DNA of 52,930 nt. Origin: Gammaproteobacteria bacterium (GTDB taxonomy: Bacteria; Pseudomonadota; Gammaproteobacteria; GRL18). Positions 1-52,930 of this stretch are shown here, in pieces. The stretch spans positions 1 through 52,930 of the forward strand of contig JALUZF010000244.1 of assembly GCA_027012135.1 (NCBI GenBank), read 5' to 3'. Each line of letters starts with the position of its first letter. The stretch's first letter is position 1. The notes under the pieces are model-generated. The model made no database searches, was not told the origin of the DNA, and saw only the letters and a list, made by a program, of their open reading frames with translations. The translations under genes and the position numbers were made by a program.

Positions 1-3000
1 CAACAGGATAATCATCAAAAGTTCTAACATCAAAGACCTGACCCAATGGAATATTCTGCTGTAAGGTTGAATCATAATCCTGAGTACCATCAATAGCCAG
101 CTGAACATTTGAGTGCAGAAACGCACCATTTTCCAGAGTAGCGTCATTACCATTGCCTGATTTATCTGCAAGTGGATTACTGCCGTCAAAGTTATAATAA
201 GCAACCAGACCATTGTTGACATCTATACCATTAACAATGTCACTGATCTCAGAGGCATTAAGTGTGGTATTGTAAATTCGGATATTATCAAGCTGACCTT
301 CAAAAGGCTGGTTATTATGGCCGCGCTCACCAAACAATAAATCATTATTGTTGTTAATTAAAACATCCGGTACATTCTGGTTGCCGGAAAAAACTGCTAT
401 ACCATTATCATAAAGTGTTACCGTATTAGTATTACCGTTAAAGCTGAAAGTAATATTATGATTTTCATTAGCGGGCAGATCATAACCCGTATCATTCCAG
501 ACCCAGCCACTACCGTCTGATGCCCTTAGGGCATAGCGAACTGAGCCATTGGCCTCTACGGCTATTTCATAGGCATTTTCCTTATTAAAAATAATCCCGC
601 CATTACCTGTAGAAATAACATCCAGAGAAACTGTAAAAGCATCCGTAAAATCAAAAGCGGCTTCACCCGCATTGAGGCGAGCATGGTTAGCCGTAACATC
701 CAGAGAATTATCCAGTGCAGCCTGTACACCGGTTGCAGTATCATCCATCAGCTGAATATCAACACTGCCTGCCTGCTGATCAAGTAAGGTGCTACTGTTA
801 AAATCCGTTGTGCCCGGCTCAAAGGCATAAGCAATATACTGTGCTGAAGCGCCTTCACCCACAGTATTTAATAGTACAAAATCACCATTTCCATCCACGA
901 TAGGTGCACCATTTTCTGCAGCTACCAGCTTGATGATTATGGTTTCCTGATCGGCTTCTATGGTGTCATCACCGGGGATATTGGGTGTGCCCGGCTGTGA
1001 GTTATCCACTATGGTGGTAATAACGGGATCAGAAATAATTGCTACGCTTTCATAACCCCCGCCACCTGCTGGAGGCTGGTAGGAATCTGGACTGATCTGT
1101 GCTGCAAATGTTTCACCATTATCTGCCATATAATCATCCAGTACATCGGTACTGATAATAGCACCCAGTGCAATGCTGTTCTGTGGAGTATTATCGTAGT
1201 CAACTGGAACTGTTATAACGCTGGCACCATTAGCCAGCAGCGCATCATTACCGTTACCGCTTTTATCCTCTAAAGGATTATTACCATCAAAATTATAATA
1301 AGACACCAGGCCATTACTGGCCTGATCAATAGCAGAGACTTCTGCTGCATCCAGGGCGGTATTAAAAATACGAATATTATCAAACTGTCCTTCAAAGGAC
1401 TGGTTATTATGCCCGCGTTCACCAAACAGCAGGTCTCTGTTATTGGAGTACAGCTGCGCCGGTACATTTTGACTGCTGCTGGCAACTTCCACACCATCTT
1501 CATACAATTTAATGGTATTGTTACTGCCGTCATAAACAAAAGTCAGGTTATGCTGCTCATTAGCTGGCAAATCATAACCGGTATCATTCCATACCCAACC
1601 GGAACCATCGGATGCTCTTAATGCATAACGAATAGAACCATCCGCTTCCTGAGCAATTTCATAGACGTTTTCTTTATTAAAAATAATACCGCCATTGCCG
1701 GTGGCCGTTACATCCACAGAAATGGTAAATTCGGTAGTAAAGTCATAAACGGACTCACCGGCATTTAAGTAGGCATGAGCAGGTGTAACATCCAGTGCAG
1801 CTGCATTGGTACCGGTAGCCGTTTGATCAGTGAAGGTTAAATCAACGGTACCCAGCTGCTGATCCGTCAAAGTGGACGCATTAAATACTGTAGTTCCCGG
1901 TTCAAAGGCCAAGGCCATAAACTGAGCAGAATCACCTTCAGGCACCTCATTAATCATGACATAATTACCATTGGCATCGGTCAGTGGCGCATTATTTTCT
2001 GCGGCCACCAGACGAATAATAACACTGTCAATATCTGCTTCTATGGTGTCATCAGTCGGATCATTGGGTGTGCCAGGCTGAGAATTATCATAAATAGTCG
2101 TGGTTACAGCCGTAGCATCATGAATAACATTTTCATAGGCCGAAGCATTGCTGTAGGTGTTATCAACAAGCTGTACATTAAATGTTTCACCATTATCGGC
2201 AATATAGTCATCAAAAATATCGGTACTAAAGGTACTACCAATAGCTACCGTCTGAGTGGCCGCATTAAAGTCATCACCGCCGGTGGCTGTACCATTGCTG
2301 AAGCTCACCTGTACGGTTCCACTGGCAGTATTAATACGGTTGCCATCCGGATCTTCCAGCACCACACGATAGGAGGCGGCTCCACCTTCCGCAGCGCTAT
2401 TGGCAGATACTTCATTACCACTGGCATCCAGAGCAATAAGTTTCAGGGTGACGGATTCCATATCGGGTTCAATGCCGTCTGTCGGATCATTGGGTGTGCC
2501 GGGCTGGGAGTCATCGATAATGGTTATTTCAAGTGTATTACTCTGCTGACTGATATTTTCATAATTACCCGCCTGAGTATAACTGCCGGGTACCACCTGA
2601 GCGCTAAAGGTTTCACCATTATCGGCGATATAGTCATCCAGCACTTCAGTACTGAATACATCACCAATATTAACGGTTTGTGTAGCAGTATCCACATCGG
2701 AACTGTCCCCGCCAAATGCGACATCAACCTGTCCACCGGGATTAGTAATTTCATTGCCATCGGGATCCAGCAGAACAACCTTATAGTAAACCTGCTCACC
2801 TTCTGCTGCATTCTGACTGCTGACGGGATCACCATTTATATCCACCCTCTGTAACTGCAGGCTGACACTTTCCATATCGGACTCAATGCCGTCGGTCGGA
2901 TCATTGGGTGTGCCGGGCTGGGAATCATCGATGATAGTGGTAGTGACAGGATTAAGGTTATAGCTGACCTGTTCAAAATCACCGGTATTGCTGTAAGTAT

Positions 3001-4147
3001 TATTAACAATCTGTGCAGTAAAAGTTTCACCATTGTCTGCAATATAGTCATCAATAATTGCGGTACTAAACGGAACACCCAGCGCAACAGTCTGAGTGGT
3101 ATTATTAAAGTCATCCCCACCAGTGGCCGTACCGTTGCTGAAACTGACATCGACTGTGCCTGGGGCATTGATACGATTACCGTTCTCATCAGTCATAACG
3201 ACCATATATGAAGCTGTACCGCCCTCAGTACCGGTGTTTGCAGCCAGCTCATTACCGTTTTCGTCCAGAGCAATCAGCTGCAGAGTAACGGTATCTTCCG
3301 GATCGGGATTATCAGGTGAAGTTTCATCTAAAATGGTGGTTGTCAGGTCAGCATTGATTATATTGAGCTGATCATAACCACCTCCTGAAATCCCGGTAAT
3401 TTCAACCTTAAAGTCTTCATTGGGTTCGGCCAGCAGGCTGTCTATGGTAGCAACTGTAAATTCAACTGAGCTGGTACCGGCAGGGACATCCACATAGATA
3501 ACCTGTGCCTGCAGATCATTTTCATCGGTAGTTATATGACTTATGGTGATTTCCACTCTCATCTGGGTCAGAGGCGGATTATTCAAGCTCAGAGTATAGG
3601 TGGCGGTATCTCCCTCATTAACAACACTTACACCCGCCAGAGTCAGATCAGCAGTATACAGAGGTGTATTGGGTTCATTGCCTTCTATAAAGTCATTGGC
3701 CTGGCCGATACTATCATCAATTCCCGTTGTTTCCAGAAAATCAAATCTGACATCTGTAAGATTATGGGTAATAATGACAGGTTCGGCAGTACTGTCGCCG
3801 ACTGCACCGGCACCGCCTGCTGCTGTGGCTTCCAGTTCAGATGGGTCAAAATTAGGATCGTTTAATAAGGCCTGCTGAATATCTTCTACAGAGGCAATAC
3901 TTTCTTCGGGAGGCAGACTGTTGGGATCATAGATATCCTGATCCAGTGTCAGGCGGTCGTTACGGCCCAGGGTAATGGTCTGGTTATTATCCATTTTTAA
4001 CAGCACACGGCTACCGGCACCACCGGTTACAATGGTTTCCCCCAGGTAAACCATGGAGTTTATTTCCAGAACACGCTCATTACCTGCCGAATCCACGGCT
4101 TTTGCGGTACCGGATATAAAGATCACCTGACCAATTGACTGTGCCAT
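1..4147 (-). CDS. Giant LapA-like repeat adhesin, N-terminal part (runs off the window)
   Basis: The frame is open from an ATG at 4147, with an AGAGGTG ribosome site just upstream, to the window edge: 1,382 codons and no stop. Residues 1-75 resemble the SH3-like retention module of LapA-type type I-secreted adhesins (GQVIFISG, then LGRNDRLTLDQDI). It continues to a TAAG motif at residues 108-111. From about residue 130 come Calx-beta/Ig-like modules of 138-142 residues, each ending in an SQPGTPNDPTD-like linker (residues 409, 547, 689, 1050). Two later modules carry an extra block of roughly 200 residues that looks like a LamG/concanavalin-type domain (about 785-975 and 1145-1343). Proteins of this type are held in the outer membrane and mediate biofilm attachment. 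The C-terminal RTX/secretion signal lies outside the window. No secretion or lapD/lapG genes are visible here. Confidence 0.9.
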   Translation of the reverse strand, partial: MAQSIGQVIFISGTAKAVDSAGNERVLEINSMVYLGETIVTGGAGSRVLLKMDNNQTITLGRNDRLTLDQDIYDPNSLPPEESIASVEDIQQALLNDPNFDPSELEATAAGGAGAVGDSTAEPVIITHNLTDVRFDFLETTGIDDSIGQANDFIEGNEPNTPLYTADLTLAGVSVVNEGDTATYTLSLNNPPLTQMRVEITISHITTDENDLQAQVIYVDVPAGTSSVEFTVATIDSLLAEPNEDFKVEITGISGGGYDQLNIINADLTTTILDETSPDNPDPEDTVTLQLIALDENGNELAANTGTEGGTASYMVVMTDENGNRINAPGTVDVSFSNGTATGGDDFNNTTQTVALGVPFSTAIIDDYIADNGETFTAQIVNNTYSNTGDFEQVSYNLNPVTTTIIDDSQPGTPNDPTDGIESDMESVSLQLQRVDINGDPVSSQNAAEGEQVYYKVVLLDPDGNEITNPGGQVDVAFGGDSSDVDTATQTVNIGDVFSTEVLDDYIADNGETFSAQVVPGSYTQAGNYENISQQSNTLEITIIDDSQPGTPNDPTDGIEPDMESVTLKLIALDASGNEVSANSAAEGGAASYRVVLEDPDGNRINTASGTVQVSFSNGTATGGDDFNAATQTVAIGSTFSTDIFDDYIADNGETFNVQLVDNTYSNASAYENVIHDATAVTTTIYDNSQPGTPNDPTDDTIEADIDSVIIRLVAAENNAPLTDANGNYVMINEVPEGDSAQFMALAFEPGTTVFNASTLTDQQLGTVDLTFTDQTATGTNAAALDVTPAHAYLNAGESVYDFTTEFTISVDVTATGNGGIIFNKENVYEIAQEADGSIRYALRASDGSGWVWNDTGYDLPANEQHNLTFVYDGSNNTIKLYEDGVEVASSSQNVPAQLYSNNRDLLFGERGHNNQSFEGQFDNIRIFNTALDAAEVSAIDQASNGLVSYYNFDGNNPLEDKSGNGNDALLANGASVITVPVDYDNTPQNSIALGAIISTDVLDDYMADNGETFAAQISPDSYQPPAGGGGYESVAIISDPVITTIVDNSQPGTPNIPGDDTIEADQETIIIKLVAAENGAPIVDGNGDFVLLNTVGEGASAQYIAYAFEPGTTDFNSSTLLDQQAGSVDIQLMDDTATGVQAALDNSLDVTANHARLNAGEAAFDFTDAFTVSLDVISTGNGGIIFNKENAYEIAVEANGSVRYALRASDGSGWVWNDTGYDLPANENHNITFSFNGNTNTVTLYDNGIAVFSGNQNVPDVLINNNNDLLFGERGHNNQPFEGQLDNIRIYNTTLNASEISDIVNGIDVNNGLVAYYNFDGSNPLADKSGNGNDATLENGAFLHSNVQLAIDGTQDYDSTLQQNIPLGQVFDVRTFDDYPV
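118..1800 (-). repeat. Two LamG-bearing repeat modules within the adhesin
   Basis: Two blocks, about 118-715 and 1225-1795, encode closely similar domains that share GGIIFNKEN, RYALRASDGSGWVWNDTGYD, LLFGERGHNNQ and YYNFDG. The DNA is similar but clearly diverged, so this is an old duplication. Each block sits between the TATG and the later DDY-ADNGETF motifs of a repeat module. Modules without the block run straight through at this point. Confidence 0.8.
3815..3826 (-). other. Putative LapG-type periplasmic protease site (TAAG)
   Basis: Codons ACA GCA GCA GGC encode Thr-Ala-Ala-Gly at residues 108-111 of the adhesin, right after the retention module and before the repeats. In Pseudomonas LapA the c-di-GMP-controlled protease LapG cuts a TAAG motif at nearly the same distance from the N-terminus. 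The motif and position are seen; the cleavage is inferred. Confidence 0.7.
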
Positions 4148-4188
4148 TTTTCACCTCTTTAACGAAAAGACTTCTACTATTACAGAAA

Positions 4189-4234
4189 AGTATAGAGGGT
4201 TCGGCAAGAAAAGATATTGTACCTTAGTACAATA
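4189..4234 (-). promoter_or_regulatory. Probable adhesin promoter with upstream palindrome
   Basis: On the minus strand a TATACT -10 candidate (4189-4194) lies 42 bp before the adhesin start. There is no good -35. In its place is a perfect inverted repeat, TATTGTAC-CTTA-GTACAATA (4215-4234), centred about 42 bp upstream of the predicted transcript start. That spacing is typical for an activator contacting polymerase. The regulator is unknown. Confidence 0.45.
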
Positions 4235-4263
4235 GGCTGGAATGCAGGATAACCTTGAGATAA

Positions 4264-4578
4264 TCAGAGCACGTCCAGATAACCCCGTTCAATGGCAGTT
4301 TCCAGTGCACTGGACGCATGCAGCAGCTCTTCATAGGTTTCCCGATACTGTTTTAATTTTTTAATCTGTTCAGGTGAGGGTAAGGCATTTTCTGACTCAG
4401 TGGCCATTTTAAAAAGTGTTTTAAGATAATCAGCCCTGGCTCGGGCCACCATTATGACTACCGGGTTCAGGTCAGTAAGCTTTAATTCCGCGATTTCCGG
4501 ATTAATAATATCCCGGTTAATTTCCTTAATGGCTTTGTCCAGCTGCATTAACAGGCGTTTGGTATCAAGTTCGCTCAT
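4264..4578 (-). CDS. Small hypothetical protein, helical
   Basis: A 104-residue protein that I do not recognise. It appears all-helical and rich in charged residues, with no signal peptide or membrane segment, and opens MSELDTKRLLMQLDKAIKEI. It lies 111 bp downstream of the membrane-anchored gene ending at 4690 and upstream of the adhesin, all on the same strand, so it may be part of the same transcript. Composition and codon use match the neighbours. A soluble partner of the adjacent membrane protein is possible, but nothing in the sequence proves it. Confidence 0.7.
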   Translation of the reverse strand: MSELDTKRLLMQLDKAIKEINRDIINPEIAELKLTDLNPVVIMVARARADYLKTLFKMATESENALPSPEQIKKLKQYRETYEELLHASSALETAIERGYLDVL

Positions 4579-4689
4579 AAGTGTCGTTTGCTCTTCAAAT
4601 TATACTCTTACTTTTTGTTCTTAGTTTGTGGTTTGTGCTCTGAAAGAGTTTATTCTGAAAGTTTAGCGGTTATCTGGAAATTGTCCAGT

Positions 4690-5514
4690 TCAGGCAGCGG
4701 CTCCATTTTCAGCGCCGTTACCGGATGATTTCTGCTTTGGCTGTTCAGTATCTGACTCTGCTGACTCCTGTCCATTTTCATTTTCTTCCTGATCCTGTTC
4801 TGTTTTGTTACTGGATTGAGTGGTTCGCTCTGACATATACCTGGACAGATCAGAGCTTGTTTTTTTAAGCATAAATTCAGCCTGTTCGGTCAATTCTGCT
4901 ATTCTGGGATGATCAGATACCCCGGAAGATTTAAGAGCATGCAGGATATAATGGTAATTTTCCTGAGCCACCAGATATTTATGCTGCTGAGATTCACGAT
5001 TAGCCTTGTCAGAATAAAACTGAAATATCATCTCACAACGCAGAACTTTCAGGCTTTTAATATATTCATATAGTTTCTGCGATTTAACCTTTGAATACCA
5101 GAAACCGGTATTCAGCTGGCGGATCAGCAGACCGATGGCCCGCATTCTGCTATTAAAGTCTTTTTCGTCTTTAATGGTATAGTTATCTGGAGGAGGCGGG
5201 GTTTTATTTTTTTCCTGGACATCACCGGCTTCTTCTATCAGTGCCTCAACGCCGCGAAAATTGCGATCAATACGCTGTATCATTTCGATACGGGCCACAA
5301 TCTCATTAAGCAGCAGTTCGCGGATTTCTTCACCGATATTACAGCCCTGCAGACGTTCCAGCAGATCGCTGATATTATCCAGGCCACGTTTAATGGCCAG
5401 GATTTTCAGGCGTTTTTCACGTTGTCTCTGCTCCCAGGCTTCGGCCACACTGTTAACAAACAGTGTCAGTAAAATAAGTCCGCCTATTGCCGCAAAAATC
5501 AGATAGTCTTCCAT
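4690..5514 (-). CDS. Membrane-anchored hypothetical protein
   Basis: A 274-residue protein with one N-terminal membrane segment (about residues 5-22, LIFAAIGGLILLTLFVNSV). A long helical, probably cytoplasmic region follows, with a proline-rich break near residue 108 (PPPPDN). The C-terminal tail (about 230-274) is low-complexity and rich in E, Q, S and N. I recognise no enzyme motif. The gene lies 75 bp downstream of trmJ on the same strand. The spacer holds two mutually exclusive hairpins, so expression may be adjusted relative to trmJ. Function unknown. Confidence 0.75.
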   Translation of the reverse strand: MEDYLIFAAIGGLILLTLFVNSVAEAWEQRQREKRLKILAIKRGLDNISDLLERLQGCNIGEEIRELLLNEIVARIEMIQRIDRNFRGVEALIEEAGDVQEKNKTPPPPDNYTIKDEKDFNSRMRAIGLLIRQLNTGFWYSKVKSQKLYEYIKSLKVLRCEMIFQFYSDKANRESQQHKYLVAQENYHYILHALKSSGVSDHPRIAELTEQAEFMLKKTSSDLSRYMSERTTQSSNKTEQDQEENENGQESAESDTEQPKQKSSGNGAENGAAA

Positions 5515-5535
5515 CAGCGTATTTTTATTAGAGTT

Positions 5536-5600
5536 ATTATTTCCCGACCGGCCTGAGAAATAATTGCTCCAGTAAAAATAAGCAGAGCTTTATTTCTCAG
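5536..5600 (-). promoter_or_regulatory. Competing hairpins between trmJ and the downstream gene
   Basis: Segment 5553-5563 (CTGAGAAATAA) can pair perfectly over 11 bp with 5590-5600 (TTATTTCTCAG). Its part 5557-5564 can instead pair over 8 bp with 5536-5543 (ATTATTTC). The two structures exclude each other. Neither is followed by a strong U-run, so this is not a plain terminator. The role is inferred only. Confidence 0.35.
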
Positions 5601-6351
5601 TTTTGCCGGTTAAACGGTTCGTATGTTTTTCTATCGCAGATAAAATGCCGCGCAGAATATTCAGTTCTTTTTCATCCGGCCGGGCACGATTAAACAGCCG
5701 CTTCAGGCGCTGCATCATCTGCCCCGGATGCTGAGGAATAATAAAGCCAATGTCCTTTAGAACCTTTTCCAGATGACCATAAAAATAAGCCATATCCCGG
5801 TTGGCAGGAAAATGGAAATGATAGTCTTTAGGCCGAGCCTGTTCCAGCTCAGCCGCCTGAAAAATTTCATAAGTAAAGGTCTGTACTGCAGCCGCCAGAT
5901 TCAGGGACGAATATTCCGGATTGGCCGGAATATAGGCATGAAAATTACACTGCATCAAATCTTCGCCACTCAGGCCGCAGCGTTCCTGTCCAAAAACCAG
6001 AGCCGCCTGAGACTGAACCGCCTCAGCGGCAATTTTTTCTCCGCATTCTCTGGCGGTTAAAATCGGCAGGCTCATACCCCGATCCCGGGTACTAGTGCCC
6101 ACGACCAGCTGACAGTCACTTATTACCTCACTAAGAGTATCGGCAATAATAATTTTTTCTAAAATTTCTGTTGCACTGGTGGCCCTTATCCAGGCCTCCT
6201 TGTCCAGTTTACAGCCGGGGTTCACCAGGTACAGACGTGACAGCCCCATATTTTTCATGGCCCGGGCGACAGCACCAATATTACCGGGAAACTGGGTATT
6301 AACCAGTACGATACGGACATTATCCAGAGTGTGGTGAATGTGTTCAGACAT
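5590..6351 (-). CDS. trmJ: tRNA (cytidine/uridine-2'-O-)-methyltransferase TrmJ
   Basis: A 253-residue SPOUT methyltransferase that in E. coli 2'-O-methylates position 32 of several tRNAs using S-adenosylmethionine. The N-terminal RIVLVNTQFPGNIGAVARAM contains the N-x-G-x-x-R signature. The knotted SAM-binding region shows LVFGQERCGLSGEDL (about 138-152) and IPANPEYSSLNLAAAVQ (about 160-176). A basic C-terminal extension is present as usual. Length fits the family. The gene lies 15 bp after the DUF3634-like gene and shares its direction with the queuosine genes, another tRNA-modification pathway. Confidence 0.93.
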   Translation of the reverse strand: MSEHIHHTLDNVRIVLVNTQFPGNIGAVARAMKNMGLSRLYLVNPGCKLDKEAWIRATSATEILEKIIIADTLSEVISDCQLVVGTSTRDRGMSLPILTARECGEKIAAEAVQSQAALVFGQERCGLSGEDLMQCNFHAYIPANPEYSSLNLAAAVQTFTYEIFQAAELEQARPKDYHFHFPANRDMAYFYGHLEKVLKDIGFIIPQHPGQMMQRLKRLFNRARPDEKELNILRGILSAIEKHTNRLTGKTEK

Positions 6352-6366
6352 AATCGTTATTAGCCT

Positions 6367-6687
6367 TTATTGAATACTCAACTGCAGGGCACGCTCAATT
6401 TTAAGCTGCAGCTCCGGTTCAATAACACCCCGAAACTCCAGTTTGGGTTCTGAGGTATTGATTTCAGTGGCATAAATAATGACATTTTCAGGCTTGTACA
6501 TTCTGACCAGTTGCTGAACATCGTAGAGAAATTCTGAGGGTATATCACCTTCATTTTTAACAATAACGCCTTTTTCAATAATCATTTTAAATGTGTTCCT
6601 GCGCTTTTTCCGGATATGCAGGATCAATAGCGCATCAAAAACCAGCAGAACGGCTACGCCGATAATAATGATTGTTAATGTATCCAT
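6367..6687 (-). CDS. Small membrane-anchored protein, DUF3634-like
   Basis: A 106-residue protein with one N-terminal membrane helix (about residues 3-24), a basic stop-transfer (HIRKKRR) and a small soluble domain containing IIEKGVIVKNEGDIPSEFL. The arrangement and the ...G-x-I-P-x-x-F pattern recall DUF3634, but I assign this from memory with moderate confidence. The gene sits between queE and trmJ, 15 bp from trmJ, so the two are probably co-transcribed. Function unknown. Confidence 0.7.
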   Translation of the reverse strand: MDTLTIIIIGVAVLLVFDALLILHIRKKRRNTFKMIIEKGVIVKNEGDIPSEFLYDVQQLVRMYKPENVIIYATEINTSEPKLEFRGVIEPELQLKIERALQLSIQ

Positions 6688-6710
6688 TAGAGTATTAACC
6701 TTTTTAAAAT

Positions 6711-6757
6711 TTATTTAAGCCTTTAGCCCTTATTTAAGCCTTTAGCTTTTATTTAAG
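6711..6757. repeat. 19-bp tandem repeat at the 3' end of queE
   Basis: TTATTTAAGCCTTTAGCCC (6711-6729) and TTATTTAAGCCTTTAGCTT (6730-6748) are followed by a partial third unit from 6749. The partial unit is the end of queE itself (Leu-Lys-stop). The stop region therefore seems to have been copied twice into the spacer. Confidence 0.7.
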
Positions 6758-7384
6758 CCCCAGGATCTTATGAGTCTGCAAAGAAACCCGCCATTGCGGA
6801 TGCTGTAGACAATAGTCCACAACCGCCTGCTGGTTATCCACCTGCCCGGCTTCATCAACCGCCTGCAGATAAAAATAGCTAAAATCCAGTTCGGCAAACT
6901 GTTCCGGCGGCAGATCATCCCGGGGAAACAGCAGCTTGAGTTCATCTCCGCTGCGCTGTTCCAGTTTATCCAGCTGCTTAGGGCTGACGCACAGCCAGTC
7001 AATACCCGGCGGGGCATTTATTGTGCCATTGGTTTCCACTGCAATTTCAAAACCAGCCTTATGCAGGGCATTAATCAGTTCACTATCCAGCTGCAGCAAT
7101 GGTTCTCCCCCGGTAAAGACAACATAGGGAACACCTTCAGTATTCTCCGGCCAGGTTTTGCGGATCTGTTCAGCCAGCTGCGGTGCCGAAGCAAACTTGC
7201 CGCCGCCTTCACCATCGGTACCGACAAAGTCCGTATCACAAAACGGGCAGACGGTATTATGCCGGTCCTTTTCCAGACCGCTCCAGAGATTACAGCCGCT
7301 GAAACGACAGAACACGGAGGCTCTACCGCTTTGATGGCCTTCACCCTGCAGGGTGTAAAACAGTTCTTTGACAGTATAGGTCAT
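6749..7384 (-). CDS. queE: 7-carboxy-7-deazaguanine synthase QueE
   Basis: A 211-residue radical-SAM enzyme that converts 6-carboxytetrahydropterin to 7-carboxy-7-deazaguanine in preQ0/queuosine synthesis. It starts MTYTVKELFYTLQGEG, typical of QueE. The cluster-binding cysteines are C31, C46 and C49 (C-x14-C-x2-C), the wider spacing of the E. coli type rather than C-x3-C-x2-C. The SAM-binding FTGGEPLLQ and AVETNGT follow. Only 2 bp separate it from the queD stop codon, so the genes are translationally close in a queC-queD-queE operon. Confidence 0.95.
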   Translation of the reverse strand: MTYTVKELFYTLQGEGHQSGRASVFCRFSGCNLWSGLEKDRHNTVCPFCDTDFVGTDGEGGGKFASAPQLAEQIRKTWPENTEGVPYVVFTGGEPLLQLDSELINALHKAGFEIAVETNGTINAPPGIDWLCVSPKQLDKLEQRSGDELKLLFPRDDLPPEQFAELDFSYFYLQAVDEAGQVDNQQAVVDYCLQHPQWRVSLQTHKILGLK

Positions 7385-7386
7385 AT

Positions 7387-8505
7387 TCAGTCCGGCAGGG
7401 CAGGGCCTTCTTCACCCCAGCATAAAACAGCACCACATCCCGGTGTTTCAAATAAATCAATACGATCCAGCTGTGGTAAAGCGGCCGCCATTTTATCCTT
7501 AATCCAGTAGAGCAGATGGGTGACATCCGCATCTTCTATGCCTTCGAGCTGATCCAGACGCTGATGATCCAGTTGTTTATAGATGGGCTTAAAAAGGGCT
7601 TTAACATCCCCGTAATCCACAGTCCAGCCCATGACCTCGTCCAGTTCAGCGGTTAAATGCAGACGGATAAGATAGCTATGTCCATGCAGTTTGCGCCGTC
7701 TGTCATGCTCCGCAACCCGGTTTAATTTCAGGGCACTTTCAAACCGCTGTTCTTTCCAGATACGGTAATGTTCGCCATTATAATGACAGCCGGAAGTATG
7801 GGTTTCATACACAGTAACCCAGGACAGCTGGCTGAACTTCGGCCTGAGCCGCTGCCAGATCCAGTTGGCCAGCACCTCGGAGGTGGGATTTTCCAGCCCG
7901 TCAATATCATTAAGACAGCTATAATCCAGCTGTTCAAACAAAGGCTTCCAGAGCTGATCCATTCGAGCAAAATCCACACCCATATCGGCCTGTTTCTGCT
8001 CCCCGTCCAGATCCTGGTTGGCATGTAAAATGACTTCAAAGCCGTGTCCGTGCATACGCCCGCATTGGTGGCCTTCAGGGACATTAGGAAGCTGATGCGC
8101 AGCTTCAAAACGATACCGCCTCCAGATATGCGCATGCCCCTGCCGATCCAGATCCACACCGCTGTCATGGGTACTCTGAATAGCCACCCGATCAATCCCC
8201 TGCAGATCAATTTTCTGGTGTACCCAGCGAGCCAGGTTCTCATCAGTAGGTACTGACAGGTGATTATTTAACAGAGTGTAATTTAAAGGGGCAATGGTTT
8301 TCTGTAAATGTTCCCTTAAAAAGGCCACTGGCTCTTCTGCAAAGCCATCGTGCTCATTACTGCCGCTCAGTTCCATGGGAACCCGCACAGAAGCCAGATA
8401 GCTGTGCCCATGCAGTTGTGCCGCAGGATGCTCCTCCGGCAGAATATTTATCTGGCAGGCAGATTCAAACGGCATAGTCGCCAGGTAATAAATAGTATCA
8501 GTCAT
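7387..8505 (-). CDS. queD: Triple-domain QueD-like 6-carboxytetrahydropterin synthase
   Basis: A 372-residue protein, three times the usual QueD length (about 120), made of three tandem PTPS/QueD folds (about 1-125, 127-248, 250-372). Each keeps a FES/EA opening and an HGH zinc motif. Domain 2 is closest to E. coli QueD: zinc ligands H137, H152 and H154, nucleophile C148, ENPTSE and ETHTSG. Its catalytic Asp-His pair reads D194-Y195. Domain 1 has C17, A28 and N75-Y76 at the matching places. Domain 3 has L259 and R270 but keeps D313-H314 and E353. The catalytic residues are thus divided between domains 2 and 3. QueD makes 6-carboxytetrahydropterin from dihydroneopterin triphosphate. It lies in the que operon between queC and queE. 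Confidence 0.88.
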   Translation of the reverse strand: MTDTIYYLATMPFESACQINILPEEHPAAQLHGHSYLASVRVPMELSGSNEHDGFAEEPVAFLREHLQKTIAPLNYTLLNNHLSVPTDENLARWVHQKIDLQGIDRVAIQSTHDSGVDLDRQGHAHIWRRYRFEAAHQLPNVPEGHQCGRMHGHGFEVILHANQDLDGEQKQADMGVDFARMDQLWKPLFEQLDYSCLNDIDGLENPTSEVLANWIWQRLRPKFSQLSWVTVYETHTSGCHYNGEHYRIWKEQRFESALKLNRVAEHDRRRKLHGHSYLIRLHLTAELDEVMGWTVDYGDVKALFKPIYKQLDHQRLDQLEGIEDADVTHLLYWIKDKMAAALPQLDRIDLFETPGCGAVLCWGEEGPALPD

Positions 8506-8556
8506 ATTTAGAGGATATTAATTTATGTAAAGATGGTATACAAATCGTATAAAAAG

Positions 8557-9237
8557 TTATTTTTCAAAATATTTAAAGCGCTCAATTAAGGGATCCGGAC
8601 GCTGAGCTTCAGCAAAACCTTTAGCTCTTAAAATACAGGCTGAACACTTACCGCAGGGCGGCTGTTGGCCATTATAACAGGTATGCGTCCAGGCCATGGC
8701 ATCCATTGCGCCCAGACGCTCGGCCAGCTCTACCGTATCAGATTTGCTCAGGTTCATAAGCGGGGTATGAATGGTGATATTATACTCCATACCCAGACAC
8801 AGGGTCTGTTCCAGAGCGCTGAGGGTATTTTCCCGGCAATCGGGATAGCCACTGTAATCCGTCTGTGCCACACCGGTTATCAGGTGTTCTATACCCCGGC
8901 CATAAGCATAGGCACCGGCAAAGGTTAAAAAAATCAGATTACGCCCGGGGACAAAGGTATTGGGCAGCTGTGTCTGTTCGTCCACTTCCTGCTGCACATC
9001 AATATTATCGGTCAGGGCATTACCACCCAGTGCAGCAAAGGTATTAATGGGCAGAATTTCATGTGCAACACCGGCAATCTCTGCCACCTTTTGAGCCGCT
9101 TCCAGTTCAATGTTGTGCCGCTGACCATAATCAAAACTGATACTGGAGACATTTTCCGGCCCGAATTCATTGATTGCCCAGTACAGACAGGTGGTCGAAT
9201 CCTGACCGCCGGACAGTACTACCAGTGCTTTTGCCAT
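8557..9237 (-). CDS. queC: 7-cyano-7-deazaguanine (preQ0) synthase QueC
   Basis: A 226-residue ATP-dependent enzyme that turns 7-carboxy-7-deazaguanine into preQ0. The PP-loop SGGQDS is at residues 9-14. FVPGRNLIFLTFA is the usual central signature. The C-terminal zinc site has four cysteines in C-x7-C-x2-C-x2-C (about 187-201). Length matches the family. It is the first gene of the minus-strand que operon, 51 bp before queD, and is divergent from cobO across a 117-bp spacer. I saw no preQ1 riboswitch in that spacer. Confidence 0.95.
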   Translation of the reverse strand: MAKALVVLSGGQDSTTCLYWAINEFGPENVSSISFDYGQRHNIELEAAQKVAEIAGVAHEILPINTFAALGGNALTDNIDVQQEVDEQTQLPNTFVPGRNLIFLTFAGAYAYGRGIEHLITGVAQTDYSGYPDCRENTLSALEQTLCLGMEYNITIHTPLMNLSKSDTVELAERLGAMDAMAWTHTCYNGQQPPCGKCSACILRAKGFAEAQRPDPLIERFKYFEK

Positions 9238-9354
9238 TTAACTACCTGCTAATCTATTCTGCTAATCTGTTTTGTGATTATGAGTTATGAGATTGAGAAA
9301 TCTTAACACATCCCATAAGATAGATTAATTTAATGACTTATAAAAAGAAGAACT

Positions 9355-9972
9355 ATGAGTACAGATAAATCTCAGCGACATAATAAACGCATGCAGCGCC
9401 ATAAAGAAGTAGTGGATGCAAAAATTGAGCAGGCCGATATTGAGCGCGGCGTAGTGATTGTCATTACCGGCAATGGTAAAGGTAAAACTACTTCAGCACT
9501 GGGTACTTTATTACGTTCCCTGGGCCATGGTCACCCATGTACACTGGTGCAGTTTATCAAGGGACAATGGGACTGTGGAGAAACCCGTTTTTTTGCCGAT
9601 CCTTCCTGTTCTTTAAACCGCAATCTGACCACATTTACCATGGACACCGGCTTTACCTGGAATACCCAGGACTTTAACAGTGACAAACAGGCCGCCGAAC
9701 AGATCTGGCAGCAGGCGCTGCCTTTTTTCATGGATCACGACTGCCGTCTGATTGTGCTGGATGAAATCACCTATATGTTTAAATATAAGTATCTGGATAT
9801 TAATGACCTGCTGCAGGCCATAGACAATCGTCCTGAACAGCAGAATATTATTATTACCGGCCGCGGTGCTCCCAAAGCACTGCTGGATATTGCCGATACT
9901 GTAAGCGAGATTCAGCCGGTAAAACATGCCTTTAACCAGGGCATTAAGGCTCAGGAAGGCATTGAGTGGTAA
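9355..9972 (+). CDS. cobO: Corrinoid (cob(I)yrinic acid a,c-diamide) adenosyltransferase
   Basis: A 205-residue CobO/BtuR/CobA-type enzyme that transfers adenosine from ATP to cob(I)alamin or corrinoid precursors. The P-loop TGNGKGKTTSALG starts at residue 38. LVQFIKGQW and LIVLDEITYMFKYKYL (Walker B region) are typical, as is the IITGRGAPKALLDIAD end. An AAGAAG ribosome site precedes the start. The next gene, bluB, begins 7 bp after the stop. The pairing points to cobalamin synthesis or salvage. The short upstream region has no room for a typical cobalamin riboswitch. Confidence 0.93.
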   Translation: MSTDKSQRHNKRMQRHKEVVDAKIEQADIERGVVIVITGNGKGKTTSALGTLLRSLGHGHPCTLVQFIKGQWDCGETRFFADPSCSLNRNLTTFTMDTGFTWNTQDFNSDKQAAEQIWQQALPFFMDHDCRLIVLDEITYMFKYKYLDINDLLQAIDNRPEQQNIIITGRGAPKALLDIADTVSEIQPVKHAFNQGIKAQEGIEW

Positions 9973-9979
9973 AACAGAT

Positions 9980-10636
9980 ATGACCGGTACCAAACCACAC
10001 TCTAAACACCGCTTTCCCAAGGCCGAAATCCGCGGCGTTTACCACGCCATAGAATCCCGCCGTGATATCCGTCATTTTATCCCCGGCGAGATTGACCCCA
10101 AACTGCTGGAACGTCTTATTAAAGCCGCACATCATGCCCCCAGTGTCGGCTATATGCAGCCCTGGCATTTTGTACGTATTACCAAGCCTCAATTACGCCA
10201 TGCCATCCACGACCATGTTGAACACGAACGACTGAATACCGCCGATGCCCTGCAGCAGCGCCGGGATGAATTTATGAAACTGAAAATTGAAGGTATTCTG
10301 GAATGTTCCGAACTTCTGGTGGCCTCTCTGACCAGTCAACGTGAACAGTATATTCTTGGCCGACGCACCATACCTGAAATGGATCTCGCCTCCGTGGCCT
10401 GTGCGATACAGAATATGTGGCTGGCGGCACGAGCCGAAGGCATTGGTCTGGGCTGGGTGTCTTTTTTTGAACCGGAGGTTCTGGCCAGCTTAATTAAAGC
10501 ACCACAGGGCGCTCTGCCTGTGGCTATTTTATGCATAGGTCATGTAGAACACTTTGCTGACAAACCGCTGCTGGAAGAAAGCGGCTGGGATAGCCGACGC
10601 CCTTTATCTGAGATTATTTCTGAAAACCTGTGGTAA
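9980..10636 (+). CDS. bluB: 5,6-dimethylbenzimidazole synthase BluB
   Basis: A 218-residue nitroreductase-fold flavoenzyme that uses O2 to break down FMNH2 into 5,6-dimethylbenzimidazole, the lower ligand of B12. The N-terminal ESRRDIRHF (FMN contact), HAPSVGYMQPW and the signature GRRTIPEMDLASVACAIQNM identify BluB. I chose the ATG at 9980, 7 bp after the cobO stop. An in-frame ATG at 9926 would overlap cobO by 47 bp and add 18 residues unlike the family. Presence of bluB suggests an aerobic way of life. Confidence 0.93.
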   Translation: MTGTKPHSKHRFPKAEIRGVYHAIESRRDIRHFIPGEIDPKLLERLIKAAHHAPSVGYMQPWHFVRITKPQLRHAIHDHVEHERLNTADALQQRRDEFMKLKIEGILECSELLVASLTSQREQYILGRRTIPEMDLASVACAIQNMWLAARAEGIGLGWVSFFEPEVLASLIKAPQGALPVAILCIGHVEHFADKPLLEESGWDSRRPLSEIISENLW

Positions 10637-10663
10637 AATCTGTTCTAACTATCATTGCTCAAA

Positions 10664-10906
10664 TCAGGCATTGGCCAGGGTATCAAGGACGGTATGCAGG
10701 TGCTCCACCATTTCACGACCGCTGTCGGTCAGATAACCACCGTCAAGCTGGGAAATCATACCTTTATGGAATAGTGATTCTGCCGCTTTAATAATCGTCG
10801 GATCGGCATTATTGTGGATTTTCAGACCTTCAAGGTGTGATTCTTCGGGAAATTTAGCCAGTAACTTCAGTTCATCAAACAACTGATCGGGGTAGGATTT
10901 AATCAT
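10664..10906 (-). CDS. TIGR02647-family small protein
   Basis: An 80-residue protein resembling the TIGR02647 family, found in Vibrio, Pseudomonas and relatives. The characteristic parts are FDELKLLAKF, GLKIHNNADP and GMISQLDGGYLTDSGREMVE. The C-terminal half resembles a small winged-helix element (GGYLTDSGRE), and DNA binding has been suggested for the family. It is convergent with bluB (27-bp gap) and lies 35 bp downstream of the MBL hydrolase on the same strand. Confidence 0.85.
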   Translation of the reverse strand: MIKSYPDQLFDELKLLAKFPEESHLEGLKIHNNADPTIIKAAESLFHKGMISQLDGGYLTDSGREMVEHLHTVLDTLANA

Positions 10907-10941
10907 GGAATACTCGTATAAAAATAGGGTGGATTCAATGT

Positions 10942-11856
10942 CTATAATTCAATTATCATACCCTCTTTGGCAAAAAAAGTCTCTGTATCACCGCAATAAT
11001 CTTTATTGCAGTACTTGGCGGTAAACTCATCAATCTGATCATCGGTACGTAATGGATCGTGGTGAAACAGAGCCAGTTTCTTTACCCGGCTGCGCTGGGC
11101 AGCGGCACAGACATATTCAATATAGCCGTGACCCCAGCCAATGTATTTTTCTTCGTATTCCTGCTGGGTGTACTGACTGTCATGCACCAGCAGATCCGCA
11201 TCATGATAAAAGGCTTCAATCAGGCTGTTCTGCTCAGCCGCCACCTGTTCGCCTTCTTCTGCCATCTCGGGATCATAATCCGGATGCCCCGGATCGGTAA
11301 TAAAGACATTGCGGAAAACTTCGGTATCGTAGGCGGTGCAGAATACCTTGCCGTTGTATTCTATTCGGTAACCCAGGCAGAGAACTGGATGATTCAGGTA
11401 TTTGGTTTTCACCACAATACCATCACCCAGATCCATCACTTCTTCTTTTAAGCTGAAATACTGAATATTAGCCGCCAGTTCCGCCTCCCGGATAGGAAAG
11501 TAACGATAGGTCATCTGCCCGCCGACCACCTTTTCCAGGGTGTCTTCTTCGTAAGTAACCGGGCCGTAAACCCGGATATGGGTACCAGGTACATAGGCTG
11601 GGACAAAAAAAGGAAAACCCATTATATGATCCCAGTGGGTGTGGGTCAGAAACAGGTGTGCCTCCACAGGCTGAGGCCGGGACATCAGGTCATTGCCCAG
11701 TTCTCTAAGACCGGAACCGGCATCAATAATAATCAGACGGTCAATATCCGGAAAACGGACTTCTATACAGGGCGTGTTGCCCCCATAATGGACGGTATTG
11801 GATCCCGGGCAGGGAATAGAGCCCCTGACGCCCCAGAATTTAATTTGCATTGTCAA
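10942..11856 (-). CDS. MBL-fold metallo-hydrolase
   Basis: A 304-residue metallo-beta-lactamase-fold protein. The metal-binding motif THTHWDHIMGFPFF (HxHxDH) is near residues 71-84, and later ligands are plausible in LNHPV, YDTE and FHHDP. The N-terminal KFWGVRGSIPCPG and YGGNTPCIEV are typical of the RNase Z/phosphodiesterase-like subgroup often annotated as an MBL hydrolase of unknown substrate. A second start (Met-3) is possible. The HDOD gene lies 54 bp upstream on the same strand. A link to cyclic-nucleotide signalling is conceivable but unproven. Confidence 0.88.
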   Translation of the reverse strand: MTMQIKFWGVRGSIPCPGSNTVHYGGNTPCIEVRFPDIDRLIIIDAGSGLRELGNDLMSRPQPVEAHLFLTHTHWDHIMGFPFFVPAYVPGTHIRVYGPVTYEEDTLEKVVGGQMTYRYFPIREAELAANIQYFSLKEEVMDLGDGIVVKTKYLNHPVLCLGYRIEYNGKVFCTAYDTEVFRNVFITDPGHPDYDPEMAEEGEQVAAEQNSLIEAFYHDADLLVHDSQYTQQEYEEKYIGWGHGYIEYVCAAAQRSRVKKLALFHHDPLRTDDQIDEFTAKYCNKDYCGDTETFFAKEGMIIEL

Positions 11857-11910
11857 CGTAAGAACCTTGCACCTGTGACTTAAAATTGATTTTAAACGGC
11901 TAAAGCCGTT

Positions 11911-12771
11911 TTAGCTTACCTGCAAAAACACGGCGGCTTTTTCTATGGATGCCTGTACGGCATCATATTGCTGTAGCAAACCTGGCCATAAATCGGTCAG
12001 TTCCGGCATATTTTTATACTGCTCACTACCGGGAGACAGGTTGCCTGCTGAGCCTATCTCGAAAATATTAGCATAAAGATCGGCAATTGCCACACCTGAT
12101 ATTAAAAGTCTGTGATCTTTATCTGCTTTTTCCAGAGCATGATGATACTTTATAACTGAAATCATAGCATCATTAAGCTGCCATTTTTCAGCAATCATGG
12201 CACCGCAAAAACTATGGTCAAAGCCAAATATCTGCTGTTCAGCTTTATGCAGATCAATACTGTCCATTTTGGCTCGTTGCAGGCATTGTGCATATTGTTC
12301 CTCAAAACAGTGCACCATAGGCACTTTGCCTAAATCATGCAGCAAACCCGCCAGAAAATACTCCTCCCTCTGGGATACAGGGATTTTATTGAGAACGGCC
12401 AGTTCTTTAGCTGCCACCCCAACACATAGCGAGTGCACCCAGAATTTATCCATAGATAAATACGGGTTTTTATGCCCTTTTAAAGCCCTTACCACTGCAG
12501 TACTCAAGGCCAGATTTTTAACCGTATTAATACCCAGAATGATAATGGCCCGTGTTAACGAGGTGATCTGGTTAGGCAGGGCATAATAGGCTGAATTAAT
12601 CAGTTTAAGCACATTACCCGCCAGCACCGGATCCAGAGAAATAATTTTATTCAGATCATTAGGCGATACATCCTGCCGGTTACAGACCTCCAGGACTTTT
12701 GTGACTGTAGTTGACAGACTGGGCATTTTATCAATATATCGTTGCAGGGTCTCGGTATACTGGTCAGACAC
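11911..12771 (-). CDS. HDOD-domain signalling protein
   Basis: A 286-residue stand-alone HDOD protein. The domain (about 10-215) shows MPSLSTTVTKVLEVCNRQD, LDPVLAGNVLKLINSAYYA and AIIILGINTVKNLALSTAV. A degenerate HD-like LLHDLGKVPM follows. HDOD proteins are non-catalytic relatives of HD phosphohydrolases and commonly act as signalling scaffolds. It is divergent from the fumarase gene across 144 bp. Confidence 0.88.
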   Translation of the reverse strand: MSDQYTETLQRYIDKMPSLSTTVTKVLEVCNRQDVSPNDLNKIISLDPVLAGNVLKLINSAYYALPNQITSLTRAIIILGINTVKNLALSTAVVRALKGHKNPYLSMDKFWVHSLCVGVAAKELAVLNKIPVSQREEYFLAGLLHDLGKVPMVHCFEEQYAQCLQRAKMDSIDLHKAEQQIFGFDHSFCGAMIAEKWQLNDAMISVIKYHHALEKADKDHRLLISGVAIADLYANIFEIGSAGNLSPGSEQYKNMPELTDLWPGLLQQYDAVQASIEKAAVFLQVS

Positions 12772-12880
12772 TTAATCTCATCCTGGAAAAAAGGTTCTTA
12801 ATGGTTTAACTATAGCGCTTTCTGCCAGAAATACCTGACTATAGGGACAAATTCTGGATGTTTCTGCTAATATAGTGAAC

Positions 12881-12890
12881 ATTGTACAAT
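12881..12890. promoter_or_regulatory. Palindrome ATTGTACAAT before fumarase
   Basis: A perfect 10-bp palindrome lies 26 bp before the fumarase ATG, just downstream of a TAATAT -10-like box at 12868-12873. An operator is possible. It is short enough to occur by chance. Confidence 0.25.
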
Positions 12891-12915
12891 CTGTACCAAA
12901 ACCTGTGAGAATTCT

Positions 12916-14436
12916 ATGAGCCTGATTAAACAAGAAGACATCATTCAAAGCATTGCCGATGCCCTGCAGTTTATCTCCTATTACCATCCTGTTGATTATA
13001 TTCAGGCTCTGGGTGAGGCTTATGCACAGGAACAGTCAGCACCTGCCAAAGATGCCATTGCTCAGATTTTATACAATTCCCGCTTATGTGCTGAAGGACA
13101 CCGGCCTATCTGTCAGGATACCGGCATTGTGGTGGCTTTTGTTGAAGTGGGTATGAATGTGCAATGGGAAGGCCATCTGTCTCTGGATGACATGATTAAT
13201 GAAGGCGTAAGACAGGCTTATACCAACCCGGATAATATTCTACGTGCCTCGATACTGGCCGATCCTGCCGGTAAACGGCAGAACACCCGGGACAATACCC
13301 CGGCGGTGATTCATGCCCGTATAGTACCCGGTGACAAGGTTCATTTTAAACTGGCGGCCAAGGGCGGCGGTTCTGAAAACAAGGCCTGTTTTGCAACCCT
13401 TAATCCCAGTGCCGATCTGGTACAGTGGATTATTGACAGTGTTGAAAGCATGGGCGCCGGCTGGTGTCCGCCGGGTATCCTGGGCGTTGGTATTGGCGGT
13501 ACACCTGAAAAAGCCATGTTACTGGCCAAGGAATCTCTGCTCGAACCGGTAAACTTTCATGAACTGCAAAGCAAAGCCGAACAGGGACAGACCTTAAGTC
13601 GAGCTGAAGAACTGCGCCTGGAACTTTACGATAAAATCAATGCTCTGGGTATTGGTGCCCAGGGGCTGGGCGGGCTGACCACCGTAGTGGATGTCAAGGT
13701 ACTGGATTATCCAACCCATGCCGCCTCGTTGCCGGTCGCAATTATTCCCAATTGCGCAGCTACCCGCCATACCCACTTTACCCTGGACGGATCAGGCCCG
13801 GCGGTATTAACACCACCTTCATTATCCGACTGGCCTGATGTCACCTGGAGTGCCTCCCCCCAGGCCCGGAGGATCAATCTGGATAGTATATCTCACGAAG
13901 AGGTTCAGAGCTGGAAGGCAGGTGAACGTCTTTTACTCAGCGGCAAACTTCTAACTGGTCGTGATGCAGTCCATAAGCGTATTGTTGAAACCCTGGCTAA
14001 AGGTGAACCGCTTCCCGATGGGATCGATTTTACCAACCGTTTTATTTACTATGTCGGCCCTGTAGATGCCGTCAAAAATGAATCTGTTGGTCCAGCCGGA
14101 CCAACAACATCCACCCGTATGGACAAATACACAGAAGCCATGCTGGCAAAAACCGGCCTGATCGGCATGGTCGGCAAGGCCGAACGCGGCCCTGCAGCTA
14201 TAGAATCCATTAAACAGCATAAAGCCGTTTATTTAATTGCAGTTGGCGGCGCAGCCTACCTGATTGCCCGGGCTATTAAAAAAGCCACCGTTCTGGCTTA
14301 TGAAGAACTGGGTATGGAGGCTATTTATGAGTTTGAGGTGGAAGATATGCCGGTAACGGTGGCGGTAGACAGTAGCGGGAATTCTGTGCATCAAAGCGGG
14401 CCGAAGAAATGGGCTCAGATCATACAGAAAAAGTAA
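12916..14436 (+). CDS. fumA: Fumarate hydratase, class I (iron-sulfur)
   Basis: A 506-residue single-chain class I fumarase, an oxygen-sensitive 4Fe-4S enzyme that hydrates fumarate to malate in the TCA cycle. The alpha-part motifs are RPICQDTGIVV, NTRDNTPAVIH and KGGGSENKACF. The first cluster cysteine lies in ICQDTG, with others expected in SMGAGWCPPG and IIPNCAATRH. The beta part follows (LLLSGKLLTGRDAVHKR, YVGPVDA, VGPAGPTTSTRMDKYT, VGKAERG). Length fits the roughly 500-aa single-chain form. The symbol follows enteric usage. It appears monocistronic. Confidence 0.94.
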   Translation: MSLIKQEDIIQSIADALQFISYYHPVDYIQALGEAYAQEQSAPAKDAIAQILYNSRLCAEGHRPICQDTGIVVAFVEVGMNVQWEGHLSLDDMINEGVRQAYTNPDNILRASILADPAGKRQNTRDNTPAVIHARIVPGDKVHFKLAAKGGGSENKACFATLNPSADLVQWIIDSVESMGAGWCPPGILGVGIGGTPEKAMLLAKESLLEPVNFHELQSKAEQGQTLSRAEELRLELYDKINALGIGAQGLGGLTTVVDVKVLDYPTHAASLPVAIIPNCAATRHTHFTLDGSGPAVLTPPSLSDWPDVTWSASPQARRINLDSISHEEVQSWKAGERLLLSGKLLTGRDAVHKRIVETLAKGEPLPDGIDFTNRFIYYVGPVDAVKNESVGPAGPTTSTRMDKYTEAMLAKTGLIGMVGKAERGPAAIESIKQHKAVYLIAVGGAAYLIARAIKKATVLAYEELGMEAIYEFEVEDMPVTVAVDSSGNSVHQSGPKKWAQIIQKK

Positions 14437-14475
14437 ATAAAGTCATTATTTACCACAGCAGGAACTGGTAAACGA

Positions 14476-14512
14476 TCCCACGCAGGTGCATGGGAACAGG
14501 GTAACGTCCTGT
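14476..14512. repeat. REP-like short palindromes after fumarase
   Basis: TCCCACGCAGGTGCATGGGA (14476-14495) is a near-perfect hairpin, followed at once by ACAGG-N7-CCTGT (14496-14512). Short palindromes of the CCCACGC...GCGTGGG type are dispersed in many gammaproteobacterial genomes. They lie between convergent genes and could also help end transcription, although there is no T-run. Confidence 0.4.
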
Positions 14513-14537
14513 ATCTACCTTTTTCACCTTAAAAGGC

Positions 14538-14915
14538 TTACTTGCCTCGCAGAATTTTTAAGGTGGCCTGGCCAATACCCTTTAGAGCCAGCAGTTCCTT
14601 ATCGCTTGCCTTATCAATAGCTACCTTGGAGTCAAAACCGGCTTCCGTCAGTACTTTAACAAAGTTTGCCTTTAAACCCGGATAAGCATCCTGCAAACTG
14701 TCCGCAGCGGTTTTTTCTGGTTCTGGTTCTGGTTCTGGTTCTGGCTCAGGTTCTGTTTTTTTCGGCTCACTTTTTGCCGGTTCGACAGTATTTGTCTTTA
14801 CCGTTGCCGCAGGTGCAGCTTGACTGGTCACACTGAATGCATTATCCGATGAAACCGGTTTATCTTCTTCAATGCCAAGTAACTTTAGAAACTTATCAAA
14901 CCAACTAATAGCCAT
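14538..14915 (-). CDS. Helix-hairpin-helix protein with Pro-Glu linker
   Basis: A 125-residue protein in three parts. The N-terminal amphipathic stretch is MAISWFDKFLKLLGIEEDKP. A linker of about 50 residues contains a (Glu-Pro) run encoded by tandem GGTTCT hexamers (about 14718-14745). The C-terminal helix-hairpin-helix-like domain (about 80-125) is LKANFVKVLTEAGFDSKVAI...LLALKGIGQATLKIL. Such domains usually contact DNA or proteins non-specifically. The repeats are in units of six, so slippage would change linker length without breaking the frame. Function unknown. Confidence 0.8.
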   Translation of the reverse strand: MAISWFDKFLKLLGIEEDKPVSSDNAFSVTSQAAPAATVKTNTVEPAKSEPKKTEPEPEPEPEPEPEKTAADSLQDAYPGLKANFVKVLTEAGFDSKVAIDKASDKELLALKGIGQATLKILRGK

Positions 14916-14978
14916 AATATATTCCTGTAAAATTTCCAGAATTAATCACTAATCTTACCTCACTACCAGACAGAATCC

Positions 14979-14992
14979 TTGACGGGCGTCAA
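14979..14992. promoter_or_regulatory. Palindrome TTGACG-GG-CGTCAA in a divergent spacer
   Basis: A perfect 6-2-6 inverted repeat in the 185-bp spacer between the divergent helix-hairpin-helix gene and the polyferredoxin gene. It may be an operator. The regulator is unknown. Confidence 0.3.
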
Positions 14993-15100
14993 TAAACATT
15001 ATAACTATCCGTAATAATTCCGCTTCTAAAACAGTTTATACCGAAAAACATCTTGATTTAAAATAATGCGTTCACAGATTATGTCTACTAGTATTAATTC

Positions 15101-16060
15101 ATGAGCTTTAAAGATAAACCCCGACGAGAGCAGATCCGCACCCTGACCCGCAGCAGTTTTTTTCTGCTGTTTATTCTGGCACCGTTTCTGGATATTTTCC
15201 GTATGGACCTGACGCTGGGTCACTTTATTATTTTTGGCCAGCCCTGGACACTGGGTCTGGACAGTTTTCAGCAGGGTCAGGGTGATGCCGCCAGTGCGTC
15301 AGTCACTCTGCTGACTCACGCCTTTATTCCAGTGTTAGGCTTTATTATTATTGCCGGCCTGATCATCTGGCGCATGGGACGAATTTACTGCGGCTGGCTG
15401 TGCCCGCATTTTTCCGTGGTGGAAATGTTTAATGATATGATGCTCAAATACCTTAACCGTGTCACCCTATGGGAAAAAGCCTCTAATAAAACCCGTAACG
15501 CCCTGCCCTGGCTGCTGGTATTTTTTTCCTGTGCGCTTATGGCCTTTATCTGGGCTTTCAGCCTGCTAAGTTATTTACTGCCGCCCAGGGAACTGATCCC
15601 GGATCTGCTTAACGGACAGCTTAACCCCGGTCCTACCCGCTTTTTAATCGTCGCCACAACTATTTTTACTATTGATTTTTTCTTCGCCCGACACCTGTTC
15701 TGCAAGTTCGGCTGCGCAGTCGGTGTTTTTCAGAGCTTAATCTGGATGGCCAATAGTAAGGCCATGGTGGTCAGCTTTGATAAACCCCGCGCTTATCTGT
15801 GTCAGTACTGTGACCGGGAATGTGATAAAGCCTGTCCTATGCGTCTGCATACCCGCAGCATTAAACGCGCCAAGTTCACCTGTACCCAATGCGGCCAATG
15901 CCTGAATGCCTGTGATAAAGTGCAGCAGAAAAATTCTGGCGCAGTTAACGGCCACAAAGGAAATAAAAGAGTCATAAACTGGGTCACTGATGAAAAAGCC
16001 AGGGCCGTGGATCGTAATGCGCCGGCATTTGAACTCAAACGCCTTAAAAAACAGCAATAA
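15101..16060 (+). CDS. NapH/CcoG-like membrane polyferredoxin
   Basis: A 319-residue membrane iron-sulfur protein with about five membrane segments. Two membrane-proximal cysteine motifs are present (YCGWLCPH, about 97-104, and FCKFGCAVGVF, about 206-216). Two ferredoxin 4Fe-4S motifs follow (CQYCDRECDKACPM and CTQCGQCLNACDKV, about 236-280). The pattern fits the NapH/NosR/CcoG (RdxA) electron-transfer family. It is shorter than CcoG and lacks the C-terminal Ig-like domain. It probably passes electrons from the quinol pool or cytoplasm to an unidentified partner. No cco, nap or nos genes are nearby, so the partner is unknown. Confidence 0.88.
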   Translation: MSFKDKPRREQIRTLTRSSFFLLFILAPFLDIFRMDLTLGHFIIFGQPWTLGLDSFQQGQGDAASASVTLLTHAFIPVLGFIIIAGLIIWRMGRIYCGWLCPHFSVVEMFNDMMLKYLNRVTLWEKASNKTRNALPWLLVFFSCALMAFIWAFSLLSYLLPPRELIPDLLNGQLNPGPTRFLIVATTIFTIDFFFARHLFCKFGCAVGVFQSLIWMANSKAMVVSFDKPRAYLCQYCDRECDKACPMRLHTRSIKRAKFTCTQCGQCLNACDKVQQKNSGAVNGHKGNKRVINWVTDEKARAVDRNAPAFELKRLKKQQ

Positions 16061-16118
16061 GAAACCTTTACGCCTACTGTTAAATCCAGCCTCTCTTTAC
16101 TCCTGGTTTTATTATTAA

Positions 16119-16177
16119 CTGGTGGATAATAGCCATAGTTACTGATAACCACCAATCCAACTGGGGAATATTCACCA
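16119..16177. promoter_or_regulatory. Probable enhancer (UAS) cluster upstream of yfdX
   Basis: TGGGGAATATTCACCA (16162-16177) is a 16-bp palindrome with one mismatched pair. Related half-sites lie just upstream: TGGTGGATAAT (from 16120) and, inverted, TTGGTGGTTATC (about 16145-16156). The palindrome centre is 60 bp before the -24 GG of the sigma54 promoter. Nearly the same palindrome precedes moxR. Confidence 0.6.
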
Positions 16178-16227
16178 TCTCAAAATCACACCTCTAGTAT
16201 TACTTGATATATCAACAACTTAACTTC

Positions 16228-16243
16228 TGGCATCCTTCTTGCT
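16228..16243 (+). promoter_or_regulatory. Sigma54 (-24/-12) promoter of yfdX
   Basis: TGGCAT-CCTTC-TTGCT matches the RpoN consensus TGGCAY-N5-TTGCW with the required GG-to-GC spacing. The start codon is 57 bp downstream of the -12 element, and a transcript start near 16255 is expected. Confidence 0.8.
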
Positions 16244-16299
16244 CAATAGATAGAGAACAATTAAAAACAACAGCAATATAAAGGAAAAGGATATTAACA

Positions 16300-17370
16300 A
16301 TGAAAAACATACACAAAAATTCATCTTTCGCGGGTAAAAAATTATTAACACTCAGCCTGGCGGCCTTACTCAGCAGTGGCAGTATATACTCTGTATTTGC
16401 AGCAGACACCGGTGTACAGAAGCCGGTAACCAGTTCTCATTTGATGAAGGCCGGTCATAAGGAGAGCACCAGCCCGGATTATTCTGGCTGGAATGAGCCA
16501 GCCATGAAATATGTTGCGGTTCATTCTGGTAAGGCTTTACTGAGACATTTAAATGCAGCCTATCAGGAGCTGACTAAAAAAAACATCAGCAGTGCTATAG
16601 CTTCCTTAACTGCCGCACAGGATTTTGCGGTGTCACTTAAAAAAATGATCCCCTTTACACGTATAAGTGAAGAAATAAGAGATTCTAAAGGTAATATTCT
16701 GCAAATCAAATATGGCTATCTTCTGGATGATATGCTGCCTGTTTACGAAAATCTTGAACAACTGGATTTATATACTCCAGAACTGAAATCCAGAGTAGCA
16801 ACTAAAAACACACCTGAAAATAAAACACCAGGTACTCATGTAGAAGAACTTTTTGAAGCCGCAGATACTACTGTGTATTTACCCGTTTTACACGTTAGTG
16901 GTTTAATTGATAATGCGCTGGCTGCGCTTGACAGAAAAAATGCCGATATCAATACAGCCAAAGTTGCACTTGAAAAGGCTCTTAATAGTCTAACGGGCAT
17001 TATTACCACTGCCACCGGTACGAATACTCTGCAAACTCAGGCTTCCGGAAATAAAAATTCAGATTCCGCAAAACCAGTATCACCCATGATCCGCGCAGAA
17101 TTAATCCGGGTCAAACAAAGCATTGCCTTTGCTGAAAACCTGCAAAAAGAAGCCCGGCATGATCCTCAGTATATATACAGCAGTATAAAGGATGCTTTAA
17201 CAATTGTTGATAAACTGCTCAGTTCCAGTACTCTGACTGCAGATACCCGAAGCAAACTGGAAGCTATTAAAAAAGGTATTGAGAAAATTAATGCTGATGT
17301 TAATAACACTGCAGCCTATACAGAAGTTCGCAGTCTGCTTGAACCTTTAACAGATAATCCTGGAGAATAA
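16300..17370 (+). CDS. yfdX: YfdX-family periplasmic protein
   Basis: A 356-residue exported protein. The signal peptide (residues 1 to about 35) ends VFA-AD. The YfdX domain (about 65-300) includes YVAVHSGKALLRHLNAAYQE, the region around IASLTAAQDFAVSLKKMIP, and TVYLPVLHVSGLIDNALAAL. YfdX proteins are linked to acid, heat or envelope stress in enterics; the molecular role is uncertain. A strong AAGGA ribosome site precedes the ATG. The gene has its own sigma54 promoter and is followed by a hairpin, so it is probably a separate, abundant transcript next to the two-component genes. Confidence 0.85.
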   Translation: MKNIHKNSSFAGKKLLTLSLAALLSSGSIYSVFAADTGVQKPVTSSHLMKAGHKESTSPDYSGWNEPAMKYVAVHSGKALLRHLNAAYQELTKKNISSAIASLTAAQDFAVSLKKMIPFTRISEEIRDSKGNILQIKYGYLLDDMLPVYENLEQLDLYTPELKSRVATKNTPENKTPGTHVEELFEAADTTVYLPVLHVSGLIDNALAALDRKNADINTAKVALEKALNSLTGIITTATGTNTLQTQASGNKNSDSAKPVSPMIRAELIRVKQSIAFAENLQKEARHDPQYIYSSIKDALTIVDKLLSSSTLTADTRSKLEAIKKGIEKINADVNNTAAYTEVRSLLEPLTDNPGE

Positions 17371-17405
17371 TTATATTCTGATTTAATCTGTTTTTATTTA
17401 TTTAC

Positions 17406-17429
17406 GCTCCCTTCTTAACTGAAGGGAGC
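17406..17429 (+). terminator. Hairpin after yfdX
   Basis: GCTCCCTTC-TTAACT-GAAGGGAGC is a perfect 9-bp stem with a 6-nt loop, 35 bp after the yfdX stop. Only a short T-rich stretch follows, so termination may be partial. Confidence 0.65.
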
Positions 17430-17444
17430 TCAAATTTATACCAT

Positions 17445-17472
17445 TTGTATTCATAAGCCTTATTGTTATACT
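17445..17472 (+). promoter_or_regulatory. Sigma70 promoter of the kinase/regulator genes
   Basis: TTGTAT (17445-17450), a 16-bp spacer and TATACT (17467-17472) lie 32 bp before the kinase ATG, just past the yfdX hairpin. Confidence 0.5.
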
Positions 17473-17504
17473 GATAACACATACAAGCAACAAGATCCCG
17501 CCCG

Positions 17505-18956
17505 ATGAAGGTTTTAAAAAAATTTAATATCATTGGTATTCAATCTGTCTGGATACCCATTACAGTATTAGGTGCCTTCCTGTTACTGTCTCTGGTTATA
17601 CAGCTTACCCTGTCCTGGTTTTCATACAATCGAATAATTCCAGTTAATCAACATGCCCGCAACCTTGAACAGATGCAGGTTTTTTTATATGAAGTGGAAA
17701 CCACTCTCGCCCGGCAGCTACCCGAGGATAAAAGCATCAGTCCAGCAGACCGAATTAAACTTAAAAATCTGCTGACTCAGTTACTACTGCAAAAGCAGCA
17801 TCTGACTGATTCAACCCCTGCTGCCATACGTCTTGGGCAGCAATTACTGGACAGTAACAAAACACCCCGCGATATTCTGCTTAATATCCTTTATATTATG
17901 CGCAGGAGTTTTCAACATGAAGCTCGTGAACATGCCAGACTCACTAATGAGCTGCATAAGTCCGCCCTGGTAGAAATTAAAGTCGGTATTATTGTACTCA
18001 TTGTTTTACCCCTCAGTGCAGTTATTATTCTGCTGCTGTTACGCTATCGTATTTTTAAACCATTACAGCAAATGAGCCTGTTAATGGAGTCACTAGGCAG
18101 TGACCATTATAAAACCATTGCATCTGATGAAGTTGATCCCCTGTTTTTTAATTTATTTAAAAATTACAATAAAATGGTTAAACGACTATCCAGACTGGAA
18201 GCTGAACATCAGAACAATGAACAGCAGTTACAGGAACAGATTGATAAAGCAGCACGAACCTTAATTGAACAACAGCGCATGCTGGCCAATACAGAACGAC
18301 TGGCAGCACTGGGAGAAGTCATGGCCCGGATGTCTCATGAGCTGCGCAATCCTCTGGCTGGAGTGCAAATGGCCTGCAGCAATCTTAATGCTGAACTGGC
18401 TGAAAACCAGGCCTGTCAGGAATATCAGCAACGCCTGGCTGTTATGTGCAGTGAAATTAACCGTATGATTAATTTACTCAACAGCTTTCTCAGCCAGTCC
18501 CGACATAACCCTGAACCTTTAAAAGAAATCAGTATCAATGACACTATAAAGGACCTACTGACACTGGCTCGTTTTCAAATACCAGAACATATTAAACTGA
18601 ATTTTAAAGCAGCACAGAATATCAGCTGCTCATTACCAGATATACAGTTTCGACAGGTATTATTAAATTTAATCCTTAATGCCCGTCAGGCCATGGCTGA
18701 TAAACCAGGAACCATCAGCATTACCGCTTACTATGAAAATCAGCAAGTTATTATTAAAATCAGCGATAACGGCCCCGGTTTTCCTGCTGATATTATTGAA
18801 CATTCTATTCGCGCCTTTAACACTTACCGAAGCGGCGGCACGGGACTGGGGCTTTCTATGGTAAAACGTTTTGTTAATAACCAGCACGGCCAGCTGGAGC
18901 TGACTAATTTAACTCCCTCCGGTGCCTGTGTTACTCTTAAACTGCCCTGCACCTGA
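17505..18956 (+). CDS. Sensor histidine kinase
   Basis: A 483-residue membrane kinase. Two membrane segments (about 16-38 and 160-182) flank a periplasmic region of about 120 residues with no recognised domain. A HAMP-like linker and coiled coil follow. The HisKA box is MSHELRNPLAGVQMA with phospho-accepting H278. The ATPase boxes are NLILNARQAM (N), ISDNGPGFP (G1) and GGTGLGLSMVKRF (G2). There is no PAS domain. It belongs to the class that partners NtrC-type regulators; the regulator gene follows 19 bp after the stop. The signal is probably periplasmic. Confidence 0.93.
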   Translation: MKVLKKFNIIGIQSVWIPITVLGAFLLLSLVIQLTLSWFSYNRIIPVNQHARNLEQMQVFLYEVETTLARQLPEDKSISPADRIKLKNLLTQLLLQKQHLTDSTPAAIRLGQQLLDSNKTPRDILLNILYIMRRSFQHEAREHARLTNELHKSALVEIKVGIIVLIVLPLSAVIILLLLRYRIFKPLQQMSLLMESLGSDHYKTIASDEVDPLFFNLFKNYNKMVKRLSRLEAEHQNNEQQLQEQIDKAARTLIEQQRMLANTERLAALGEVMARMSHELRNPLAGVQMACSNLNAELAENQACQEYQQRLAVMCSEINRMINLLNSFLSQSRHNPEPLKEISINDTIKDLLTLARFQIPEHIKLNFKAAQNISCSLPDIQFRQVLLNLILNARQAMADKPGTISITAYYENQQVIIKISDNGPGFPADIIEHSIRAFNTYRSGGTGLGLSMVKRFVNNQHGQLELTNLTPSGACVTLKLPCT

Positions 18957-18975
18957 AACGGACACCTGCAAAGCT

Positions 18976-20394
18976 ATGCTTGATACTATTTTAATTATTG
19001 AAGATGAAAACTTACTCGGCAGTGAACTGCAGCGCCACTATCTGAAGCTGGGTTATGAGGTTATCTGGCTCCAGAGTTATACAGAAGCACAGCGTAAACT
19101 GAACAGTAAAAAGTTTGATCCCTCATTAATCCTGTCTGATCTTAACTTACCCGATGGTAACGGCCTGGATCTGCTGGAAGAGTATGGCCCAAAGATGTCT
19201 TCCTGCGAATGGATTTTTCTTACCGGATACGGTGACATACCGGATTCAGTACGTGCTCTGCGCCTGGGAGCCTTTGATTTCCTGACCAAACCCTGTCCAC
19301 TGGAACAACTGGATCTGGTTATTCGCAGTGCCTTACGCAGTGCCCATGCCCAACGCCGACTACAGGAAAAATCAAAAGATGCCAGTCAACGTTATGCCCT
19401 TGATACATTTGTCGGCAACAGCAAGGCAGCTCAGCAGACCCGGCAACTATTACAGCAGTTAAGTCAGGCACCCTATACAGCGCTGATCCTTAGCGGTGAA
19501 ACAGGCACCGGTAAAGGACTGGCGGCACGCATATTACACTATAACAGCAGCCGCGCCAAAGAAGCCTTAATTGAACTCAATTGTGCTGCCCTGCCCAAAG
19601 ATCTGCTGGAATCTGAACTGTTTGGTCATGAAGCCGGTGCCTATACCGGAGCCACCAGCCGTCACCGCGGCCTGATTGAGCAGGCCAACGGCGGAACCCT
19701 TTTTCTTGATGAAATCGGTGAAATGCCTCTGGATTTACAGGCTAAACTGCTTAAAGCAATAGAAGACAGAAAAATCCGGCGTATAGGCAGTGAATCTGAA
19801 ATTGCCGTAGACATTCAGATTATAGCTGCCACCAACCGTAACCTTCAGGAAGATATTAATAACGGCAGTTTCCGTGCTGATCTGTATCACCGGCTCAGTG
19901 TGTTTGAGTTACGCCTGCCTGCTTTGCGTGAACGACTGCAGGATTTACATCAGCTGGTACCGGAAATTATTGCCGAGTTTAATCTTAAAGCCGGTAAAAA
20001 TGTCAGCGAAATATCCCCCCGTGTCTGGAACATGCTGGAACACTATCAGTGGCCGGGTAATGTCCGTGAACTTAGAAATGTACTGGAACGCTGTGTTATT
20101 TTATCCACTTCCAGCAGCCTGCCGGAACAGTGGCTGCAACTGCAGGCCAGCACTGCTGGCAGCAACTGCATCAGCAGTCCAGACACTACTGCTTGTGATA
20201 TCTGTTTTCCAGCTGACGGCAGTCTGGGACTGGATGAAATGATCAGTGAAATTGTACAGACCATGCTTAAAAAATACGATAATAATGTTTCTGAAGTGGC
20301 CAGGGTACTTAAAACCACACGTGAAAAAATTCGCTATCGAATAGAAAAATACCAGTTACGCAAATCCAGTTCCCAGCAGGGAGAACAGCTGTGA
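18976..20394 (+). CDS. Sigma54-dependent response regulator (NtrC family)
   Basis: A 472-residue regulator. The receiver (1-120) has phospho-acceptor D55. The AAA+ domain (about 140-375) has Walker A GETGTGKG, the sigma54-contacting loop as GAYTGA (a known variant of GAFTGA), Walker [13 protein letters not shown] and [17 protein letters not shown]. The C-terminal Fis-type helix-turn-helix reads [21 protein letters not shown] chose the ATG at 18976; an in-frame GTG at 18922 would overlap the kinase. It is expected to activate RpoN promoters on phosphorylation. Candidate targets within the window are yfdX and moxR. Confidence 0.94.
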
Positions 20395-20573
20395 TTTACC
20401 CCAGCAAAGCCGCCACCGATTATAAATTATTCAGCCTGTCTATTTTAACTATAGCCGTCCCGTTCCTGTTATAAAGGGGGAAGAAAAAACTGAATTAACG
20501 TACTGGCACAACCTGAAGCTTTCAGACAACACAGTCTGGACAGGAACATTATAAAAATTTAAGGAAAATAATA

Positions 20574-22214
20574 ATGGTTACTGCTGCACAATTATTTGTT
20601 CGTTGTCTGGAAAATGAAGGCGTCGACAAAATTTTCGGTATTGCCGGAGAAGAAAACCTGTTTGTTATGGACGCCTTACGCGACAGTTCCATTGAGTTTA
20701 TTACAGTGCGGCATGAACAGGGGGCTGCTTTTATGGCCGATGTCCACGGCCGCTTAACCGGCAAAGCCGGGGTGTGCCTGGCCACGCTGGGACCGGGAGC
20801 CACTAACCTGGTAACCGGCTTTGCCGATGCCAATATGGATCGCGCCCCCATTATTGCCATTGCCGGACAGGGTTCAACCACCCGAATGCATAAAGAAAGC
20901 CATCAAATGCTGGATCTGGTCAGTCTGTTCAAACCCATTGCCAAACACAGTACCGAAATACTTCAATATCCAATAATTCCCGAACTGATACGCAAAGCAT
21001 TTAAAGATGCCCAGATGGAAAAACCCGGCGGGGTATTTATCAGTTTTCCTGAAAATATTGCCGGGGAAGAGATAGAAGAAGCATTATTACCCTTAAAAGT
21101 TCAGCAACCGGTATTACCCGAACCTCCTGAAGCAAAAATAAAACAGGTTGCGGATATTATTGACCACGCGCACTCACCACTTATTATGGCCGGTAATGGT
21201 GTTATCCGAGGCCGGGCAAGTGAAGCCTTAGTTGAATTTGCCGAACAACTTAATATACCGGTAGCCCAGACTTTTATGGCCAAAGGCTGCATCCCTTTCT
21301 CACATCCTTTATCACTGGGCAGTGTCGGTCTGCAGGCTCATGACTATGTCGCCTGTGGTTTTGACTGTGCCGATGTCATTATTTGTATTGGCTATGACAT
21401 GGTGGAATATCACCCACGCCTCTGGCATCCGAATAAAGATAAAAAAATCATTCATATTGATGTCAATTATGCCGAAGTAGATGCACATTATATTCTTGAA
21501 GCCGGGGTACTGGGTGATATCAGTGATTCTCTGAGAAAAATTTACAAACAGGCCAGAAACCGGCATTCGGGACGGCCTGAGCATTTAAAAGGCATTATTC
21601 GAAACGAGCTGGAGCAATATGCTGAAGATAACAGCTACCCTTTAAAACCGCAGAAAATTCTTTTTGATACCCGCCAGGCCATGAGAGATGAAGATATTCT
21701 AATTTCAGATGTCGGTGCTCACAAAATGTGGATTGCCCGCTTATACCGTTGTGAACGTCCCAATACCTGTATTATCTCCAATGGCTTTGCTTCTATGGGT
21801 ATTGGTATTCCCGGAGCCATTGCAGCCAAAATGGCCTACCCGGATAAAAACGTCATGACCATTACCGGTGATGCCGGTTTTATGATGAACTCTCAGGAAA
21901 TAGAAACCGCAATGCGTTACAACATTGCCATTGTGATTATGATCTGGAATGACAGTGAATACGGCTTAATCAAATGGCATCAGCAACGTCGCTTCGGTCA
22001 TTTTAATAACATCAGTTTTAATAATCCGGACTTTATCCAGTATGCACATTCTTTTGGTGCCAAAGCCTATAAAGTTGAAGCCGCTGCCGATCTGCTGCCT
22101 ACTCTAACAAAGGCCTTTGCTGATAATACTGTAGTCATTGTTGATGTGGCCGTCGATTATTCAGAAAATATGCGCTTAACCAGAAAACTGGGGCAACTGG
22201 TCTGTCCGGTTTAG
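20574..22214 (+). CDS. Acetolactate synthase large subunit-like ThDP enzyme
   Basis: A 546-residue thiamine-diphosphate enzyme of the acetolactate synthase/AlsS type. The catalytic glutamate is E48 in RHEQGAAFMADVHGRLTG. The central domain and the ThDP-binding GDAGFMMNSQEIETAMRYNI (about 437-456) are present. Catabolic acetolactate synthases condense two pyruvates. The substrate here is unproven because many paralogues differ. No small regulatory subunit is nearby. An AAGGAAAA ribosome site precedes the start. It lies 179 bp after the regulator and 58 bp before the glutamate-synthase-like gene, which suggests a two-gene unit. Confidence 0.85.
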   Translation: MVTAAQLFVRCLENEGVDKIFGIAGEENLFVMDALRDSSIEFITVRHEQGAAFMADVHGRLTGKAGVCLATLGPGATNLVTGFADANMDRAPIIAIAGQGSTTRMHKESHQMLDLVSLFKPIAKHSTEILQYPIIPELIRKAFKDAQMEKPGGVFISFPENIAGEEIEEALLPLKVQQPVLPEPPEAKIKQVADIIDHAHSPLIMAGNGVIRGRASEALVEFAEQLNIPVAQTFMAKGCIPFSHPLSLGSVGLQAHDYVACGFDCADVIICIGYDMVEYHPRLWHPNKDKKIIHIDVNYAEVDAHYILEAGVLGDISDSLRKIYKQARNRHSGRPEHLKGIIRNELEQYAEDNSYPLKPQKILFDTRQAMRDEDILISDVGAHKMWIARLYRCERPNTCIISNGFASMGIGIPGAIAAKMAYPDKNVMTITGDAGFMMNSQEIETAMRYNIAIVIMIWNDSEYGLIKWHQQRRFGHFNNISFNNPDFIQYAHSFGAKAYKVEAAADLLPTLTKAFADNTVVIVDVAVDYSENMRLTRKLGQLVCPV

Positions 22215-22272
22215 TATTCTTTCTAATTGCAATAGCCGTTTTTATTATTATCGCAGATACGAGTAATACATT

Positions 22273-23856
22273 ATGCCATTTCGTCCGTTATTTTTTATTA
22301 TATCCATCAGCAGCATCCTGGGTACTTTATTTTTAGGACAGTTCTGGGACGATGCCTACGCTCTGTTGTGGCTATTAATACCGCTGTTGATACTGGGGCT
22401 GTATGATATTTTTCAACGCCAGCATACTATTTTAAAACTGTATCCCGTCATTGGCCATTTCCGTTTTCTGTTTGAATCCATTCGTCCTGAAATACAGCAA
22501 TATTTTGTCGAATCCAATACCAATGGCATGCCCGTTAACCGGGAGTTTCGCGCCCTGATTTACCAAAGAGCCAAGGGGCAGCGTGATACCCGCCCCTTTG
22601 GTACGGTATTTGATGTTTACCGTAATGGTTATGAATGGGTGAATCATTCACTGTCACCCAAAACAATCAGCAATCATAATCCACGAATTCGTTTTGGCGG
22701 CAGGGACTGCACTGAGCCTTATTATGCATCACCATTAAATATATCCGCCATGAGTTTTGGGGCACTCAGTAAACATGCCATCCTGGCACTGAACAAGGGT
22801 GCAAAAGCGGGCGGCTTTTATCACAATACCGGTGAAGGCGGACTTAGCCCTTATCACCTGGAACATGGTGGTGATATTGTCTGGCAAATTGGCACGAGCT
22901 ATTTTGGTTGTCGCAATGATGATGGCGGCTTCGATGCCGATCTATTTGCTGAAAAAGCCGCTCTGGATACCGTTAAAATGATTGAAATTAAATTATCTCA
23001 GGGGGCCAAACCGGGTCATGGGGGTATTTTACCGGCCGTTAAACTGACCCCGGAAATTGCCGCTATCCGACACGTTCCGATGGGACAGGATGTAGTCTCT
23101 CCACCGGCCCATAGTGCTTTTTCCACACCACTGGAACTGCTTGAATTTGTGCAGAAACTGCGCCAGTTATCCGGCGGTAAACCGGTTGGTTTTAAACTGT
23201 GTATTGGCCGTAAAGTTGAGTTTCTGGGCATTTGCAAAGCCATGCTGAAAACCGGTATCACTCCTGATTTTATTACCGTCGATGGTGCCGAAGGAGGCAC
23301 AGGTGCAGCACCGGTGGAATTAACCAATTCCGTTGGTACACCCTTACGGGACGGGCTTATTTTTGTTCATAATGCCCTGCTGGGAAGCGGCCTGCGTGAT
23401 TCCATACGTATTATTGCTTCAGGTAAGGCCATGTCTGCTTTTCATATGCTGCGTCTGATGGCATTAGGTGCCGATACCATTAATGCGGCTCGCGCCATGA
23501 TGTTTGCCTTAGGCTGTATCCAGTCACGCAAATGCAATGAAGATACCTGCCCCACCGGAATTGCTACCCAGAATCCGGCACGCTATAAGGCTCTGGATAT
23601 TGATTTAAAAGCAGAACGGGTGGCTCGTTATCATGCCTCCATGATAACCAACCTGACCTCCCTGCTGGCCACAGCCGGTCTTGAAAACTTACAGGAACTA
23701 AAACCCTGGCATATCAATCGACGGGTCAACGGTACAGATGTCCGCCACTATGGAGAGCTCTATCCCTGTATTGCTGAAGCCTGTTTATTAAATGAAAAAA
23801 AAATACCCGACTGCTGGAAAAATGACTGGGAACAGGCACAATCCTGCTGCTGGTGA
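22273..23856 (+). CDS. FMN-binding glutamate synthase-family protein
   Basis: A 527-residue protein with one or two N-terminal membrane segments (about 1-45) followed by the FMN/3Fe-4S synthase domain of glutamate synthase. The motifs are SPLNISAMSFGALSKHAI, HNTGEGGLSPYH, SQGAKPGHGG, VDGAEGGTGAAP and the cluster motif C-x5-C-x4-C (CIQSRKCNEDTC). It lacks the glutaminase domain and the NADPH-binding small subunit, so it is not a complete GOGAT. The true reaction is unknown. It is adjacent to the ThDP enzyme and could act with it. Confidence 0.88.
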   Translation: MPFRPLFFIISISSILGTLFLGQFWDDAYALLWLLIPLLILGLYDIFQRQHTILKLYPVIGHFRFLFESIRPEIQQYFVESNTNGMPVNREFRALIYQRAKGQRDTRPFGTVFDVYRNGYEWVNHSLSPKTISNHNPRIRFGGRDCTEPYYASPLNISAMSFGALSKHAILALNKGAKAGGFYHNTGEGGLSPYHLEHGGDIVWQIGTSYFGCRNDDGGFDADLFAEKAALDTVKMIEIKLSQGAKPGHGGILPAVKLTPEIAAIRHVPMGQDVVSPPAHSAFSTPLELLEFVQKLRQLSGGKPVGFKLCIGRKVEFLGICKAMLKTGITPDFITVDGAEGGTGAAPVELTNSVGTPLRDGLIFVHNALLGSGLRDSIRIIASGKAMSAFHMLRLMALGADTINAARAMMFALGCIQSRKCNEDTCPTGIATQNPARYKALDIDLKAERVARYHASMITNLTSLLATAGLENLQELKPWHINRRVNGTDVRHYGELYPCIAEACLLNEKKIPDCWKNDWEQAQSCCW

Positions 23857-23908
23857 TTGGTGAATAAGCCCCATACCGCCTTTATACAATTGGTTAATAT
23901 TCACCAAT
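23856..23908. promoter_or_regulatory. Probable enhancer (UAS) upstream of moxR
   Basis: TTGGTTAATATTCACCAA (23890-23907) is a long palindrome with one mismatched pair; two more base pairs match outward. A half-site, ATTGGTGAATA, lies at 23856-23866. The palindrome centre is 72 bp before the -24 GG. The core matches the palindrome upstream of yfdX. It can also form a hairpin, so a terminator for the preceding gene is an alternative. Confidence 0.55.
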
Positions 23909-23968
23909 TATTCTGTTTAATTCACTTTTAAAAACAACATTCCTTTGTAAATCAACAGGTTAAAAAAC

Positions 23969-23984
23969 TGGCACACAATATGCT
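23969..23984 (+). promoter_or_regulatory. Sigma54 (-24/-12) promoter of the moxR-bat operon
   Basis: TGGCAC-ACAAT-ATGCT has one mismatch to TGGCAY-N5-TTGCW and correct GG-to-GC spacing. The predicted transcript start is near 23996, before the moxR ATG at 24049. Confidence 0.65.
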
Positions 23985-24048
23985 TTGTTAGTCCGTAAAG
24001 ATGCAAACTATTTGCACATAACGATGACTGAATTTTATGGAGTTTATT

Positions 24049-25059
24049 ATGACCAGCGCAAACACCGCCGCTAAAGTACAGGACAGCCCTGTACGCAACA
24101 CCCTGCAAAACCGTTTTAAACAACTGAAAGATGAGCTTTCAACCCGAATTATTGGCCAGTCCGAACTGCTGGAAAAAATTCTGATTGCATTACTGGCCGA
24201 CGGCCATTTATTAGTGGAAGGCGCACCCGGTCTGGCAAAAACCACGGCCATAAAAGAGCTGGGCGATCGCATTGAAGGCGATTTTTCACGTATACAGTTT
24301 ACCCCGGATTTACTGCCTGCTGATTTAACCGGTACCGATATTTATCGTCCAGCCAGCGGTACCTTTGAATTTCAGCCCGGTCCACTGTTTCATAACCTGA
24401 TCCTGGCCGATGAAATCAACCGTGCACCGGCTAAAGTTCAGTCTGCCTTACTGGAAGCCATGGGCGAACGTCAGATCACCGTTGGCCGCAAGACCTACCG
24501 ACTGCCTGAGCTGTTTATGGTTATGGCAACGCAAAACCCCATTGAACAGGAAGGCACTTATCCTCTGCCCGAAGCACAGATGGATCGGTTTTTACTGCAT
24601 GTAAATATTTCCTATCCACAGGCAGCCACCGAACGGGCAATTTTACGTCTGGTTCGAAATGAAGAAATCAGCAAGAACAAACCGGTGGGTGTTTTTGAAT
24701 TATCTCAGGAAGATATTTTTGCCGCCCGTAAGGAAATCAGTCAGCTGCATATTGCTGATGCCCTGGAAGAATACCTGGTGCAACTGGTACTGGCCACCCG
24801 TAACCCATCCCTGTATGGCGATGATTTAAACAACACCATTCAGTACGGTGCCAGCCCCCGGGGAACCATTGCCCTGGAAAGAACCGCCCGGGCCCACGCC
24901 TGGCTGCAGGGCAAAAATTTTGTTGGCCCTGAAGATATTCAGGCCATGGCGGTAGATACCCTGCGTCATCGGGTTGGTTTAAGTTATGCCGCTGAATCCG
25001 CCGGCATGACCCGGGAGAAATTTATTGAAATTCTGCTCCATAGAGTGCCCTTAAGCTAA
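24049..25059 (+). CDS. moxR: MoxR-family AAA+ ATPase
   Basis: A 336-residue MoxR ATPase, a chaperone-like protein that helps mature or activate metalloproteins and von Willebrand factor A (VWA) protein complexes. Walker A is GAPGLAKTT, Walker B LILADEINRAPAKVQSALLE, and the sensor region is MATQNPIEQEGTYPLPEAQ. I chose the ATG at 24049 because TGGAG sits at the right distance; an upstream in-frame ATG at 24037 lacks a ribosome site. It is the first gene of a six-gene unit with DUF58, DUF4381 and Bat proteins. Confidence 0.94.
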   Translation: MTSANTAAKVQDSPVRNTLQNRFKQLKDELSTRIIGQSELLEKILIALLADGHLLVEGAPGLAKTTAIKELGDRIEGDFSRIQFTPDLLPADLTGTDIYRPASGTFEFQPGPLFHNLILADEINRAPAKVQSALLEAMGERQITVGRKTYRLPELFMVMATQNPIEQEGTYPLPEAQMDRFLLHVNISYPQAATERAILRLVRNEEISKNKPVGVFELSQEDIFAARKEISQLHIADALEEYLVQLVLATRNPSLYGDDLNNTIQYGASPRGTIALERTARAHAWLQGKNFVGPEDIQAMAVDTLRHRVGLSYAAESAGMTREKFIEILLHRVPLS

Positions 25060-25105
25060 ACCAGATCCCAGAAATACTGACAAGCACCTGACGAGATACT
25101 GAATA

Positions 25106-26107
25106 ATGAACACTGAAATAGCAGGCAATACCCGGACAGTTACTGAACTACCCGCTGAAATTGCCGTTAACAGAGATGAGCTGATTAATTTACGGGCAGG
25201 CGCACGGGGCCTGACACTCAAGCCCCGTCAAAGCCGCGGCTCCGTATTATCAGGGCAGCATCAGTCCCGGTTTCGCGGTCGGGGTATGGACTATCTTGAA
25301 TCCCGCCACTATCAGCCAGGAGATGATGTACGCAATTTTGACTGGCGTGTTACCGCCCGAACCAGTCAGCCGCATATCAAGCTCTATGTGGAAGAACGGG
25401 AAAAGCCGGTAGTGATACTGACGGATCTGTCCGCCAGCATGTCTATGGCCAGTCAGGGTGCCTTCAAGTCCGTAATAGCCGCCCGGGTAACGGCACTACT
25501 TGGCTGGGTCGCAGTTGCCCAGGGCGACCGTGTCGGCGGCCTGGTATATCGCAGTCCGGAGGAACATATTGAACAGAAGCCCCAGGGCGGACGGCGCGGT
25601 ATTCTGCGCTTTATTGATGCACTAACCCGGCTGGGACAGCCGCATACAGACTTTGACGCTGAGCATGCCGGCCTGCCCGTTAATATCCTTGAACGCGTCA
25701 CCCATATGACAAGACCCGGCTCTCAGTTAATTATTATCAGTGATTTTTATTATCTCAATGCACAAAGCCGTGAATATCTGCAGAAACTGCAGCAGCACAA
25801 TAATGTGCTTGCCATACAGATTGTCGATCCACTGGAACTGTCCGCACCACCCACCGGTGAATACGGCATCAGTGACGGTGTACACAGCTGGCGCATGAAC
25901 CTGGACAGCAGCCGGCAGCAACAGCGCCTGGAACGAGTTTTAAGCACTCGTCAACAGCAAATAGACGCTTTATTCTCAGAACTGGGTATTCCCATGCTGC
26001 AGATCCAGACAGCTGATGATGTCAAAACAGTACTGCATCATGAACTGACCCGAAAGCCCACCAGTTATATGGGTAATATATTAATGCAGGGAGAAGCCTC
26101 CGTATGA
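25106..26107 (+). CDS. DUF58 domain protein
   Basis: A 333-residue cytoplasmic protein of the DUF58 family, which always travels with MoxR. The signature GMDYLESRHYQPGDDVRNFD (about 62-81) precedes a VWA-like core with a MIDAS-type DLSASM (about 113-118). Its stop overlaps the next start by 4 bp (ATGA), indicating translational coupling. It probably acts with MoxR; the exact role is unknown. Confidence 0.92.
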   Translation: MNTEIAGNTRTVTELPAEIAVNRDELINLRAGARGLTLKPRQSRGSVLSGQHQSRFRGRGMDYLESRHYQPGDDVRNFDWRVTARTSQPHIKLYVEEREKPVVILTDLSASMSMASQGAFKSVIAARVTALLGWVAVAQGDRVGGLVYRSPEEHIEQKPQGGRRGILRFIDALTRLGQPHTDFDAEHAGLPVNILERVTHMTRPGSQLIIISDFYYLNAQSREYLQKLQQHNNVLAIQIVDPLELSAPPTGEYGISDGVHSWRMNLDSSRQQQRLERVLSTRQQQIDALFSELGIPMLQIQTADDVKTVLHHELTRKPTSYMGNILMQGEASV

Positions 26108-26607
26108 ATCCAGTCACTCAAACTCCGCTTAACAGCTCTGCCGCTAACCCACTACAGGGACTGCATGATATACACCTGCCGGCCAGCCCGGAACTATGGC
26201 CGCTGGCACCCGGCTGGTGGATTGTACTGGGCATCAGCAGCCTGGCGGCTATTTTTATTGCCTTCTGGTGGTGGCGTAAACGTCGTTGGCAGCAATTTAT
26301 TATGACTCAGATTGAAGCGGTTCTTAAGCAGCCAGACAGCACTCTTAGTCAGCAACTGGCAGGCCTCAGTGCTATTTTGCGCCGGGTGGCGTTAAAACGC
26401 TACCCCCGTGAGCAGGTTGCCGCATTACACGGTCAGCAATGGCTGGATTTTTTACAGCAAACCAGTCACCACAAACACTTTAATAAAAGTCTGTTAAAAC
26501 CGCTGGCAGAAGATATTTACCAGCACCAGCCTGACAGCCGTTTATTAACCAGAGACGATCCCATGGTGCAATTAATTATCCAGTGGATTCAGGAGAATCT
26601 GTCATGA
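26104..26607 (+). CDS. DUF4381 domain protein
   Basis: A 167-residue protein with one membrane segment (about 36-55, WWIVLGISSLAAIFIAFWWW), a basic stop (RKRRW) and a short cytoplasmic helical region with SAILRRVALKRYPREQVAAL. DUF4381 is a regular member of MoxR/VWA operons. It overlaps both neighbours by 4 bp. Function unknown, probably a membrane scaffold. Confidence 0.88.
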   Translation: MNPVTQTPLNSSAANPLQGLHDIHLPASPELWPLAPGWWIVLGISSLAAIFIAFWWWRKRRWQQFIMTQIEAVLKQPDSTLSQQLAGLSAILRRVALKRYPREQVAALHGQQWLDFLQQTSHHKHFNKSLLKPLAEDIYQHQPDSRLLTRDDPMVQLIIQWIQENLS

Positions 26608-27635
26608 ACATACACTTTTTATGGCCCCTGGTCTTTATTGCCCTGCCACTGCCGTTACTGATTTACTGGCTGATGCCTCGGGCCGAAGACAGTACTCCCC
26701 AGGCCATCAGAATGCCCATGTATGTGCATTTAAGAACCCAGCTGGGCAGCCGGGCTCAGGCTAACGTTAAAAGTCGCTGGCGCATCTGGATGGCTATTTT
26801 AATCTGGCTGTTACTGGTTATTGCAGCCGCCCGGCCACAAACGATTGGTGCCCCTGTGGCCTTACCCATGCATGGCCGTAATTTAATGCTGGCCGTTGAT
26901 ATTTCAGGCAGTATGCAGACTCAGGATATGCAGATTGGAAACCAGCTGGTTTCCCGTTTAACAGCCGTCAAGGCCGTTGCCGGTAATTTTATTGAACGCC
27001 GCGCCGGTGATCGGCTGGGACTTATTCTGTTTGGTGAACAGGCCTATCTTCAGGCTCCTTTAAGTTTTGATCGCAAAACTGTAAAAACCCTGCTTAATGA
27101 AGCCGTTATCGGTCTTGCCGGAAACAAAACAGCCATTGGCGATGCAATAGCCCTGGCAGTAAAACGACTGCGCAAACAACCCGAAGGTAATCGGGTATTA
27201 ATACTATTAACCGATGGTGCCAATACTGCAGGTAATATTGCCCCGCTTAAGGCAGCCGAACTGGCGCAAAAGGAAGGTATCCGAATTTATACCATTGGGG
27301 TAGGTGCCGATCAGTATGCCAGCAGCTTTTTTGGACAGAGCATAAACCTGGGCAGTGATCTGGATGAAGCCACATTAAAACAGGTAGCCCGCATCACCGG
27401 TGGTGAATATTATCGTGCCCGTGATTTAACAGCTCTGCAGGCCATCTATAAAAAACTGGATAAACTGGAACCACGAGCCAAAGATACCGTGTATTTTCAG
27501 GACGTGCATGAGTGGTATGCCTGGCCCCTGGGTATCGCTCTAATACTTTCAATGTTAAGCGGCCTGTTTATCAGTGGAGCGTTAAGTTCATTGCACACCG
27601 TATCAGCTCAGAGAGAGAAACATTATGTCAGTTAA
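26604..27635 (+). CDS. batA: BatA-like VWA membrane protein
   Basis: A 343-residue protein with membrane segments near the N-terminus (two, within about 1-75) and at the C-terminus (about 308-328) enclosing a VWA domain. The MIDAS motif is intact (AVDISGSM), with the later Thr/Asp positions in GNKTAIGDAI and LLTDGANT. I chose the ATG at 26604, with AGGAG 8 bp upstream, overlapping the previous stop; an in-frame GTG at 26583 is less likely. Bat proteins are tied to aerotolerance and envelope stress in Bacteroides and Leptospira. It overlaps batB by 11 bp. Confidence 0.92.
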   Translation: MNIHFLWPLVFIALPLPLLIYWLMPRAEDSTPQAIRMPMYVHLRTQLGSRAQANVKSRWRIWMAILIWLLLVIAAARPQTIGAPVALPMHGRNLMLAVDISGSMQTQDMQIGNQLVSRLTAVKAVAGNFIERRAGDRLGLILFGEQAYLQAPLSFDRKTVKTLLNEAVIGLAGNKTAIGDAIALAVKRLRKQPEGNRVLILLTDGANTAGNIAPLKAAELAQKEGIRIYTIGVGADQYASSFFGQSINLGSDLDEATLKQVARITGGEYYRARDLTALQAIYKKLDKLEPRAKDTVYFQDVHEWYAWPLGIALILSMLSGLFISGALSSLHTVSAQREKHYVS

Positions 27636-29529
27636 TATTATTAAACAGTTCCATTTTATTGATCCTCAGTGGCTGTGGGCTCTGATTCCTGCAGTGCTGC
27701 TTCTCGGCCTGATCCTTAAATACCATAGCAGCAGTCAGTCGGCCTGGAAAAATGTTATTGATGCAAAATTTTTACCCTATTTACTGGTTAAACAGGGAGC
27801 CTCCAGGCGTTCCACAGTGCCGCTGATTCTGCTTGCAGCAGGCTGGATAGCGGCCGTGCTGGCACTGGCCAACCCCAGCTGGAAAAGCCTGCCCCAACCA
27901 GTCTACCAGCAGCCTGAAGCCCAGGTTATTGTCTTTAATCTTTCCAGCAGTATGTTAAGTCGGGATGTTAAACCTTCACGGCTGGTACAGGCACGTTTTA
28001 AAATTGAGGATCTTCTGCGTCGCAGTCAGGGCAAACAGACCGGCCTGATTGCTTATGCCGGTGATGCCTTTACTGTCACGCCGCTGACCGATGATATTGC
28101 CACCATCAAGTCACAGCTGAGAGTCCTGGAACCCTCCCTGATGCCTGTTGACGGTAATCGTACTGACCTTGCCCTGGCACAGGCAGGACACTTATTGCAG
28201 CAGGCAGGATTTAAACAGGGCAATATTATTCTGGTCACCGACAGCGCGGGTAATAAAGCCAGCATCAGCAAGGCTCAGAGCAATGCCAGACAACTGGCAA
28301 AAAACGGTTATCAGATTTCTGTTCTGAGTATTGGCAATGAAGACAGCAATAAAACAGCCAGAGCGGCATTGCAGAGCATTGCCAGGGAAGGTCACGGCAT
28401 CTATGCTCCCTTTACCGGTAATCAGCAGGATGTTAAAGCCGTAGTAAATGCCGCTCAACATTCAACCAGTCAAGTTTACCAGAACAAAAAAAACAACAAA
28501 CAGGCTAATCGTCCCGTTGAGGAAGGCCCCTGGCTGGCCTTATTACTATTACCCCTGGCATCACTGGCTTTTCGTCACGGCTGGTTACTGGTTTTTCCAG
28601 TATTACTGGTTGGACAGTTGTTAACACCCCAGCAGGCAATGGCATTTAGCTGGGATGATTTATGGCAACGTCCCGATCAACAGGCCGCAGAAGCCTTTAA
28701 CAAAAAAGATTATCAGAAAGCCGCTCATATAGCACCGGACAGACTGATGCAGGGTTCAGCTCTATATCGTGCCGGTCAATATAAAAAGGCTGCAGAATCC
28801 TTTAGCAAAAACAGTGATGCACAATCAGCATACAACCTGGGTAATGCCCTGGCACATACCGGCGACTACAAACAGGCCATTGAGGCATACGATAAGGCAC
28901 TTAAACAGCAGCCTGATATGCAGGATGCTATTGCCAACCGTAAGCTGGTTGCTGAACTTTTAAAGCAGCAGCAAAAGAAACAACAACAGAAAAAAAATAA
29001 TCAGGGCAAAAATCAGCAGAATAAGAAAGGCGGAAATAAGAACAACAAAAAGAATAATGGCAACAATAATAAATCAGGAAATAACAGTAATAAAAACAAT
29101 AATGATAAGGGCAATAAAGCTCAGAAACAGAATCATAAGAAGGGAAAATCCTCTTCAGATAAAACTAACAACCAGTCCGGCAAACAGGACAAAAAATCGG
29201 CCAATAAAAAGCAAAAAACAGGTTCATCTTCTCAGCAGGCGAAAAAAGGTCAGCAGCAGAAGCCTGATTTTAATAAAGCAGGTTCAAAAAAAGAGCAGAA
29301 AAAGGCCAATGATGCCGTTAAAAAGGCTGCCCAAAAAGCCGCTCAAAAACAGGCCGGTAAAAATAATGCCGAAAAAAATAACCCCGCACAGGCTAATTTA
29401 AAACAGGACAAATTAAGTCCCGAGGAACGCGAGTCTGTTGAAAACTGGCTGCGTCGGGTGCCAGATGATCCCGGTGGCTTATTAAGGCGTAAATTCCTGT
29501 ACCAGTACCAACAACGTCAGCAATACTAA
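27625..29529 (+). CDS. batB: BatB/BatC-like fusion: VWA and TPR domains with a low-complexity tail
   Basis: A 634-residue protein. Two N-terminal membrane segments (about 15-31 and 64-82) precede a VWA domain. The first MIDAS residue is replaced: the motif reads FNLSSSM, with N105 where Asp is usual. Another membrane segment pair lies near 300-330. TPR repeats (about 355-440, YNLGNALAHTGDYKQAIEAY) correspond to BatC. The region from about 450 to 600 is very rich in K, N and Q, followed by a conserved end (SPEERESVENWLRRVPDDPG). BatB and BatC are separate genes in some species; this fusion is common in proteobacteria. Confidence 0.9.
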   Translation: MSVNIIKQFHFIDPQWLWALIPAVLLLGLILKYHSSSQSAWKNVIDAKFLPYLLVKQGASRRSTVPLILLAAGWIAAVLALANPSWKSLPQPVYQQPEAQVIVFNLSSSMLSRDVKPSRLVQARFKIEDLLRRSQGKQTGLIAYAGDAFTVTPLTDDIATIKSQLRVLEPSLMPVDGNRTDLALAQAGHLLQQAGFKQGNIILVTDSAGNKASISKAQSNARQLAKNGYQISVLSIGNEDSNKTARAALQSIAREGHGIYAPFTGNQQDVKAVVNAAQHSTSQVYQNKKNNKQANRPVEEGPWLALLLLPLASLAFRHGWLLVFPVLLVGQLLTPQQAMAFSWDDLWQRPDQQAAEAFNKKDYQKAAHIAPDRLMQGSALYRAGQYKKAAESFSKNSDAQSAYNLGNALAHTGDYKQAIEAYDKALKQQPDMQDAIANRKLVAELLKQQQKKQQQKKNNQGKNQQNKKGGNKNNKKNNGNNNKSGNNSNKNNNDKGNKAQKQNHKKGKSSSDKTNNQSGKQDKKSANKKQKTGSSSQQAKKGQQQKPDFNKAGSKKEQKKANDAVKKAAQKAAQKQAGKNNAEKNNPAQANLKQDKLSPEERESVENWLRRVPDDPGGLLRRKFLYQYQQRQQY

Positions 29530-29547
29530 TTTCTTAGGAGTAACACC

Positions 29548-31482
29548 ATGTCGACCAAACCTTTTTTTATAAACTCTGTTCGACCAGCACCTGCAGCCCC
29601 CGGCATGGCCTTTTTTGCTATGCTGTTAATGGCTCTGCTGTTTGTTTCAGATAACGTACTGGCTGCAACAGTCTCAGCACGTCTGGATCGCAGTACCATT
29701 ACCCTGGGTGAAACGGCCACCCTGACTATTGATGTCTCAGGTACAGGCAGTATTCAGCCCGATCTCCGTTCCTTAAAAAAGGATTTTGACATTGTCAATA
29801 CCGGCACCAGCACTCAGATTCAGATCATTAACGGTCATCGCTCCGAGCACAGAGAATTAAATATCAGCCTGCAGGCTCATAAACCCGGACAACTGACCAT
29901 TCCAGCCATCCATATTGGTAAACAGCAAACACGGCCGCTTAAACTGACTGTTAAAGATATTCCTGCCGTTAGCCAGTCTGCCTATGGAAAATCTGTCTGG
30001 ATTGAAATGGACTCGCCCATGAAAAAAGACAACCGGGATATTATGGTACAACAGGAAGTACCGGTAACTGTGAAACTGTTTACCTCATTACCCCTTACAG
30101 ATGTCAGCCTGAGTGCTCCCTCTGCAGAGCATACCATTGTCGAAAAACTCGGTGATGATATACAGTATGACACCCAGCGAAACGGCAAACACTATCAGGT
30201 TGTCGAACAGCATTATGTGTTATTCCCTGAACAGGCCGGAGATCTGGTGGTAAAGCCCGTGGTATTACGTGCTCTGACACCGGACGATAGCCAACGTCAA
30301 AAACGTTCAGGCACTAATCCCTTCAATAGCGGCTTTGGTGATCCATTTGATGATCCGTTCTTCAAAAATGCTTTTGGCGGCAACTCCCGTATACAGCAAA
30401 TGCTGCAGCGCAGCCGAATGATGCTGGGCGGCTCACAGGGTAAAACCATTACCCTGCGCAGCAATGGGATACGATTTGACGTTGAGCATATCCCTGAAGA
30501 AGCCAGAGGACAGTCATGGCTGCCCGCACGTAAAGTTAGCTTAAGCAGTTCCTGGCAAAAGAATCCGCCAGCTCTGGTTACGGGTGAACCCGCTACCTTA
30601 ACTATTACAGTAAAAGCCGATGGTTTAACCGGCACTCAGATCCCAACTCTGAAAATTCCGGAAAATGGTACTCACTACAGTGTCTATGCAGAGCCAGCAG
30701 AAATGAAAAGCCTGACTGATGGGGAACACGCCATTGGTATCAGTAAACAGACCTTTACCATTATTCCGGAACAGGCAGGAGCTATGAATCTTCCGGAAAT
30801 AAAACTGCCCTGGTGGAATACCCAGACCAGACAGTTACAGTGGGCCAGATTACCCAGTCTGAAACTTAACGTTAAGCAGGGGATTGCCAGCAACTCCCCC
30901 CAGCAACCCCTTACACCGGATAATTCTGGAAATACGCCTTTGCCTGATGAAAGCATCAGTAATACAACGCCATCAGCTGCCATCCAGACTCAGTTAATGC
31001 AGTTTATAACTGAAAACAGGGAAATGTTCTGGGGATTTGTCACTATCCTGATTCTGGTGAGTATTGCCTTTTTCCGTTATAGCAAACAGGTTAGCCGTAA
31101 CACGGCTGTCATTAATGAGCAAAAAACACCCGCCAGAGAACAGCAAAAAATTGATACTCATAAACTAAAACTGATGTTACAGAAGGCCATTACAGCCTGT
31201 GAAAATGACAATGCTCAACAGACTGCCAGTGCGCTACTGCAGTGGGCAAAACTGGCCTGGCCGGATCTGTCACCGGTATCCTTAATCGATATTGCCGATA
31301 ATATTGTGGCGGGTGCTGACAATATTCGTCAGTTACATCAATACCTGTATCAGCCCTCTGATCCGGACAGCCGCTGGCATGATCCACAGCTGGCGGAGTT
31401 ACTGCACAAAGGATTACAACGTAAAACAGTCCAGACTCAGGGAGATGATATAAATACCTTGCCTCCCCTCTATCCGGCTTAA
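29548..31482 (+). CDS. batD: BatD family protein
   Basis: A 644-residue envelope protein. The N-terminal signal or anchor (about 12-40) is followed by beta-sandwich repeats typical of BatD (VSARLDRSTITLGETATLTI; VQQEVPVTVKLFTSLPL; LKIPENGTHYSVYAEPAEMK). One membrane segment lies near residues 492-510 (FWGFVTILILVSIAFF), with a cytoplasmic helical tail. AGGAG precedes the start. It closes the moxR-bat operon; a strong hairpin follows the stop. Confidence 0.9.
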   Translation: MSTKPFFINSVRPAPAAPGMAFFAMLLMALLFVSDNVLAATVSARLDRSTITLGETATLTIDVSGTGSIQPDLRSLKKDFDIVNTGTSTQIQIINGHRSEHRELNISLQAHKPGQLTIPAIHIGKQQTRPLKLTVKDIPAVSQSAYGKSVWIEMDSPMKKDNRDIMVQQEVPVTVKLFTSLPLTDVSLSAPSAEHTIVEKLGDDIQYDTQRNGKHYQVVEQHYVLFPEQAGDLVVKPVVLRALTPDDSQRQKRSGTNPFNSGFGDPFDDPFFKNAFGGNSRIQQMLQRSRMMLGGSQGKTITLRSNGIRFDVEHIPEEARGQSWLPARKVSLSSSWQKNPPALVTGEPATLTITVKADGLTGTQIPTLKIPENGTHYSVYAEPAEMKSLTDGEHAIGISKQTFTIIPEQAGAMNLPEIKLPWWNTQTRQLQWARLPSLKLNVKQGIASNSPQQPLTPDNSGNTPLPDESISNTTPSAAIQTQLMQFITENREMFWGFVTILILVSIAFFRYSKQVSRNTAVINEQKTPAREQQKIDTHKLKLMLQKAITACENDNAQQTASALLQWAKLAWPDLSPVSLIDIADNIVAGADNIRQLHQYLYQPSDPDSRWHDPQLAELLHKGLQRKTVQTQGDDINTLPPLYPA

Positions 31483-31507
31483 TTCATTGACAGAAAGTCT
31501 CCCTCTG

Positions 31508-31536
31508 TTTTCCCTCTCACTCCAGGAGAGGGAAAA
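31508..31536. terminator. Bidirectional terminator between batD and the rhodanese gene
   Basis: TTTTCCCTCTC-N7-GAGAGGGAAAA is a perfect 11-bp stem with T-runs usable from either side, placed between convergent genes. Confidence 0.8.
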
Positions 31537-31549
31537 CTCATATCCCGCA

Positions 31550-32020
31550 CTATTTTTTCCCCAGCTGTTCCGGCGTAACCACACTGTCAAAATACTTATC
31601 TGCCGTTTCAAGAGGCACTATATTACCATTGGAAAACACCAGCGGCAGCTCATAATCGTTCCAGCCTCTTAATCCCGTTTTTAATGAATAAACATGCTTA
31701 TACGCCATCTGCTGCATGGTATAAGCTGCCAGAATACTGCGATTTCCCGAACGGCAGATTAAAACAATATTTCTATCCCTGGCTTCCACTACTTCCGGTT
31801 CGGTTTCTTCATAGCCGTAATCACAGGCGACTTCTAAAATCCCTCTGGGTACATTTAATGATCCCTCAATCTGCATAACCTGATATTCCGATGGACAACG
31901 GACATCAACAAACAGAAATTCCTTACCCTGCTCCTGCTGTTCAATCACTTCCCATGGAAATAATTCGTTAACCAGTGGTGCGACTTTAGCAACCATGGTT
32001 TTATAAGTTTCTCTGTGCAT
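31550..32020 (-). CDS. Rhodanese-like domain protein
   Basis: A 156-residue single-domain rhodanese, a sulfurtransferase fold. FLFVDVRCPSEYQVMQIEGS is the substrate-side motif, and the active-site loop is CRSGNRS with the catalytic Cys near residue 96. There is no signal peptide, so it is cytoplasmic. Its ATG shares a base with the stop of the alpha/beta hydrolase gene (TAATG), so the two are translationally coupled. The sulfur substrate is unknown. Confidence 0.92.
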   Translation of the reverse strand: MHRETYKTMVAKVAPLVNELFPWEVIEQQEQGKEFLFVDVRCPSEYQVMQIEGSLNVPRGILEVACDYGYEETEPEVVEARDRNIVLICRSGNRSILAAYTMQQMAYKHVYSLKTGLRGWNDYELPLVFSNGNIVPLETADKYFDSVVTPEQLGKK

Positions 32021-32919
32021 TATTCTACTCTCACTGCTTTAAGAAATTCTGTTAACAAACCACCGTGACTTTTAAGCCGGTTTATCAGCTTATGTCCGGC
32101 ACCCTTGATAATAAGCAACTGTGACTCCTGATTATTATTATGAATTCGATAAGCATCGGTTACCGGAATAGTCCTGTCATCTTTTCCATGCACCAGCAAA
32201 ACAGGCACTGTAATTTTTTTAATGGTATTTTCCGGTGCTATTTCATCAAACTTATGTCCAATTAGCCATTGCACATAAGCCAGAAAGAAATTTGTCATCA
32301 GATCGGGCAAGTGGTATTTCTTAAAATAACGACTCATTACCTGCTCAGGATTTGCGAAGGCCGCCAGACTGATAACCGCAGCAATATCGCTTCTTAATGA
32401 TGCAGCATACAGGGCTGCACCAGCCCCAACCGAATGTCCCAGTAAAATAATTTTACCCTTATAAGCCAGTTTATTACGCGCAAAATCAGCTACCGCCTGA
32501 ATATCTTCAGTAAATCGGGGCAGGGCAGCATAACTGTCATTATCGCTATTGCCATGACATCTTGCATCAAATAAAATTACATGACAGTCAACCTGATTAA
32601 ACAACTCAGCAACCGGCAGCATCAACTCCGCATTACTTCCCCAGCCATGCACCATAATCACTAACGGTGTTGAGTGTTCCAGATGATGCGAGAAACGCTC
32701 TGTAAGTGCCTGCATCTGATTTTGTGCTGTTATTTTTGCAGGAATAAGCCAGGCAAATAATTGTTTATTTTTCTGAGTACTGATACTTAGTTGCTGATAT
32801 TTCATCCCTCTGTTTAATGGGGTTTTATGCTCCTGCATACGTGGCGGAATAAAACTGATATGCAGCATAAGTATCATTAAAGCAATAACAACAGGGGGTA
32901 TTAAAATGATATATAACAC
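32020..32919 (-). CDS. Alpha/beta hydrolase, membrane-anchored
   Basis: A 299-residue alpha/beta hydrolase with an N-terminal membrane anchor (about 3-21). The oxyanion region is VMVHGWGSNAE, the nucleophile elbow GHSVGAGAALY, and the acid/His positions lie in LVHGKDDRTIP and GAGHKL. The family includes esterases and peptidases; the substrate cannot be told from sequence. The active site could face the cytoplasm or periplasm depending on anchor orientation. It is first in a two-gene unit with the rhodanese. Confidence 0.88.
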   Translation of the reverse strand: MLYIILIPPVVIALMILMLHISFIPPRMQEHKTPLNRGMKYQQLSISTQKNKQLFAWLIPAKITAQNQMQALTERFSHHLEHSTPLVIMVHGWGSNAELMLPVAELFNQVDCHVILFDARCHGNSDNDSYAALPRFTEDIQAVADFARNKLAYKGKIILLGHSVGAGAALYAASLRSDIAAVISLAAFANPEQVMSRYFKKYHLPDLMTNFFLAYVQWLIGHKFDEIAPENTIKKITVPVLLVHGKDDRTIPVTDAYRIHNNNQESQLLIIKGAGHKLINRLKSHGGLLTEFLKAVRVE

Positions 32920-32979
32920 GTTTTATCCAGAAGTAATAATTATTGTATTTTATGCAGGATAGAACAGAATCTATGTTTT

Positions 32980-33000
32980 ATCAGTGATAATATCACTGAT
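32980..33000. promoter_or_regulatory. Palindrome upstream of the alpha/beta hydrolase
   Basis: ATCAGTGAT-AAT-ATCACTGAT is a perfect 9-bp inverted repeat 60 bp before the hydrolase start on the minus strand. An operator is likely, or the edge of the adjacent repeat element. Confidence 0.4.
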
Positions 33001-33010
33001 ATTAGTATTA

Positions 33011-33166
33011 TTGTAACTACTCAGTATAATTTAAAGTAACATAGAGTGAATAGCTGCAGGTACTGGATTCACAGGGTTTTGAAAACATGGATGTTTTTGC
33101 AATCACTGGGATAAGAACTTTTTACAAAACAAGTTTTGAAAGGTTCTTAACCGATACATCGAATAT
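33011..33166 (+). repeat. Partial or longer copy of the palindromic element
   Basis: 33011-33085 matches 42451-42525 with few changes (TTGTAAC, TCAGTATA, CTGCAGGTACTGGATT, ACAGGGTTTTGAAAA). The match resumes at 33135-33160 (TTTTGAAAGGTTCTTAACCG and ATACAT). The 50-odd bases between are absent from the other copy and are bounded by TTTTGAAA direct repeats. The right inverted end seen at 42597-42614 is missing here. Confidence 0.75.
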
Positions 33167-33248
33167 AAACAGAGAGAGCCTCGATGAGGATTTCATCGAG
33201 GAACTTGTTATTGACTGGAAAGAGGGCTTGAATCGTCTATCCAATTGA
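33087..33248 (+). CDS. Short ORF within the repeat element, unknown
   Basis: A 53-codon frame from ATG 33087 to TGA 33248. The protein is acidic and looks real in composition (starts MDVFAITGIRTFYKTSFERF, ends DWKEGLNRLSN). The frame is open upstream to 33054, adding LQVLDSQGFEN, and the other copy encodes nearly the same upstream residues (LQVLDLQGFEK) before a stop. A hairpin lies inside it (33179-33201, CCTCGATGA-N5-TCATCGAGG). It may be the remnant of a gene carried by the element. No family recognised. Confidence 0.35.
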   Translation: MDVFAITGIRTFYKTSFERFLTDTSNINRESLDEDFIEELVIDWKEGLNRLSN

Positions 33249-33286
33249 AACACAATTTTAAATCATATTATTTGCTTTAATTAAGA

Positions 33287-35671
33287 TTATTTGTCAGCAA
33301 TTAATTTCTCCAGTTCCCTGGAGAGTACTTTAAACTGTTCATATAAGTGACTGACAGGAAGATTTTCCAGCTCTCCTGCACGCCCTTTAATTTCTATTTC
33401 CTTAAATGTTTTTGCAATCATACTGGCACCTAGTGCTGCACTGGACGATTTCAGACTATGCGCCAGTTTCCAGAGCGCTTCAGTTTCTCCGTTAGCTATC
33501 AGGCTTTCCAGTTCCTGTAGTTTTGAGGGTAGCTGTTGCAGATAGTAGCTGACCATTTTATTAACAATATCCGGCATACCGGGTTGTTGAATACTACGTA
33601 ATTCCTCTATTACCCGCATATTCAGTACCTGATTTTCTTTCTGCGTTAGCTCTTCTGTCTGCATAACCTGTGTTTGTTCTTCTATTTCGGCCTCTACTTC
33701 AGGTGCACAGCTAACAGAAGACAAATGAGGCAGCCATTTATTCAGTATTTCCAGCAGCTCTTCAAGAGACATAGGTTTATTAAGATAATCATTCATTCCC
33801 GCCTGCATATAGTCTTTCTGAATATCATCAAATACATTAGCGGTAATAGCAATAATTGGAATTTCAGGCTGATCTCTCTGGCTCTCTATTAAACGAATTT
33901 CTCTGGTGGCTGTAATACCGTCCATAACCGGCATACTGATATCCATGAAGATCAGATCAAAATACTGTTTTTTGAATAGATCCAGAGCTTCCTGGCCATT
34001 GTTGGCCAGGATTACTTCACAACCAAAATAATTCAGACTACCAATAGCCACTTCCTGATTCACCAGATTATCTTCTGCTAACAGGACTCTGGCATTACAA
34101 TGTGCATTTTCTAACTGTGTTTTTCCTTCACTGGCATTAAATTTCTGCTGTTCTGCTTCATTGGCTTCTCCCAGCCAGACCGAAAACCAGAACGTTGAGC
34201 CGAGCCCCAGTTTGCTCTTTACACCAATAGTACCGCCCATCATTTCACATAATTTTTTGGCAATAGCCAGTCCCAGCCCGGTACCACTATGAAACCAGTG
34301 CTGATCATGATGTGCCTGAAAAAAAGCATCAAAGAGATGTACCTGCTTTTCTTCAGAAATCCCGCTGCCGTTATCTTCTACTTCAAAGTACAGCTGAATA
34401 TTACCTTTTTTTATTTCTTCCAGTCGACAGTTAATCGAAATTCTACCATTTGGAGTAAACTTGATGGCATTGCCTAACAGGTTATACAGGATCTGGTTTA
34501 AACGACTGGAATCTCCTATAACAATATCAGGAACATCATCAGCAATATGACTATTATAATTAATACCGGATTCATGAAGCCGTTCTATAAATAAATTACC
34601 CAGTTCATCAATAAGCTTATATAAACTAAAGGGCTCAATATGCAAATGGAGCTTGTCAGCCTCAATTTTGGAGAAGTCCAGAATGTCATTAATAATGGTT
34701 AATAATGTTTTTCCTGAATTTTTAATGGTTTGAGTATAATGAAGCTGGGTTTTATTCAGCTGAGTCTGCATCAATAAATTAACCATCCCCAGGACACCAT
34801 TCATGGGCGTTCTGATCTCATGGCTCATAGACGCCAGAAAGTTTGATTTTGCCCGGTTAGCCTGTTCTGCAATCGTGTTTGCTTCCTGTAATTTATCCAG
34901 AGTCTGGGCCAGAGTCCTGTCGCGCTGAAATATCTGTTCCAGCATCATATTAAAGCCATCCGTCAATTCACCCAGCTCATCATTATTATATTTTTCTGCT
35001 TTAAGCCGATAATCTCCGTTTTCTGTTACCTCCTTAATGGTTGAATTAAGTCGGCTGATAGGTTCCAGGATATAATTCTGCAGCCAGCTGATTAATAAAA
35101 AACCCAGGAAAGAAACCACAATCAATGTTAAAACTATAACCATACTCTGCCATTTCAGAGTATTGTGCATTTGTGTCAGGTCACTGTAAATTCTGATTTT
35201 ACCTAGTTTTCGACCTCTTACTATAATCGTTTGTTCCAGAACAAAATAGTCATCAAGAAAAGCATATTGCTCATTACCAGATTTCTTCTGTGAATCTTTC
35301 CAGGGAATATTTTTTGCTTTTTTTATTTTTTTCAGAATTATTAAATGCGGATTCTGCTTGCTCTCATAGCGTGCAAATAACCGACCATCAGGCAGAATGA
35401 TTTCTGACAGGATATTCTGTTTTTTTTCTGCCAGTGCCTGCAGATTTTCCCTGGCAGAATCTTCATCTTTAAACATAATGGCTGCCTGAGAATTTAAGCC
35501 TGTAATTCTGGCCAGTGAAGACACCGAATCAATCAGAATATTTCGATTCATATTATATTGAGTAATAAAAAAAGACAGGGCAGCCAGGCCTACGACTACC
35601 AGACTGGTAAACATACTAATAGCAATAATTTTTTGTTTAATGGGTAAATATCGAACTGGATTAAGCAACAT
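33287..35671 (-). CDS. Hybrid sensor histidine kinase (BarA-like architecture)
   Basis: A 794-residue protein. The first membrane segment is near 15-37. A periplasmic domain resembling CHASE8 ([20 protein letters not shown] onward) extends to a second segment near 178-198. HAMP, HisKA ([16 protein letters not shown], conserved His), ATPase ([24 protein letters not shown]), receiver ([15 protein letters not shown]) and C-terminal Hpt ([14 protein letters not shown]) domains follow. It carries a complete phosphorelay, so an external regulator should receive the final phosphate; none is adjacent. It lies 1 bp after the yfiR-like gene. Confidence 0.93.
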
Positions 35672-35672
35672 T

Positions 35673-36272
35673 TTACTGTACCTTTGACAGGCGTAATAAT
35701 TTAGAACTGATATTTAACTGTCCCTGTTTTACATTTTCTAAATCAATTTCAATTACAACATGATTTTTGTCATAGTCCAGGTTAATCATCCCTCCTTTTT
35801 TAAGAAAGTCAGGATCCTCGCCAACAGTTAAAATATGTTGTCTGGCTAAAAATTTTAAAGTAGATTCAGTTTGATATTTATCATCCTCCCCAAAAAAAAC
35901 AATATGACAGCCATGCATTTCCGCATCTGATTTAAGCTCTCTTACAATTAGTTTTCGTTTTTTATAATACTCATCTTTAAGCACTGAGCGTAAATTTTTA
36001 AAAACCCGGAGATTACCTGAAACACAATAAGTAATTGGCGAATTTTTATGCTTGAATATCTGACTCGGCCATTCCACATAGTTTACAAAATTAAACAGGA
36101 ACAACGATTTTAGGGCGTGAATATTTGAACTATAAAGTACATTAGAAAAACACAATAGCATAACCAGACAGTTAATTACTATTAACTGTCTTACACCCGC
36201 ATACCATCTGATTCTGCTGCTATCAGATGTATTTTTTCGCAGACGACCAGTTAGCCTGATGATAGTGTTCAC
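35673..36272 (-). CDS. YfiR family (DUF4154) periplasmic protein
   Basis: A 199-residue exported protein with an N-terminal hydrophobic segment (about 27-47) and then the YfiR core: [55 protein letters not shown]. In Pseudomonas, YfiR restrains the diguanylate cyclase YfiN from the periplasm. Here the neighbour is a hybrid kinase, and an upstream TonB receptor completes a recurring trio. It may pass an outer-membrane signal to the kinase's CHASE8-like domain; that is inference. Confidence 0.9.
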
Positions 36273-36308
36273 TTAAATACGTTTATGAGTGACAGAAGTG
36301 TCTATACA

Positions 36309-38342
36309 TTAGAATTTCCATACCGCTCTGGCATAAAAGCCTCTGGGTACTTCTGTACTTTCTATCATTCTCAGTTCATCTCTGTATTCTTTTTGACTAC
36401 TATCAAAAATGTTCTGTCCTACCAGGGATAATGTCAGTTTTTTATTAACCAGCCAGGCCAGGCGAGCATCCAGTGTCCAGTAATCAGGCATATCTCCACT
36501 GGCATAAACATCATCTGTATAACGCAGCCAGAGATCGGTCTCCCAGTTAGTGGCGGGATCATAATCGAGCCTTAAACTGAGTTGCTGTTTCGGACTGCTC
36601 TTCTCCGCTGCATTAAGGGATACATCAGTACTGCCATTATCCTTTTTCAGATCCATTTCAAGGTAACTATAGGCCATTTGTAAACGTGTTTTTTCTGTCC
36701 ATCGCCAGTCTACTGCTATTTCAGTCCCCCAGGAGTGGCCCTTACCATTATTATCAAAATAGTAAAGTTGCTCCAGATAGGCCGGTAAGTGAGCGTAATT
36801 TAACTGTCTGGCTTCAATAGTACGTAAGTCTGAATAATCGTTATAAAAACCACTAATATCAAATGAAAATTGATCCGCCACATGAAAACGATAACCCACT
36901 TCGTAGGCAATTAATGATTCCGATTTCTGCTTTGGATTGCCAATACCTGTGATTAGAACCGGAACAGGCAGAGTGGGAGGATTTGCCGGCACATATTCCT
37001 GATGCCCCAACAGGGATGTTTCTGCTCGCGATGGGGTTCTGGATGCTTTTGAAACAGCCATCCATAATGCATGTTTATCCTTTGGTTGCCATAGTAAGCG
37101 TGCTGATGGCTGAATTTCTGTATTGGTATATTCATTATCTTCAAATTTGCTGCCAATGGTAAAAATCCAGCGTTCATTTATCTGTATTTCATCCTGAATA
37201 AAAGCATTGTAGTTTTCCTGGGTTTCTTTTTCAGGAATATAGTTAAGATAATTGGGAACGCCATTGATATCATCTTTATTTCTACGATAACCCACTCCCA
37301 TTGTTAACTTGTGCTGACCCATTGGGGCAAAATGATATTGAAAGTCCAGGTCAATGGTATGCCGCTTATCATCAGTTTCATCTCTTTTTTGATAATCGTA
37401 ATAGATCTGCAATATAGTCTGATCAGCATTATCCAGGCTGTGTTTCCAGCGTGCCAGAATATTCCCCCCCTGATCATCCAGGGTTTGCGGGTACTGTTTC
37501 TGTCCCAGCAGCGGATCAGGATACAGGGTCGTTTCTGATGCCCGGTTCTTATAGACATCCCCCTGTACGGTAAAGTCATCATCCGCAGTCAGCAGGCCAT
37601 CAACCCTGAATCCCATCCGGCGGCTTTTCCAGTCGTCATTAGCCTTATTGGTACGGGTGTCAGAAAATTTATTGTTTTTTCTAAATTTGGCATAAACCCG
37701 GTAATCGATATCGTTATTTATGGCTCCGCCGTGACGCAAACCTATTCTTGCCGCCTTGGGATCTCCGGCACTGACACTTAACAGGTTACCCTGTGTGTCC
37801 TCAGCTGAACGAGTAATTATATTAATAACACCATTTACCGCATTGGACCCCCAAACGGATGCGCCGGGTCCACGAATGACTTCAATACGCTCTACATCTT
37901 CCAGCAGAGTATCCTGAGCATTCCAGTAAACCCCGGAAAACTGAGGCGAATATACCGCTCGTCCATCCATTAAAACCAGTAGTTTATTTGCAAAACGGCC
38001 ATTAAATCCCCTGGAACTGACTGCCCAGTGACTACCATCTATCTGCGCTACATTTATACCGGGCACCATCCTCAGTAATTCCGGTATATCTGTAGCTGAG
38101 GAACGGCGAATGTCTTCACTAGTGATAACAAACACGGCAGCCGCTGTTTTTTCAATGGATTGAGGTGTTCTTGAGGCAATAGAGACTTCCATATTGGCCA
38201 GCTGTTCAAGACTCATGGCTTTTAGCTCTTTAATATCATCTGCCTGAACACTGCTACTTATTATTAGTAAACAACATTGAGCGGCACTTATAACAAGCTG
38301 CTGTTTATAGCGATTAAACATAGTAAAACTTTTTAAGGCCAT
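36309..38342 (-). CDS. TonB-dependent outer-membrane receptor
   Basis: A 677-residue receptor. The signal peptide ends near residue 34 (SSSVQA-DD). The plug domain has MEVSIASRTPQSIEKTAAAV, ELLRMVPGINVAQIDG, VLMDGRAVYSP and VERIEVIRGPGASVWGSNAV. The beta-barrel ends in the usual aromatic residue (AVWKF). TGGAG lies 9 bp before the ATG. A classical TonB box is not obvious; EVSIASRTP may fill that place. The substrate is unknown. In an operon with YfiR and a hybrid kinase it may serve signalling more than uptake. Confidence 0.93.
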   Translation of the reverse strand: MALKSFTMFNRYKQQLVISAAQCCLLIISSSVQADDIKELKAMSLEQLANMEVSIASRTPQSIEKTAAAVFVITSEDIRRSSATDIPELLRMVPGINVAQIDGSHWAVSSRGFNGRFANKLLVLMDGRAVYSPQFSGVYWNAQDTLLEDVERIEVIRGPGASVWGSNAVNGVINIITRSAEDTQGNLLSVSAGDPKAARIGLRHGGAINNDIDYRVYAKFRKNNKFSDTRTNKANDDWKSRRMGFRVDGLLTADDDFTVQGDVYKNRASETTLYPDPLLGQKQYPQTLDDQGGNILARWKHSLDNADQTILQIYYDYQKRDETDDKRHTIDLDFQYHFAPMGQHKLTMGVGYRRNKDDINGVPNYLNYIPEKETQENYNAFIQDEIQINERWIFTIGSKFEDNEYTNTEIQPSARLLWQPKDKHALWMAVSKASRTPSRAETSLLGHQEYVPANPPTLPVPVLITGIGNPKQKSESLIAYEVGYRFHVADQFSFDISGFYNDYSDLRTIEARQLNYAHLPAYLEQLYYFDNNGKGHSWGTEIAVDWRWTEKTRLQMAYSYLEMDLKKDNGSTDVSLNAAEKSSPKQQLSLRLDYDPATNWETDLWLRYTDDVYASGDMPDYWTLDARLAWLVNKKLTLSLVGQNIFDSSQKEYRDELRMIESTEVPRGFYARAVWKF

Positions 38343-38461
38343 AACTTAAACTCCATACAATTTTATTTTCTGTCATTTCAGGATGAAACATTTAACACTC
38401 TTTAAAATATGCAAATATTATGATTTTTTAATATTTAGAACAACGAAAAAAAACCATCCTG

Positions 38462-40837
38462 CTAATGCATTTGCTCTCTAATATCGGTATTAATGTGATC
38501 ATCATATTTATTTTTTATTTCGATAATTCTGGCTGATATTTCAATAAATTTTTTTACCATTTCAGGATCAAAAAGCGTTCCGGCACCCTCTTCAATCATT
38601 TTGAACGCTCTGTCAACCGACCATGCCTGTTTATAAGGGCGTACTGTTGTCAGGGCATCAAACACATCGGTAATAGCACAGATACGCCCAAACACAGGAA
38701 TTTTCTCTCCTGCAAGGCCATTGGGATAGCCGCTGCCATCCCAGCGTTCATGGTGAGTTAAAGCAATAATGTGAGCCGCTTCCATAACTGGGGAGTGATT
38801 TTTCGACAGCAGTTCTGCACCAATAATGGTGTGTTTCTGCATCTCCTGATATTCTGCCTGGGTCAAACGACCGGGCTTTAACAAAATAGCGTCCGCAATG
38901 CCTATTTTACCCAGATCATGCATGGGAGAGGCTTCAAGGATCAGGCTGCACATTTCTTCACTAAGACCCATGGCTTTACTCAGCTCAAAAGAGTAATGAC
39001 TCATACGGATTAAATGGCTGCCTGTTTCCATATCTTTATATTCGGCTGCTTTAGTGAGCCTCTGAATAATTTCAAACTGACTATTGACCAGCTCCTGCTC
39101 ACGCATCGCCAGGGTTTGTGCTATATTGGCTGTGCGTAATAAATAATTGACCTTATGCCCCAGCAGGGTCCAGTTAACTGGCTTGGTTAAAAAATCCGTA
39201 GCACCATCACGATAGGCCTGATTAATGGAATCCACATTATCCAGTGCTGTTAACATAAGTATGGGTATATGTTTACCAGCAGCTGAAGTCCGGATCCTTC
39301 GGCAGGTCTCAAAACCATCCATTTCCGGCATAATAACGTCCAGAATCACCAGGTCAGGTTTGCTTTGCTGGTATAATTCCAAAGCCTGACTGCCGTTTTC
39401 GGCTTCTTCAACCAGAAAACCAGCCCCTTCTAAAGCAGCAGACATGGGTAAACGCTGCATATAATCATCATCTGCAATCAGTACCAGCGGTTTCTGGGTT
39501 TTGTGAAAATGTTTACGATTATTTTTCTGCTGCGATCCTTTCAGATGCTGTAAGGGATCGTCAATTTCATAGGTTTTGACACAGTTTCTACCTGCCGCTT
39601 TAGCACGATAAAGAACAATATCCGCTCGTTTTAGTAAATTATCAGCACTGTCACCTGCCTGGCATTCAACTACAGCAAAGCTGCAGGTAATATGCCCAAC
39701 CGTATGATATTCTGTTTGTTCTATTTGCTGGCGTAAATGCTCCGCAGTAAGACGACCTTCATCCAGAGAACAGTTATTGAGCAGGACAACAAATTCTTCA
39801 CCACCCCAACGAGCAAAAAAATCTCTTTTTCTAATGTGTTTACTAACCGTTCTGACCATTTCCTGCAAAACAACATCGCCCACATCATGCCCATAATCAT
39901 CATTGACACTTTTGAAATGGTCAATATCAAAAAAAATCAGAACAAACTCTTCTCCCTGTAACCTGAAACGATCAATATAACGTTCAATAACCTGCTCAAA
40001 CATGGCCCGGTTAGCAATGCCCGTCAATAAGTCCGTCGTTGCGGATTGTTCCAGACGCATGTTTTCATCAACCAGGCGGGTAATATTGGTCAGTGAGAAA
40101 ATATAATAGTCTGAATCTTTCCTGTGATTCATGGATACCATAAATGAAGATCGGGCAATATCGGTATCCTGTTCACCTGCGGCCGGCCTGAAGCGCAAAA
40201 TATGCTGAGAGTCACTATTATCCAGAAAATACTGCAGAAACATCTGCCGCGACTGGATAATATTATCGTGCTCATCAATTGCCTGAATATAATCTAACAG
40301 GCAAAAATCAGAATAGTCCCCCGCTTCTGTGGGCTGGTAACCAAGAAAGTCAAGCATACTCTGATTAATATATTCAACCCCGTTTGCAGATAAAATTAAC
40401 ATTAAACTCGGATTTGAGTCTGTCAGTACCTGAAAGTTATCAGCCCCCTGTTTTAATTTTTTACAGATCTGTATTTTATGTGCAACACGATAGAAGCTTT
40501 CCAGTATCTGATTGATATCAAAGGGTTTAACAATATAACCGTCAATACCTGCTGTAATGACGTTTAATAAAGCCTGAGGCTCAGAAAATGTCCCACTGAG
40601 TAAAACTGACTGCACAGGATTGAGTTCTTTTATCACTTCAAGCAGATGCAAAATAACAGATTCAGAAAGCTGGCTACCAATAATCACCAGTTCAGGCAGA
40701 TTGTGCTGATAAACAGACAGACTTTCATCAGGCGTGCTGATAATTACTTCATCAACATATTGTTGAATAAGATCTAGAAATTCTTCACCATTCTGAAAGT
40801 TATTTCCAATAAACAAAACTTTTATATTTTTTAACAT
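38462..40837 (-). CDS. Receiver-PAS-GGDEF-receiver-HD-GYP protein
   Basis: A 791-residue cytoplasmic protein. The N-terminal receiver-like domain (1-120) is degenerate: G54 replaces the phospho-acceptor, and the early acidic pair is G-N-N. PAS lies at about 135-255. The GGDEF domain (about 270-430) has GGEEF and an intact inhibitory site RKRD five residues upstream. A normal receiver (about 455-575, LVILDVIMPEMDG) precedes an HD-GYP phosphodiesterase (HDLGKIGI, THHERWDGSGYPNGLAG). It can in principle both make and degrade c-di-GMP. It lies upstream of the TonB-YfiR-kinase unit (119-bp gap). Confidence 0.93.
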   Translation of the reverse strand: MLKNIKVLFIGNNFQNGEEFLDLIQQYVDEVIISTPDESLSVYQHNLPELVIIGSQLSESVILHLLEVIKELNPVQSVLLSGTFSEPQALLNVITAGIDGYIVKPFDINQILESFYRVAHKIQICKKLKQGADNFQVLTDSNPSLMLILSANGVEYINQSMLDFLGYQPTEAGDYSDFCLLDYIQAIDEHDNIIQSRQMFLQYFLDNSDSQHILRFRPAAGEQDTDIARSSFMVSMNHRKDSDYYIFSLTNITRLVDENMRLEQSATTDLLTGIANRAMFEQVIERYIDRFRLQGEEFVLIFFDIDHFKSVNDDYGHDVGDVVLQEMVRTVSKHIRKRDFFARWGGEEFVVLLNNCSLDEGRLTAEHLRQQIEQTEYHTVGHITCSFAVVECQAGDSADNLLKRADIVLYRAKAAGRNCVKTYEIDDPLQHLKGSQQKNNRKHFHKTQKPLVLIADDDYMQRLPMSAALEGAGFLVEEAENGSQALELYQQSKPDLVILDVIMPEMDGFETCRRIRTSAAGKHIPILMLTALDNVDSINQAYRDGATDFLTKPVNWTLLGHKVNYLLRTANIAQTLAMREQELVNSQFEIIQRLTKAAEYKDMETGSHLIRMSHYSFELSKAMGLSEEMCSLILEASPMHDLGKIGIADAILLKPGRLTQAEYQEMQKHTIIGAELLSKNHSPVMEAAHIIALTHHERWDGSGYPNGLAGEKIPVFGRICAITDVFDALTTVRPYKQAWSVDRAFKMIEEGAGTLFDPEMVKKFIEISARIIEIKNKYDDHINTDIREQMH

Positions 40838-41149
40838 GGTGTAATTTTCAAACTATTTCTGACTTATTCAAGTAATCACTTAAAAAACAACATAATGTAA
40901 CAATCTATTATGCACCTGGCACCCCCAAAGTTGGGTGTATTAGGGTTTGTACCTATTTCAACAAGTATAGTCCAGTTTTACAGATAATACAGTTGATTTC
41001 TATATTAACTTGTTGTTTTTATAGTAAATGTAGTATTATTCTGTCACCTGTTTTAAACTACCGCTGCCTGTATATCCTTCATCTCATGTAGGTGCTGTTT
41101 AAAAAAACAGTCATAATAATATGCCTGTTGTTAACGAAGACCTTCTGCT
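40838..41149. other. Intergenic region between divergent genes
   Basis: A 312-bp AT-rich spacer. I see a short hairpin (40920-40937, CACCCCCAAAGTTGGGTG) and AT-rich stretches that could hold promoters in both directions, but no coding frame or known RNA. Confidence 0.4.
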
Positions 41150-41785
41150 ATGACTTTAGCCCCAACCCCCTCTCTTTTAGATAATTTATACTGGATAACC
41201 CTGCTGGCGGTTATTGTGTCTTCTGCATCCGCCGTACTAAAAGCCGGTTTTAAACAGTTTGATTTATTTGGGGTTATCATTATTGCCATTACAACCGGAC
41301 TCGGTGGTGGTTCTCTGCGTGATATGCTGCTGGATCGGGCGGTATTCTGGATCAATGATCAGTCTTTTTTTATTGCTTCACTGGCCAGTGCTATTGTTAT
41401 TTTTATTGCTGCCCGGCTGATCCGAGTGTCTCCCAAATTCTTTTTAGTTGCCGATGCGGCCGGCCTGGCCACTTTTGCCATAGCCGGCACCCTGGTATCC
41501 CTGATGTTTGGAGTATCCCCCCTGATTGCCAGTTTTATGGGGGTTATGACCGGAACCATGGGGGGTATTTTTCGGGATGTTTTATGTAATGAAACCCCGG
41601 TGGTTTTTTTAAGCCCTCTATATGCTACTGTCTCCTGGGTTGGTTCTCTGTTTTTTATAGGGCTGTTGTCTTTCACACAGGATATTACTCTGGCAGCCCT
41701 GATTGCCGGATTTAGCATATTTATCGGACGGCTTGTGGCTCTTTATTACAATATCAGCCTGCCCCGTTTTCGCTTTAAATCATAA
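41150..41785 (+). CDS. TRIC-type cation channel family protein (YicG-like)
   Basis: A 211-residue membrane protein with seven predicted segments forming two related halves, the fold of bacterial TRIC/UPF0126 proteins. The paired signatures are GVIIIAITTGLGGGSLRDML (about 41-60) and MGVMTGTMGGIFRDVLCNE (about 129-147). Bacterial TRIC channels conduct monovalent cations; some YicG relatives may carry glycine. It appears monocistronic. Confidence 0.92.
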   Translation: MTLAPTPSLLDNLYWITLLAVIVSSASAVLKAGFKQFDLFGVIIIAITTGLGGGSLRDMLLDRAVFWINDQSFFIASLASAIVIFIAARLIRVSPKFFLVADAAGLATFAIAGTLVSLMFGVSPLIASFMGVMTGTMGGIFRDVLCNETPVVFLSPLYATVSWVGSLFFIGLLSFTQDITLAALIAGFSIFIGRLVALYYNISLPRFRFKS

Positions 41786-42035
41786 ATATTATCAGCCTGG
41801 ACAATCTGATTACCTTATAGCTTTCCTGCTGTTTTAACTGTCCTGTCCTTTATTGTCAGAAATACCCTACACAGGCAAATAAGCAGCACTTCTATATTTA
41901 TTGCATTTCTATGTTTTCTGGTTTGTATGAGTTATATTAGGTTCAGTTTCAAGCTATATATGACTTAAACGGGGGATTATCTGGACACTCAGGCAATGAA
42001 GTGTTTTTAATAATCAGAAAAAAGGAGTAAAATCA

Positions 42036-42440
42036 ATGGCAAAACTATCAGATATTGAAGGAATAGGCGAAGCCTATTCAGGTAAACTTGAAGCAGCCGG
42101 TATCAGTTCTCTGGAAAATTTACTAAGCTCTGCCTGTGAAAAAAAGGGACGCAAAGAATTAGCTGAAAAAACGGGGATCAGTGAAAAACTAATTTTAAAC
42201 TGGGTTAATCGTGCTGACCTCAGCAGAGTAAAAGGTATCAGTACCCAGTATGCTGATCTTCTGGAGGCTGCAGGGGTGGATACCATACCTGAACTGGCCC
42301 AGAGAAATGCCGAAAATCTGACCGCAAAAATGGCTGAAGTTAATGAAGCCAAAAACCTGGTGCGCAAACTACCCACCGCTTCCCAGGTGGCAGACTGGAT
42401 TGCACAGGCCAAGGAATTGCCCAGAGTCATTAACCATTAA
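42036..42440 (+). CDS. DUF4332 helix-hairpin-helix protein
   Basis: A 134-residue protein of two related halves with helix-hairpin-helix motifs (IEGIGEAYSGKLEAAGISSL and VKGISTQYADLLEAAGVDTI), matching DUF4332. AAAGGAG precedes the ATG at the right distance. Such domains bind DNA or act as protein adaptors. No partner is adjacent. The palindromic element begins 10 bp after its stop, and the terminator lies beyond the element. Confidence 0.88.
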   Translation: MAKLSDIEGIGEAYSGKLEAAGISSLENLLSSACEKKGRKELAEKTGISEKLILNWVNRADLSRVKGISTQYADLLEAAGVDTIPELAQRNAENLTAKMAEVNEAKNLVRKLPTASQVADWIAQAKELPRVINH

Positions 42441-42450
42441 TAAAGAATCA

Positions 42451-42614
42451 TTGTAACTATTCAGTATAAATTAAAGCAACATAGAGTGAATGGCTGCAGG
42501 TACTGGATTTACAGGGTTTTGAAAAGTTCTAAACCGATACATGGAGGTACTTGAGCGCCCCTGGAAATTCAGTACCTGCAGACAGTCACGATCAGGTATA
42601 CTGAATAATTACGA
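42451..42614. mobile_element. 164-bp palindromic MITE-like element
   Basis: The ends form 18-bp terminal inverted repeats with 16 matches: TTGTAACTATTCAGTATA (42451-42468) and the complement of TATACTGAATAATTACGA (42597-42614). Inside is a second perfect inverted pair, CTGCAGGTACTG (42494-42505) and CAGTACCTGCAG (42570-42581). It encodes no transposase. No clear target-site duplication is seen. A related copy lies at 33011-33166. Confidence 0.7.
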
Positions 42615-42638
42615 GTCATCAATCACTTAATTTTGCCA

Positions 42639-42690
42639 AAAATGACCTGAACACATTTTATCTGCTGTTGTTCAGGTCATTTTAATTTTT
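42639..42690 (+). terminator. Terminator downstream of the element
   Basis: AAAATGACCTGAAC (42639-42652) and GTTCAGGTCATTTT (42670-42683) form a perfect 14-bp stem followed by TAATTTTT. Probably ends transcription of the DUF4332 gene. Confidence 0.75.
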
Positions 42691-42798
42691 ATAGCTGTCC
42701 TGAATATCCCAAATATCATTTTTTTATAACAATTATATATTGCTATAGAATTACCTATACAGTTCACCCATAATAATCACACTCCTCACTGATTATTA

Positions 42799-44949
42799 AT
42801 GGATACATACATGTCTGTAAAAAAACTACTGGTGTTAATAATTATCGCTCTGGGCTTTGCCGCCTTTTATGCCTTTGACTTATCCCAGTACCTTAGTTTT
42901 ACTTATCTTAAAGCCAACCAGCTGCGCTTTATTGACTATTACCAGGCCAATCCCCTACTGGTAATCGGCAGTTTTTTTGTGCTGTATGTTATCTCTACGG
43001 CCCTGTCTATTCCCGGCGCCACGCTGCTAACCTTATTGGGCGGGGCTGTGTTCGGTTTTGCTGCAGGCCTGCTTATTATTTCCTTTGCCAGTACTATCGG
43101 TGCGACACTGGCCTTTCTGGTTTCCCGTTTTTTACTGCGCGATACTCTGGAAGCCCGTTTTGGCGAACAGTTAAAAAAAATCAATGCCGGTATTGAAAAA
43201 GAAGGCGCTTTTTATCTTTTTACCCTGCGTCTGGTACCGCTGTTTCCTTTTTTTATTATTAATCTGCTGATGGGTTTAACCCGAATAAAAACCTGGACCT
43301 ATTACTGGGTCAGCCAGCTAGGTATGCTGCTCGGTACTATGGTTTATGTCAATGCAGGCACTCAGTTGGGACAACTGGAATCGCCATCAGGCATTTTATC
43401 CCCGGAGCTGCTCCTGTCCTTTAGTTTATTAGGCATCTTTCCTCTGGTTGCCAGGAAAATGATTGCACTGATAAAGGCGAATAAAGTTTACCAGGGCTTT
43501 AAGAAACCGGCCAGGTTTGATCGTAATATGATTGTTATCGGTGCCGGTGCCGCCGGCCTGGTTAGCGCTTATATTGCTTCTGCAGTAAAGGCCAGGGTGA
43601 CTCTGATAGAAAAGCATAAAATGGGCGGCGACTGCCTTAATACCGGCTGTGTGCCTTCCAAGGCCCTGATCCGTTCTGCCCGGCTGATGTCACAGATACA
43701 ACGGGCTAATGAATTTGGTATTCAGTCTGATCCACCCACCATCAACTTTAAAAAAGTAATGCAGCGGGTTAAACGGGTGATTAAAGACATTGAGCCCCAT
43801 GATTCCATAGAACGTTATACTCAACTGGGCGTGGAATGTCTGCAGGGCGAGGCTAAAATTATCTCCCCTTTTGAAGTTGAGGTGAACGGCCAGGTGCTCA
43901 GCACAAAAAATATTGTGATTGCCACTGGTGCACACCCACTGGTACCTGAGATAGAAGGGCTAGAGCAGGTGGATTATCTAACCTCCGATACCCTCTGGGA
44001 GCTGCAGGAATTACCCCGACGCCTGCTGGTTCTGGGCGGAGGCCCTATTGGCTGTGAGCTGGCCCAGAGTTTTGCCCGGCTGGGCAGTCAGGTCATACAG
44101 GTTGAGCGCAACAACCGTTTAATGAAACGCGAAGATCCGGAAGTATCCGATATTATTCACCAGCGTTTCCAACAGGAAGGTATTCATCTATGTCTGAAAC
44201 ATCAGGCGAAAACCTTTATCAGAAAGGGTGCACAGCAAATTCTGCAATGTACGGATGCACAGAATCAGCTCATAGAAATTGAATTTGATAAGGTGCTTAT
44301 TGCCCTGGGCCGTAAAGCCAATACCTCCGGTTTTGGCATGGAAAATCTGGATATCCCCCTCAGCAAAAGCGGTACCATTGAAGTCAATAAGTACCTGCAG
44401 ACTAAATACCCCAATATTTATGCCTGCGGTGATGTCGCCGGCCCGTATCAGTTTACCCATACCGCCGCTCACCAGGCCTGGTATGCTTCTGTTAACGGCC
44501 TGTTCCGGCATTTTAAAAGTTTTAAGGTGGATTATTCTGTTATTCCCTGGGCCACTTTTACCGATCCTGAAGTGGCCCGGGTGGGTCTCAATGAACAGGA
44601 AGCACAGCAGCAGAATATTAACTATGAAATCAGCCGCTTTGAGCTGAATGATCTGGATCGGGCCATTGCCGATGGTGAAACAGAGGGGTTTATTAAAGTA
44701 TTAACAGTACCCGGCAAGGACAGAATTCTGGGTGTTACCATTGTGGGTGAACATGCCGGCGATCTTATTGCCGAATATGTCAGTGCCATGAAAAACGGCA
44801 TTGGCCTGAATAAAATTCTCGCCACCATCCATATTTACCCGACTATGGCAGAAGCCAATAAATACGTGGCCGGCCAATGGAAACAGGCGCACAAACCGGA
44901 AAAAATTCTGGCCTGGCTGGAAAAATTCCATCAGTGGCGCAGAAGTTAA
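42799..44949 (+). CDS. TVP38/TMEM64-flavoprotein disulfide reductase fusion
   Basis: A 716-residue two-part protein. The N-terminal membrane part (about 1-225) is a TVP38/TMEM64 (VTT/DedA-like) domain with GATLLTLLGGAVFGFAAGLL and LRLVPLFPFFIINLLMG. The C-terminal part (from about 243) is a class I pyridine nucleotide-disulfide reductase. It has FAD-binding IVIGAGAAGLVSAY, redox-active GGDCLNTGCVPSKAL (C-x4-C), NAD-binding LVLGGGPIGCELAQSF, a second FAD motif IYACGDVAG and the dimer-interface HIYPTMAE with catalytic His/Glu. It resembles mercuric reductase or lipoamide dehydrogenase; the substrate is unknown. The fusion tethers the enzyme to the membrane. Confidence 0.92.
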   Translation: MDTYMSVKKLLVLIIIALGFAAFYAFDLSQYLSFTYLKANQLRFIDYYQANPLLVIGSFFVLYVISTALSIPGATLLTLLGGAVFGFAAGLLIISFASTIGATLAFLVSRFLLRDTLEARFGEQLKKINAGIEKEGAFYLFTLRLVPLFPFFIINLLMGLTRIKTWTYYWVSQLGMLLGTMVYVNAGTQLGQLESPSGILSPELLLSFSLLGIFPLVARKMIALIKANKVYQGFKKPARFDRNMIVIGAGAAGLVSAYIASAVKARVTLIEKHKMGGDCLNTGCVPSKALIRSARLMSQIQRANEFGIQSDPPTINFKKVMQRVKRVIKDIEPHDSIERYTQLGVECLQGEAKIISPFEVEVNGQVLSTKNIVIATGAHPLVPEIEGLEQVDYLTSDTLWELQELPRRLLVLGGGPIGCELAQSFARLGSQVIQVERNNRLMKREDPEVSDIIHQRFQQEGIHLCLKHQAKTFIRKGAQQILQCTDAQNQLIEIEFDKVLIALGRKANTSGFGMENLDIPLSKSGTIEVNKYLQTKYPNIYACGDVAGPYQFTHTAAHQAWYASVNGLFRHFKSFKVDYSVIPWATFTDPEVARVGLNEQEAQQQNINYEISRFELNDLDRAIADGETEGFIKVLTVPGKDRILGVTIVGEHAGDLIAEYVSAMKNGIGLNKILATIHIYPTMAEANKYVAGQWKQAHKPEKILAWLEKFHQWRRS

Positions 44950-47357
44950 TCAGCAGCAGAAAATAAGGATTGGCTCATAAATGCTGTGATTTCATCGGCA
45001 TTAAGCGCTTTACTATATAAAAAACCCTGGCCATGTGTACAGCCTTCATTTATAAGAAAGTTTCGCTGTGCCTCTGTTTCTACCCCTTCTGCAATAATGT
45101 TAAACATCATACTTTGCCCTAAGGCAATAATAGCGACATCATTTTCATCATCAGGCAGTTCATTTACAAAACTGCGATCAATTTTTAATTTATTAATCGG
45201 CAGCTGTTTAAGATAGGACAGTGAGGAATAGCCCGTACCAAAATCATCAATTGCCAGGGATACACCAGCTTCCCTTAACGATAATAACTGTTTAATAGAT
45301 AAACGGGCCTGTTCCATAATAAAGGTTTCTGTAATTTCCAGTTCCAGATACTCCGGCGGCAAACCGGTTTCCTGTAAAATACTCAATACCACTTCAGCCA
45401 GATCGCCCTGATGTATTTGTGGTCCTGCAATATTGACGGATATGCGGCCGAATTCCACACCCTGATCCAGCCATAACCGGGCCTGACTGCAGGCTTTACG
45501 CAACACCCATTCTCCCAACGGTACCATGAGATTAGCTTCCTCAGCCAGGGGTATAAACTGCCCTGGTGAAATTAATCCAAATTCAGGGTGCTGCCAGCGA
45601 ACGAGTGCTTCAAGTCCTGTTATCTGAGCACTGTTTAACACGACCTGAGGCTGATAATGCAGGCATAATTGCTCCTGCTCAATGGCTTTTCTAAGCTGCC
45701 CACCCAACAGCATATGTTCAAAAGCATGCTCATTCAGCTCCTGAGTGTAAAACTGGCAGGTATTTCTCCCCATGTCCTTGGCACGGTACATGGCCGAATC
45801 CGCATTTCGCAGCAACTTTTCCACACTGTCTCCGTCCTGGGGAAACAGGCTGATCCCGATGCTGGTGCCTACAAACAGTTCATAGCCCTGAATATTAAAC
45901 GGGGCATCCAGTGACTTTCTGACTTTTTCTGCCAGAACAATAGCTTTTTCACTATCATCTAACTCCTCTGCCAGAATAACAAATTCATCACCGCCCAGAC
46001 GGGATACGGTATCTTCATTTCTTATAATATTTTTAAAACGCAGGGCTACTTCACAGAGTAATTTATCACCAATAGTATGACCAAGACTGTCATTAATGTA
46101 TTTGAATCGATCCAGATCCATAAACAGTACGGCTAACAGATAATTATTACGCCTGGCCCTCTCTATAGCATGCTCCAGTCGGGCACTGAATAATAAACGG
46201 TTAGGTAAGGTAGTCAATGGATCATGGTGGGCCAGAAATTCCAGCCTGGACTGCGACTGTTTAAGCCGGGAGATATCAGAAAATACACAGATATAATTTA
46301 TCGGCTTCCCCCTATCATCTTCTACCCGGCTGATGGTCAGCCATTCATAATAAGTTTCACCGTTTTTACGCTGATTTTTAATTTCTCCCTGCCAGCCACC
46401 TCGTTCTTCCAGAGCCGACCACAGTTCACGATAATAGTTTTCCTCATGGTGTTCTGCTTTTAACACCTCTGGTTTATCACCAATAACTTCTTCTTTTGTA
46501 TAACCCGTAATATTGGTAAAGGCCGGATTGACGGTAATAATATTAAAGTCCAGATCCGTGATCATAATACCCTCAATGGTATTTTCGAATACGGCCTGTG
46601 ACTGCAGCAGCTTTTCCTGCACCTTGCGGGCACGGGACAGATCACGAATCGTCATTAAAATGCCGCAGGCTCTGTCATCCTGATTTCGAATAATACGGCA
46701 GATAACCTCTATAGGAACACCGGCCGGATTATCCGGATGTTCAGGTTCCATGGTAATGACTGCATCACGTAATTCTTCCTGTGCCTGACACACCGGACAG
46801 GGTACTTCCTCACCTTCAGGGTGAATGATTTCAGTAATATGACGTCCAATAACCTCCGCTTCACCCGCATGAGCCAGCTTATAAAAAGCCTGGTTAGCAC
46901 GAACCACACGCCGTTTTAGATCCAGCAGATAAATTGGCTCATCATAAAAATCCATGGCATAATTCCATTCCTGCCTGCCCTGCTCTATCTGCAACGCTTC
47001 AGATTGTTCATTTGAAGTATGTTGTACAAACAGACACAGATATTCCTCATTCCCGGCAGTAAAAAACTGAACCTTAACGATAACGGGAACCTGGAGTTTT
47101 TTACGCTTTTGATAAACTCGTTCTAACTCTTTTGAATTCAGTAATTTGTATTGCTGCCAGACGTAAGAGCTATCTCTGTTTTCCAGCAACGGATCAATAT
47201 TCTCCAGCGTCATCTCAAGCAGTTCTTCACGGGAATAGCCCAGTAATTTGCAGGCTTTATTATTGACATCAACTACTTGAGCATTAGCAGCAATAAGCAG
47301 TACAGCACTGGAACAGTTTTCCAGAATAAAATGAGGTAAAACACCTGCCTGCGGCAT
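44946..47357 (-). CDS. PAS-PAS-PAS-GGDEF-EAL protein
   Basis: An 803-residue cytoplasmic protein with three PAS domains (about 8-115, 135-245, 250-370; the third with NPAFTNITGYTKEEVIG). The GGDEF domain (about 375-535) has intact SRLGGDEFVIL and inhibitory site RNED five residues before it. The EAL domain (about 545-795) has EALVRWQHPEFG, LEITETFIM and AIDDFGTGYSSLSYL-KIDRSFV, so the phosphodiesterase looks active. Both c-di-GMP activities are possible. Its stop overlaps the flavoprotein stop by 4 bp, tail to tail. Confidence 0.94.
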   Translation of the reverse strand: MPQAGVLPHFILENCSSAVLLIAANAQVVDVNNKACKLLGYSREELLEMTLENIDPLLENRDSSYVWQQYKLLNSKELERVYQKRKKLQVPVIVKVQFFTAGNEEYLCLFVQHTSNEQSEALQIEQGRQEWNYAMDFYDEPIYLLDLKRRVVRANQAFYKLAHAGEAEVIGRHITEIIHPEGEEVPCPVCQAQEELRDAVITMEPEHPDNPAGVPIEVICRIIRNQDDRACGILMTIRDLSRARKVQEKLLQSQAVFENTIEGIMITDLDFNIITVNPAFTNITGYTKEEVIGDKPEVLKAEHHEENYYRELWSALEERGGWQGEIKNQRKNGETYYEWLTISRVEDDRGKPINYICVFSDISRLKQSQSRLEFLAHHDPLTTLPNRLLFSARLEHAIERARRNNYLLAVLFMDLDRFKYINDSLGHTIGDKLLCEVALRFKNIIRNEDTVSRLGGDEFVILAEELDDSEKAIVLAEKVRKSLDAPFNIQGYELFVGTSIGISLFPQDGDSVEKLLRNADSAMYRAKDMGRNTCQFYTQELNEHAFEHMLLGGQLRKAIEQEQLCLHYQPQVVLNSAQITGLEALVRWQHPEFGLISPGQFIPLAEEANLMVPLGEWVLRKACSQARLWLDQGVEFGRISVNIAGPQIHQGDLAEVVLSILQETGLPPEYLELEITETFIMEQARLSIKQLLSLREAGVSLAIDDFGTGYSSLSYLKQLPINKLKIDRSFVNELPDDENDVAIIALGQSMMFNIIAEGVETEAQRNFLINEGCTHGQGFLYSKALNADEITAFMSQSLFSAAD

Positions 47358-47693
47358 GCGGGTATATTCCTGTTGTCTTGATAAAAAAGGATACCTGTCC
47401 GTTTTTTAGAAACTTTATTATTTTCCGGATACAGGTTGAAATTACTGCAATAAATCTGATCTATAAATTTTAAGCATAGAAAACTCATTACAAATTTTCA
47501 ATCTACTGAGCTATTTTTTAATAATCTTACTGTGGATTATATCCTGCCATTCAATACCTATTGTAATGCAAAGCCCATATCAACAGGCATAAAAAAAGGA
47601 AGTGGGTTTTAACCGCACTTCCTTTTTTCTGTTAGCACGGTTTTTAAACCGTGCCTGTACTTTTATCCGTTTTTACTGATGCCGGTTTCCGGC
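47358..47693. other. Intergenic region with several hairpins
   Basis: A 336-bp spacer between two minus-strand genes. It holds the terminators described separately, a GCCGG-TTT-CCGGC hairpin directly after the 66-aa gene (47681-47693), and an imperfect CCTGTCCG / CGGATACAGG pair near the start of the PAS-GGDEF-EAL gene. I see no coding frame. Confidence 0.5.
47591..47656. terminator. Tandem hairpin terminators
   Basis: AAAAAAGGAAGTG pairs with CACTTCCTTTTTT across an 11-nt loop (about 47591-47628), usable in both directions. Next to it GCACGGTTT-TT-AAACCGTGC (about 47636-47655) forms a second perfect hairpin. Confidence 0.8.
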
Positions 47694-47894
47694 TTAGTTC
47701 TGACGGGGTACATAGGAAACCCAGCGGGCTCCATCAACAATTCTTTCAATATGATGGGTATCGGTAACAGTTACGGTTTTGTCACCATTAACTATTACAC
47801 TTACAATACCTTCATCGTCATTAGTAATTCTGGTGCCGTCTTCCAAATCACAACCCCAAACCTGAATCGAACGTTTTTTACCTTTTCTAGCCAT
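47694..47894 (-). CDS. Small basic protein of unknown function
   Basis: A 66-residue soluble protein with a basic start (MARKGKKRSIQVWGCDLEDG), a likely small beta-rich fold (GIVSVIVNGDKTVTVTDTHH) and one cysteine. I do not recognise a family. Evidence that it is real: a near-consensus promoter upstream on the same strand, two palindromes in the leader, and strong hairpins after the stop. It is monocistronic and probably well expressed. Confidence 0.7.
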   Translation of the reverse strand: MARKGKKRSIQVWGCDLEDGTRITNDDEGIVSVIVNGDKTVTVTDTHHIERIVDGARWVSYVPRQN

Positions 47895-47929
47895 TTTCTT
47901 TATTCCTAAATTTCTTTAATTATTTATGC

Positions 47930-47974
47930 TCAAGCATTCTTGAAACTAAATTTATGCTCAAGATTATTCTTGAG
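47930..47974 (-). promoter_or_regulatory. Twin palindromes in the leader of the 66-aa gene
   Basis: CTCAAG-ATTATT-CTTGAG (47957-47974) and TCAAG-CATT-CTTGA (47930-47943) lie between the predicted transcript start and the ATG, each preceded on the plus strand by TTTATG. They could be operators or RNA hairpins. Confidence 0.55.
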
Positions 47975-47991
47975 TAAAATACTTGGTTATT

Positions 47992-48020
47992 ATAATAGGC
48001 ATTTTATTGATCTATGTCAA
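47992..48020 (-). promoter_or_regulatory. Near-consensus sigma70 promoter of the 66-aa gene
   Basis: On the minus strand TTGACA (48015-48020), an exact 17-bp spacer and TATTAT (47992-47997) give a transcript start near 47985 and a leader of about 90 nt. Confidence 0.75.
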
Positions 48021-48106
48021 CAATTTATTTAATTTATTCGAGTTTTAAAAATTGGACATATTGACAATTTAGGAAATAATTTTATCTGACACGCCAGAAA
48101 TCCGTG

Positions 48107-48112
48107 TATAAT
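48107..48112 (+). promoter_or_regulatory. Candidate promoter of the efflux operon
   Basis: A consensus -10 (TATAAT) in the 341-bp spacer before nodT. The -35 is weak (CTGACA with short spacing). An additional TTGACA at 48061 has no good -10. The rest of the spacer holds the divergent promoter, its palindromes and a short leader ORF. Confidence 0.4.
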
Positions 48113-48173
48113 GAGCAGTAATTCCTGCTTTGATCTATAACCTATAAAAATATAGACATTAGTAGTTACTGCT

Positions 48174-48236
48174 ATGCTGGAAAATACTCTAGAAGTGGCC
48201 GTTGATAGTAAAATGAATAAACCAGTATACCCGTAA
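48174..48236 (+). CDS. Possible 20-aa leader ORF coupled to nodT
   Basis: ATG 48174 opens a 20-codon frame whose TAA overlaps the nodT ATG by one base (TAATG). NodT itself has no clear ribosome site, so re-initiation could matter. The leader's own ribosome site is also weak. It may be only chance. Confidence 0.3.
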   Translation: MLENTLEVAVDSKMNKPVYP

Positions 48237-49795
48237 TGCACACCTTAAAACTCTTAGCTGCCGGCCTTGCTCTGACCGTTCTGAGTGCCTGTACCGTGCT
48301 GGGCCCGGATTATCAGGAGCCGGATGTTAACTGGCTGAAACAGTGGCAACCTGCAGCTTCTGCCGATAAAGCAGCCGATCAGGCGCTGGATACCGACTTC
48401 TGGTGGATAATTTTCAATGATCCGGTACTTAATGACTTAATTGCCACCGCCAGAAAAGAAAACCCTTCTATAAAAATTGCCGGTCTGCGGATCTTTGAAA
48501 GCCGGGCTTTATTGAGTATTGCCCAGAGCACGCTGTATCCGCAATTACAGCAGGTAAACGGTTCAGCCACTTATATCAATACTGACAATCACGGCGGCAA
48601 AGCCCTTAAACGCAACCAGAATTTTATTGATTACGGAGCCGGATTTTCACTCGGCTGGGAGCTGGATTTCTGGGGCCGTTTTCAACGCGGTATTGAATCA
48701 GCGGATGCGGCCTTCTTTGCTTCTATAACCAATCAGCAGGACATTCAGGTACTGATAGCAGCCCAGGTGGCACAGGCCTATTTTGCCTACCGCATAGCCC
48801 AGGGCCGGATTGCCATTGCCCATGAAAATACCCGCATCCAGAAACGCAGCTATGAAATTACTGAAAACCGTTTTAAAAGCGGAGAAGGCTCAGAGCTTGA
48901 CCTGCAGCAGGCCAAAACTCAGTATCTGGCCACCCTGGCCACGATTCCCAATCTGGAAATTGCTCTGAACAAAAACCTGAATGCTCTAGCCGTATTGCTC
49001 GGTAAACCACCGGGCAGTCTGGATCTGCCCAAAGAATACATTAAAGGCTACCGGCTGCCCTATGTTGCGCCGGAAACGTTTAACCCCATCCCGGCCAGCC
49101 TGTTAACCCGCCGTCCCGATATCCGTACTGCTGCATGGCAGGTGGCGGCTCAGTCAGCCCAGATTGGCGTGGCTGAAGCCGACCTCTATCCCAGTATTAC
49201 TCTGTTCGGCACTCTGGGCTGGTCAACCAATACTCTGGGCAGTACACCGGAAACCACGCTGTTCAGCTTTGGACCGGGCTTTACCTGGAATGTTTTCAAT
49301 TATGATCGTATTGAAAATAATGTCCGCATTCAGGATGCCCGGCTGCAGCAGCTCATTGAACAATACCAGAACAAGGTTCTGCAGGCGGCTCAGGAAGTGG
49401 ATAATGCCAGCTACAGCCTGCTTAAAACCGATGAACAGCAGAAAATTCTGGATCAAAGCGTAGCGGCCTCCAGGCGGGCCCTGGCCATCGCCAATATCCG
49501 TTACCGGGAAGGCTATGCCGATTTCCAGCGGGTACTGGATGCCCAGCGCGCCATGTTTGCCCAGACTGAACGGCAGTGGCTGAATCAGGGCAGTTATGTC
49601 TCCGGAATTATTACCCTTTATAAGGCACTGGGCGGCGGCTGGTCAGCTACGCCTGTTAATGAGCTGATCCCTGAAGAAACAAGAAAGACCATGCAGGAAC
49701 GCAGTGACTGGGGTGACTTACTGACCAGCCCTATTTATGAGCAGAATATACCCGTGCATAATCCTGCTGAAACCAGACAAAGTGAAACCCAATGA
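48236..49795 (+). CDS. NodT-family outer-membrane efflux lipoprotein
   Basis: A 519-residue TolC/OprM-type channel subunit. The lipoprotein signal ends with lipobox LSAC (Cys about 19). It has two OEP repeats with typical phrases: GLRIFESRALLSIAQSTLYP, GWELDFWGRF, LLTRRPDIRTAAWQVAAQSA and GVAEADLYPSITLFG. It forms the outer-membrane duct of a tripartite pump. Its stop overlaps the HlyD gene start by 4 bp (ATGA). Confidence 0.94.
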   Translation: MHTLKLLAAGLALTVLSACTVLGPDYQEPDVNWLKQWQPAASADKAADQALDTDFWWIIFNDPVLNDLIATARKENPSIKIAGLRIFESRALLSIAQSTLYPQLQQVNGSATYINTDNHGGKALKRNQNFIDYGAGFSLGWELDFWGRFQRGIESADAAFFASITNQQDIQVLIAAQVAQAYFAYRIAQGRIAIAHENTRIQKRSYEITENRFKSGEGSELDLQQAKTQYLATLATIPNLEIALNKNLNALAVLLGKPPGSLDLPKEYIKGYRLPYVAPETFNPIPASLLTRRPDIRTAAWQVAAQSAQIGVAEADLYPSITLFGTLGWSTNTLGSTPETTLFSFGPGFTWNVFNYDRIENNVRIQDARLQQLIEQYQNKVLQAAQEVDNASYSLLKTDEQQKILDQSVAASRRALAIANIRYREGYADFQRVLDAQRAMFAQTERQWLNQGSYVSGIITLYKALGGGWSATPVNELIPEETRKTMQERSDWGDLLTSPIYEQNIPVHNPAETRQSETQ

Positions 49796-50991
49796 GTGAT
49801 CCAAAAAACAATAACAGGCCTGATGCCAATACCGAAAGCCAGAACCCTCAAACTGCAGAAACCAGTAATAGCGAAGCTGCCGCACAGGCCGGCAGTGCCG
49901 CTGAAACTGAGCCGGCACAGAAGAGTGTAAAAAAAGGCCTTGTTATTATTCTGGCCGCGATTATCCTCAGCCTGCTGTGGTACCTGCTGGCGGATCGCTA
50001 TACTCCTTATACTCAGCAGGCCCGGATTAACGGCTATGTTATCGGCATCAGTTCGGAAGTATCCGGAACCGTCACCAAAGTGATGGTAAAAAACAACCAG
50101 GCAGTTAAAAAGGGGCAGCCTCTGTTTCAGCTGGATCGTACCCAGTATGAAATTGCCCTGAACAAGGCCAGGTCCGACCTGGAAAAGGTACTCAGCCAGA
50201 TAGAAGCTAATACAGCCGGGGTGCTGTCTGCCCAGTCCAGTCTTCTGGCGGCTAAAGCAAATGCTAAAAAAGTCCGTCAGGATGTCGAGCGGCTGGAAAA
50301 ACTGTATAAGGAAGATCCCGGAGCGATTTCAGTACGACGGCTGGAATCCTCCCGTGCCAATTATGAACAGGCCGTAGCTAAAGTGGCTCAGGCTGAAGCC
50401 GAAGTAGTTCGCGCCATTGAAAACCGCGGTGCTGAAGGTCTTAATAATGCCCAGTTAAAAAGTGCCCAGAGTGCCGTCGATCAGGCTCAGCTCAATCTCA
50501 GACGCACCCTGATTAAAGCCCCCCTGGACGGCAGAATTACCGATTTACGCACCGATGCGGGTCAGTTTGCCTCGGCCGGTAAACCCGTTATGACACTGAT
50601 CTCCATTCACGATATCTGGATAGATGCCGAGTTTACTGAAAACAACCTGGGACATATGAAAGTTGATGATCCTGTTGAGCTGGCACTGGATGTCCTGCCC
50701 GGCAAAGTCTTTACCGGTAAGGTGCGCAGTATCGGCCTGGGTGTGGCCACCAGTCAGCCGCCGCCGCCCGGAACTTTACCCACTATCAATAACAACCGCG
50801 ACTGGCTGCGCCAGGCCCAGCGTTTTCCGGTGGTTATCCAGTTTGACCGCAAACATATTGATGAACTGCGTCCGCACATCCGCATAGGCGGTCAGGCCGA
50901 GGTCATGGTTTATACCAGAGACAGCAGTATTTTAAATGTTCTGGGCAAAGCCTTTATCCGTTTTATGAGCTGGCTCTCTTATGCTTACTAA
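49792..50991 (+). CDS. HlyD/EmrA-family periplasmic adaptor
   Basis: A 399-residue membrane-fusion protein. The cytoplasmic N-terminal tail is low-complexity (N, Q, A, E), and one membrane segment lies at about 49-66. The lipoyl/barrel-sandwich half reads GYVIGISSEVSGTVTKVMVK. A coiled-coil hairpin (about 120-225) precedes the second half (IKAPLDGRITDLRTDAGQFA). It joins the inner-membrane component to NodT. The next gene, DUF2955, follows after 72 bp. Confidence 0.94.
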   Translation: MSDPKNNNRPDANTESQNPQTAETSNSEAAAQAGSAAETEPAQKSVKKGLVIILAAIILSLLWYLLADRYTPYTQQARINGYVIGISSEVSGTVTKVMVKNNQAVKKGQPLFQLDRTQYEIALNKARSDLEKVLSQIEANTAGVLSAQSSLLAAKANAKKVRQDVERLEKLYKEDPGAISVRRLESSRANYEQAVAKVAQAEAEVVRAIENRGAEGLNNAQLKSAQSAVDQAQLNLRRTLIKAPLDGRITDLRTDAGQFASAGKPVMTLISIHDIWIDAEFTENNLGHMKVDDPVELALDVLPGKVFTGKVRSIGLGVATSQPPPPGTLPTINNNRDWLRQAQRFPVVIQFDRKHIDELRPHIRIGGQAEVMVYTRDSSILNVLGKAFIRFMSWLSYAY

Positions 50992-51063
50992 TAAGCTGAC
51001 TCTTGCTCACCTGGGCACGGTATTCTTAAAAGCTCCGGCCTTAACGGCATAAGGCGTAATACT

Positions 51064-52092
51064 ATGCATATTCAGGCCAGACGTGTATTTCGACTTGCCC
51101 TGGTGCCGGCACTGACACTGGCAGCGGCTTATGCTCTGGCGGTTCCATTGCCCTTTATCGCGCCCCTGTTTGCCTTTATTCTCAGTTCCATTCCCGGCCC
51201 GCCCTTACCGGCACCTAAACTTATCGGCCTGATCATTATGGTCATAATGACCACCGGCCTGGGGATAGTACTGATCCCGCTACTACTTAATTATCAGGTA
51301 ACCGCCGTTTTACTGGTGGCCGTTGGGCTGTATCTCAGTACCTATCTGACCGTTAACCTCAATAAAAACCTGCCCGGTGTCTTTATGGCCATGGGGCTGA
51401 CCCTGGTTTCTGCCGCCGGAACTCTCAGTGATACTCTGGCAACTACAGTTATACAAAGCCTGATTTTCGGTATTATTATTGCCACATTGTGCCAGACGCT
51501 GGTGTATCCTTTCTTTCCCGAAGATCCCCTGCCGCCTCAGACCGCCCCGCCAAAGGAGCAGGCCAAAAATGCCGAACAGTCTAACTGGATCGCCATTCGC
51601 AGTACCCTGATTGTGCTGCCGGCCTATCTGCTGGTACTCATCAATCCCGCCATGTATATGCCTATTATGATGAAGTCTATTATGCTCAGTCAGCAGAGTT
51701 CCACTATGGATGCGAAACATGCCGCACGGGAAATGATCGGCTCCACCTTTTTAGGCGGTGTATTTGCCATACTGCTCTGGCTGGGGCTGGGGATCTGGCC
51801 GACCCTGTGGATGTTTTTCTGGTGGATGTTATTGATCAGCCTGTATTTTTCGAGCAAAATCTATCAGCTGGTTAAAACCCGTTTAAGTGCTTCGTTCTGG
51901 ATGAATACTGCCATTACTATGTTAATTCTCATTGGCCCGGCTGTGGAAGATACGGACAGCGGTAAAGATGTTTATACCGCCTTTTTTATTCGTCTAAGCC
52001 TGTTTGTACTGGTCACCCTGTATGCCCTGGCGGCTATTAATATTCTCGAATATTTAAAAACTCATAAAAGGAAGTCATCATATGCTGACTAA
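51064..52092 (+). CDS. DUF2955 (FUSC-like) inner-membrane protein
   Basis: A 342-residue membrane protein with about ten segments in two halves (about 10-155 and 180-330) separated by a cytoplasmic linker. The opening RRVFRLALVPALTLAAAYAL and PFIAPLFAFILSS fit DUF2955, a relative of the aromatic-acid exporter/FUSC group. It is probably the inner-membrane transporter for the NodT-HlyD pair. Its end overlaps the channel gene by 11 bp. Confidence 0.88.
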   Translation: MHIQARRVFRLALVPALTLAAAYALAVPLPFIAPLFAFILSSIPGPPLPAPKLIGLIIMVIMTTGLGIVLIPLLLNYQVTAVLLVAVGLYLSTYLTVNLNKNLPGVFMAMGLTLVSAAGTLSDTLATTVIQSLIFGIIIATLCQTLVYPFFPEDPLPPQTAPPKEQAKNAEQSNWIAIRSTLIVLPAYLLVLINPAMYMPIMMKSIMLSQQSSTMDAKHAAREMIGSTFLGGVFAILLWLGLGIWPTLWMFFWWMLLISLYFSSKIYQLVKTRLSASFWMNTAITMLILIGPAVEDTDSGKDVYTAFFIRLSLFVLVTLYALAAINILEYLKTHKRKSSYAD

Positions 52093-52513
52093 TTTATTAC
52101 TCGGCTTTTCTACCATGCTGTTATGTCTGTTTCTGCAGATTTATCTGCTGGTGGCAACCATCGGTTACTATATGCGTCACCGCTTTGGCGTTAAGCAGAC
52201 CGGAATGCTGGCTCATCTGCTGACCTTCAGTATTGTCATGATTATGCTGCTGGTAGGCAATATGGCACAGATTTCCCTATGGGCCTTTTTATTTATGTAT
52301 CTGGATGAATTTAATATTTTTCACACCGCGTTTTACCATTCCATGGTCAATTTCGGCTCACTGGGCTACGGTGATATTGTAATGTCAGAAAAACACCGCC
52401 TGCTGGGTGCCTTTGAGGCCATTAACGGGGTGTTAATGATTGGTATCTCTACGGCTGCATTATCCACCCCGTTTAAGGATCTGTTAAAAGCCAGGATTAC
52501 TATTGAGGATTAG
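52082..52513 (+). CDS. Two-TM potassium-channel-like protein
   Basis: A 143-residue membrane protein with segments at about 5-28, 45-70 and 108-130. A pore loop carries GSLGYGDIV, the K+ selectivity filter GYGD at residues 95-98. There is no RCK/TrkA-N regulatory domain. AGGAAG precedes the ATG, and the start overlaps the DUF2955 gene by 11 bp, so the channel is co-translated with the pump. Its role in the pump operon is unclear; it may balance charge or potential. Confidence 0.85.
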   Translation: MLTNLLLGFSTMLLCLFLQIYLLVATIGYYMRHRFGVKQTGMLAHLLTFSIVMIMLLVGNMAQISLWAFLFMYLDEFNIFHTAFYHSMVNFGSLGYGDIVMSEKHRLLGAFEAINGVLMIGISTAALSTPFKDLLKARITIED

Positions 52514-52526
52514 AGTAATAACTCAC

Positions 52527-52631
52527 AAGTAAATTCCGGAGGACTTTTATCAGTTTCATTGTTATTTTGATATCACTATGCCCTGATAATTCCAAAATGG
52601 TGCGTATATCGTAATTTTCCCACGCAAATGA
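52527..52631 (-). pseudogene. Remnant of an IntI-like tyrosine recombinase C-terminus
   Basis: The minus strand encodes SFAWENYDIRTILELSGHSD and TMKLIKVLRN, recognisably the box II end of integron-type integrases ([32 protein letters not shown]). About four residues are missing after SFA, the catalytic Arg/His of box II are lost, and the Tyr region is degraded. The surrounding open frame (52500-52697) gives no more similarity. A dead fragment. Confidence 0.65.
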
Positions 52632-52818
52632 CTGGCAATAAAATGCCTGTAAATATGAGAAGAAGCTATTTTGGATTAGCCGAATAGTGCAAATCAATTA
52701 ATATCATGAAAAAAACCTACGGCAAAAACCCCAATAAAAGCGAAGTCACTTTGTACAAATATATTGCTCTGGCTTTGGTAGTCTCCTAGAAATAAGAATT
52801 AAATTAAAATTTTTACTA
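52632..52818. other. Degenerate DNA between recombinase remnant and IS end
   Basis: AT-rich sequence with no gene I can support. A 27-codon frame at 52706-52789 (starts MKKTYGKNPNKSEV) has no ribosome site and no recognised similarity. Confidence 0.3.
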
Positions 52819-52930
52819 GGGGCTGTTGATCTTTTGTGTACAAAATTTAACCATTCCACATAGGAAGCCACACCATACAACAGCCTAATGCTAATGTGCT
52901 GGCATAATTTCTTTCCAGTTTATCATAGCG
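52819..52930 (-). mobile_element. End of an IS5-family insertion sequence (cut by window edge)
   Basis: GGGGCTGTTGATCTTTTG from 52819 resembles the terminal repeat of IS427/IS1031-type IS5 elements and lies 28 bp outside the transposase stop. The other end is beyond the window, so the target duplication cannot be checked. Confidence 0.65.
52847..52930 (-). CDS. IS5-family transposase, C-terminal 27 codons
   Basis: The minus strand reads RYDKLERNYASTLALGCCMV, then WLPMWNG and a stop at 52847. RYDKL-RN is the typical end of IS5-family DDE transposases, which finish in a short hydrophobic tail. The rest lies past the window edge, so intactness is unknown. Confidence 0.75.
   Translation of the reverse strand, partial: RYDKLERNYASTLALGCCMVWLPMWNG

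Follow-up and report, generated by a model that had tools for sequence, protein, structure and literature searches.

A three-domain QueD variant predicted to form a single-chain pseudo-trimer with one composite active site

QueD (6-carboxytetrahydropterin synthase) converts 7,8-dihydroneopterin triphosphate to 6-carboxytetrahydropterin. In PTPS enzymes the Cys, the zinc and the Glu come from one subunit and the Asp-His pair from its neighbour, as in the rat enzyme with CysA42/AspB88/HisB89/GluA107. Characterised single-domain QueD/PTPS-I proteins (E. coli 4NTK and 3QN0, P. aeruginosa 2OBA) carry one domain per chain and form hexamers, i.e. dimers of trimers, with six identical sites. The inter-subunit character of the PTPS triad appears in the title of Burgisser 1995 ("Intersubunit catalytic triad motif"), as listed in PMC7546909, and CxxxHGH is the PTPS-I motif (PMC5445326).

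Other enzymes combine T-folds in tandem. Bimodular QueF (V. cholerae, 3S19), also of the queuosine pathway, splits its catalytic residues between domains: one of the tandem domains carries Cys/Glu and the other the QueF motif, and they come together between the domains (PMC5372742). Urate oxidase likewise has tandem T-folds. Its sites form where the C-terminal strand of one chain adjoins the N-terminal strand of the following chain (PMC5138847), a beta4-beta1 junction that draws residues from two domains; one subunit contributes Arg176 and residue 228, the other Thr57*/Lys10* (PMC2490695). GTP cyclohydrolase IB (FolE2) is a further tandem T-fold enzyme.

The protein described here lies in a window of 52,930 nucleotides, the whole stretch of gammaproteobacterial DNA that was analysed. 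The open reading frame at 7387-8505 on the minus strand starts with ATG and encodes 372 aa, predicted to be a QueD. It matches PF01242 with E 3.5e-57 over the whole protein (192.1 bits vs. a cut-off of 22.4) in three stretches (8161-8448, 7771-8127 and 7426-7761), in agreement with the original prediction of three tandem PTPS/QueD folds in one chain, and it passes the NCBIfam QueD model TIGR03367 with 159 bits vs. a cut-off of 89.25. The fold, the CxxxHGH motif, the zinc ligands, the Asp-His pair, the Glu residues and the queC/queE context are shared with single-domain QueD, but the single-domain architecture of the characterised homohexamers is not: the chain has three domains, and we therefore class the protein as a QueD variant rather than a typical member. 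Each chain would hold one complete site. It differs from bimodular QueF, a nitrile reductase with two domains and no central tunnel, and scans of Pfam and NCBIfam, with E allowed up to 1, gave no QueF family match for it. Urate oxidase differs in having two domains, a site between chains, no zinc and another chemistry; FolE2 (3d2o) superposes, but its reaction and residues are different.

Catalytic roles were assigned by aligning each of the three domains to E. coli QueD. Domain 1 (residues 1-123, 8137..8505, minus strand as are all features below unless stated) is degenerate: its zinc ligand positions hold C17, H32 and H34, the nucleophile is replaced by A28, the Asp-His pair by N75-Y76 and the late Glu by S111, while E89 occupies the anchoring Glu position. 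Domain 2 (residues 124-245, 7771..8136) retains the zinc ligands H137 (codon 8095..8097), H152 and H154 (H152-G153-H154, 8044..8052), the nucleophile C148 (8062..8064), the pterin-anchoring E210 (7876..7878, equivalent to rat E107) and the second active-site Glu, E234 (7804..7806, equivalent to rat E133 and E. coli E110), and its Asp-His pair reads D194-Y195. Domain 3 (residues 246-372, 7390..7770) retains the Asp-His of the triad, D313-H314 (7564..7569), together with H274, H276 and E353; it has L259 for the first zinc ligand, R270 for the Cys and T329 for the anchoring Glu. All residues that had been named earlier for the three domains were recovered by this alignment, and the anchoring Glu, which the original prediction did not mention, is likewise kept in domain 2 and lost from domain 3. 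The PTPS-I motif is present in domain 2 as C148-GRM-HGH, with C148, H152, G153 and H154 invariant in an 84-row alignment. The full set of three zinc His, Cys, Asp-His and two Glu is thus found in the chain as a whole (domain 2 plus domain 3) and in no single domain.

This division was followed in 105 distinct three-domain homologues, collected by a scan of a genome collection and by genome searches; their hosts include Chromatiaceae, Competibacteraceae, Chromobacteriaceae/Neisseriaceae, Granulosicoccaceae and others, with Chromatiales and Neisseriales among the orders. The division foreseen between domains 2 and 3 holds in every one of them. In domain 2, H137, C148, H152, H154, E210 and E234 are each present in 105/105, as is the HGH triplet, and domain 2 is the only domain that keeps all six zinc, Cys and Glu residues together. 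The Asp-His pair is invariant in domain 3 only (D313 and H314, 105/105 each). The equivalent Asp position of domain 2 is occupied by H (45), D (41), N (13), Q (3), E (2) or S (1), and the His position by ten different residues, so that with 6 and 10 residue types the two positions fall in the 67th and 71st percentile of entropy within the domain. In domain 3 the first zinc ligand position is mostly L/V/T/M, the Cys position mostly R and the anchoring Glu position mostly A/G/T. All eight roles are filled in 38/38 single-domain QueDs (37 from the loci of the homologue search plus E. coli). The complete set of eight roles therefore survives once per three-domain chain, with domain 2 holding six of them and domain 3 the other two. 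By a simple count, such an arrangement of invariant positions comes to 0.004, or 0.02 if any ordered pair of domains is allowed; judged from the sequences, the split pattern of six domain 2 positions and the domain 3 Asp-His, all at 105/105, is not chance, and the stronger argument at this level is absolute invariance beside free drift at equivalent positions.

The AlphaFold2 model of the full chain, built on the 84-row alignment, has a mean pLDDT of 92.6 and a pTM of 0.90 (91.9 and 0.87 for the domain 2-domain 3 fragment alone). Domain 2, which is about 50% identical to E. coli QueD, superposes on it at 1.1-1.7 A (1.5 A over 120 aa on 4ntk), and domain 3 does so at 1.0-1.3 A. Domains 1-2, and likewise 2-3, can be overlaid on the urate oxidase tandem T-folds for ~210-220 aa at 4.3-5.4 A, which puts adjacent domains next to each other in the manner of a T-fold barrel, with linkers of ~4 residues from the last strand of one domain to the first strand of the next. 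Covariation points the same way: V117-A125 and S115-R129 stand out between beta4 of domain 1 and beta1 of domain 2, and C240-E256 and S238-E256 between beta4 of domain 2 and beta1 of domain 3, whereas the reverse strand pairings contain at most one weaker pair. The fold is a confident one with the domains side by side in the order 1-2-3, and this beta4(i)-beta1(i+1) pattern together with the urate oxidase superposition places domain 3 next to domain 2. The closure of domain 3 onto domain 1 has a weak covariation signal (A359-I5, z 2.8). Covariation of the zinc loop with the Asp-His loop did not distinguish the domain 2-domain 3 pairing from domain 2-domain 1 (Neff ~68), which is to be expected for invariant residues. 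V. cholerae QueF was considered as evidence for ring closure and set aside: its match is given as ranges only, model residues 1..372 over 193 aa; a placement of the two QueF domains on domains 1 and 3 would fit this match, and QueF is absent among the matches listed for the domain 2-domain 3 fragment, a list that ends at a higher Z.

The gene stands between queC (8557..9237, PF06508 8.2e-76), upstream in the same direction with a gap of 51 bp, and queE (6749..7384, TIGR04508 queE_Cx14CxxC 4.3e-100), downstream with a gap of 2 bp. One or both of these genes occur at 88/105 homologue loci, many of which have short flanks. It is the sole PTPS gene of its genome, as the three profile matches all lie within this reading frame. 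The source genome also encodes TGT and QueA, so the queuosine pathway is probably in use and the organism probably needs QueD. Two full-length QueA matches are present in the source genome (contigs C145, beside TGT, and C20; loci L208 and L209), i.e. a paralogue or contamination of the bin, estimated at 4.59%. No Rfam element such as a preQ1 riboswitch was found within the window. The plus strand at 9355-10636 carries cobalamin genes of the cobA/btuR and bluB families, which are divergent from the que genes and overlap each other by 47 bp (9926-9972).

As the catalytic set is kept exactly once, the most likely fold of the chain is a mini-trimer in which only one active site works. We give a probability of about 0.86 to the reading that this is a single-chain pseudo-trimer QueD with one composite site from domains 2 and 3, as had been proposed from the sequence; family conservation, the high-confidence model, the urate oxidase superposition and strand covariation all support it, and urate oxidase and bimodular QueF offer precedents for a site shared between domains. 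The QueD homotrimer would be internalised in one chain with predicted QueD activity: three side-by-side T-fold domains would close a 12-strand pseudo-trimer barrel in which one of the three inter-domain sites is complete, with zinc held by H137, H152 and H154, C148 and E210/E234 from domain 2 and Asp313-His314 from domain 3. By analogy with PTPS, the six domain 2 residues correspond to the 'A' residues and the two domain 3 residues to the 'B' residues, and C148 and H314 would meet across the 2/3 junction. If the urate oxidase geometry is carried over, the anchoring residues of domain 2 would face domain 3, which is what conservation requires. At the 1/2 and 3/1 junctions the sites would be dead, and two chains are probably stacked head to head, giving a pseudo-hexamer that has two active sites where the usual hexamer has six.

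The same composite chemistry could arise in trans, if a domain-swapped oligomer brought domain 2 of one chain together with domain 3 of a second chain. Conservation alone would look identical in the two cases, but the confident single-chain model with its short linkers, the superposition of domains 2-3 on contiguous urate oxidase tandem T-folds and the covariation of domain 2 beta4 with domain 3 beta1 make such swapping improbable. Somewhat less probable still is a ring running in the opposite direction, in which the domain 2 zinc site faces domain 1 and Tyr76 replaces the His in a re-engineered triad; the conservation of Y76 (102/105) and of D/N75 (103/105) would fit it, but the invariance of D313-H314 would be left unexplained, and in urate oxidase the partner residues come from the next domain.

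The remaining readings are the least credible. Domain 2 is the nearest of the three to single-domain QueD and might be thought to act alone in an ordinary homotrimer of domain 2s, with domains 1 and 3 as appendages; yet this would need an Asp-His pair of its own, and here the pair is D-Y, the His drifts to Y/L/G/F/Q/M/C/N/K in homologues and the Asp-His of domain 3 never changes. Equally hard to credit is a protein that is no longer a QueD and has taken a binding or regulatory role: the degeneration of domains 1 and 3 would agree with this, but not the position of a sole PTPS gene adjoining queC and queE, nor the complete and conserved catalytic set across the chain.

Under the preferred composite-site reading domain 1 is not catalytic, and it is nevertheless constrained. 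H32 and H34 (H32-G33-H34, codons 8404-8412) are present in 105/105 despite the lost nucleophile and catalytic His; the Cys is missing in 97/105, the first zinc ligand position is R (78) or C (23), the Asp-His pair is mostly D-Y or N-Y, and the late Glu is mostly S. The original prediction took the other sites to be structural. For domain 1 the invariant HxH, together with the strongly conserved R/C17, Y76 and S111, suggests that some function has been kept, which may be structural or may lie in ligand binding, and H32-G33-H34 is a possible second ligand or structural site. We tentatively speculate, as a scenario less likely to be right than wrong, that one triplication was followed by loss of two of the three sites, and that the domain 1 HxH (R/C17, H32, H34) became a second site, which would bind a ligand or metal without taking part in catalysis and would support the live site.

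The domain tree, which has few columns and many unresolved forks, puts domain 1 into a single group and domain 3 into another (100/100 each), and domain 2 comes close to forming one; domain 2 lies near the E. coli-type single-domain QueDs. This fits a single triplication and later spread across families. Among 369 sampled genomes of the class, 19 have the three-domain form and 35 a single-domain QueD (E below 1e-40); none of the 369 matched both, and no two-domain form was found in them. A plasmid search gave no match to the three-domain QueD, and a phage collection gave only one Salmonella record, which matches 62% of the query as two pieces that fall on about one QueD domain.

Some individual copies deserve mention. 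In Chromatium okenii LaCa (L105:4992-6014) the frame is broken inside domain 2, the catalytic-Cys stretch is absent, a PPFSKGG-type repeat is inserted and the end comes soon after the domain 3 Asp-His; this copy looks like a pseudogene. Thiorhodococcus minor has, besides an intact copy (L054), a second one in two reading frames on a short contig (L100:793-1850). Another genome (G582) has two matches on separate contigs (L203, L204), one of them short at the C-terminal end.

For the family, InterPro has 18 domain architectures (PMC5445326), which makes it probable that the fusion itself is already catalogued. The literature searched yielded no account of a three-domain QueD or of its composite site, and an earlier mention is possible. 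We judge the three-domain chain to be a real, little-noticed QueD variant, a single-chain pseudo-trimer with one composite site. It would be a naturally occurring asymmetric counterpart of an enzyme that is a symmetric trimer: since a mutation in one domain would affect one half-site only, the inter-subunit triad of PTPS/QueD could be dissected residue by residue. Together with bimodular QueF, two enzymes of the same pathway would each have merged T-fold subunits and divided the catalytic residues between the copies. Annotation pipelines labelling domains 1 and 3 as 'QueD' purely by similarity would overlook that neither is self-sufficient.
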